DNA from: Candidatus Methylobacter oryzae
GTDB taxonomy: Bacteria; Pseudomonadota; Gammaproteobacteria; Methylococcales; Methylomonadaceae
Direction of reading: 5' to 3'
NCBI GenBank assembly: GCA_945861405.1
Contig: CAMAUL010000034.1
Location: 1-33,934, forward strand
DNA length: 33,934 bases
Shown here: positions 1 to 33,934 of the stretch, piece by piece
Layout: each line of letters begins with the position of its first letter
How positions within the stretch are numbered: position 1 is the stretch's first letter
Position numbers and translations under genes: made by a program
Notes under the pieces: generated by a model
What the model was told of the DNA's origin: nothing
Seen by the model: the letters and a program-made list of their open reading frames with translations, nothing else
The model's database searches: none

Positions 1-342
1 GTCGCAATCATGCCCAATGATACAGTTGAATACCCTGCCGATTCTTTCGACAATATGAAAAAACTGTCCGAGCAATTAGGTTTTAGTTTTCCTTATTTGC
101 TGGACGAAACGCAGCAGGTCGCCAAGGCTTACGGCGCTATCTGTACGCCGGATTTTTTTGGCTATAATGCCGACTACGAACTGCAATACCGCGGACGGCT
201 GGATGCCAGTCGCAAGGAAACCGCACCGGAACACACCAAGCGGGAATTATTCGAGGCAATGAAACTGATTGCCGAAACCGGCCACGGCCCCAAAGAGCAA
301 ATCAACAGCATCGGCTGCTCGATCAAATGGAAGCAGGATTAA
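1..342 (+). CDS. Peroxiredoxin-like (thioredoxin-fold) protein, 3' part only
   Basis: This is the C-terminal part of a thioredoxin-fold protein of the AhpC/TSA or PRX-like group. The frame is open from base 1, so the true start lies outside the window; the ATG at position 10 is probably internal. Visible family features are the stretch LLDETQQVAKAYGAICTPDF, a YRGRLDAS segment and the C-terminal ending IGCSIKWK, which is typical of the small peroxiredoxin-like family. The peroxidatic or CxxC active site would lie in the missing N-terminal half, so activity cannot be judged. It would act as a thiol peroxidase or redox protein in the cytoplasm. The family is fairly secure and the substrate is unknown. 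Confidence 0.75.
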   Translation, partial: VAIMPNDTVEYPADSFDNMKKLSEQLGFSFPYLLDETQQVAKAYGAICTPDFFGYNADYELQYRGRLDASRKETAPEHTKRELFEAMKLIAETGHGPKEQINSIGCSIKWKQD

Positions 343-352
343 CCAAACAGGC

Positions 353-588
353 ATTGTCCAGGAAAGGCACGAAAACCAAAAGTAGGCGACACGAAAAATA
401 GCAACTACCCTAGCCACTTTCGTACAAACGTACTGATTGTTCAAAGCCAGCTTTGAACTCCGGCATCCACAATTTCTGGAGTCCAAAGCTGGCTTTGGAC
501 AATTCAATTCAGGCCTTGCCTACATGGATGTTTGTGCCGTTACGAAAAATATAAAATTTTCGTGCTTTTCGTGCCTTTCGTGGACAAT
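353..588. repeat. MITE-like element with 23-bp terminal inverted repeats
   Basis: Positions 353-375 and 566-588 form an inverted repeat with one mismatch in 23 bases (the right copy contains TTTTCGTGCCTTTC). The arms enclose about 190 bp with no gene. Inside is a pair of short palindromes (439-500), apparently a second repeat nested in the first. It fills most of the gap between the peroxiredoxin-like gene and pgk (343-636). No transposase is present, so it would have to be non-autonomous. Confidence 0.7.
439..500. repeat. REP-like palindrome pair (CAAAGCTGGCTTTG type)
   Basis: Two short palindromes face each other: 439-458, with arms GTTCAAAG/CTTTGAAC, and 481-500, with arms GTCCAAAG/CTTTGGAC. 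The same unit recurs at 15116-15161 between lptG and the gamma-carbonic anhydrase gene. It is therefore a dispersed family rather than a single terminator. Confidence 0.7.
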
Positions 589-636
589 CTGCTTTTTTAA
601 AATTAAACAATTCACCCACAACAATGAGAACAAAAT

Positions 637-1809
637 ATGTCAATTAAGAGAATGGTAGATCTGGACTTGTCAGGCAAACGGGTGTTAATCCGTCAGGATC
701 TGAATGTACCGGTAAAAAACGGCCAAGTGACCAGCGATATTCGCATCCAAGCCAGCGTACCGACGATTGAAAAAGCTCTGGCTGCGGGCGCGGCGGTCAT
801 GCTGATGTCGCATCTGGGTCGCCCGGTCGAAGGCCAATACGACGAAGAATCTTCGCTGAAACCGGTCGCCGAACGCTTATCCGAATTGCTCGGCAAACCG
901 GTCAGGCTGGAAAAGGACTGGATCGACGGCATCACCATCCAGCCGGGCGAAGTCGTGCTGTGCGAAAACGTGCGTTTTAATGCCGGTGAAGGCAAAAATG
1001 ACGATGATCTGGGCAAGAAAATGGCGGCTCTTTGCGACGTGTTTGTGATGGATGCTTTCGGCACCGCGCACCGGGCGCAGTCTTCAACCCATAGCGTGGC
1101 TAAATTCGCACCGATTGCTTGCGCAGGCCCGCTGTTGTCCAGCGAACTGGACGCGCTGGGCAAAGCCCTGGAAACACCGGCCAAACCGTTGGTTGCCATC
1201 GTTGGCGGCTCTAAAGTATCGACTAAATTAACGGTATTAAAATCACTGTCGGAAAAAGTCGATCAGTTAATCGTCGGCGGCGGCATTGCCAACACTTTTA
1301 TTGCGGCCATGGGTTTCCCGGTCGGCAAATCGCTGTATGAAGCAGACCTGCTTGATGAAGCCAAACGACTGATTGCCGCTGCCAAAAGCAACGGTTCCGA
1401 CATTCCGATCCCAGTTGACGTGGTTTGCGCGAAAGAATTTTCAGAAACCGCCGTCGCTACCGTTAAAAAAGTCGCAGATGTCGAAGCGGATGACATGATT
1501 ATGGATATAGGGCCAGAAACTGCAAAACAGTACGCCGAGATATTAAAAACCGCCGGCACTATCGTCTGGAACGGCCCAGTCGGCGTCTTTGAATTCGACC
1601 AGTTCGGCGGCGGCACCAAAGCACTGGCGACAGCAATTGCCGAAAGCAAAGCCTTCTCAATAGCAGGCGGCGGCGATACCTTAGCAGCTATCGACAAATA
1701 CGGCATTAACGATGACGTGTCTTACACCTCGACCGGCGGCGGCGCATTCCTTGAATTTCTTGAAGGCAAAGAACTTCCGGCTGTTTCTGTGTTAAAATCA
1801 CGCAGTTAA
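637..1809 (+). CDS. pgk: Phosphoglycerate kinase
   Basis: Cytoplasmic glycolytic and gluconeogenic enzyme that converts 1,3-bisphosphoglycerate plus ADP to 3-phosphoglycerate plus ATP. The 390-residue product is the usual bacterial length and follows the enterobacterial enzyme closely from end to end. Signature stretches are the N-terminal [22 protein letters not shown], the [15 protein letters not shown] substrate region, VGGSKVSTK, the hinge [10 protein letters not shown] and the C-terminal nucleotide loop GGGDTLAAI followed by [12 protein letters not shown] 637 gives the expected N-terminus ([16 protein letters not shown]); GAGAAC upstream is only a modest ribosome-binding site. It stands alone, bracketed by repeat elements on both sides, without the frequent partners gap or fba in view. 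Confidence 0.98.
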
Positions 1810-1818
1810 GAAAAACTG

Positions 1819-1986
1819 GTAACTATTCAGCGGTTATTAAGATGGAACGCTGATGACGCAGATGATTATGATTAAATAAGATTTTTTTGAGTTTCCCTAA
1901 AAAATCAGTTGATCGCCGTTTTAAAATTATCTGCGTTCATCATAACCATCAGCGTCATCTGCGTTCTATTTGACAGTTGGATAGTT
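1819..1986. repeat. MITE-like inverted repeat between pgk and rpoZ
   Basis: Arms 1842-1872 and 1939-1969 are inverted copies of a roughly 31-nt sequence with 4 mismatches, built from GATGACGC and GATG units. The short stretch TAACTAT just outside is inverted at the other end too, so the element may extend to about 1819-1986. It starts soon after the pgk stop. As RNA it would form a long hairpin and could act as a terminator or 3'-end stabiliser. It belongs to the same style as the elements at 4864-5036 and 14393-14540. Confidence 0.65.
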
Positions 1987-2020
1987 ACGGAAATCAAACT
2001 ACAACACATCAGGATTAAAA

Positions 2021-2272
2021 ATGGCCAGAGTCACTATCGAAGATTGTTTAGAACATGTTGAAAACCGCTTCAAGCTGGTTTTATTAGCCAGCACCCGGGC
2101 GCGCCAACTGAGCCACGGGGCGACTGAGTTCGTCCCACGCGGCAAAGACAAAGATACGGTTGTCGCCTTACGCGAAATCGCCGCAGGCCACGTCACGACT
2201 GAAAACGTTGCCCTACTGCACCGTGTCGGCGAAGCTCATGAGCACCAGCATCAACATAACCCGATGTTCTGA
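2021..2272 (+). CDS. rpoZ: RNA polymerase omega subunit
   Basis: Small subunit that helps fold and assemble the beta' subunit into RNA polymerase and links the polymerase to ppGpp. The product has 83 residues, with the family core [32 protein letters not shown] and [14 protein letters not shown], which make the omega helices. The C-terminus is histidine-rich ([11 protein letters not shown]), a variable tail. ATG 2021 gives the conserved MARVT start. It lies 12 bp before spoT, the classical rpoZ-spoT pairing, so co-transcription is likely. Confidence 0.96.
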
Positions 2273-2284
2273 TTTGTAGAGCCT

Positions 2285-4450
2285 ATGCTTGAAATAGCCG
2301 ACACGATCGAGCTGGAACGCCCCGAAGATAAACTGATCCGGCGTTTATGCGCGACCTTGTCCGGCTATCTGGATCAAACTCAAATCGACCAGTGCGTCCA
2401 AGCTTATGAAGTGGGCGCGGCCGCTCATGCCGGTCAATTCCGTAAAAGCGGCGAAGCCTATATTTGCCACCCCGTCTCGGTCGCGATCAGTCTTGCCGAA
2501 ATGCGCATGGACGCCAACAGCATCATGGCCGCCATCCTGCATGACGTTATTGAAGACACCCCGGTCAGCAAAAAACAACTGGCCGCCCAGTTCGGCGCAG
2601 AAGTCGCGGAGCTGGTTGACGGAGTCACCAAATTAACCAAAATCGACAGTAAATCACACGCCGAAACCCAAGCGGAAAATGTCCGTAAAATGTTTCTGGC
2701 CATGGCTAAGGATTTGCGCGTCATCATCGTCAAGCTGGCCGACCGGCTGCATAACATGCAGACCCTCGGCGTCATACCCGCTGCAAAAAAACGCCGCATT
2801 GCCCGCGAAACGCTGGACATATACGCCCCAATCGCCAATCGCTTAGGCATGAACAATATCCGTCTAAAACTCGAAGCGCTGAGTTTTGAAGCGATGTACC
2901 CGATGCGCCACGCGGTGTTAAACAATGCGGTAAAGAAAGCGCGAGGCAACCGACGCAAGATCGTCGACATCATAGAAAGCACGATCAAAAACCGTCTGGA
3001 ACAAGCCGCTATAAACTGCGACGTGGCAGGCCGGGAAAAAAATCTCTACAGCATTTACAAGAAAATGCTCAACAAAAAGATTTCCCTGGCCGATGTGTTC
3101 GATGTCTATGCGTTCAGGATTTTTTGCGATGATGTCGATACCTGTTACCGCGTCTTGGGCGTCATGCACAACCTGTACAAGCCGATACCCGGACGCTTCA
3201 AAGATTATATCGCCCTGCCCAAAGCCAATGGCTACCAATCCCTGCACTCGATATTGATGGGCCCCTACGGCGTGCCCATCGAGATACAGATCAGAACGCA
3301 TGAAATGCACCGCATGTCGGAATCGGGCATTGCCGCGCACTGGCTGTATAAAACCGATGACGATAAAACCGAGAAATTCCAGGATCGCGCCAACGAGTGG
3401 CTGAGGGATTTGCTGGAAATCCAAAAATCCGCCGGGGATTCGCTGGAATTTATCGACAACCTGAAGGTGGATTTGTTCCCTCAGGAAGTCTTTGTGTTCA
3501 CCCCCCAGGGCTCCATTATTAAACTGCCGCGCGGCGCGACCATTATCGACTTTGCCTACGCAGTACATACCGACCTGGGCAATGCCTGCGTTTCGGCCAG
3601 AATCGACAAGCAGCTGGTGCCATTGCAAACCAAGCTGGAAAACGGCGTCACCGTCGAAGTCATTACCGCTACGTGGGCCAGACCCAACCCGCTCTGGCTC
3701 AATTATGTGATCACCGCTAAAGCCCGTTCCGGTATCCGCAATTATCTTAAACATTTTAAACAGCAGGAAGCCATTGACCTGGGTCGCCGTTTACTGGAAA
3801 AAGAACTGCTGGCCATGCATTTGCACCTGGAAAACATCGACGAAACCAAAATACAAGCCTTGCTCCAAGTCATGTCCAAACAATCGCTGGATGAATTGCT
3901 TGAAGACATCGGCTTGGGCAACACCATGCCGTTTTTAATCGCCAAACGCATCGCCCAGGATGATATTAACGCCACCGTCAAACTGGACAGCGACCAAGCC
4001 CAAAAAAACCCGCTAATCATCAAAGGCACGGAGGGGATGGTCATTACCCTGGCAAAATGTTGCAGGCCGATTCCCGGCGATTCGATTATCGGCTACTTCA
4101 ACCCCGGCAAAGGCATCGTCGTGCATCACCACGAATGCCGCAACAGCAGTGTGGTTAGGAAAAAACAAACCAACTGGCTGGATGTCGAATGGAGTTCGGA
4201 TGCCGTCGGCGACTTCCCCGTTGAAATCCGCATCGAAGTGCTCAACCAGCGCGGCTCGCTGGCGACCATCGCCTCAACCATTTCCGAACTCAACTCCAAT
4301 ATTGAGAACGTCACCGTCGTCGACCAGGATGACCGCATTTGCGTCGATCTAATCACCTTGACCGTCAAAGACCGCGTGCATTTAGCCAAAATCATGCGCC
4401 GCCTGAAAGAGTTATCGATAGTCTTAAAACTTACCCGTGTTAAAGCCTAA
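2285..4450 (+). CDS. spoT: Bifunctional (p)ppGpp synthetase/hydrolase SpoT
   Basis: Cytoplasmic stringent-response enzyme that degrades (p)ppGpp to GDP/GTP plus pyrophosphate and can also make it. Domains in order are: HD hydrolase, with the intact HD pair at H86-D87 in ILHDVIEDT; synthetase (about residues 240-350) with [18 protein letters not shown] from R304 and [13 protein letters not shown] from about residue 395 ([12 protein letters not shown]); a middle region with CCRPIPGD; and a C-terminal ACT domain (about 645-721). The HD site being intact favours SpoT or bifunctional Rel over the synthetase-only RelA. The 721-residue length fits the family. It follows rpoZ closely and is 10 bp upstream of ridA, suggesting an rpoZ-spoT-ridA transcript. 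Confidence 0.96.
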
Positions 4451-4460
4451 AGGATCCACC

Positions 4461-4865
4461 ATGAGCAGACAAGTCATTCAGACCGATAAAGCGCCTAAAG
4501 CCATCGGCACCTATTCGCAGGCGGTCAGGGTTGGCCGCACGGTTTATCTTTCAGGACAAATCCCGTTGGTGCCTGAAACGATGACTATCATCGAAGGTGA
4601 TATAAGCGCGCAAATCACCCAGGTTTTCGACAATCTGCAAGCAGTTGCAGAGGCTTCGGGCGGCGATTTTTCGGACATCGTAAAATTAAATGTTTTCTTG
4701 ACCGATCTGGCGCATTTCCCGATAGTCAACGAAATCATGGGGCGTTATTTCCAGCCCCCCTACCCTGCACGCGCCGCTATCGGCGTTGCTGCGTTGCCTA
4801 AAGCCGCCGAGGTGGAAATGGATGCGATCATGGTGCTAAAGCCGCAGGAATATCCGGCTTCTTAA
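4461..4865 (+). CDS. ridA: RidA/YjgF/YER057c-family imine/enamine deaminase
   Basis: Cytoplasmic trimeric Rid protein that hydrolyses reactive enamine/imine intermediates (such as 2-aminoacrylate) released by PLP enzymes. The 134-residue product has the family blocks [34 protein letters not shown] and [14 protein letters not shown]; the arginine in PARA is the substrate carboxylate-binding residue. An upstream in-frame ATG at 4437 exists, but 4461 is preferred because it follows AAAGGA at suitable spacing and gives the normal N-terminus MSRQVIQ. Its place just after spoT is a common gammaproteobacterial order. The stop is the edge of an inverted-repeat element. Confidence 0.95.
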
Positions 4866-5036
4866 TGGAACACGGATGCCACTGATAAGACGGATTTACA
4901 CGGATTTTATTATTTCTGCACTTTACCCTAAGCTTCCGCTTGGAAATTAGCCAACATCAGGCCTGTAATATTTTTATGAAAAAGCGCCGTTTTATCTGTG
5001 TTAATCCGCCAAAATCCGTGTCATCCGTGTTCCATT
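4864..5036. repeat. MITE-like inverted repeat between ridA and recG
   Basis: The left arm (4864-4910) and right arm (4986-5036) are imperfect inverted copies starting with AATGGAACACGGATG. The unit ACGGATTT recurs inside. It begins at the ridA stop codon and ends about 28 bp before recG. It is the same family as 14393-14540 (shared ACGGATGACACTGAT-type core). It could act as a transcription terminator or mRNA 3' hairpin. Confidence 0.75.
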
Positions 5037-5063
5037 TTTTAAACTACTAAATTAAGTAGTTGT

Positions 5064-7163
5064 ATGACAAATCCGAACACCCTGAATCAACCAGTCGGCA
5101 TATTGCACGGGATAGGCGCTCAAACCGTAAACCGTCTGCAAAAACTCGGCCTTTGCGTCATTCAGGATTTGATTTTCCACCTGCCCCTGCGTTACGAAGA
5201 CAGAACCCGCGTTTATCGGATCGGCTCGCTAAGACCCGGCATGACCGTACTGATCAGCGGCACAGTTGAATTTATCGACGTATTGCCCAGAGGCCGAAAA
5301 GGCTTGGTCTGCCGTATCAGCGACGGCAGCGGCTTTATCAACCTGAAGTTCTTCCACTTTACCGCCAGTCAGCACAACGCGTTGAGACCCGGCACAGCTA
5401 TCAGCTGTTTTGCCGAAGTGCGCTACGGCTTTGCCGGGTTGGAAATGGTGCATCCCGAATACAAAGTCATCGCCAATCCTGACGACTGCATTACCGAAAC
5501 CCGCTTGACCCCGGTTTATCCGCTGACCGAAGGCCTCAGCCAGAATGTCGTACGCAAAGCGGTCAAGCAGGCTTTAGATCTGTGCGCTCAGGAACCCGAG
5601 CTGCTGACCGACTGGATACCCGAGCCGGTCTTAAAGCAATACCGTTACCCTAGTCTCGCCGATGCGATTCAAACCCTACACGCGCCGGACGAGTCGGTGA
5701 CTGTGGAAGCCTTGCAAAACGGCAGCGTACCCGCGCTAAAACGGCTGGCTTTTGAAGAACTGCTGGCGCATTTTTTAGTGTTAAGAACTACCCGAAATAA
5801 AACCAAAGCATGGCTAGCGCCCTCGTTCTTCGAAACGGCAACCGGCAACAGCGCCGCAGAGCATTTCATCCGCTCGCTGCCGTTTAAACTGACTGGCGCA
5901 CAGCAACGGGTGATTGCAGAAATTGAAACCGATTGCCGCAAACCTCACCCGATGATGCGGCTGGTGCAGGGCGATGTCGGCTCCGGTAAAACCGTAGTCT
6001 CCGCCTACGCGGCATTACTGGCGTTAAGCGCAGGCTATCAGGTTGCTGTGATGGCACCGACCGAGTTGCTGGCGGAACAACATTTCCGCAATTTCAGCGG
6101 CTGGTTTGAAGGCTTCCAAATCCAGGTGGTTTACCTGACAGGGCAACTCAAAGGCAACGCCAGAAAAGAAGTTTTACAATCGCTGGAGAACGGCACGGCT
6201 GGCATCGTCATCGGCACCCATGCCTTGTTTCAGGACAGCGTGAACTTTCACCGCCTCGGCCTGATTATTATCGATGAGCAACACCGTTTCGGCGTCCATC
6301 AGCGTCTGGCGCTCAGGGAAAAAGGCCAACAGGGCGGCGTCAGGCCGCACCAGTTGGTCATGACCGCCACGCCGATCCCGCGCACCCTGGCCATGCTGCA
6401 ATATTCCGACCTGGACATATCCATTATCGACGAGTTGCCGCCGGGCAGAAAACCCATCGTCACCAGCGTGATTCCCTCCGAGCGACGCGCCGATGTAATC
6501 GACCGGATCAATGGCTGGGTAGCGAAGAAACGACAAGTCTATTGGGTCTGTACGCTGATTGAAGAATCGGAAGTTTTGCAATGCGAGGCGGCGGAAAAAA
6601 CCGCCCAAACGCTGACCCAGGCTTTGCCGAATGTACGCGTTGCACTGATACACGGGCGCATGAAGTCTTCCGAAAAAGACACCGTGATGCAGGATTTCAA
6701 AAACCACCGGATTGATTTACTGGTCGCGACGACCGTCATCGAAGTCGGCGTCGATGTCCCCAATGCCGGTTTGATGATCATCGAAAACCCGGAACGCTTA
6801 GGCCTGTCCCAATTACACCAATTGCGCGGCCGGGTCGGTCGTGGCAATGACGACAGCTATTGCCTGCTGATGTACCAAGCGCCGCTGTCCGATACCGCCC
6901 GCCATCGTCTGGGCGTTTTGCGGGACAGCAACGACGGCTTTGTCATTGCCGAAAAAGACCTGGAACTGCGCGGCCCCGGCGAGGTCATGGGCACCAGGCA
7001 GACCGGGCAAATGCATTTTAAGATTGCCGATTTGGCCAGGGATGCCGATTTACTGGATACCGTTCAACAGATTGGCGACGATTTTTTCACCCATTCGCCC
7101 CAAGCCATACAGCCCCTGTGCGACCGCTGGCTGGGCGCATCTACCGAATATTCCGAGGTTTAA
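5064..7163 (+). CDS. recG: ATP-dependent DNA helicase RecG
   Basis: Superfamily 2 helicase that remodels stalled replication forks and Holliday junctions. The 699-residue product has an N-terminal wedge (OB-fold) domain with PLRYEDRTR and GTVEFIDVLPRGRKGL. Helicase motifs are: Walker A GDVGSGKT (303-310), APTELLAEQH, DEQH box (404-407) followed by RFG, TATPIPRTLA, VIHGRM-like LIHGRMKSSEK, TTVIEVGVDVPNA and QLRGRVGRG. The C-terminal TRG-type segment GPGEVMGTRQTGQ is also present. ATG 5064 matches the usual N-terminus, but no strong ribosome-binding site is seen. ubiC begins 4 bp after the stop, so the two are probably translated together. Confidence 0.97.
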   Translation: MTNPNTLNQPVGILHGIGAQTVNRLQKLGLCVIQDLIFHLPLRYEDRTRVYRIGSLRPGMTVLISGTVEFIDVLPRGRKGLVCRISDGSGFINLKFFHFTASQHNALRPGTAISCFAEVRYGFAGLEMVHPEYKVIANPDDCITETRLTPVYPLTEGLSQNVVRKAVKQALDLCAQEPELLTDWIPEPVLKQYRYPSLADAIQTLHAPDESVTVEALQNGSVPALKRLAFEELLAHFLVLRTTRNKTKAWLAPSFFETATGNSAAEHFIRSLPFKLTGAQQRVIAEIETDCRKPHPMMRLVQGDVGSGKTVVSAYAALLALSAGYQVAVMAPTELLAEQHFRNFSGWFEGFQIQVVYLTGQLKGNARKEVLQSLENGTAGIVIGTHALFQDSVNFHRLGLIIIDEQHRFGVHQRLALREKGQQGGVRPHQLVMTATPIPRTLAMLQYSDLDISIIDELPPGRKPIVTSVIPSERRADVIDRINGWVAKKRQVYWVCTLIEESEVLQCEAAEKTAQTLTQALPNVRVALIHGRMKSSEKDTVMQDFKNHRIDLLVATTVIEVGVDVPNAGLMIIENPERLGLSQLHQLRGRVGRGNDDSYCLLMYQAPLSDTARHRLGVLRDSNDGFVIAEKDLELRGPGEVMGTRQTGQMHFKIADLARDADLLDTVQQIGDDFFTHSPQAIQPLCDRWLGASTEYSEV

Positions 7164-7167
7164 GTCG

Positions 7168-7731
7168 TTGTCCAGCAAAAGCTTTTTATTTAACCGGGAA
7201 CCCTTGTGGCGTGAGAACCGCCTAGGCACCCGCCATACCCTGCCTGAAAGCGTCCAGTCCTGGGTCTATGAACCCGGATCGCTGACCCAGCGCCTGCGCG
7301 ATTATTACGGCGATGCGGTTGGCGTTAAAATCCTGCTGCAACGATGGAATACGCCGTTCTTAAGCGAACGCAAACTGCTGAATTTGCCCGAAAACAAGTA
7401 CAGCCTGATCCGCGAAGTATTGCTCCACGCCGACGGCAAGCCGCTGATTTTAGCCCGAACCATCATCCCGGCAAGCACGATCAAAGTGGCTAAAAGTAAC
7501 CTGGCACATCTGGGCAATCGCCCGCTGGGGGAAGTGATTTTTTCCTATCCAAAACTCGAACGCATCGAAATGGATGTCACCCTGATTAACCCGCCGACCT
7601 GGACGCAGTCTGCGATAGCTGAAGGCCATATCGACCAGCCGATCTGGGGCAGAAGAACCGTCTATGCTATTGCACACCGGCAAATGCTGGTCAGTGAGTT
7701 TTTTTTACCGGGGGTTTTGGAGGTTGGATAA
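7168..7731 (+). CDS. ubiC: Chorismate lyase (chorismate-pyruvate lyase)
   Basis: First committed enzyme of ubiquinone synthesis, releasing pyruvate from chorismate to give 4-hydroxybenzoate. Recognisable family blocks are EPGSLTQRLRDYYGD, LIREVLLHADGKPLILARTI, LGNRPLGEVIF, IWGRRTVYAI and the C-terminal SEFFLPG. No ATG lies at the expected start. TTG 7168, 9 bp after GAGG within the end of recG, gives a 187-residue protein of suitable length beginning MSSKSFLFNREPLW. The in-frame ATG at 6940 lies deep inside recG and would add about 75 non-homologous residues, so it is rejected. Tight coupling to recG implies co-expression. Confidence 0.9.
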   Translation: MSSKSFLFNREPLWRENRLGTRHTLPESVQSWVYEPGSLTQRLRDYYGDAVGVKILLQRWNTPFLSERKLLNLPENKYSLIREVLLHADGKPLILARTIIPASTIKVAKSNLAHLGNRPLGEVIFSYPKLERIEMDVTLINPPTWTQSAIAEGHIDQPIWGRRTVYAIAHRQMLVSEFFLPGVLEVG

Positions 7732-7754
7732 GGAGCCTGTCCATCGGGCTTTCA

Positions 7755-7797
7755 GGAGTGCAAGCTTTGCTTGCGCAGCAGGCGAAGCCTGCACTCC
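7755..7797. repeat. REP element, 5' of the RAYT gene
   Basis: This is a 43-bp unit with terminal inverted repeats GGAGTGCA/TGCACTCC that enclose two adjacent hairpins: GCAAGC-TTT-GCTTGC and GCAGGC-GAA-GCCTGC. Near-identical 43-bp copies lie at 8378-8420 and 9326-9368, and a disrupted copy at 25780-25845. This two-hairpin layout is the typical BIME/REP arrangement for a RAYT. Confidence 0.85.
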
Positions 7798-7833
7798 AAC
7801 CACGCCTCGCTTAATACACATTACGAGCTGACC

Positions 7834-8367
7834 ATGTTAAAACGCCATAAACATCGCCCCGCACACCTTCTGCTAGATAACACCAGCTACTTCATAACCG
7901 GCAGTATTTATCTAAAACGCCACCTATTAAACGATCAACTTAAAGAACAGTTGACCGTTTTGTTGCAACAAATGTTTACCGAGTTTTCCTGGACACTGGA
8001 ACATTGGGTGGTGCTGAATAATCACTACCATCTGATGGCGTTTAGTCATAAAGGCGAGGATTTGCCGAAAATCATAGGTCGGGTGCATTATCAATCGGGG
8101 CGGTTAATCAGAAAAACTTATCCCTCTAAGTTACCGGCGTGGTGGAATTACTGGGATTATTGTCCGCGTGATGAAAAAGACTATTTAATTCACCTTAACT
8201 ACTTGCTAAACAATCCGGTAAAACATGGCTATACGAAAAATCTGGCTGATTATCCTTTTTCCAGTTTTCATCAGCATATAGAGAAAGTTGGCCGAGAAAC
8301 CTTGCGGCAGCAATTTAGCAATAACCCGAAATACCAATCCTTGATTCTGACCGAAGACGACTTTTAA
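7834..8367 (+). CDS. rayT: REP-associated tyrosine transposase (RAYT)
   Basis: Single-domain HUH (Y1) nuclease related to the IS200/IS605 TnpA proteins. RAYTs cut single-stranded REP hairpins and are thought to spread REP elements. The 178-residue product shows the HUH motif as HYH in NNHYHLM (H64, H66) and the candidate catalytic tyrosine Y123 in HLNYLLNNPVKHGY. An upstream ATG at 7771 would begin inside the REP element and add residues unlike the family, so ATG 7834 is preferred. The gene lies between two inverted-hairpin REP units (7755-7797 and 8378-8420), the hallmark of a RAYT and its substrate. The frame is intact, so it may be functional. Confidence 0.92.
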   Translation: MLKRHKHRPAHLLLDNTSYFITGSIYLKRHLLNDQLKEQLTVLLQQMFTEFSWTLEHWVVLNNHYHLMAFSHKGEDLPKIIGRVHYQSGRLIRKTYPSKLPAWWNYWDYCPRDEKDYLIHLNYLLNNPVKHGYTKNLADYPFSSFHQHIEKVGRETLRQQFSNNPKYQSLILTEDDF

Positions 8368-8420
8368 ATGTACGACGGGAGTGCAAGCTTTGCTTGCAAG
8401 GCAGGCGAAGCCTGCACTCC
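8355..8420. repeat. RAYT 3' end plus REP, first copy of a 66-bp direct repeat
   Basis: The segment starts within the last codons of the RAYT gene, includes its stop and ends with a 43-bp REP (8378-8420). It is repeated at 9303-9368 with only 4 mismatches in 66 bases. The two copies bracket an AT-rich block carrying one unknown gene. The gap 8421-8583 downstream holds no recognisable gene. Confidence 0.85.
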
Positions 8421-8601
8421 AGAACATGCGTCATTTGCGAATGGTACGTGATTCAGTGTACCGTGCGAGTCTTTTACATATGACTTCAAAATAGAATCGG
8501 TTTAATTAGTCCCTAGTCTACGGTGCCTGTATGAGTATAATTAAACTTTGGACGTAACATAACGTTCAATTAACTTTAACGTTATGCCATTAGAGGTGGT
8601 A

Positions 8602-9291
8602 ATGCTGTTTACTGATGACTTTATTGAATCCCTCAAGGATGATCCTATTAAAGGCGCTCTTGAAATATGCCGGATTGCTTATATAGGATTGCCCTCCCTA
8701 ATCAATTGTACTGGCTCCAATCACGAGAGATTAATAGAAGTTTGTGCATTATTAACTGAGTTAATCGAATCAAAACTACTCGCTGTTGATGGATCACCGC
8801 AATTTACATTGAGTGGAGTTATAACAGATGATTGCAAAAATATTATCGGTTTTGTAGAGCATGTAAACCAAAAGTGTAAATTGCAAGCATCACAGCTTGA
8901 GCTTCAATCCAAACGCTCAAAATTCAAGGCAACCTTGGGGACATCATTCTGTTACGAATTTTCCCAAGGTGATATGGATCGTGTTCAATTGCTGGTTAAT
9001 CAGATTAGAGATTTGAGTGCGTCATCCGAAAACCTTGAAACAGATCATCAGCGCCGATTATTAATGCGTCTTGAAAAGCTGCAATCCGAATTACACAAGA
9101 GAATGCCTGATTTGGATCGTTTTTGGGGGCTGATAGGCGATGCTGGCGTAGTTCTTGGAAAGTTGGGAACTGATGCAAAACCGGTTGTTGACCGTGTCAA
9201 AGAAATTGCCGATATTGTTTGGCAAACTCAATCAAGAGCAGAGGAATTGCCTAGCGGAACAAGCCCACCTTTACTGGAAAATGATTCCTAA
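8602..9291 (+). CDS. Hypothetical protein, AT-rich cargo gene
   Basis: The family is not recognised. The product has 229 residues from ATG 8602, preferred because AGAGGTGG lies just upstream; an in-frame ATG at 8584 has no ribosome-binding site and would add six residues. The protein looks soluble and mostly helical, with a charged, coiled-coil-like middle (QLELQSKRSKFKA, RRLLMRLEKLQSELHKRM). A glycine-containing C-terminal segment (FWGLIGDAGVVLGKLGTDAK) follows, and no signal peptide is seen. Base composition differs from neighbours: bases 8701-8760 are 21/60 GC, against 36/60 in recG at 6841-6900. It is enclosed by the 66-bp direct repeats 8355-8420 and 9303-9368, which suggests recent acquisition. 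No function is proposed. Confidence 0.75.
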   Translation: MLFTDDFIESLKDDPIKGALEICRIAYIGLPSLINCTGSNHERLIEVCALLTELIESKLLAVDGSPQFTLSGVITDDCKNIIGFVEHVNQKCKLQASQLELQSKRSKFKATLGTSFCYEFSQGDMDRVQLLVNQIRDLSASSENLETDHQRRLLMRLEKLQSELHKRMPDLDRFWGLIGDAGVVLGKLGTDAKPVVDRVKEIADIVWQTQSRAEELPSGTSPPLLENDS

Positions 9292-9302
9292 AATCAGGCC
9301 AC

Positions 9303-9368
9303 AGACGACTTTTAAATGAACGACAGGAGTGCAAGCTCTGCTTGCAAAGCAGGCGAAGCCTGCACTCC
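9303..9368. repeat. Second copy of RAYT 3' end plus REP
   Basis: This matches 8355-8420 at 62 of 66 positions, including the AGACGACTTTTAAATG that encodes the RAYT terminus and stop in the first copy. REP hairpins occupy 9326-9368. It ends 12 bp before the cmoB stop codon on the opposite strand. Confidence 0.85.
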
Positions 9369-9380
9369 AACACCCTCGGT

Positions 9381-10388
9381 CTACGCCGCATTCGCAATAA
9401 CAATAGCCCGTTTCGGAGCTGGCAAGCCTTCGCAAGTCAGTTGCGGATTATCCGCATCCAGAAAATCTTTCAGCGAATGAAACGTCATCCATTCGGTAGT
9501 GCGCTGTTCTTCAACACTGGTTACGGTGACATCGACCAAGCGGATATTTTTAAATCCGCAGCGTTTTAACCAGCTGACCAAGGTATCGCAGCTGGGCAGG
9601 AACCAGACGTTGCGCATTCTGGCGTAACGGTCTTCCGGCAGCAAAACTTCACCCAGGCCGCCGTCGATAACCAGGGTTTCCAGCACCAGTTCGCCGCCGG
9701 GTTGCAGGCAGTCCCTTAATTCCATCAGATGATCGATAGGCGAACGGCGGTGGTACAGCACGCCCATCGAAAATACCGTGTCGAATGCTTTCAAACCATA
9801 AGGCATGTCTTCTATGCCCATCGGCAGGACGTAAACCGGCGCTTCGCCATACAGTTTTCTGACCAGCTGAAACTGCATCACGTTGAGCAGCATGGGGTCG
9901 ATGCCGACCACCATCTTTGCACCGGCACCGAGCATCCGCCAGCAGTGATAACCGTTGCCGCAACCGACATCCAATACCAAGCGGTGTTCCAGCGGCGCGA
10001 TATGGTTTTTGAGCCGGTTCCATTTCCAGTCCGAACGCCATTCGGTGTCGATCTGAATGCCGAACAAGTTGTACGGGCCTTTGCGCCAGGGATGCAGGGC
10101 TTTTAATTGGCTCTGTAGGGGCGACTTTAGTCGCTCTGGGCGACTAAAGTCGCCCCTACACTGTTCTTCGGTCAAATCATCCGCACAACCAATCTGCACC
10201 GCATCGGCATCCAGCACACGTTGCACGGTAGGCAATACCGGCACGCTATCGACCAGCGCCTGCCATTGCGCCAAATCGCCATGTTTGCTTTGATCGAAGC
10301 CTTGTTCCAGCTGTTGCGGCAGAATTTTGGCCCAGGCCTCGGCCTTGGCCTCGATCAGCGCATCGTATAAGGGTTGATAGTCGATCAT
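9381..10388 (-). CDS. cmoB: tRNA U34 carboxymethyltransferase CmoB, with an in-frame palindromic insert
   Basis: Uses carboxy-S-adenosylmethionine to convert 5-hydroxyuridine to 5-carboxymethoxyuridine at the wobble position of tRNAs. The 335-residue product contains the family hallmark PWRKGPYNLFGIQIDTEWRS, a Rossmann SAM-type motif LDVGCGNGYHCWRMLGAG, FDTVFSMGVLYHRRSP and LVLETLVIDG, and ends PAPKRAIVIA. Residues 77-92 (starting CRGDFSRPERLKSP) are encoded by a 20-bp-arm palindrome and interrupt what would otherwise read LTEEQ-SQLKALHPW. The protein is about 12 residues longer than the roughly 323-residue E. coli enzyme. cmoB overlaps cmoA by 4 bp, so both steps of the pathway are coupled. 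The insert lies before the catalytic domain, so activity may survive. Confidence 0.96.
   Translation of the reverse strand: MIDYQPLYDALIEAKAEAWAKILPQQLEQGFDQSKHGDLAQWQALVDSVPVLPTVQRVLDADAVQIGCADDLTEEQCRGDFSRPERLKSPLQSQLKALHPWRKGPYNLFGIQIDTEWRSDWKWNRLKNHIAPLEHRLVLDVGCGNGYHCWRMLGAGAKMVVGIDPMLLNVMQFQLVRKLYGEAPVYVLPMGIEDMPYGLKAFDTVFSMGVLYHRRSPIDHLMELRDCLQPGGELVLETLVIDGGLGEVLLPEDRYARMRNVWFLPSCDTLVSWLKRCGFKNIRLVDVTVTSVEEQRTTEWMTFHSLKDFLDADNPQLTCEGLPAPKRAIVIANAA
10113..10160. repeat. In-frame palindromic insert within cmoB
   Basis: Arms TGTAGGGGCGACTTTAGTCG (10114-10133) and its exact complement (10141-10160) enclose a 7-nt loop. With one flanking base the unit is 48 nt, exactly 16 codons on the cmoB strand (C77-Q92). 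The flanking codons read CAG on both sides of the insert. A related arm end, GTCGCCCCTACA, recurs at 11182-11193 between cmoA and the mlaC-like gene. This is a dispersed palindromic repeat that has been kept as coding sequence. Confidence 0.9.
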
Positions 10389-11116
10389 TTCAGCGCGATG
10401 ATCGAGGCGAAGTTGAAGTATTGAAACCAGACTTCGGCGCTGCCAAAGCCGACTTGCTGCAAGCGGTTTTGATGTTGGACAAAGGTTTCAGGTATCAGCA
10501 CATTGTCCAGCGCCGTGCGTTTCTGGCTGATTTCCAGGTCGCTATAGCCTTGGGCTTTTTTAAAGGCATGATGCATTTGGGTCTGCAATTCCTGCTGCCG
10601 GTCGTCATCGAATTTGAGTTTTTCCGACAGGATCAAAATGCCGCCGGGCAACAGTCCCTGGTAAATTTTTTGCAGAAATTCACTTCGATCTCCCAACGGG
10701 ATAAACTGAAGTGTGAAATTTAAGACCACCACCGAGGCATTCTCAATCGCTACCTCGCGAATGTCGGCGCACACGACATCGACTGCAACCTGGGCTTGGT
10801 CTTTTTGTAATATTTCCTGAAAGCGCGTCACCATCGCCGGTGAGTTATCGACGGCAATGATGCGGCAGTTTTCGGCTTCAATCTGGTGGCGCATGGATAA
10901 GGTTGCCGCACCCAAAGAGCATCCCAGATCGTAGCAGACGCTATGCTCGCGGGCAAAACGCCCAGCCAACAGACCTATCGCGGAAATAATTGCGTTATAA
11001 CCGGGAACTGAGCGTTGAATCATGTCCGGGAAGACGCTAGCTACGGTTTCGTCAAATTTAAATGCGCCAACTTCGCCAATGGGGCTAGCATAAATGGAGT
11101 CTTTCGGGGAGTTCAT
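10385..11116 (-). CDS. cmoA: Carboxy-S-adenosyl-L-methionine synthase CmoA
   Basis: Makes carboxy-SAM from SAM and prephenate, the cofactor used by CmoB next door. The 243-residue product has the CmoA N-terminus (DSIYASPIGEVGAFKFDETVA), the SAM-binding stretch VCYDLGCSLGAATLSMR, AVDNSPAMV, and the C-terminal block ending WFQYFNFASIIALK. It overlaps cmoB by 4 bp (10385-10388) and lies downstream of the mlaC-like gene on the same strand, separated by 96 bp that carry a short palindrome. No clear ribosome-binding site is visible before ATG 11116. Confidence 0.96.
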   Translation of the reverse strand: MNSPKDSIYASPIGEVGAFKFDETVASVFPDMIQRSVPGYNAIISAIGLLAGRFAREHSVCYDLGCSLGAATLSMRHQIEAENCRIIAVDNSPAMVTRFQEILQKDQAQVAVDVVCADIREVAIENASVVVLNFTLQFIPLGDRSEFLQKIYQGLLPGGILILSEKLKFDDDRQQELQTQMHHAFKKAQGYSDLEISQKRTALDNVLIPETFVQHQNRLQQVGFGSAEVWFQYFNFASIIALK

Positions 11117-11168
11117 GGCTTAATAAACAAAAACCGCGCTGGACGGGACAGACGGGGAATGAGCAGAA

Positions 11169-11193
11169 GGGCAACCAGCCGGTCGCCCCTACA
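11169..11193. repeat. Short palindromic repeat between mlaC-like gene and cmoA
   Basis: Arms 11169-11176 and 11181-11188 (GGTCGCCC) pair with one G-U on the minus-strand transcript. The outer end GTCGCCCCTACA is shared with the palindrome inside cmoB, so this is probably a shorter or degraded member of the same family. A run of eight T lies at 11198-11205 on the + strand, but no + strand gene ends here, so a terminator role is doubtful. Confidence 0.5.
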
Positions 11194-11212
11194 TCTGTTT
11201 TTTTTCAATGAA

Positions 11213-11857
11213 TCAGGAATTCGCCGCCGGTTTTGCCGCCAACGCTTCGGCATTGCGTTTAACCAACCCTTCAATGACCGCATTTAACGAACCCTTGGTT
11301 TCAACTTCACTGGCAAAGGTGGAGCGGTAGTTGGTCACCAGACTCACGCCTTCAATCATAATATCGTAGGCCTTCCATTCGCCATCGCTGAGCAGCATCC
11401 GGTAACTGACGCCGATAGGCTGGATGCCTGGCTGTATCACTTCGGTTTTCACAACGACTTTTGTCGCGCCGTTTTCCATTTCCAGCGGCAGGAAACGGAC
11501 TGACCAGTCTTTGAAATCCACGAAAGCGCGGGAATAGACTCTTACCAGCATTGTTTGGAATTCATGTTTAAACCGTGCGCGCTCGTCTGTAGTCGCCGTT
11601 TTCCAGATTTTTCCCAAGACTAATTCAGAAACCTTGTCGAAATCCGTATGCGGATAAATGACGTCATTAACGAACTGGTTAATCTTGGCAAAATCTTTGG
11701 TAAATGACTTATCTTGCATTTTATCCTGCATCTGCGCTGAAGCCATTTGTATCGCCTGTTGCGGAGGCAATAAATCATCCGCAACCGCTTGGCCAATAGG
11801 TATTAAACCGAGTAATGCAGCAACTAAACCGAATATTGCAACTTGTTTTGCTTTCAT
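11213..11857 (-). CDS. MlaC/Ttg2D-like periplasmic phospholipid-binding protein
   Basis: Belongs to the MlaC (toluene tolerance Ttg2D) family of periplasmic proteins that carry phospholipids between the outer-membrane MlaA complex and the inner-membrane MlaFEDB transporter. The 214-residue product has a Sec signal peptide (KAKQ basic start, hydrophobic core, likely cleavage after AVA at residue 26). Family blocks follow: FVNDVIYPHTDFDKVSELVLGKIWKTAT, ARFKHEFQTMLVRVYSRAF and WKAYDIMIEGVSLVTNYRSTF. AGAGGT lies 6 bp before ATG 11857. No mlaFEDB genes accompany it, so this is an orphan MlaC-like protein and its partner transporter is unknown. It is divergent from hemB. Confidence 0.88.
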   Translation of the reverse strand: MKAKQVAIFGLVAALLGLIPIGQAVADDLLPPQQAIQMASAQMQDKMQDKSFTKDFAKINQFVNDVIYPHTDFDKVSELVLGKIWKTATTDERARFKHEFQTMLVRVYSRAFVDFKDWSVRFLPLEMENGATKVVVKTEVIQPGIQPIGVSYRMLLSDGEWKAYDIMIEGVSLVTNYRSTFASEVETKGSLNAVIEGLVKRNAEALAAKPAANS

Positions 11858-11900
11858 AAAAAACCTCTAAAATTAAACCAATGTCTGCTTTTTATCTTCA

Positions 11901-11929
11901 TATATTAGCGTGGTGTTCCCTGATACAAT
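11901..11929 (+). promoter_or_regulatory. Candidate hemB promoter
   Basis: TACAAT at 11924-11929 is preceded by TG one base upstream (TGATACAAT), an extended -10 pattern, about 75 bp before hemB. The -35 position (TATATT at 11901-11906, 17-bp spacing) is poor, which is tolerable with an extended -10. It lies in the 148-bp divergent gap between the mlaC-like gene and hemB. The call rests on sequence pattern only. Confidence 0.35.
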
Positions 11930-11975
11930 AAACCGCATAAAAGCCAAGTCTTAATGACTTAGAGCAGTAATTTGA

Positions 11976-13010
<1,035 letters not shown>

Positions 13011-13035
13011 CAACAACTAAAGCGGAGCCTGTTTC

Positions 13036-13569
13036 ATGTCAGAAGACATCCTAATCACCGAAAAAAGAAAGTTTCATATCGAGGAAGCCATTTTGGTTTT
13101 GCTGCTGATCCTGTCGCTGGTCGGCATCGGCATCATGGATTTTTCCCCCGCCGATGGTTACGGCTATTGGCTTATTATGATGTTGCTGTTTGGCCTGTTT
13201 GCACTAGTTATCGGCTGGTTACAATCCAAGCACCGTAGCGATGATTTCAAAGCTATCCTGCGCGAACAATCGATGCATTGGGCGACCTCGTTGCTGGTGG
13301 TTGGCGGCGCGTTCTTAATCCATCAGTCGGGACGGATAGCCGAGGAAGATGCCGGGCTGATTATCCTGCTGATATTATCGCTTTCGACGATACTGGACGG
13401 CCTGCGCGTAGGCTGGCGCTTTAGCTTGGTCGGGCTGTTCCTGGGCGTTGCCGCCGTGGTTTCCGTGTATACGCCGCACTTTCTTTGGGTAGAACTGGGC
13501 ATCGCCATCTTGATTATTACGTCAACCATTGCCTGGGAATTATGGATGGAGAAAAAAGCGCAATCATGA
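13036..13569 (+). CDS. Multi-pass inner-membrane protein of unknown function
   Basis: No family was recognised with confidence. The product has 177 residues with about five predicted membrane segments: AILVLLLILSLVGIGIM, WLIMMLLFGLFALVIGWL, SLLVVGGAFLI, LIILLILSLSTIL, and a paired hydrophobic stretch near the C-terminus (VGLFLGVAAVVSV, LGIAILIITSTIAW). The short polar N-terminus (SEDILITEKRKF) and a central charged loop (QSKHRSDDFKAIL) would face opposite or the same side depending on topology. It lies between hemB and aroE and overlaps the aroE start by ATGA, so it is translationally coupled to aroE. Conserved linkage to either gene cannot be judged from the window. Confidence 0.85.
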   Translation: MSEDILITEKRKFHIEEAILVLLLILSLVGIGIMDFSPADGYGYWLIMMLLFGLFALVIGWLQSKHRSDDFKAILREQSMHWATSLLVVGGAFLIHQSGRIAEEDAGLIILLILSLSTILDGLRVGWRFSLVGLFLGVAAVVSVYTPHFLWVELGIAILIITSTIAWELWMEKKAQS

Positions 13570-14396
13570 CTTCCATTGACCGCTACGCAGTGTTTGGTCA
13601 TCCGATCAAACACAGCAAGTCGCCACGCATCCATCGGCTTTTTGCCGAACAAACCGGGCAAACGCTTGAATATACTGCGCAAGAAGTACCTGCAGAACAA
13701 TTTGAAACTGCCGTTGCGCGGTTCTTTGCTGAGGGCGGCAAAGGCTTAAATTGCACCGTACCGCTGAAAGAACTCGCCTGGGCCTACGCCGACCATAAAA
13801 CCGAACGCGCCCACTTAAGCAAGGCCGTCAACACGCTTGCGCTCCAGCCGGACGGTTCTATTTTAGGCGACAATACTGACGGTATCGGCTTGGCAACCGA
13901 CTTGACCGTCAACCATGGCATCGCCTTATCGGGCATCCGCATCCTGATTTTGGGTGCCGGTGGCGCCAGCCGGGGCATCATACTGCCGATTCTTGAGCAA
14001 GTCCCACAGTCCCTGGTTATCGCCAACCGCACCGTGGATAAGGCCGTCAAACTGGCCGCTGAGTTTCACGGCAAAGGCCCTATCACCGGCTGCGGCTTTG
14101 ATGATTTAGAAAACCGGCAGTTCGACTTGATTTTAAACGCGACCTCAGCCAGCTTGAGCGGTTCTGTGCCGCCACTGCCGACCGGTTTGTTAGCGACAGG
14201 TGGCAACTGTTACGACCTCGCCTACGGCAACGAACCGACGGCATTTGTGCGCTGGGGACTGGAAAATCATGCGGCAAAAAGCCTGGATGGACTGGGCATG
14301 CTGGTTGAACAGGCGGCGGAAGCTTTCTTTATCTGGCGTGGCGTTCGACCAAAAACTCGGCCTGTTATTGAACTATTGAATTCAGAGCGGCTATAG
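13566..14396 (+). CDS. aroE: Shikimate dehydrogenase (NADP+)
   Basis: Reduces 3-dehydroshikimate to shikimate in aromatic amino acid synthesis. The 276-residue product starts at ATG 13566 (MTSIDRYAVFGHPIKHSKSP), overlapping the previous stop by 4 bp; the earlier in-frame ATG 13485 lies inside that gene and is rejected. The shikimate-binding N-terminus has SKSP, and the catalytic lysine is K68 in NCTVPLK, within a motif that more often reads NVTVPFK. The catalytic aspartate is D105 in GDNTDG. The NADP loop is GAGGASRG, and the C-terminal DGLGMLVEQAAEAF is typical. The gene ends directly at an inverted-repeat element shared with the convergent gamma-carbonic anhydrase gene. Confidence 0.97.
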   Translation: MTSIDRYAVFGHPIKHSKSPRIHRLFAEQTGQTLEYTAQEVPAEQFETAVARFFAEGGKGLNCTVPLKELAWAYADHKTERAHLSKAVNTLALQPDGSILGDNTDGIGLATDLTVNHGIALSGIRILILGAGGASRGIILPILEQVPQSLVIANRTVDKAVKLAAEFHGKGPITGCGFDDLENRQFDLILNATSASLSGSVPPLPTGLLATGGNCYDLAYGNEPTAFVRWGLENHAAKSLDGLGMLVEQAAEAFFIWRGVRPKTRPVIELLNSERL

Positions 14397-14540
14397 AAAA
14401 CGGATGACACTGATTTGGACGGATGAACACTGATAAAACCTGATAATCACCGAATAGAATTATTAGGATAGCAAGCGCAGCTTCGGTTCTTTATAAAATC
14501 CGTTTAAATCCGTCCAAATCAGTGTCATCCGTGTGCTATT
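14393..14540. repeat. Inverted-repeat element between convergent aroE and gamma-CA genes
   Basis: Positions 14400-14424 and 14508-14532 are perfect 25-nt inverted copies (core ACGGATGACACTGATTTGG), with weaker pairing outside and inside. The left arm abuts the aroE stop and the right arm abuts the stop of the convergent gene. It is the same family as 4864-5036 and resembles 1819-1986. Its position suits a bidirectional terminator, although no clean T-run was identified. Confidence 0.8.
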
Positions 14541-15087
14541 TATCTAACTGCTGAGTAGTTGCCTTTAAATATTCATTTTTCAACTGAATATACTGCCGCG
14601 ACGAATATTCCAGAAATTCCTTTTCAGATTCCTTTAAAAGTCTGGCCTGTTTGGCTGGCACACCCACATAAAGATAACCGCTTTCCAGCTTTTTCCCCGG
14701 CGGAACCAGCGCCCCCGCCCCCAGCATCACATAATCTTCAAGCACGGCACCGTCCATGATAATCGCGCCTATCCCGATCAGGCAACAATCACCGACGGTA
14801 CAGGCATGAACCACCGCCCTATGCCCGATAGTAACGCCTTTGCCTATCGTTAACGAATAGCCTTGAGCCGTATATTTACCGGCATGAGTGACGTGCAAGA
14901 CCGAACCGTCCTGCACATTAGTGCCGTCGCCGATAGTGATGCGTTCTACATCGCCCCTGACCACCGTCATGGGCCATATCGAAACATCATCGCCCAAGGT
15001 CACGTCTCCAATCACCACGGCGCTGTCGTCTATAAAAACCGACTTGCCGATTTTAGGTTGTTTATCGTTAAAGTTCCTGACTGCCAT
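14536..15087 (-). CDS. Gamma-class carbonic anhydrase-like hexapeptide protein
   Basis: Left-handed beta-helix protein of the gamma carbonic anhydrase / YrdA-PaaY group, with hexapeptide repeats visible as runs such as VVIGDVTLGDDVSIWPMTVV and ITIGDGTNVQDGSVLH. Metal-ligand histidines are present: H68 in VLHVTH, and H89 and H94 in IGHRAVVHAC. The 183-residue start at ATG 15087 (MAVRNFNDKQP) is preferred because GAGGT precedes it. An ATG further upstream (15144) falls in a REP-like palindrome and adds non-family residues. Catalysis of CO2 hydration is possible, but many YrdA-type members have no proven activity. It is on the same strand as, and downstream of, lptF-lptG. Confidence 0.92.
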   Translation of the reverse strand: MAVRNFNDKQPKIGKSVFIDDSAVVIGDVTLGDDVSIWPMTVVRGDVERITIGDGTNVQDGSVLHVTHAGKYTAQGYSLTIGKGVTIGHRAVVHACTVGDCCLIGIGAIIMDGAVLEDYVMLGAGALVPPGKKLESGYLYVGVPAKQARLLKESEKEFLEYSSRQYIQLKNEYLKATTQQLDK

Positions 15088-15115
15088 GCTAACCTCGTTC
15101 AAGCACTGTTCAACT

Positions 15116-15161
15116 GGAGTCCAAAGCTGGCTTTGGCTGTTCAAAGCCAGCTTTGGACTCC
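15116..15161. repeat. REP-like palindrome after lptG
   Basis: Perfect 20-bp inverted arms, 15116-15135 (GGAGTCCAAAGCTGGCTTTG) and 15142-15161, surround a 6-nt loop. It lies between the lptG stop and the gamma-CA start, so it could end or attenuate the lptFG transcript. It is the same family as 439-500. The GGAGT...ACTCC ends recall the RAYT REP ends (GGAGTGCA), hinting that the two families are related. Confidence 0.8.
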
Positions 15162-15179
15162 TGATCGTTTGGCGTTAAA

Positions 15180-16250
15180 TCACGCCTGCACCCGGTTCAA
15201 TGCAAACAGCGCCAGCGCCAAAACAGTCAAACTGGGAGCAATTGCGATAAACGGCGGATTAAAATCGTAAATCAACCCGAGATGTCCGACGATTTTGTCG
15301 ATGATATTAAAGCCCATGCCGATAACGACCCCTATCATCATCCTTGCGCCAACGTTGACACCGCGTTTAACGCCGATAACGAACGGTGCGGACACCAGTA
15401 GCATCACGAAAACAACCAGAGGGTTGACCGCACGCGCCCAGAAAGCCAGTTCAAACTCGTGCGACTTTTGATGATTATCCTTTAAAAAATCGATATACAT
15501 CGCCAGATCATACATGGATAAATCATGCGAGTTGACCACCACAATCTCCAATAAATCCGGGGCAACGGTCGATTGCCAAATTTGCTCGTTTTGGCTATTC
15601 ACAGTCATCTGCTGCAATGAAACATCCGATTGCTTGATTTGCTCCAATTTCCATTGCTGGTTGCCTTGAAAAACAGCCTTGTCTGCATGGGTTGAATAGC
15701 GCAAATGACGCTGGTCATCCAGCTCATAAATGCTGATGTCCGCCAGACTTCCGTCATCCTGCACTTTCCGTACATTAATGAATTTTTTACCTTCACGCAG
15801 CCACAGTCCATATTTGACATTCATCACAACCTGCTCATTCTGGGCGGTGACCTTAACCAACTGCGCCGCTCGCTCGGCATCCGGAGCGACAAATTCGCCG
15901 ATAGCTATTGAAATGACGACTAAAATACCACCCGCCAACATAACCGCCCTAATAATTCCCATAATGGACAAGCCAGCCGCACGCATTGCGATTAGCTCAC
16001 GGTTATTACCCATCGCACCCAAAATAAAAAGACTGCCCAATAAGGCTGCTGCCGGCATCAATTCATAAAAAACGGAGGGTGAAGTCAGGGCCAAATAATA
16101 AAAGATCTCGGTTAAGCCGTAATGCCCTTTGCCCAAATCCTTTAGCTGATCACTGAAGGTAAACAGATTGAACAAGGTCAATAACAATAAAACAGCAACA
16201 AAAGAACCTTTTAAGATTTCCCTGACTATATAGCCTGTCAATACATTCAC
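15180..16250 (-). CDS. lptG: LPS export ABC transporter permease LptG
   Basis: One of two inner-membrane permeases of the LptB2FG complex that extracts LPS from the inner membrane and feeds it to the LptC-LptA bridge. The 356-residue product has N-terminal membrane segments (LTGYIVREILKGSF start, VLLLLTLFNLFTF) and the family stretch MPAAALLGSLFILGAMGNNRELIAMRAAGLS. A central periplasmic beta-jellyroll (about residues 130-270) follows, with C-terminal segments starting FWARAVNPLVVFVMLLVSAPFVIG. It overlaps lptF by 4 bp (16247-16250), so the pair is co-translated. Confidence 0.96.
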   Translation of the reverse strand: MNVLTGYIVREILKGSFVAVLLLLTLFNLFTFSDQLKDLGKGHYGLTEIFYYLALTSPSVFYELMPAAALLGSLFILGAMGNNRELIAMRAAGLSIMGIIRAVMLAGGILVVISIAIGEFVAPDAERAAQLVKVTAQNEQVVMNVKYGLWLREGKKFINVRKVQDDGSLADISIYELDDQRHLRYSTHADKAVFQGNQQWKLEQIKQSDVSLQQMTVNSQNEQIWQSTVAPDLLEIVVVNSHDLSMYDLAMYIDFLKDNHQKSHEFELAFWARAVNPLVVFVMLLVSAPFVIGVKRGVNVGARMMIGVVIGMGFNIIDKIVGHLGLIYDFNPPFIAIAPSLTVLALALFALNRVQA

Positions 16251-17383
16251 TTAGACACCTTTTCGCGAACTTTCAGAATAAGCCATTGCCATCCGTACAA
16301 TCTTGCCAATAAGATGCCACCTATCAGCAACAACAGGATATTGACGCCAACAATGCCCAGCCACGCAGGGATGGCTTGGCTTGTCACCCAGCCTTGGCTG
16401 ACGCGAATAAGATTGCCATAGCTGAAATAGATTAAAAAACCGACCAGCATATTCCCGTATACACCGCCGCGAGGTGACATCTGAGCCAAAGGCACGGCAA
16501 TAAAACTCAGCAACACGATCCCCAACGGAATAGAAAATCGGCGCTGCAATTCGGCAATATCGGTTACTTGGTCGGAACTCGCCAACGCATCGGTGGATAT
16601 CGACTCCTTGCCAAAAGTAGTGGCCGACTCTTTGCTCTCCAATCTCACCGCGTATTCTGCAAACTGTTCAAACACAAAATTTACGGTTCCCGGTTGTCCC
16701 TGTACGCGCTCACCGTTTTCCAAAATGATATAACGACCGTCTGGCAAATCTTTCATCCTGCCCAGATCGGCATTAATAATCGCCAAGCGGTCTCCCTGCC
16801 TGTGCTGGACAAAGACCTGATGCATTTTCTTATCGTCATCAATCTTTTCCACATAGAAAACCAAATCGCCCTGACTGTATTCGCTGAACTTTCCGGCGGC
16901 AATCCCGCGAAGATCGGCCGACTCCTTATCCTGGTGCAAGAGTTCCTCCATCATGGCTTCCGCCCAGGGAGAGGCATAAAATGACATACCAGCTGCCAGC
17001 ACTGTTAACGGAAAAATCACCAGAAATAGCGCCCGATAGACTGTTCCCGAACCGCCTCCTGCGGAAGCGACTGCTGACATCTCCTGATCCCGGTACATTC
17101 TGCCCAAGACCATCAAAACCGCCATAAACAAGGCGGCTGGCAAAAAAGCAGCGCTGGCAATAATTGTTTTAAGGCCCAGAACAGTCATCAAAGTTTGATT
17201 GGATACCTGCCCTTCGACAGCCTTGTCCAGAATCCTGATAAACTGTCGGCTGACGATAATCACCACAATCACCGACCAAACCGCCAGCAACGTCCTTAAC
17301 AAATCCAAGGCAACCATTTTATCCAGAACGGTGACTAGCTTACGCCGCCCTATTTTATAGCCTTTACTCCAATTCGCTTCCAA
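16247..17383 (-). CDS. lptF: LPS export ABC transporter permease LptF
   Basis: Partner permease of LptG in the LPS transport ABC complex. The 378-residue product has membrane segments near residues 25-50, a family motif LGRMYRDQEMSAVASAGGG, a periplasmic jellyroll with EYSQGDLVFYVEKID, and C-terminal helices around PLGIVLLSFIAVPLAQMSPR. No ATG lies at the N-terminus. TTG 17383 is chosen because GGGGGAG (17390-17396) lies 6 bp upstream; the next in-frame ATG (MVALDLL) lacks a ribosome-binding site. The first 16 residues (EANWSKGYKIGRRKL) look like an extra tail. A diverged copy of this start region recurs at 26701-26757 before pepA. Confidence 0.95.
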   Translation of the reverse strand: MEANWSKGYKIGRRKLVTVLDKMVALDLLRTLLAVWSVIVVIIVSRQFIRILDKAVEGQVSNQTLMTVLGLKTIIASAAFLPAALFMAVLMVLGRMYRDQEMSAVASAGGGSGTVYRALFLVIFPLTVLAAGMSFYASPWAEAMMEELLHQDKESADLRGIAAGKFSEYSQGDLVFYVEKIDDDKKMHQVFVQHRQGDRLAIINADLGRMKDLPDGRYIILENGERVQGQPGTVNFVFEQFAEYAVRLESKESATTFGKESISTDALASSDQVTDIAELQRRFSIPLGIVLLSFIAVPLAQMSPRGGVYGNMLVGFLIYFSYGNLIRVSQGWVTSQAIPAWLGIVGVNILLLLIGGILLARLYGWQWLILKVREKVSK

Positions 17384-17420
17384 GCGTGTCTCCCCCAGTC
17401 AAAACCGCGTGTGTGTGTAC
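17366..17420. repeat. lptF start region, left copy of a diverged direct repeat
   Basis: Beginning ACTCCAATT and continuing through TGTCTCCCC, TCAAAA and a GTGTGTGT run, this stretch can be aligned in the same orientation with 26701-26757, with a few small gaps and substitutions. On the minus strand it contains the lptF ribosome-binding site, TTG start and first codons. The two copies are 9.3 kb apart and flank the whole arn block plus wbuC. Confidence 0.6.
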
Positions 17421-17706
17421 ATCGAAAATAAACGGCGCAAGGTCAAAAACATACCGACTTCTGCCTTAAGTTTGTAAATTATGACCCATTTTATAGGAAA
17501 CCGGCTATTTAAGAAGCTGCTCATTGTTTTGTATCGGCATTTAGCCTGTTTTAAAATAGGCAGCACACACCAAAATTACGAATTAACACATTGATTGTAA
17601 ATTGTTTTTTAATTATTTGCCTTGATAAAAGATGCACCAAACGCCGGATTGTATTATCCTTGCAACCATTTAACCAAAACCAGCGGCTCTAAAGGAACAC
17701 CAAAAC
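17421..17706. other. Intergenic region between divergent lptF and arnT
   Basis: No gene or RNA was recognised. This AT-rich gap must hold the promoters of lptF (leftward) and arnT (rightward). TATTAT at 17652-17657 is a possible arnT -10 but has no convincing -35. AAAGGA at about 17691 is the arnT ribosome-binding site. No PmrA/PhoP-type direct repeat was identified by eye. Confidence 0.4.
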
Positions 17707-19362
17707 ATGTCACCAGCATCTTTCCGTCAATGCCAGATAAATGGAGTAATCATCTTTGTTGCCGGTTTTATCTGGTTTCTATTGCTGGGTTACCGCGACC
17801 TGATAGAGCCGGATGAAGGTCGCTACGCTGAAATCGCCAGGGAAATGCTCAATTCCGGCGATTGGATTACCCCGCGCCTGAACGGATTCAAGTATTTTGA
17901 AAAACCGCCTTTGCAGTATTGGGGTTCCGCGATCAGCATGGCCTTATTGGGCGAGACCAATGCCGCAGCCAGGATGTGGTGCTCAGGTCTCGGGTTTATT
18001 GCCGCCTTATGGATGGGTTTTGTTGGCAGCCGAATTTACGGGCGTAGCGCCGGTTTTTACGCATTCCTGTTTTTAATCAGCACGGTTCTTTATGTTGGAA
18101 TGGGACACGCCAACAGCCTGGATATGGGCGTCAGCGCCCTGCTGGGCATTGCTGTCAGCGCACTGGCGCTGGCTCAGTCGGTACGGCATTTTCAGGCACA
18201 GGAGCGAAACTGGATGCTGCTGGCCTGGGCTGCGCTTGCCGGAGCTACGCTGAGCAAAGGCCTGATCGGACTGGTGCTTCCCGGCGGCGCAATAGTTCTG
18301 TACACCCTATGGCAACGCGATTGGGCATTGTGGCGTCATTTGCATATGGGCAAAGGCTTGCTGTTGTATTTGTTGATAACCGCACCCTGGTTTGTTGCAG
18401 TCAGCCAGGCAAATCCCGAGTTCCCCCATTTCTTTTTCATCCATGAACATTTCGAGCGCTTTACCAGCGATGTTCACGGGCGCACCAAGTCCAACTGGTA
18501 TTTCTTCGCCGTCTTTGCAATAGGCGCGATGCCTTGGCTGTTCTCGGCATTGCACGGATTGATTAAACCGCCTTTTTCCTGGCGGGCTGAAGCCGGAAAA
18601 TTTGAAGCCTCACGATTGCTTTGGGTTTATACGATTTTTGTGTTCTTCTTTTTTTCAATTTCGCACTCCAAATTGCCGGGCTATATTTTGCCGATGTTTC
18701 CGACACTGGCGCTGCTAGTCGGCGAAAACATGTCCAAGCGCAAGCATTTCATTGCCGACGGCATAGTAGCTATAGTTATAGCTTCCATTGTATTTATTTT
18801 CTTTATCTGGAAAGCTGACGATACGGCCAAGATTGGAAGATTAGCATCACACTTGGCGCTGTTCCGTCCGTGGATTATGGCAACAGCTGCTTTAGCAGGA
18901 GTCGCCGGAATTTCTACGCTGCTGTTAAGGAATCATAAAAACTTGGCAATCTCCGCTTTTTCCCTCTGCATTCTGCTTGGCATACAAATGCTTTCCTGGG
19001 GCTATCAAAGCATCAGTGAGCTACGCTCCAGCAGAGTTATGGCGGAAGCGATTCAATCTTACATCGATCTGAGCGGTAAGGACTTTGTCGAGGTTTATGA
19101 TGTTGATCGCTATGACCAATCCCTACCTTACTATTTAGGCCGGACTATTAAGCTGGTGGAATTTACCGGCGAGCTGGAATTCGGGATTAACCAGGAACCG
19201 GAAAAATGGCTAAATATGGCTGATTTCCTGCCTTTATGGCTAAATTCAGAGCAGGCCATCAGCGTAGTTAGTCAGCCGACTTATAAGGTATGGCAACAAC
19301 AAAAGGTACCCATGCACACAATTTATGAAAATTCCCGTTATATCGCGGTGGCCCGCCGATGA
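17707..19362 (+). CDS. arnT: ArnT-like lipid A 4-amino-4-deoxy-L-arabinose transferase (GT-C fold)
   Basis: Inner-membrane glycosyltransferase expected to move L-Ara4N from undecaprenyl phosphate to lipid A phosphates on the periplasmic side, giving resistance to cationic peptides. The 551-residue product has many hydrophobic segments and the PMT/ArnT-family first periplasmic loop EPDEGRYAEIAREM (from E34), with the acidic pair D36-E37 and FEKPPLQYW. Also present are HANSLDMGVSALLG, SKGLIG and HEHFERF. AAAGGA precedes ATG 17707. It is the first gene of the arn block and overlaps arnE-like by 4 bp. Other GT39/83 transferases share these motifs, so the Ara4N assignment depends largely on the neighbouring genes. 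Confidence 0.88.
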   Translation: MSPASFRQCQINGVIIFVAGFIWFLLLGYRDLIEPDEGRYAEIAREMLNSGDWITPRLNGFKYFEKPPLQYWGSAISMALLGETNAAARMWCSGLGFIAALWMGFVGSRIYGRSAGFYAFLFLISTVLYVGMGHANSLDMGVSALLGIAVSALALAQSVRHFQAQERNWMLLAWAALAGATLSKGLIGLVLPGGAIVLYTLWQRDWALWRHLHMGKGLLLYLLITAPWFVAVSQANPEFPHFFFIHEHFERFTSDVHGRTKSNWYFFAVFAIGAMPWLFSALHGLIKPPFSWRAEAGKFEASRLLWVYTIFVFFFFSISHSKLPGYILPMFPTLALLVGENMSKRKHFIADGIVAIVIASIVFIFFIWKADDTAKIGRLASHLALFRPWIMATAALAGVAGISTLLLRNHKNLAISAFSLCILLGIQMLSWGYQSISELRSSRVMAEAIQSYIDLSGKDFVEVYDVDRYDQSLPYYLGRTIKLVEFTGELEFGINQEPEKWLNMADFLPLWLNSEQAISVVSQPTYKVWQQQKVPMHTIYENSRYIAVARR

Positions 19363-19730
19363 ATCTTGTTAGTTTTTGCATTATCCTGACCGGCGTCATG
19401 CTCAATGCGGCCGCGCAATTGGCGCTCAAAGCCAGCGTCAAGGAAATGGGCGCTATCGGCCTGAATTTCTCCTCGTCCACGACAGCATTTTTGCGGCTGG
19501 CCTGTGAACCCTTCCTCTGGACTGGTTTGGTTTGTTACGGCATCAGCGTGATCGTCTGGATACTGGCGTTGTCCAGGGTCGATGTCAGCATCGCCTACCC
19601 GATGTTGTCCATGGGCTATGTGGTCAATGCGTTTTTCGCATGGCAGTTATTCGGCGAATCCATGAACCTCGCCCGAATAATCGGCATGGGCATCGTCCTG
19701 CTGGGCGTTTACGTTTTGGCCAGGAGTTAA
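19359..19730 (+). CDS. ArnE/ArnF-like SMR-family undecaprenyl-phosphate-Ara4N flippase subunit
   Basis: Four-helix small multidrug resistance/EamA-type membrane protein of 123 residues. In the arn pathway such proteins (ArnE plus ArnF) are proposed to flip undecaprenyl-phosphate-L-Ara4N across the inner membrane. Helices are visible at residues 3-22 (VSFCIILTGVMLNAAAQLAL), about 52-72, about 76-95 (VDVSIAYPMLSMGYVVNAFF) and 102-121. Only one such gene is present here, whereas E. coli uses two, so it may act as a homodimer. It overlaps arnT by 4 bp and is followed 1 bp later by arnB. Confidence 0.85.
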   Translation: MNLVSFCIILTGVMLNAAAQLALKASVKEMGAIGLNFSSSTTAFLRLACEPFLWTGLVCYGISVIVWILALSRVDVSIAYPMLSMGYVVNAFFAWQLFGESMNLARIIGMGIVLLGVYVLARS

Positions 19731-19731
19731 G

Positions 19732-20853
19732 ATGCTGCCCTTCACCCGCCCCACAATTGATAACGAAGAGTTTGAAGCCATTAAAGAAGTGCTGCAATCA
19801 GGATGGCTGGCAACCGGCCCCAAGGTTGCCGCTTTTGAGGCCGCATTGGCCGATTATATCGGCGGCGATGTCGATGTCCAGCTTCGGGTGTTCAATTCAG
19901 GCACCAGCGCGCTGGAGGCCGTGTTGCTGGCCTATGGCATTGGGCCGGGCGACGAGGTTATCGTCCCGGCGATGAGTTTTGTCGCCAGCGCCAATATCAT
20001 CGTGCGTTGCGGTGCCACACCCAAATTTGTCGATGTCGATTTGGTCTCCCGCAATATCGATGCCGCCAAGATTGCAGCCGCAATCACGCCCAACACCAAA
20101 GCCATCATCCCGGTGCATTTTGCCGGTCGCGCTGTCGATATGGATCCGATTTATCAGCTGGCTAAGCAGCATAATCTGCTGGTGCTTGAGGATGCGGCCC
20201 AGGCTATCGGCACTCAATATAAGGGCCGCCAGGTTGGCAGCTCGGGCAATCCGGTCTGTTTCAGCTTTCATCCCAACAAGAACATGACCACGATTGAAGG
20301 CGGCGCGCTTGCCATCAACGACCCTGTTTTGCTGAAAAAAATTGAAGGCATACGTTTTCACGGCATCGTAAGAGACTCCGAAGGCGGCATGGATGTGCCT
20401 GCCTGGGGCGGTAAAATGAATATGCCGGATGTCGGCGCGGCCTTAGGCTTGGTGCAACTGAAAAAACTGGATGGCTTTAACCAAAAACGCCGGGTATTGG
20501 TTGAACGTTATTTTCAGCAACTTCCAAAACACGACGCACTGGTGCCGCCTACCGACGCGGAAGGCCATAGCTGGCATATGTTCTGTATCCTGCTCGATTG
20601 GGAAAAAATAGGCTTAAACCGCAACCAAGCTCTCGAAGTGCTCAAGCAACAAGCCATCACCGCAGGTATCCATTATCCGGCTATGCATCTGTTCTCGCTT
20701 TATCGTCAATATGGCTATAAGCCCGGCGATTTTCCCAATGCCGAAAGAATCGGCGAGCAAACCTTAACGCTCCCGCTATTTCCCGGCATGAGGGAAGAAG
20801 ATGTTGATCGGGTTTGTTTGGCGGTGACTTCGTTACTGAATGATCCTTCTTAA
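19732..20853 (+). CDS. arnB: ArnB-like PLP aminotransferase (DegT/DnrJ/EryC1/StrS family)
   Basis: Expected to transfer an amino group from glutamate to UDP-4-keto-pentose, giving UDP-L-Ara4N, in the cytoplasm. The 373-residue product has the sugar-aminotransferase layout: RPTIDNEEFEAIKEVLQSGWL, the PLP phosphate region NSGTSALEAVLLAYGI, PVHFAGR, the cofactor-ring aspartate D154 in LEDAAQAIG, and the Schiff-base lysine K183 in FSFHPNKNMTTIEGG. IHYPAMHLFSLY and a C-terminal LPLFPGM also fit. AGGAG lies just upstream of ATG 19732. The family alone does not fix the substrate, but arnT, arnC, arnA-type and arnD neighbours make ArnB the best call. Confidence 0.9.
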   Translation: MLPFTRPTIDNEEFEAIKEVLQSGWLATGPKVAAFEAALADYIGGDVDVQLRVFNSGTSALEAVLLAYGIGPGDEVIVPAMSFVASANIIVRCGATPKFVDVDLVSRNIDAAKIAAAITPNTKAIIPVHFAGRAVDMDPIYQLAKQHNLLVLEDAAQAIGTQYKGRQVGSSGNPVCFSFHPNKNMTTIEGGALAINDPVLLKKIEGIRFHGIVRDSEGGMDVPAWGGKMNMPDVGAALGLVQLKKLDGFNQKRRVLVERYFQQLPKHDALVPPTDAEGHSWHMFCILLDWEKIGLNRNQALEVLKQQAITAGIHYPAMHLFSLYRQYGYKPGDFPNAERIGEQTLTLPLFPGMREEDVDRVCLAVTSLLNDPS

Positions 20854-20938
20854 CTGATGTTACGCAATGCTTAAGTCTTGTAGGGCACACTGTGCGCACC
20901 ATTGAATACCGAAAGGTTTATCCAACTATATAACGTAG

Positions 20939-21244
20939 ATGCCTAAAATATACACCTATCTTGGAATCATGATTCTGTTTTATAGCAATGAGCATGAACC
21001 CATTCATGTTCACGGAAAATTTCAAGGGCATGAATCGAAAGCAGAGATAATAATTGAAAATGGCAAGATAAGAGAAATTCGCATCAAATCAGTTAAAGGC
21101 AGGAAACCTTTGCAACACGCTACACTGAATGACTTTAAGCAATTTGTAGAAACCTATGCAGATGAAATAGTGCAAAAATGGATCGATTATTTTGTGCTGC
21201 ACAAACAAATTGCCTGTGAAAATATAAACAGGAGGATTGCATGA
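20939..21244 (+). CDS. DUF4160 domain protein
   Basis: Small 101-residue protein matching the DUF4160 pattern: MPKIYTYLGIMILFYSNEHEPIHVHGKFQG with a YSNEHEPIHVH core, then KPLQHATLNDFKQFVETYADEIVQKW. It overlaps the next gene (DUF2442) by 4 bp (ATGA), a pairing often seen and suspected of being toxin-antitoxin-like, though the biochemical role is not established. The pair interrupts the arn cluster between arnB and arnC and is AT-richer than the arn genes (25/60 GC at 21061-21120). The 85 bp upstream hold a short palindromic GCACACTGTGC stretch and no clear ribosome-binding site. Confidence 0.85.
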   Translation: MPKIYTYLGIMILFYSNEHEPIHVHGKFQGHESKAEIIIENGKIREIRIKSVKGRKPLQHATLNDFKQFVETYADEIVQKWIDYFVLHKQIACENINRRIA

Positions 21245-21504
21245 TTGCAAACGAGCAAGTGATTACTGTAGAAAAGGCGAAACAGCTAGATGATTATAAA
21301 TTGGAATTGTTATTTAATGACCAAACCAGGCAAGTAGTCGATTTTTTTCCTTTTTTGTCATCGTCGCTTAACCCTCTAATAACGAAATATTTGGATACCA
21401 AAGAGTTTTCAAGATTTGAAATAAATGAGGGGGATTTGGAATGGAACGATTTTGATCTTTGCTTTCCAATTGCTGATTTGTATGAAAATAGAATCACGCC
21501 ATAA
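21241..21504 (+). CDS. DUF2442 domain protein
   Basis: Small 87-residue protein with the DUF2442 layout: LDDYKLELLFNDQTRQVVDFFPFL, then a TKYLDTKEFSRFEINEGDLEW stretch and a C-terminal CFPIADLYENRI. A strong AGGAGG (21230-21235) lies 5 bp before ATG 21241. It overlaps DUF4160 by 4 bp and the two must be co-expressed. A toxin-antitoxin or regulatory partnership is plausible from the gene layout only. It is followed by 167 bp without a gene before arnC. Confidence 0.85.
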   Translation: MIANEQVITVEKAKQLDDYKLELLFNDQTRQVVDFFPFLSSSLNPLITKYLDTKEFSRFEINEGDLEWNDFDLCFPIADLYENRITP

Positions 21505-21596
21505 TGAGCGCGCCTGATCTGCTGTGGGCATCAATATCAAGCTTATTAATGAAGCGGTTAAGCGTATCCGACTAGGATAACAACACCTTTTTATAT

Positions 21597-21602
21597 TATA
21601 AT
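21597..21602 (+). promoter_or_regulatory. Candidate -10 box upstream of arnC
   Basis: TATAAT occurs 70 bp before the arnC ATG in an AT-rich stretch (21590-21603). No convincing -35 hexamer is seen at 16-18 bp. A promoter is expected here if the DUF4160/DUF2442 pair separated arnC-arnD from the arnT-arnB promoter. Confidence 0.25.
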
Positions 21603-21671
21603 TAACGCCATTAATTTGCTGCGCTAAGTTTTGCCGCGTACTTTTACCGATTTAAAACTATCCCCCCATAA

Positions 21672-22634
21672 ATGACGAACAATCTTGAAACACCGGAAGT
21701 ATCCATCGTTATCCCGGTCTATAACGAAGAAGCCGTTTTATCGCTACTGTTTGAACGACTCTACCCCGTTCTGGAAAGCCTCAAGCACCGCTGCGAAGTC
21801 ATTTTTGTCGATGATGGCAGCCACGACAACTCAGCCGCATTGCTGCGCAAGCAGTTTCAATTGTTCCCAGACATTACCCGCGTCGTGTTCCTGCGCGCCA
21901 ATGCCGGACAACATGCCGCGTTGATCGCGGGTTTTGAACGAGCCAAGGGAAACTATATCCTGACGCTGGATGCCGACCTGCAAAATCCCCCCGAAGAAAT
22001 CCCTAACCTGCTGCTGCAAATGGATGCCGGTTTCGATTATGTCGGCACTATCCGGCGGCAGCGCAAAGATAGTCTCTGGCGGCATTGGGCTTCGTTGGCA
22101 ATGAACCGTTTGCGCGAAAAAATCACCCGCATTCATATTACCGACCAGGGCTGCATGATGCGGTGTTATCACCGCGACATTATCGATGCGGTGTTAGCCA
22201 CCACCGAAACCAATACCTTTATACCGGCGCTGGCCTATCTTTATGCCGGAAATCCGACTGAAATCGTGATTGACCACGAAGAGCGTGCAGCTGGGGAATC
22301 CAAATATTCGCTGTTCAAACTGATCCATCTGAATTTCGACTTGATGACCGGATTTTCCATTGCGCCGTTGCAGGCGTTTTCCCTGATCGGCATCGGCGTT
22401 TCGATATTCTCGCTGATGTTTGTCGTCTATCTGGGCTGGCGCAGACTGATGGTCGGGCCGGAAGCGGAAGGCGTTTTTACGCTGTTCGCCATTGTGTTTC
22501 TCTTGATCGGTATTTTGTTGTTCGGCATCGGCCTGTTGGGCGAGTACATCGGGCGGATTTATTCCCAGACCCGCTCACGCCCCCGCTATCTGGTCAAGGC
22601 TGTACTGGATAATACAAAAGGCAACAAGCCTTGA
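21672..22634 (+). CDS. arnC: ArnC-like undecaprenyl-phosphate 4-deoxy-4-formamido-L-arabinose transferase
   Basis: Inner-membrane GT2 glycosyltransferase that loads the formylated sugar from UDP-L-Ara4FN onto undecaprenyl phosphate. The 320-residue product has a GT-A domain with VSIVIPVYNEE, FVDDGSHDNS, RANAGQHAALIAGFERA, the DxD-type LDADLQNPPEE, and TDQGCMMRCYHRDI. Two C-terminal membrane segments follow (about 235-258 and 270-292), ending LGEYIGRIYSQTRSRPRYLVK as in ArnC. It overlaps the formyltransferase gene by 4 bp. The ATG follows a run of C residues and has no visible ribosome-binding site, unusual for this window. Confidence 0.93.
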   Translation: MTNNLETPEVSIVIPVYNEEAVLSLLFERLYPVLESLKHRCEVIFVDDGSHDNSAALLRKQFQLFPDITRVVFLRANAGQHAALIAGFERAKGNYILTLDADLQNPPEEIPNLLLQMDAGFDYVGTIRRQRKDSLWRHWASLAMNRLREKITRIHITDQGCMMRCYHRDIIDAVLATTETNTFIPALAYLYAGNPTEIVIDHEERAAGESKYSLFKLIHLNFDLMTGFSIAPLQAFSLIGIGVSIFSLMFVVYLGWRRLMVGPEAEGVFTLFAIVFLLIGILLFGIGLLGEYIGRIYSQTRSRPRYLVKAVLDNTKGNKP

Positions 22635-23668
22635 TGAAGCCGTCAGCCGTTGTTTTCGCCTACCACAACGTCGGCGTTACCGGCATAGAATGCCTGCTGC
22701 AAGCCGGGATCGAGATTAAACTGGTGGTCACCCATCAGGATGATCCCGAGGAAAATATCTGGTTCGGCAGTGTTGCCGAGTTGGCAAGCAGGCATCAAAT
22801 TCCTGTCATAACGCCTGACAGTCCGAATCAAGCGGACATCATCAAACACATTGCCGAGCTTAACCCGCAATGGTTTTTTTCGTTTTATTACCGGCATATG
22901 TTGAGCCCCGAATTGCTGGCTATCCCAAGCAAAGGCGCTTATAACCTGCACGGCTCGTTACTGCCCAAATACCGGGGCCGTGCGCCGGTCAATTGGGCGG
23001 TTTTGCACGGTGAATCGACTACCGGCGTTACTCTTCATCAAATGGTGGAAAAGCCCGATGCCGGCTCACTGATTGACCAGGAAGCCGTCGCTATTTTGCC
23101 CAACGATACCGCGCACGATGTTTTCTTGAAGCTGACCCCAGCCGCAAAAACGCTGTTGGATCGCTGCTTACCGTTGTTGATAGCTGGCAAGATAGAACCC
23201 CAGCCTTTGGATCTTGGACTAGGCAGTTATTTCGGTGGACGTAAGCCGGAACACGGTCGTATCGACTGGCAACAACCGGCCTGGAATATCCATAATCTGG
23301 TCAGAGCCGTGGCGCCGCCTTATCCGGGCGCATTCTTCGACAACGACCAGCGGTTTTTCCTGCTCGGCAGCCATTACAGCGGCGAAACTGCTGTGCATTC
23401 GGGCAAAGTTTGTATCTATTGGGCTGACGGTCATTTTTATGCCGACTGCGCCGACAACAAACGCTTCCGCATCGAACAGCTTAGCTATGACGGAACACCG
23501 CTGGATCAGGCATCGCTCAAGGCCATCACCGGTAATGAGCAGTTATTTCCAACCGCCAGGGATGGTGGCCGCGACTGCTCCCGGCAGTCGTCGGCACTTC
23601 CTCCATCCATGGAGGTCGGAAGTGTCGCAAGCGGTAGGGAACCGATGCGACCAACTTTAAACAACTAA
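22631..23668 (+). CDS. arnA: UDP-L-Ara4N formyltransferase (ArnA N-terminal-domain type), with repeat-encoded C-terminal tail
   Basis: Formylates UDP-L-Ara4N with 10-formyl-tetrahydrofolate. It corresponds to the N-terminal half of E. coli ArnA, here a separate protein of 345 residues. Catalytic residues of the Fmt-like fold are visible: N105 and H107 in NLHGSLLPKYRGRAPVNW, and D143 in VEKPDAGSL. The C-terminal subdomain has IDWQQPAWNIHNLVRAVAPPYPGAF. From about T308 the protein is encoded by a hairpin repeat array (23553-23645), so the last 38 residues are likely a non-native tail. The decarboxylase half follows 30 bp downstream. Gene symbols for split ArnA vary. Confidence 0.92.
   Translation: MMKPSAVVFAYHNVGVTGIECLLQAGIEIKLVVTHQDDPEENIWFGSVAELASRHQIPVITPDSPNQADIIKHIAELNPQWFFSFYYRHMLSPELLAIPSKGAYNLHGSLLPKYRGRAPVNWAVLHGESTTGVTLHQMVEKPDAGSLIDQEAVAILPNDTAHDVFLKLTPAAKTLLDRCLPLLIAGKIEPQPLDLGLGSYFGGRKPEHGRIDWQQPAWNIHNLVRAVAPPYPGAFFDNDQRFFLLGSHYSGETAVHSGKVCIYWADGHFYADCADNKRFRIEQLSYDGTPLDQASLKAITGNEQLFPTARDGGRDCSRQSSALPPSMEVGSVASGREPMRPTLNN
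23553..23645. repeat. Hairpin repeat array forming the 3' end of the formyltransferase gene
   Basis: The array starts with CCGCCAGGGATGG, shared with the elements in holC and res. It contains the hairpin CGACTG-CTCCCGG-CAGTCG (23572-23590) and a second hairpin around 23595-23625 (CACTTCC..TCCAT/ATGGA..GGAAGTG). It ends with a GGTAGGGAACC segment. The frame stays open through the whole array and stops shortly after it, so the repeat has been turned into protein tail. Confidence 0.75.
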
Positions 23669-23698
23669 CAATTTTTTAATCTAACCCACTAGGAACTT

Positions 23699-24754
23699 AT
23701 GAACGTACTCATACTCGGTGTCAATGGTTTTATCGGCCACCACCTTTCAAAGCGCATACTCGAAACCACCGATTGGCATGTCTACGGCATGGACATGCAA
23801 TCCAACCGTGTTGAAGCATTCCGCGACAATGAACGCTTCCATTTTTTCGAAGGCGACATCACCATCAATCATGAGTGGATGGAATACCATATTAAAAAAT
23901 GCGACGTGATTTTGCCGCTGGTTGCTATCGCCACGCCTGCCACTTATGTGACTCACCCGCTGGCAGTATTCGAACTGGATTTTGAAGCGAACCTGCCGAT
24001 TATCCGCGCCTGTGTGAAATATAAAAAACGCGTCATGTTCCCTTCGACCTCCGAAGTTTACGGCATGTGCAAAGACGATGAATTCCATCCTTATGAGTCC
24101 GAGCTGGTCTTAGGCCCGCTGAACAAACAACGCTGGATTTACTCCTGCTCCAAGCAATTGATGGACCGGGTTATCTGCGCTTACGGCCAGGAACAAGGTT
24201 TCGATTACACGCTGTTTCGCCCCTTCAACTGGATCGGCCCAGGCCTCGACAGCATCCATACGCCCAAAGAAGGCAGCTCACGGGTAGTAACCCAATTCCT
24301 GGGTCATATCGCCCGAGGCGAGTCCATCAAACTGGTCGATGGCGGGCTACAACGCCGCAGTTTTACCTTTGTCAGCGACGGTATTGACGCCTTGGTGCGT
24401 ATCATCAAAAACGAAACCGGCAAGGCCACCGGCAGTATTTACAATATCGGCAATCCGGCCAACGACCTGTCGATTAGAGAACTTGCCGAGCTGATGCTGA
24501 AAATCGCCAAAGAGCATCCTGCATATCGCGAACTGGCCGCCAAAGTCGAATTGATCGACACCAGCGCCAACGATTACTATGGCAAAGGCTACCAGGATGT
24601 TAAAACCCGTGTGCCCTGGATCGGCAATACCATGGATGACCTGGGCTGGAAGCCTGAAGTCACAGTGGAAGATGCGTTGCGCAATATTTTCGATGCCTAC
24701 AGTCATGAAGTTTCCGCCGCACGAGAGCTGATCGATCAAGACCTGACTTCATGA
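23699..24754 (+). CDS. arnA: UDP-glucuronic acid decarboxylase/dehydrogenase (ArnA C-terminal-domain type)
   Basis: Oxidatively decarboxylates UDP-glucuronate to UDP-4-keto-pentose, the substrate of ArnB. The 351-residue SDR protein matches the C-terminal half of E. coli ArnA. It has the NAD loop GVNGFIG (7-13), the CDVILPLVAIATPATYV stretch, the S118-E119 pair in PSTSEVYGMC, Y148 and K152 in IYSCSKQ, TLFRPFNWIGP, and YYGKGYQDVKTR. AGGAA lies 3 bp before ATG 23699. It overlaps arnD by 4 bp. UDP-glucose dehydrogenase, which would supply the substrate, is not in the window. Confidence 0.94.
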   Translation: MNVLILGVNGFIGHHLSKRILETTDWHVYGMDMQSNRVEAFRDNERFHFFEGDITINHEWMEYHIKKCDVILPLVAIATPATYVTHPLAVFELDFEANLPIIRACVKYKKRVMFPSTSEVYGMCKDDEFHPYESELVLGPLNKQRWIYSCSKQLMDRVICAYGQEQGFDYTLFRPFNWIGPGLDSIHTPKEGSSRVVTQFLGHIARGESIKLVDGGLQRRSFTFVSDGIDALVRIIKNETGKATGSIYNIGNPANDLSIRELAELMLKIAKEHPAYRELAAKVELIDTSANDYYGKGYQDVKTRVPWIGNTMDDLGWKPEVTVEDALRNIFDAYSHEVSAARELIDQDLTS

Positions 24755-25659
24755 AAATCGCGCTAAAAGTCGATGTGGATACACTGCGCGGTACGCTGGA
24801 AGGCGTACCCGCATTGCTGGACTTGTATCAACGCTACGGCGTGAAAGCCACATTCCTTTTCAGCCTCGGCCCCGACCATACCGGTCGGGCGTTGCGCCGG
24901 ATATTCAGGCCCGGATTTTTCAGCAAGGTTCAGCGCACCTCGGTGCTCAGCCACTACGGACTGAAAACCCTGCTCTACGGCACCTTGCTTCCCGGCCCGC
25001 ATATCGGTCGCAGGGGTCGCGCCATCATGCGCCAAGTCGAACAGGCCGGACATGAAGTGGGTGTGCATTGCTACGACCACATCCGCTGGCAGGATTTTGT
25101 CGCCAACCGCGATGCGACATGGACGCAAAAAGAAATGCAGGCGGCCATCGATTCATTTCAGGACGTTTTCGGTCATCAGCCTACAGTGCATGGCGCGGCA
25201 GGTTGGCAGTTGAACAAGCACACCTTACAACTGGAACAGCAACTGGGTTTTCGTTATGCCAGCGACTGCCGCGGCCAGTCGCCGTTTATCCCGCAGATGG
25301 AAGGCGAAACCTTTCTATGCCCGCAAATCCCCACCACCCTGCCGACGCTGGACGAACTGATCGGCTGCAACGGCATCACCGAAGCCAACGTGCATGAAGC
25401 CATATTCGCCGCCAGCCGCAAGCCCACGCCGGAAGGTCATGTGTATACCTTGCATGCGGAACTGGAAGGCATGAAACTGCTGCCGGTCATGGAAAAACTG
25501 CTGCAACTGTGGCAAAAAGCCGAAGATGACATCGGCACGATGGCTGATTATGTCGCCGACCTTGATATCGCCGCACTGCCTTGTCATGAGCTGGTTATGT
25601 CAGAAATAGAGGGTCGTTCGGGGATGTTGGCCGTGCAGGGTTCGAAGATCGCATCGTAG
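24751..25659 (+). CDS. arnD: ArnD-like undecaprenyl-phosphate-L-Ara4FN deformylase
   Basis: Polysaccharide deacetylase-fold enzyme that removes the formyl group from undecaprenyl-phosphate-L-Ara4FN. The 302-residue product follows ArnD closely: ALKVDVDTLRGTLEGVPALL (metal aspartates D8 and D10), FSLGPDHTGR, HEVGVHCYDH with the metal histidines, AAGWQLN, YASDCRGQSPF, QIPTTLPTLDELIG and VYTLHAELEG. The C-terminus ends MLAVQGSKIAS, parallel to the E. coli protein end. It is the last gene of the arn run. Its TAG stop is the first base triplet of a repeat (25657-25733) that recurs after wbuC. Confidence 0.95.
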   Translation: MKIALKVDVDTLRGTLEGVPALLDLYQRYGVKATFLFSLGPDHTGRALRRIFRPGFFSKVQRTSVLSHYGLKTLLYGTLLPGPHIGRRGRAIMRQVEQAGHEVGVHCYDHIRWQDFVANRDATWTQKEMQAAIDSFQDVFGHQPTVHGAAGWQLNKHTLQLEQQLGFRYASDCRGQSPFIPQMEGETFLCPQIPTTLPTLDELIGCNGITEANVHEAIFAASRKPTPEGHVYTLHAELEGMKLLPVMEKLLQLWQKAEDDIGTMADYVADLDIAALPCHELVMSEIEGRSGMLAVQGSKIAS

Positions 25660-25733
25660 GCCGGAATAAACCTGTTTGAGCGGCCGCGAAAACAGGTGTT
25701 TCCGGCGCACACTGCGCAAATCCAACAGCCGGA
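25657..25733. repeat. Dispersed repeat after arnD, copy 1
   Basis: Starts TAGGCCGGAATAAACCTGTT and includes GCGAAAACAGG and GTTTCCGGC. It aligns with 26474-26544, where the same units appear with scattered changes. It begins exactly at the arnD stop codon. With the next two features it fills the gene-free stretch 25660-25964. Confidence 0.7.
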
Positions 25734-25734
25734 C

Positions 25735-25909
25735 GGGTTTGCAACCAATGCCGTTAAGTTAGAAAAGCCTTCGGCATTTGGAGTGCAGGCTTCGCCTGCT
25801 AACGCAAGCACCAAAAGTAGGCGCTTTAGGCGAAGCTTGCACTCCAGCGATCGCTATTTTTCATGTGGACTAAAAAATCGCTTAACTTAACGGCATTGGT
25901 TGCAAACCC
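25735..25909. repeat. MITE-like element with perfect 27-bp terminal inverted repeats
   Basis: Positions 25735-25761 (starting GGGTTTGCAACCAATGCCG) and 25883-25909 are exact inverted copies of 27 nt, 121 bp apart. The interior carries a disrupted REP (25780-25845) and no gene. Perfect arms suggest recent mobility or recent gene conversion. No transposase of matching ends is in the window. Confidence 0.85.
25780..25845. repeat. Disrupted REP element of the RAYT family
   Basis: It has the same GGAGTGCA...TGCACTCC ends as the REPs at 7755 and 8378, with one hairpin intact (GCAGGCTTCGCCTGC) and the other interrupted. The interruption contains ACCAAAAGTAGGCG (25810-25823), a 14-nt string also present at 375-388. 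It is nested inside the 27-bp-arm element. Confidence 0.75.
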
Positions 25910-25964
25910 CGCCCCTCTTTTGGGATCTTAATTAATCCACAGCGGAAGATAGGATCAAAAACGT

Positions 25965-26435
25965 ATGATTACTCCCATCAATCAGCAGCTGCTCAAAAAT
26001 CTTAGCATGGAGGCCATAGCATCGCCTCGCCGTCGTAAGAACCACAATTTTCATGAAAATAGTGAGGCTCAAACGCACCGATTATTAAATGCTATAGAGC
26101 CAAATTCATATGTTATGCCACACAAACATAACGACCCAAACAAAGGGGAAACCATAATTTGCCTCTCTGGTAAGCTGGGCTTAATAGTTTTCGACTCAAC
26201 AGGTAACGTTGAGCAAAAGCTAACATTAGAAGCAGATAGTGAGACCGTTGGCGTTGACATTCCTTATGGTATTTTTCACACGGTACTCGCACTGAAAAGT
26301 GGAGCTGTGTTCTTTGAAGCTAAAGCCGGGCCATTTGTTCCACTTAAAGCTGGAGAGCAAGCGCCATGGGCTCCAGTCGAAGGTGATGATTCAGTTACAA
26401 ATTATCTCGCAAAGCTCTATGCTATGTTTGATTGA
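25965..26435 (+). CDS. WbuC-family cupin-fold protein
   Basis: Small 156-residue protein resembling WbuC, a cupin-fold metalloprotein family commonly found near LPS/O-antigen genes. Visible blocks are SPRRRKNHNFHENSEAQTHR, the cupin histidines in YVMPHKHNDPNKGETI, SGKLGLIVFD, and the late VDIPYGIFHTVLALKSGAVFFEAKAGPF. Its role is not established; a sugar-modifying or binding role near LPS genes is only a suggestion. Composition is lower in GC than the arn genes (21/60 at 26101-26160), and no clear ribosome-binding site precedes ATG 25965, so separate acquisition is possible. It is isolated from arnD by repeats. Confidence 0.85.
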   Translation: MITPINQQLLKNLSMEAIASPRRRKNHNFHENSEAQTHRLLNAIEPNSYVMPHKHNDPNKGETIICLSGKLGLIVFDSTGNVEQKLTLEADSETVGVDIPYGIFHTVLALKSGAVFFEAKAGPFVPLKAGEQAPWAPVEGDDSVTNYLAKLYAMFD

Positions 26436-26465
26436 TTTGAAAACTGCAACCCCGTTACCAGCTCC

Positions 26466-26584
26466 GTAGTCCTGAATAAGCCTGTTTAAGCGATAGCGAA
26501 AATAGGCGTTTCCGGCACACGCCACGCGAATCTGCCGGAAACGCCACCTCGCGCTACGCGCTTGGATGGTCTTATTCCGGCCTA
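26466..26584. repeat. Dispersed repeat after wbuC, copy 2, with hairpin
   Basis: Aligns with 25657-25733 through GAATAAGCCTGTTT, GCGAAAATAGGC and GTTTCCGGCACAC. It includes a perfect 13-bp stem, GGCGTTTCCGGCA (26505-26517) with 26533-26545. It ends TTATTCCGGCCTA, the inverse of the TAGGCCGGAATAA that opens copy 1, so this copy looks more complete. The remaining gap to pepA (26585-26845) holds the lptF-head remnant and the pepA promoter. Confidence 0.75.
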
Positions 26585-26649
26585 CTTGACTGTCTTTAGA
26601 AGTGTCCGGTTTTATTAAACCATTTCGGGTTGTCGTGTGATTGATTTGG

Positions 26650-26718
26650 TTAAACCGAGTATAAACCAATAGCCCATAACGCACAAACCGAGGCGATACT
26701 ACTCCAATTTACCGCCAA
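26650..26718 (-). pseudogene. Remnant of the lptF 5' end, or a 22-codon ORF derived from it
   Basis: On the minus strand GGGGAG (26726-26731) is followed 7 bp later by a TTG codon and codons reading x-A-V-N-W-S. The intact lptF has GGGGGAG, 6 bp, TTG and x-E-A-N-W-S. After NWS the two diverge; this copy continues SIASVCALWAIGLYSV and stops. The simplest reading is a decayed duplicate of the lptF translation start left beside pepA. Expression as a small hydrophobic peptide cannot be excluded. Confidence 0.45.
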
Positions 26719-26757
26719 CCGTTGTCTCCCCGTATCAAAAACGAGTGTGTGTTGTAT
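26701..26757. repeat. Right copy of the lptF-start direct repeat
   Basis: Alignable with 17366-17420 in the same orientation: ACTCCAATT, then CCAA, TGTCTCCCC, TCAAAA and a GTGTGTGTT run. It overlaps the likely pepA promoter region. It marks the right edge of the 9.3-kb block that separates lptF from pepA. Confidence 0.6.
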
Positions 26758-26760
26758 AAT
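26755..26760 (+). promoter_or_regulatory. Candidate pepA -10 box
   Basis: TATAAT preceded directly by TTG, 86 bp upstream of the pepA ATG. No good -35 match is found at 16-18 bp (GTATCA at 17 bp). The perfect -10 and its place in the only sizeable upstream gap make it the best candidate. Confidence 0.4.
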
Positions 26761-26845
26761 CGCAGCTAAACAGCCCATCTTGTAGCAACTTATTTTCCAG
26801 CCCGCTCAAGATAACGCTCTATTCAACAAATAACCAAGTTACGTC

Positions 26846-28342
26846 ATGGACTATTCAATAGAAACCGCGCCATTAGAAGAACTGCAATGCGATTGCATGA
26901 TTGTCGGCGTTTATCAAGACCAACAACTCAGTCCGTCGGCAACCGCGCTTAACAACTGCACCAACGGACTGATTAACAACATCGTCAGCCGTGGCGACCT
27001 GAGCGGAAAAAACGGCGAGACCGTGTTAATCAATGCGGTTCCAGGCAGCAAGATTGAACGGATTTTGCTGGTCGGCCTGGGCGAGAACAAGCCTTTATCC
27101 GGCAAAAACTACAAAAAAGCCCTGCTGGCTGCTGTCAACAGCCTGAAAAAACCGCAAATCAAATCGGTGGTCTGCTGTCTGGCGGAATGCGATGTGACAG
27201 ACCGCGACTGGCAATGGAAATCCCGGCATATCATCGAAGTCTTTAACGATGCCGCATATCAGTTCACCCACACCAAGTCCGACAAAGAAACCGAAAGCAA
27301 GCTGCAAAAAATCGCCATTGCCGCCACGGAAACTGAACAGACTTCGGCGCATTCAGGGCTGCTGCAAGGCAAGACTGTTGCCGAAGCTATGGATTTAACC
27401 AAATACCTTGGCGACCTGCCGGGCAACATTTGTACGCCGACTTATCTTGCCGAACAGGCGATAGCTCTGAGTAAAAAATACGCCAACCTGGATGTGAAAA
27501 TTCTGGAAGAATCCGATATGGCTGCACTGGGCATGGGCGCTTTTTTGTCCGTCTCGCGCGGCAGCCGTCAACCGGCAAAATTAATCACCCTGAGTTATCA
27601 AGGCGGCGAGAAAAACGCCCAGCCTATCGTGCTGATCGGCAAAGGGCTCACTTTCGACGCGGGCGGTATTTCATTAAAACAGCCTGCGGGCATGGAAGAA
27701 ATGAAATACGACATGTGTGGCGGCGCATCTGTCCTGGGCGCCTTGCTCGCCGTAGCGCAACTGCAGCTGCCGCTGAATATTATCGGCCTGATTCCGTCAT
27801 CGGAAAACATGCCCGACGGCGACGCCAACAAACCGGGCGATATTGTGACCAGCATGTCCGGCAAAACCATTGAAATAGTGAATACCGATGCCGAGGGCCG
27901 CCTGCTGCTTTGCGACGCCTTAACCTATGCGGAACGCTACAACCCCGAGGTGGTGATAGACATCGCTACGCTGACCGGTGCGGTTGGCGTCGCTTTAGGC
28001 CGCGTAGCCATGGGCGTCCTCGGTAATGACGATGCCTTATGCAATGAACTGATTGCTGCCGGTGAGATTGCCAACGACAGCGCTTGGCGCTTGCCGCTTT
28101 GGGAAGAATATCAGGAACAACTTAAATCCAATTTCGCCGATATGAGCAATTCCGGCGGCAAAGACGCAGGCACCATTACTGCCGCCTGTTTCCTGGCGCG
28201 CTTTGCCGAAAAATTCCGCTGGGCGCATCTGGACGTTGCCGCCACCGCTTGGCGCACCGGCCCAACCAAAGGCGCAACCGGCCGCCCTGTCTCCTTATTA
28301 GTCCAATACCTGATAAGCCGGGCACATACCATCAGTGGCTGA
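26846..28342 (+). CDS. pepA: Leucyl aminopeptidase PepA (M17 family)
   Basis: Cytoplasmic hexameric metalloaminopeptidase that removes N-terminal residues from peptides; in E. coli it also binds DNA in cer recombination and carAB control. The 498-residue product has both M17 metal and active-site blocks: KGLTFDAGGISLK (K266, D271, K278), YDMCGG (D289) and the signature NTDAEGRLLL (N346-R352, with D348 and E350). DIATLTGA and the late GGKDAGTITAACFL also fit. ATG 26846 gives the usual N-terminus. The stop overlaps the holC GTG start by 8 bp. The order pepA-holC is a conserved gammaproteobacterial arrangement, usually followed by valS, which is not seen here. Confidence 0.97.
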   Translation: MDYSIETAPLEELQCDCMIVGVYQDQQLSPSATALNNCTNGLINNIVSRGDLSGKNGETVLINAVPGSKIERILLVGLGENKPLSGKNYKKALLAAVNSLKKPQIKSVVCCLAECDVTDRDWQWKSRHIIEVFNDAAYQFTHTKSDKETESKLQKIAIAATETEQTSAHSGLLQGKTVAEAMDLTKYLGDLPGNICTPTYLAEQAIALSKKYANLDVKILEESDMAALGMGAFLSVSRGSRQPAKLITLSYQGGEKNAQPIVLIGKGLTFDAGGISLKQPAGMEEMKYDMCGGASVLGALLAVAQLQLPLNIIGLIPSSENMPDGDANKPGDIVTSMSGKTIEIVNTDAEGRLLLCDALTYAERYNPEVVIDIATLTGAVGVALGRVAMGVLGNDDALCNELIAAGEIANDSAWRLPLWEEYQEQLKSNFADMSNSGGKDAGTITAACFLARFAEKFRWAHLDVAATAWRTGPTKGATGRPVSLLVQYLISRAHTISG

Positions 28343-28817
28343 AGTCAGCTTTTATATACTGCCGACCGAATCGCTGGAAGACAGGTATCTGTTTGCCTGC
28401 AAACTGATCGAGAAAGCCTACCGTAGCGGCAGTTTTTGTTATGTGCTGACCGATGATGCAGAACAAAGCCGAATCATAGATGACCTGCTCTGGACTTTCA
28501 GGCCGGGCAGTTTTATTCCGCATCAGATATACACCGGCGAGCCGCCCGATATCGCCAGGGATGGTGTGTATGCCGCAGGCTCGCCGGGAGCGAGCGCGGC
28601 GACTGAGCACGTCATCCTGATCGGTTCGCTGGCTGCGCCCGAGCACTGGCAGAAAATTCTGTTCAACCTGTCTTCGCGTTATCCTGACCTAGGGCCGCAA
28701 ACCGAGCGCATTCTTGAAATACTGGGTAACAGCGAAACAACCAAAGAAGCGGGCAGAAACCGCTATCGCCAGTATCAGCAGTCGGGCATGACAGTTACGA
28801 CGCATAAAGATTGGTAA
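28335..28817 (+). CDS. holC: DNA polymerase III chi subunit, with an in-frame palindromic insert
   Basis: Clamp-loader accessory subunit that joins the replisome to single-strand-binding protein through the psi-chi pair. The 160-residue product (GTG start at 28335, overlapping pepA) has the HolC layout: VSFYILPTESLEDRYLFACKLIEKAY, FCYVLTDDAEQSRIIDDLLWTF, FIPHQIYTG, VILIGSLAAPEHW, and a C-terminal GRNRYRQYQQSG. Residues 73-89 (starting IARDGVYAAGSPG) are encoded by a palindromic repeat and lie where HolC proteins pass directly from the FIPHQ loop to the next strand. The protein is 13 residues longer than the 147-residue E. coli protein. It is expected to tolerate the insert as a surface loop. 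Confidence 0.93.
   Translation: MAEVSFYILPTESLEDRYLFACKLIEKAYRSGSFCYVLTDDAEQSRIIDDLLWTFRPGSFIPHQIYTGEPPDIARDGVYAAGSPGASAATEHVILIGSLAAPEHWQKILFNLSSRYPDLGPQTERILEILGNSETTKEAGRNRYRQYQQSGMTVTTHKDW
28551..28601 (+). repeat. 51-nt in-frame palindromic element within holC
   Basis: Begins ATCGCCAGGGATGGTGTGTA and continues with GCCGC-GCTCG / CGAGC-GCGGC arms around a GGGA-containing loop. The unit fills 17 codons exactly. The reverse complement of 31361-31418 in res matches it nearly base for base over about 47 nt (differences at two dinucleotides and one base within the hairpin). It is the same family as the array at 23553. Confidence 0.88.
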
Positions 28818-28856
28818 GCACACCCTTTCACCATTTAGCGCAAGACAAGGAACACA

Positions 28857-31658
28857 ATGCAACTTCAGCTTGAAGACCTGCTTTATCAAAACAAAGCCAT
28901 ACAAAGCGCGGTTCAGCTTTTCAAAGGTCAAAGCAGAAATGTGTCTGAGCGTACGCTGCTATCCCAAACCAATGCCATCGACATCACCCCAAACCAGTGC
29001 TTGCTCAGCCCGGAACAGCTGCACAAAAACAAACTCGCCATCCTGCAACAAAACGCGCTTGCAAAAAATGAGGCTGCTTTAAGCGAAGAGCCACAAATCT
29101 GTATCGAAATGGAAACCGGCACCGGCAAAACACTGGTTTATATCCGCACCCTGTACGAACTCTATAAGGAATACGGTTACACCAAGTTCATCATACTCGT
29201 GCCTTCCATCGCGGTAAAAGAAGGCATCATCAACACGCTGGATAGCTTTGCCGGGCAGCTTAAAAGTCATTATCAGCATAATATCCACTGGTTTGAATAC
29301 GACAGCAAACGCCTGAATCAACTCAAACATTTTATCAACGACGATCAGCCGCAAATCATGCTGACCACCGTCCAGGCCTTCACCGCAGAAGACCGCATCC
29401 TCAATCAGCCGGGCCGGGATGACAGCATCGGCGGCTTTAGCTATCTTGAAGCCTTGGGTCAAACCCGCCCCATCATTATCATGGACGAACCGCAAGAAGG
29501 CATGGACACCGACTTGGCGCAAAAACGCCTGAATACCTTGACGCCGCTGTTTGTGTTTCGCTATTCGGCCACCCACAAGCGCATCATCAACCGGCTTTAT
29601 CGGCTGACGCCTTACGATGCTTACGCCGAAGGCCTGGTGAAAAAAATTGAAGTGCTCTCGGTTGCGGAAATCAACGACGAAGCCCTGCTGAAAATAGAAT
29701 TGCAGGAGATTCAGGCGCAAGCCGGGCAAGACCCGAAAGCCAAACTCAGCCTCTGGCACAACCTCAAAGCAGGCTTTACGCTTAAACTCAGCAAATGGCT
29801 TAAAGTCGGCGATAATTTGGCCGCAATCACCAACAACATCAGCTACCAGGACTTTACCGTCGAGCGCATCTATAAAGGCTTGCGCGACAAAAGCTGGAAA
29901 ATCCACTTCAGCAACGGCGTGGAAATAGGACAAAACCAGCGCCAAGGCGACATCAGCGGCATATTCCGCCAGCAGCTGTACTGGTTAATCAGCAGTCATT
30001 TTGATAAACAGCAAAAACTCGGCCCGCACGGCATCAAATGCCTGTCGCTTGTTTTTATCGACAAAGTCGATAATTACCTCGGCGCAGAGCCGCTGATAAA
30101 ACAACTGTTTGCCGAAGAATATCAGCGAGTCTGCCAGGAGCGCACCGGCAAGCAGCCCAGTCCTGCCCAGATTATCGCCGTGCAAGGCTACTACTTTGCG
30201 CGCACCGGCAAAGGCGAATTTACCGACAACGAAAGCGCCATGCTCAAAAACCGGGAAATCTACGATTTGATCCTCAAAGACAAACAGCAACTGTTGTCGC
30301 TGGATAACCCGGTCGAATTCATCTTCTCGCATTCCGCGCTGGGCGTCGGCTGGGATAACCCCAACATTTTCAACATCGCCACGCTTAACCAGACCTACAC
30401 CGAAATCAAAAAACGCCAGGAGATAGGTCGGGGCCTGCGTATCTGCGTCAACCAGCAAGGCCGACGCATTTACGACCCGTCCAGCGACGATGCCGACGAT
30501 GAAGTCAATGTGCTGACCCTGATCCCCAACGAAACCTACGAAACTTTCGCCTTGCAATACCAAGCGCAATTGGCGGACGAATTCGGCACAGACGGTAAAC
30601 AACCTCCTCTGCGTAAAAACAGCAAAGGCAACAAGAAGCAAAACAAACTGACCCGACACGACGCGCGGTTTAACAGCGACAGTTTCCGCAACTTCTGGAA
30701 GACCTTGGCGAGAAAAACCCAGTACACGGTTAATTTTAATGAAACTGAAATCATCAATCGCGGCATACAGGAACTGGGCAAAATAAAAATCGCCGCTTAC
30801 GAAGCCGAAATACGCCTGACCCGCATCAAACAACTGCAAGACATCCAAGGCACAGGCGAGGAAATAGGCCGGGAAATCGCCCGGCTTAAAGCCAGTTACT
30901 CGGCGGCGGACATCGTCGAACAAATCAGCGAAAACACCTCGCTCAGCTACGGCGTAGTGTTCAGGATCATCAAGGCATTGGATAATAAGGCCCAGATACT
31001 GCGCAATCCGCCGCTATTTATCCAGCAAGCCAGCAAAGAACTCAAGCGCATTGAACTGGAAGAAATGCTGCGCACCCTCAGTTACGATACAAATGGCGAC
31101 AGTTTTCCATTGGAGCTGTTCAAAGAGACCATTCATACCTACTCGCCGGTTGAGCCAACGCCCAACAAAGGCATTTACGATTTTGCCATTTGCGATGCCG
31201 ACTCCCAGCCGGAACATGAGTTTGCCCATAATGCCGACAACGACCCGAAAGTCGTCTGCCTGCTGAAACTGCCCGAGTTCTACAAAATACCCACGCCCAT
31301 AGGCAGCTATCAACCTGACTTTGGGCTGGTGGTAAAACAGAGCAGCCTTAAAAACAGCGATGGCGATGGCCGCGCTCGTTCCCTACGAGCAAGCGGCATA
31401 CACACCATCCCTGGCGATAAAGAACTGTATTTTGTCATCGAAACCAAAAGCACCAATGACATCAACGACGATAAAGCGCTCACCGAACACGAGCGCAGCA
31501 AAATCCAATGCGCGGTTAAACATTTTCAGGCCTTAGGCATCCGCGCCGAGATAGGCGGCGAACTACGGTACGAAGTCAAAGAAACGCCGGGCAATTATCA
31601 ACAAACCAATGCCGCCTTTCGAGCGCCGGTTAAAGATTACGACGATATAAAGATATAA
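28857..31658 (+). CDS. res: Type III restriction endonuclease subunit Res, with an in-frame palindromic insert
   Basis: Helicase-nuclease subunit of a type III restriction system, acting with the Mod subunit. The 933-residue product has the SF2 core: Walker A METGTGKT (85-92), motif II DEPQ (210-213), GVGWDNPNIFNIATL (from 496) and QEIGRGLRI (521-529). The C-terminal PD-(D/E)xK nuclease is represented by YQPDFGLVV (D821) and VIETKS (E862, K864). A 17-residue insert (within 836-854, GRARSLRASGIHTIPG) encoded by a palindromic repeat lies between D821 and E862, stretching the spacing from about 24 to 41 residues. ACAAGGA precedes ATG 28857. The reading frame is otherwise intact. Whether the nuclease still cuts is uncertain. 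Confidence 0.94.
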   Translation: MQLQLEDLLYQNKAIQSAVQLFKGQSRNVSERTLLSQTNAIDITPNQCLLSPEQLHKNKLAILQQNALAKNEAALSEEPQICIEMETGTGKTLVYIRTLYELYKEYGYTKFIILVPSIAVKEGIINTLDSFAGQLKSHYQHNIHWFEYDSKRLNQLKHFINDDQPQIMLTTVQAFTAEDRILNQPGRDDSIGGFSYLEALGQTRPIIIMDEPQEGMDTDLAQKRLNTLTPLFVFRYSATHKRIINRLYRLTPYDAYAEGLVKKIEVLSVAEINDEALLKIELQEIQAQAGQDPKAKLSLWHNLKAGFTLKLSKWLKVGDNLAAITNNISYQDFTVERIYKGLRDKSWKIHFSNGVEIGQNQRQGDISGIFRQQLYWLISSHFDKQQKLGPHGIKCLSLVFIDKVDNYLGAEPLIKQLFAEEYQRVCQERTGKQPSPAQIIAVQGYYFARTGKGEFTDNESAMLKNREIYDLILKDKQQLLSLDNPVEFIFSHSALGVGWDNPNIFNIATLNQTYTEIKKRQEIGRGLRICVNQQGRRIYDPSSDDADDEVNVLTLIPNETYETFALQYQAQLADEFGTDGKQPPLRKNSKGNKKQNKLTRHDARFNSDSFRNFWKTLARKTQYTVNFNETEIINRGIQELGKIKIAAYEAEIRLTRIKQLQDIQGTGEEIGREIARLKASYSAADIVEQISENTSLSYGVVFRIIKALDNKAQILRNPPLFIQQASKELKRIELEEMLRTLSYDTNGDSFPLELFKETIHTYSPVEPTPNKGIYDFAICDADSQPEHEFAHNADNDPKVVCLLKLPEFYKIPTPIGSYQPDFGLVVKQSSLKNSDGDGRARSLRASGIHTIPGDKELYFVIETKSTNDINDDKALTEHERSKIQCAVKHFQALGIRAEIGGELRYEVKETPGNYQQTNAAFRAPVKDYDDIKI
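31361..31418 (-). repeat. 51-nt in-frame palindromic element within res, flanked by a 7-bp direct repeat
   Basis: Read on the minus strand it opens ATCGCCAGGGATGGTGTGTA like the holC copy, followed by GCCGC..GCTCG and CGAGCGCGGC arms. TGGCGAT occurs at 31361-31367 and 31412-31418, 51 nt apart. Removing one copy plus the element restores S-D-G-D-K-E-L-Y-F in frame. The repeated heptamer may be a target duplication or part of the element ends. Confidence 0.88.
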
Positions 31659-31705
31659 TTACTAAAAAATGAAACCTGATTGGCAAAGAACCCTCAGCCT
31701 CGCAC

Positions 31706-31802
31706 CGTCATTCCGGCAGGGATTGCCGGAATCCAGACTACAGGGATGTATTTGGACTTGCCATCCATGGCACTGGATACCCGCATCCCGGCGGGTATGA
31801 CG
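31706..31802. repeat. REP-like element between res and mod
   Basis: Ends are CGTCA and TGACG. Two stems lie inside: ATTCCGGCA-GGGAT-TGCCGGAAT (31710-31732) and ATACCCGC-ATCCCG-GCGGGTAT (31777-31798). The GTCATTCCGGC...GGAATCCAG pattern is a widespread bacterial repeat style. It separates res from mod within a 195-bp gap and could weaken co-transcription of the two. Confidence 0.75.
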
Positions 31803-31853
31803 CGCCTATTACATTTAAGCGTATTTACAAAAACACCAACACCCTAAATAAAA

Positions 31854-33824
31854 ATGAACGAAAACACCCTGCAAAGCAAAATGCCCAACACCCCCGACGG
31901 TCAGCAAGAACGCTTGCAGGAATTAAAGCGCCTGTTCCCCGACCTGTTTGACGGCGAAGGCCAACTTAAACTCGACGACCTTAAACAACTGGTGGGCGAA
32001 GCCGTCCACAACAAGGAACGCTACGATTTCACCTGGTCGGGCAAGCGCAACGCCAAACAGGCCGCCTACAGCCCTACTACGGCGGCGCTGACCTATGGCG
32101 AAACCCGCTCGGTCAATCCCGATAAGGCGGACGGCAACCTGATCATCGAAGGCGAAAACCTGGAAAGCCTTAAGTGCCTGTTGGCCGCTTACCGTGGCGC
32201 GGTCAAGTGCATCTACATCGACCCGCCTTACAACACCGGCAAGGATTTTGTTTATTCCGACAACTACAACGAGGAACGCAAAGCCTATTGGGAACAAACC
32301 GGCGGCGTGGAAGCCGGGATAAAAGTCGATACCAACCCCGACAGCGACGGCCGCTACCACTCCAACTGGCTGAACATGATCTACCCGCGTTTGTTGCTGG
32401 CGCGGCAGCTGTTGAAAGACGACGGCGTTATCTTTGTTTCGATAGACGACAATGAGGTGCATAACCTGCGCAAGGTGATGGATGAGGTGTTTGGGGAGGA
32501 GAATTTTCTCGCCTGCGTGTGCTGGCAGAAAAAGTACGCGCCTTCCAATGATACGGAAGATTTTTCACCCATGCACGACTTCATAATAGTGTATTGCAAG
32601 GAAAGAAAATACACCGATAGTGGCAAAGTTATCGGTATTCTGCGGCGTTTAGACCGTACCGAGGAACAAAACAAACTGTATAAAAACCCGGATAATGATC
32701 CTCGTGGCCTATGGCGAACAGATAACTATCTTTGTAACAAAACCGCTGATCAGCGACCGAATCTTTATTATCCGATTATTCACCCAAAAACTGGCGAAGA
32801 AATTTGGCCAAACCGCAATGCTGTATGGCGATACAGCAAGGAAAGGCACGAACTGAATGCCAGGGAAAACCGCATCTGGTGGGGAGCAACCAAAGACAAC
32901 GCCGTTCCAGCCTATAAACGTTTTCTCAATGACGTGTCTGGCGTGATTACCACTACGTGGTGGACACATCAAGACGCCGGACATAACGATGAAGCAAAAA
33001 AAGAATCCCGAAATTTGTTGTGCGACATAGGCGTCGATTTCGATACACCAAAGCCCGTCCGGCTAATCAAACGCATCCTGAAACTGGCTACCTCGCCAAG
33101 TGAAAAACCCGATGCAGTTTTGGGCGTTAACGACGTGACGGCAACTTATCAGGTTGAAGGACAAGTTGAAACTCTGTTAAATGAAAAGGAAATTGTTCTG
33201 GATTTCTTTGCTGGCTCCGGCACCACCGCCCAAGCTGTCCTCGAACTTAACAAGGAAGATAACGGCAACCGTCAATTCATCCTTGTTCAGCTGCCCGAAC
33301 AAATCAAAGCCGATTCAGCCGGTTTTAAGAAAATATCCGACATCACCATCGAGCGCGTTAAACGGGTGGTTAACGGCTATGGCGACAACCCCGAACCTTT
33401 GGACGCAGGTTTCAGCGTCTACCAATTGACAAAATCGCATTTTCCGCGCGTCGATTTCAAGCCCGACCCGGAAGTTTCGGAAGCGGAAAACCTGCAACGG
33501 CTGGAAGCTTACATCAGCGAAAAAGAAGCGCAGCTGATCGGCCTGTTTGAGCCGCACGAGATACGCGATGAAGTGTTGCTGAAAAACGGCTTCCGCCTGA
33601 ATTACCGGTTACAGGCGCAACCCCAGTTCACCGCCAACAGCGTCAGCCTTGCCGACGACGGCGAAAAATCGGCATTGATCTGTCTGGACAATACCCTGTC
33701 GAATAAAACCGTCGATCAGTTACTGGCAAACCCGCAAGCCTTTATCTGTCTTGAACGCGCCCTGAACACCGATGCCAAATGGAACCTGCGCCAGCATCTT
33801 AAGCATCTGTTTGTTGCTTTTTAA
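31854..33824 (+). CDS. mod: Type III DNA-methyltransferase subunit Mod (beta-class, N6-adenine)
   Basis: Recognition and methylation subunit of the type III system; it also directs Res. The 656-residue product has beta-class motif order: catalytic DPPYNTG (from D123) before the SAM motif DFFAGSGTT (450-458). It opens with a helical N-terminal part (QERLQELKRLFPDLF, LKLDDLKQLVG) and has FVSIDDNEVHNL after the catalytic motif. The region between the motifs (about residues 215-440, bases 32500-33180) carries the target-recognition domain and is visibly less GC-rich than the ends, as expected for exchangeable recognition domains. No clear ribosome-binding site precedes ATG 31854. The res-then-mod order is the reverse of the common mod-res order. 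Confidence 0.94.
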   Translation: MNENTLQSKMPNTPDGQQERLQELKRLFPDLFDGEGQLKLDDLKQLVGEAVHNKERYDFTWSGKRNAKQAAYSPTTAALTYGETRSVNPDKADGNLIIEGENLESLKCLLAAYRGAVKCIYIDPPYNTGKDFVYSDNYNEERKAYWEQTGGVEAGIKVDTNPDSDGRYHSNWLNMIYPRLLLARQLLKDDGVIFVSIDDNEVHNLRKVMDEVFGEENFLACVCWQKKYAPSNDTEDFSPMHDFIIVYCKERKYTDSGKVIGILRRLDRTEEQNKLYKNPDNDPRGLWRTDNYLCNKTADQRPNLYYPIIHPKTGEEIWPNRNAVWRYSKERHELNARENRIWWGATKDNAVPAYKRFLNDVSGVITTTWWTHQDAGHNDEAKKESRNLLCDIGVDFDTPKPVRLIKRILKLATSPSEKPDAVLGVNDVTATYQVEGQVETLLNEKEIVLDFFAGSGTTAQAVLELNKEDNGNRQFILVQLPEQIKADSAGFKKISDITIERVKRVVNGYGDNPEPLDAGFSVYQLTKSHFPRVDFKPDPEVSEAENLQRLEAYISEKEAQLIGLFEPHEIRDEVLLKNGFRLNYRLQAQPQFTANSVSLADDGEKSALICLDNTLSNKTVDQLLANPQAFICLERALNTDAKWNLRQHLKHLFVAF

Positions 33825-33842
33825 TTATCGAAGTTATCACTC

Positions 33843-33916
33843 CCACGGTTGCCGTGGAAACGATACAATATATTTATAAGTGTATGTGTCGGGTTACGGC
33901 TAGCACCTAACCCGAC
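33843..33916. repeat. Two short hairpins after mod
   Basis: CCACGG-TTG-CCGTGG (33843-33857) lies 19 bp after the mod stop but lacks a following T-run. A second pair, GTCGGGTTA (33888-33896) with TAACCCGAC (33908-33916), lies near the window end and looks like a dispersed-repeat fragment. Either may mark the end of the mod transcript. Confidence 0.45.
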
Positions 33917-33934
33917 CTACAAACTACAAACTAG

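Follow-up and report, generated by a model that had tools for sequence, protein, structure and literature searches.

In the genome of Candidatus Methylobacter oryzae, the genes holC and res each carry, in frame and on opposite strands, a copy of a 51-nt palindromic element. We regard it as probably a non-autonomous mobile element that spreads in Methylobacter-group genomes mainly inside protein-coding genes, its surviving copies being filtered by reading frame; that it is a mobile in-frame element can be stated with high confidence. Both copies lie in the window, the 33,934-nt stretch of DNA analysed here (Table 1).

Two Copies in holC and res

The two copies are near-identical, as the sequence-only reading had proposed, with 6 differences in 51 nt (positions 27, 28, 34, 35, 40, and 51). 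Each occupies 17 codons in frame, read on opposite strands as DIARDGVYAAGSPGASAATEH in HolC and as DGRARSLRASGIHTIPGDK in Res. The res copy had been placed at 31361-31418; its right end stands, but its true start is 31368, the 7 extra bases not belonging to the unit. Among HolC orthologues, the insert is absent in L039, L165, L040, L041, L250, and L251 and present in L042. Among the Res orthologues of close relatives, L039 has the site filled, whereas L042 lacks 51 nt and both L040 and L041 lack 54 nt. That HolC and Res read opposite strands of the unit, and that close orthologues do not have the residues, argues against a conserved protein motif common to both proteins, a reading to which we give practically no credence even though units also occur at this residue of HolC in another genus (L248, L249). 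The insert could not be placed in the HolC structure model, which had a mean pLDDT of 56.

Table 1. Element copies, hairpins, and host genes in the window
Feature	Position	Strand	Description
Element copy A	28551..28601	+	51 nt, own sense frame (IARDGVYAAGSPGASAA) within holC; covariance model 78.3 bits, E 1.9e-16
Element copy B	31368..31418	-	51 nt, antisense (GRARSLRASGIHTIPGD) within res; covariance model 72.6 bits, E 5.4e-15
holC, DNA polymerase III chi subunit (Pfam DNA_pol3_chi)	28335..28817	+	PF04364 E 9.7e-33; matches 1em8_A, 3sxu_A; copy A in frame
res, Type III restriction enzyme subunit	28857..31658	+	PF04851, PF19778; copy B in frame
Head hairpin of copy A, CGCCA-GGGA-TGGTG	28553..28566	+	Fold analysis
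Tail hairpin of copy A, GCCGC-ag-GCTCGC-cggga-GCGAGC-GCGGC	28572..28600	+	Two-sided changes in 8/11 tail pairs
Weaker match, sister family (CTCCATGGATGGAG head, GGAA replacing GTGTAT)	23567..23616	-	E 4.1e-5; within inverted composite ~23552-23651

Family Size and Distribution

The further copies expected of a repeat family were found: the genome holds about 80 matches to the element, and a covariance model returned 92 at E<=1, with sister families and partial matches counted. An exact 20-mer of the element occurred 23 times, against none for its reversed control, and the repeat is therefore not a product of chance. At E<=0.01, none of the 23 genus genomes is without a match, and 21 contain five or more; G000, G008, G010, and G021 are rich in copies, whereas G004 and G016 are poor, with 3 matches each. 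Overall, 197 copies were found across 101 loci, those of relatives being chosen around best-scoring copies, and 171 lie within genes called by a simple codon-usage caller made for this analysis (coding density 0.80). The host genes include valS, purH, minC, aroA, and uvrD, and 28 of the 30 element-bearing proteins tested (taken from 43 listed) match a curated family. Thus, as in RPE-like protein-coding palindromic elements (RPE, Rickettsia palindromic element), the same element occurs in frame in many unrelated genes. At 11 chosen loci of other genera, all 26 copies are in called genes, 23 of them in the sense frame. Searches elsewhere gave no exact match of an element 25-mer in viral contigs, no match to plasmids (megablast), and none to phages (blastn); in the open-licence literature, the element's peptide and DNA strings retrieved one paper only, on human placenta, via a 13-base string.

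Insertion Sites

A comparison with a relative was possible at 51 of 79 sites, and an empty allele, defined as -3 to 12 nt between flanks, was found at 26 of the 51. At these sites the element is thus absent from orthologous genes of relatives, as expected of an RPE-like insertion. Flank comparisons, which are not independent of one another, gave a multiple of 51 nt in 205 of 284 cases, including 49 exact zeros. Insertions follow a weak target motif, WT^NNNG. Head-to-tail doubles account for 36 of 147 cases when only same-strand neighbours are counted, and array length varies in whole 51-nt units. The valS and holC sites are common to different genera; therefore, either part of the insertions go back a long way or the same sites have been used repeatedly.

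The short, structured form and high copy number of the element might suggest a classical MITE mobilised by a DDE transposase, a possibility on which these sites bear. Exactly 0 nt separate the flanks in 49 comparisons, with the array set aside, so that the target site duplication expected of a DDE-type MITE is missing from empty sites. The terminal inverted repeat, judged by eye, is just ~4 nt long (CGCC/GGCG), and the 80 nt past the head lack the unit tail at 20 further loci that have head-like 12-mers. A MITE of this type is accordingly highly improbable. An autonomous long form was also looked for at these 20 loci, where the 80 nt past the head proved to be other repeats or other sequence.

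Reading Frames

Among 78 sites, same-strand phases 0, 1, and 2 hold 35, 1, and 3 sites, opposite-strand phases 0, 1, and 2 hold 13, 3, and 12, and 11 are intergenic. In the same order, a target-weighted null predicts 14-17, 4-6, 9-10, 12-14, 8-11, 7-8, and 17-18 (P 2.7e-5 to 2.9e-8). At three sites, members fall in different classes. Three of the six phases hold 60 of the 67 genic sites, beyond what the target motif accounts for, and this phase test bears out the suggestion that frame affects survival, reading frame acting as a filter on the copies observed. There is no enrichment at intergenic sites.

The earlier reading had also attached weight to the openness of the element in several frames. 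All six frames of the consensus are indeed open. The same is true of 2.4% of in-frame coding 51-mers, of 6.9% of shuffles, and of as many as 20% of random 51-mers with matched G+C and pairing. Openness thus calls for no explanation other than G+C and fold, and it was dropped as a special property of the element. The non-random feature is which frames are used, not openness.

Fold and Strand

The element has the palindromic fold characteristic of RPE-like elements. Across 25 copies, 96.8% of cells are paired and 8 pairs show double changes, values that none of 500 shuffles reached, and the tail hairpin covaries strongly; in the same copies, the number of further pair types was equalled or exceeded by 85 of 500 shuffles and so is not above control, and double changes are absent from the head hairpin. 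In stems, G.T exceeds A.C in both orientations (130 versus 30 in sense copies, 68 versus 4 in antisense copies), and both GGA loops are retained in 97 of 106 sense and 55 of 57 antisense copies. Whichever way a copy lies in its gene, the element's own + strand is thus shown to retain its fold of two hairpins, both with GGA in the loop. Replication-strand bias was not convincing in the near-complete relative G019, where 10 of 15 copies (E<=5.6e-8), counted by hand on the contig carrying dnaA (C1:2066708), have one orientation per dnaA side.

Two GGA-bearing loops 28 nt apart could also be those of a regulatory RNA element, e.g., a CsrA (RsmA) binding site, the element head being CANGGATG. The loop retention in sense copies, a csrA gene in the genome, head loop variation greatest at position 8 (G 157, A 20, T 12, and C 3; n=192), and conserved silent positions (see below) all fit such a role. 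However, antisense copies, from which the host mRNA gains no such RNA, keep both loops and the same G.T bias; the lack of intergenic enrichment and the absence of an Rfam match at either copy point the same way, and we regard a CsrA site as very unlikely. The Rfam scan covered 28300-31700 with E up to 10, and one sub-cut-off match was seen elsewhere in the stretch.

Candidate Mobilisers and Proposed Mechanism

A gene-tolerant REP family of the ordinary type, mobilised by a REP-associated tyrosine transposase (RAYT), would account for the REP-sized bulged hairpin, the asymmetric ends, and the absence of target duplication, and Y1_Tnp genes occur in 23 of 23 genus genomes. Nevertheless, the consensus has neither a GTAG nor a CGTC tag beside the tail hairpin, and published REPs are mostly intergenic (excerpt of PMC3733652), compared with 171 of 197 genic copies here. 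No copy lies within 1.5 kb of any of the 23 Y1_Tnp loci examined (of 141 matches), five of which are cut by contig ends within that distance; the sample comprised four loci of the genome (1.5 kb per side) and 19 of relatives (~2 kb per side, shorter at contig ends L258, L260, L261, L265, and L267). Other repeats are common to both sides at 8 of the 19 relatives' loci, and also at the window's own RAYT. A RAYT-driven REP family is therefore judged unlikely. RAYT as mobiliser found no support at these 23 loci, the copies nearest to them being 1.6 kb (L255) and 4.0 kb (L263) away.

In the mechanism that we propose, the non-autonomous element spreads in the way that the site comparisons show: it stands at sites that are empty in relatives, prefers WT^NNNG, and adds 51 nt or multiples thereof, as head-to-tail arrays, without target duplication. 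An insertion would do no more than add a peptide, because 51 nt make up 17 codons and the frames in question contain no stop. Protein-level selection would then leave mainly three phases, as the phase test suggests, namely sense IARDGVYAASQSGTGAA, antisense RRASSRLACGIHTIPGD, and antisense AAPVPDWLAAYTPSLA. The two-hairpin fold may be recognised by a trans-acting enzyme, likeliest on single-stranded DNA by analogy with HUH (Y1) transposases, and an HUH-type mobiliser is put forward only tentatively.

Relation to Known Elements

Palindromes within coding sequence are known chiefly from Rickettsia, a host that is hard to manipulate. The present family is a rich one, its hosts are free-living methanotrophs of many species, its empty sites are clean, its target can be measured, and its phases compete. 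Two questions thereby become open to test, namely what mobilises such elements and how core enzymes absorb repeated 17-residue inserts. The RPEs, reportedly described by Ogata and co-workers, have to our knowledge no known transposase.

RPEs are palindromic repeats inserted in frame in many unrelated genes, to which they add a peptide, while other copies are extragenic (excerpt of PMC10969869). The element shares these features, including some copies outside genes. Going by the descriptions, it is set apart by its size and host, 51 nt in free-living gammaproteobacterial methanotrophs against ~150 bp in Rickettsia. Genic sites make up 67 of 79, compared with nearly half for the first RPEs (excerpt of PMC10969869), and, unlike RPEs, the element occurs in both orientations, in mainly three phases, and in head-to-tail arrays with 17-codon steps. 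GTAG/CGTC REPs, including RPE-4 and RPE-6, are likewise small hairpins, sometimes in DNA repair or tRNA synthetase genes, and intragenic ones may occupy roughly equivalent sites in two species (excerpt of PMC3733652). In contrast to these, the element has no tag, has two hairpins, is mainly genic, and had no adjoining transposase gene at the 23 Y1_Tnp loci. It resembles REPINs with RAYT transposases in being non-autonomous hairpin DNA spread within bacterial genomes (excerpt of PMC3116915), its arrays being, by comparison, the head-to-tail doubles counted above among same-strand neighbours only. PARCEL repeats are also palindromic, coding, and tandem, but consist of a 25-residue motif found in ORFs of unassigned function, many of them membrane-targeted (excerpt of PMC2996958), whereas the element is an insert in housekeeping genes. 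Hence, the proposal of a new protein-coding mobile repeat family holds as regards mobility, in-frame insertion, both orientations, many copies, and empty sites, but its kind has already been described in RPEs and intragenic REPs. The element is a new family of that kind, unusual in its genic home, its 17-codon step, and its conservation in place.

Conservation in Place

Third codon positions have changed at 23 of 510 positions in sense copies, against 671 of 2500 in flanks, and in both orientations such change is about five to six times slower in the element than in its flanks. Slow change at silent positions was unexpected and calls for a cause; since it affects both orientations, the constraint seems to act on the element's nucleic acid itself. 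Orthologous copies differ by 2.8 of 51 nt and different-site copies of one genome by 7.2. It is observed in this regard that constraint for mobility alone should not preserve copies after insertion, yet orthologues are conserved in place, a point against the mobile-element explanation favoured above.

One possible, though doubtful, answer is a mobile element mainly at home in coding sequence, with a mechanism not described before (in keeping with the fixed 51-nt step, the absence of target duplication, and the lack of RAYT linkage at the loci examined), whose copies are kept by selection on the fold of their own + strand, independently of the host-gene strand. If so, genes like valS and holC would keep the element in the long term, gaining or losing it in 17-codon units. 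Concerted evolution or gene conversion among copies, instead of selection, is a further option, to which we lean no more than weakly; it concerns conservation in place only and is compatible with the mobile-element explanation. Full homogenisation would equalise orthologue and within-genome distances, and their inequality speaks against it, whereas partial conversion is compatible with them. The variation of arrays by whole units fits conversion, as does the orthologue being the closest or co-closest copy in just 65 of 102 tests. A copy has been replaced at at least one site, where the L210 and L215 copies show 15 differences in 51 nt. Also counting against the mobile-element explanation, codon positions 1 and 2 in antisense phase 0 change more than in flanks (45 of 374 versus 120 of 1900), an excess that comes largely from one site with replaced copies (L185/L210/L215).

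Palindromic copies in holC and res

The window, one of the 154 contigs of a 3.58-Mb genome, carries two copies of a 51-nt palindromic unit, one in holC and the other in a res gene whose nearest named relatives are found in Methylobacter and Methylococcaceae MAGs. The sequence-only reading had proposed near-identical copies in these two genes on opposite strands, and this was borne out, with differences at 6 of 51 positions. The span proposed for the first copy (28551-28601, + strand) stood, as did the - orientation of the second, but the left end of the latter (31361-31418) had been placed 7 bases too far to the left. In the res genes of two relatives, L039 (5001-7802) and L041 (2078-4819), a single internal stop each was observed, and the restriction gene may thus be undergoing decay there.

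Repeats and associated genes located in the window
Feature	Position	Strand	Sequence or setting
51-nt unit, copy A	28551-28601	+	ATCGCCAGGGATGGTGTGTATGCCGC...GCGGCG; within holC
51-nt unit, copy B	31368-31418	-	ATCGCCAGGGATGGTGTGTATGCCGC...GCGGCG; within res
Type III restriction system (res and putative mod)	28857-33824		downstream of holC
RAYT-like Y1_Tnp gene	about 7834-8367		flanked by a repeat unlike the unit
Repeat of the RAYT-like gene, on both sides	7755-8421		GTGCAAGCTTTGCTTGC...GCAGGCGAAGCCTGCACTCC
Inverted composite of a sister family	23552-23651		head CTCCATGGATGGAG; GGAA ahead of tail hairpin
Repeat-like stretch	about 31705-31803		start GTCATTCCGGCAGGGATTGCCGGAATCCAG, end GCGGGTATGACG, core CCATCCATGG; similar flanks at other loci
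Palindrome of a different kind	about 10115-10160		GGGGCGACTTTAGTCGC...GCGACTAAAGTCGCCCC

Family size, spread and relation to known elements

An exact 20-mer of the unit occurs 23 times in the window's genome (reversed control, 0), and a covariance model made from 25 copies returned 92 matches there at E<=1, counting sister families and partial matches. At E<=0.01, matches were found in 30 of 61 genomes (own, genus, family and order), including all 23 genus genomes (own included), with 3 to 88 per genome, which confirms the suspected wider family. In an order-wide sample searched at E<=1e-4, 56 of 201 genomes spanning 21 of 48 genera had matches, mostly few per genome outside the genus (maximum 28). 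A set of 101 loci (1.63 Mb), comprising 40 stretches of the window's genome, 60 of 18 genus relatives and the window, contained 197 copies at E<1e-4. They fall into 147 arrays, of which 105 are single, 36 double, 4 triple and 2 quadruple, grouped by flank similarity into 79 distinct sites. Head-to-tail joints of tandem copies (e.g. 850-851 in locus L131) create a perfect palindrome, GGCGATCGCC.

The unit resembles the Rickettsia palindromic elements in being a palindrome within protein-coding sequence (PMC10969869) and intragenic REPs in kind, but is devoid of the tag of GTAG/CGTC REPs (PMC3733652). Literature searches found no published description of this 51-nt family. Based on this comparison by description, the family seems to be new and its kind, a protein-coding palindrome, already known.

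Fold

The unit folds into a head hairpin (CGCCA-NGGA-TGGYG) and a bulged tail hairpin (GCCGC-aa-NNNNNN-cggga-NNNNNN-GCGGC). In an alignment of 25 distinct copies, standard pairs filled 96.8% of the pair cells and 8 pairs showed changes on both sides, every one in the tail hairpin; the head is nearly invariant there, with a paired variant (CTCCA...TGGAG) in other copies. None of 500 shuffles matched the observed pairing, double-change count or covariation score, and pairing was lost when partners were slid in this alignment; the number of further pair types was not above control (85 of 500 shuffles equally high). Single copies likewise folded well as DNA, with z values of -2.8 to -4.2 (four strands tested). 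On the element's + strand, G.T exceeded A.C among stem mismatches in sense (130 vs 30), antisense (68 vs 4) and intergenic (29 vs 8) copies, mostly through the head pair G4.T15. It would therefore seem that what matters is folding of the + strand of the element itself rather than of the host mRNA.

Residence in genes and reading phase

With a coding density of 0.80, the loci held 171 of 197 copies wholly within called genes, 22 between genes and 4 partly genic (57 of 65 genic in the window's genome alone). Gene calls came from our own codon-usage caller; as a check, 30 of 43 proteins that carry the unit in the window's genome were run against curated libraries, and 28 matched a curated family, two having no match. 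Hosts among the 28 included ValS, PurH, MinC, RecO, RapA, TtcA, EPSP synthase, UvrD, a pterin-binding enzyme, pyruvate dehydrogenase E1, HolC and Res.

Genic copies occupied phases 0, 1 and 2 in 104, 1 and 3 cases in sense, and in 28, 4 and 31 in antisense orientation. At 78 clear-class sites, the corresponding figures were 35/1/3 and 13/3/12, with 11 intergenic; three sites had members in different classes and were each counted under a single one. A null in which each position within these loci was weighted by the target motif, with genes <300 nt counted as intergenic, predicted 14-17/4-6/9-10, 12-14/8-11/7-8 and 17-18, respectively (six-phase test, P between 2.7e-5 and 2.9e-8 across six versions of this null). 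Given this departure, the phase bias is explained in part by the target motif, the remainder being likely due to selection at the protein level. Openness in at least two frame and strand combinations, noted from the sequence alone, extends to all six frames in the consensus and in 128 of 192 copies; the proportion fully open was 2.4% for coding 51-mers taken in frame, 6.9% for composition shuffles and 20% for random sequences with equal pairing and G+C.

Insertion, target and candidate mobiliser

The two flanks of an array were each used as a query against the other loci and L039-L042, yielding 284 comparisons, which are pairs and not independent. The length between flanks was 0 nt in 49, 51 in 118, 102 in 30, 153 in 3, 204 in 5 and another value in 79, and a multiple of 3 in 265. 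Comparable sites numbered 51 of 79, and at 26 of these 51 an allele lacking the unit (-3 to 12 nt between flanks) was seen, in agreement with the mobile element initially proposed. Flanks abutted exactly in all 49 zero-length comparisons, and there is thus no target duplication. T is the final base of the left flank at 76 of 79 sites, the base before it is A or T at 73, and position +4 of the right flank is G at 66.

HUH (Y1) transposases act on a folded strand, use a short target, and leave unlike ends and no target duplication. Because of these same features, an HUH-type enzyme is the likeliest, though unproven, candidate mobiliser of the unit. No copy was found within 1.5 kb of any of 23 Y1_Tnp loci, as far as contigs extend, and the window's own RAYT has a different repeat on its flanks.

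Conservation in place

In 49 pairs of single copies occupying the same site in different loci, 5.8% of element positions had changed vs 13.0% in flanks. At third codon positions, changes amounted to 23/510 in sense copies (flanks, 671/2500), 11/187 in antisense phase 0 (262/950) and 1/51 in antisense phase 2 (76/250). First and second positions gave 48/1020 in sense (286/5000) and 2/102 in antisense phase 2 (30/500), and exceeded the flanks in antisense phase 0 (45/374 vs 120/1900), largely through one site with replaced copies. Coding constraint leaves third positions free to change, and their slow change therefore suggests that the nucleic acid itself is constrained. Change is not low throughout the unit: of 53 pairs, 9 differ at position 27 and 13 at position 51. 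Orthologous copies differ on average at 2.8 of 51 positions (51 pairs) and copies at other sites within one genome at 7.2 (644 pairs), the orthologue being the closest or co-closest copy in 65 of 102 tests. Partial gene conversion among copies may also contribute to this conservation.

As a check for decay, single copies were set against stretches of 45-57 nt enclosed by matching flanks (97 comparisons). Eighty stretches differed at <=8 positions, and the other 17, upon inspection, were all the unit, some offset by a few bases; no decayed orthologue of roughly full length was thus overlooked.

Old or re-used sites

The ValS site following residues GYF holds two units in the window's genome, three in L251, one each in L165, L178, L181, L042 and L250, and none in L039, L040, L041, L247, L248 and L249; L250 and L251 represent two other genera of the family, and L248 with L249 a third. 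At the site of copy A, HolC has two units in L248, one in L249 and none in six other relatives. In L248 and L249, valS directly follows holC. Among 11 loci of 10 genomes from other genera, picked around high-scoring copies, all 26 copies fell within called genes, a few of them low-scoring calls (23 in sense phase 0 and 3 in antisense phase 0). In locus L187 (about 9929-10516), a unit occupies a place matching the ValS insertion site in a gene that, by motif, we take to resemble leucyl-tRNA synthetase.
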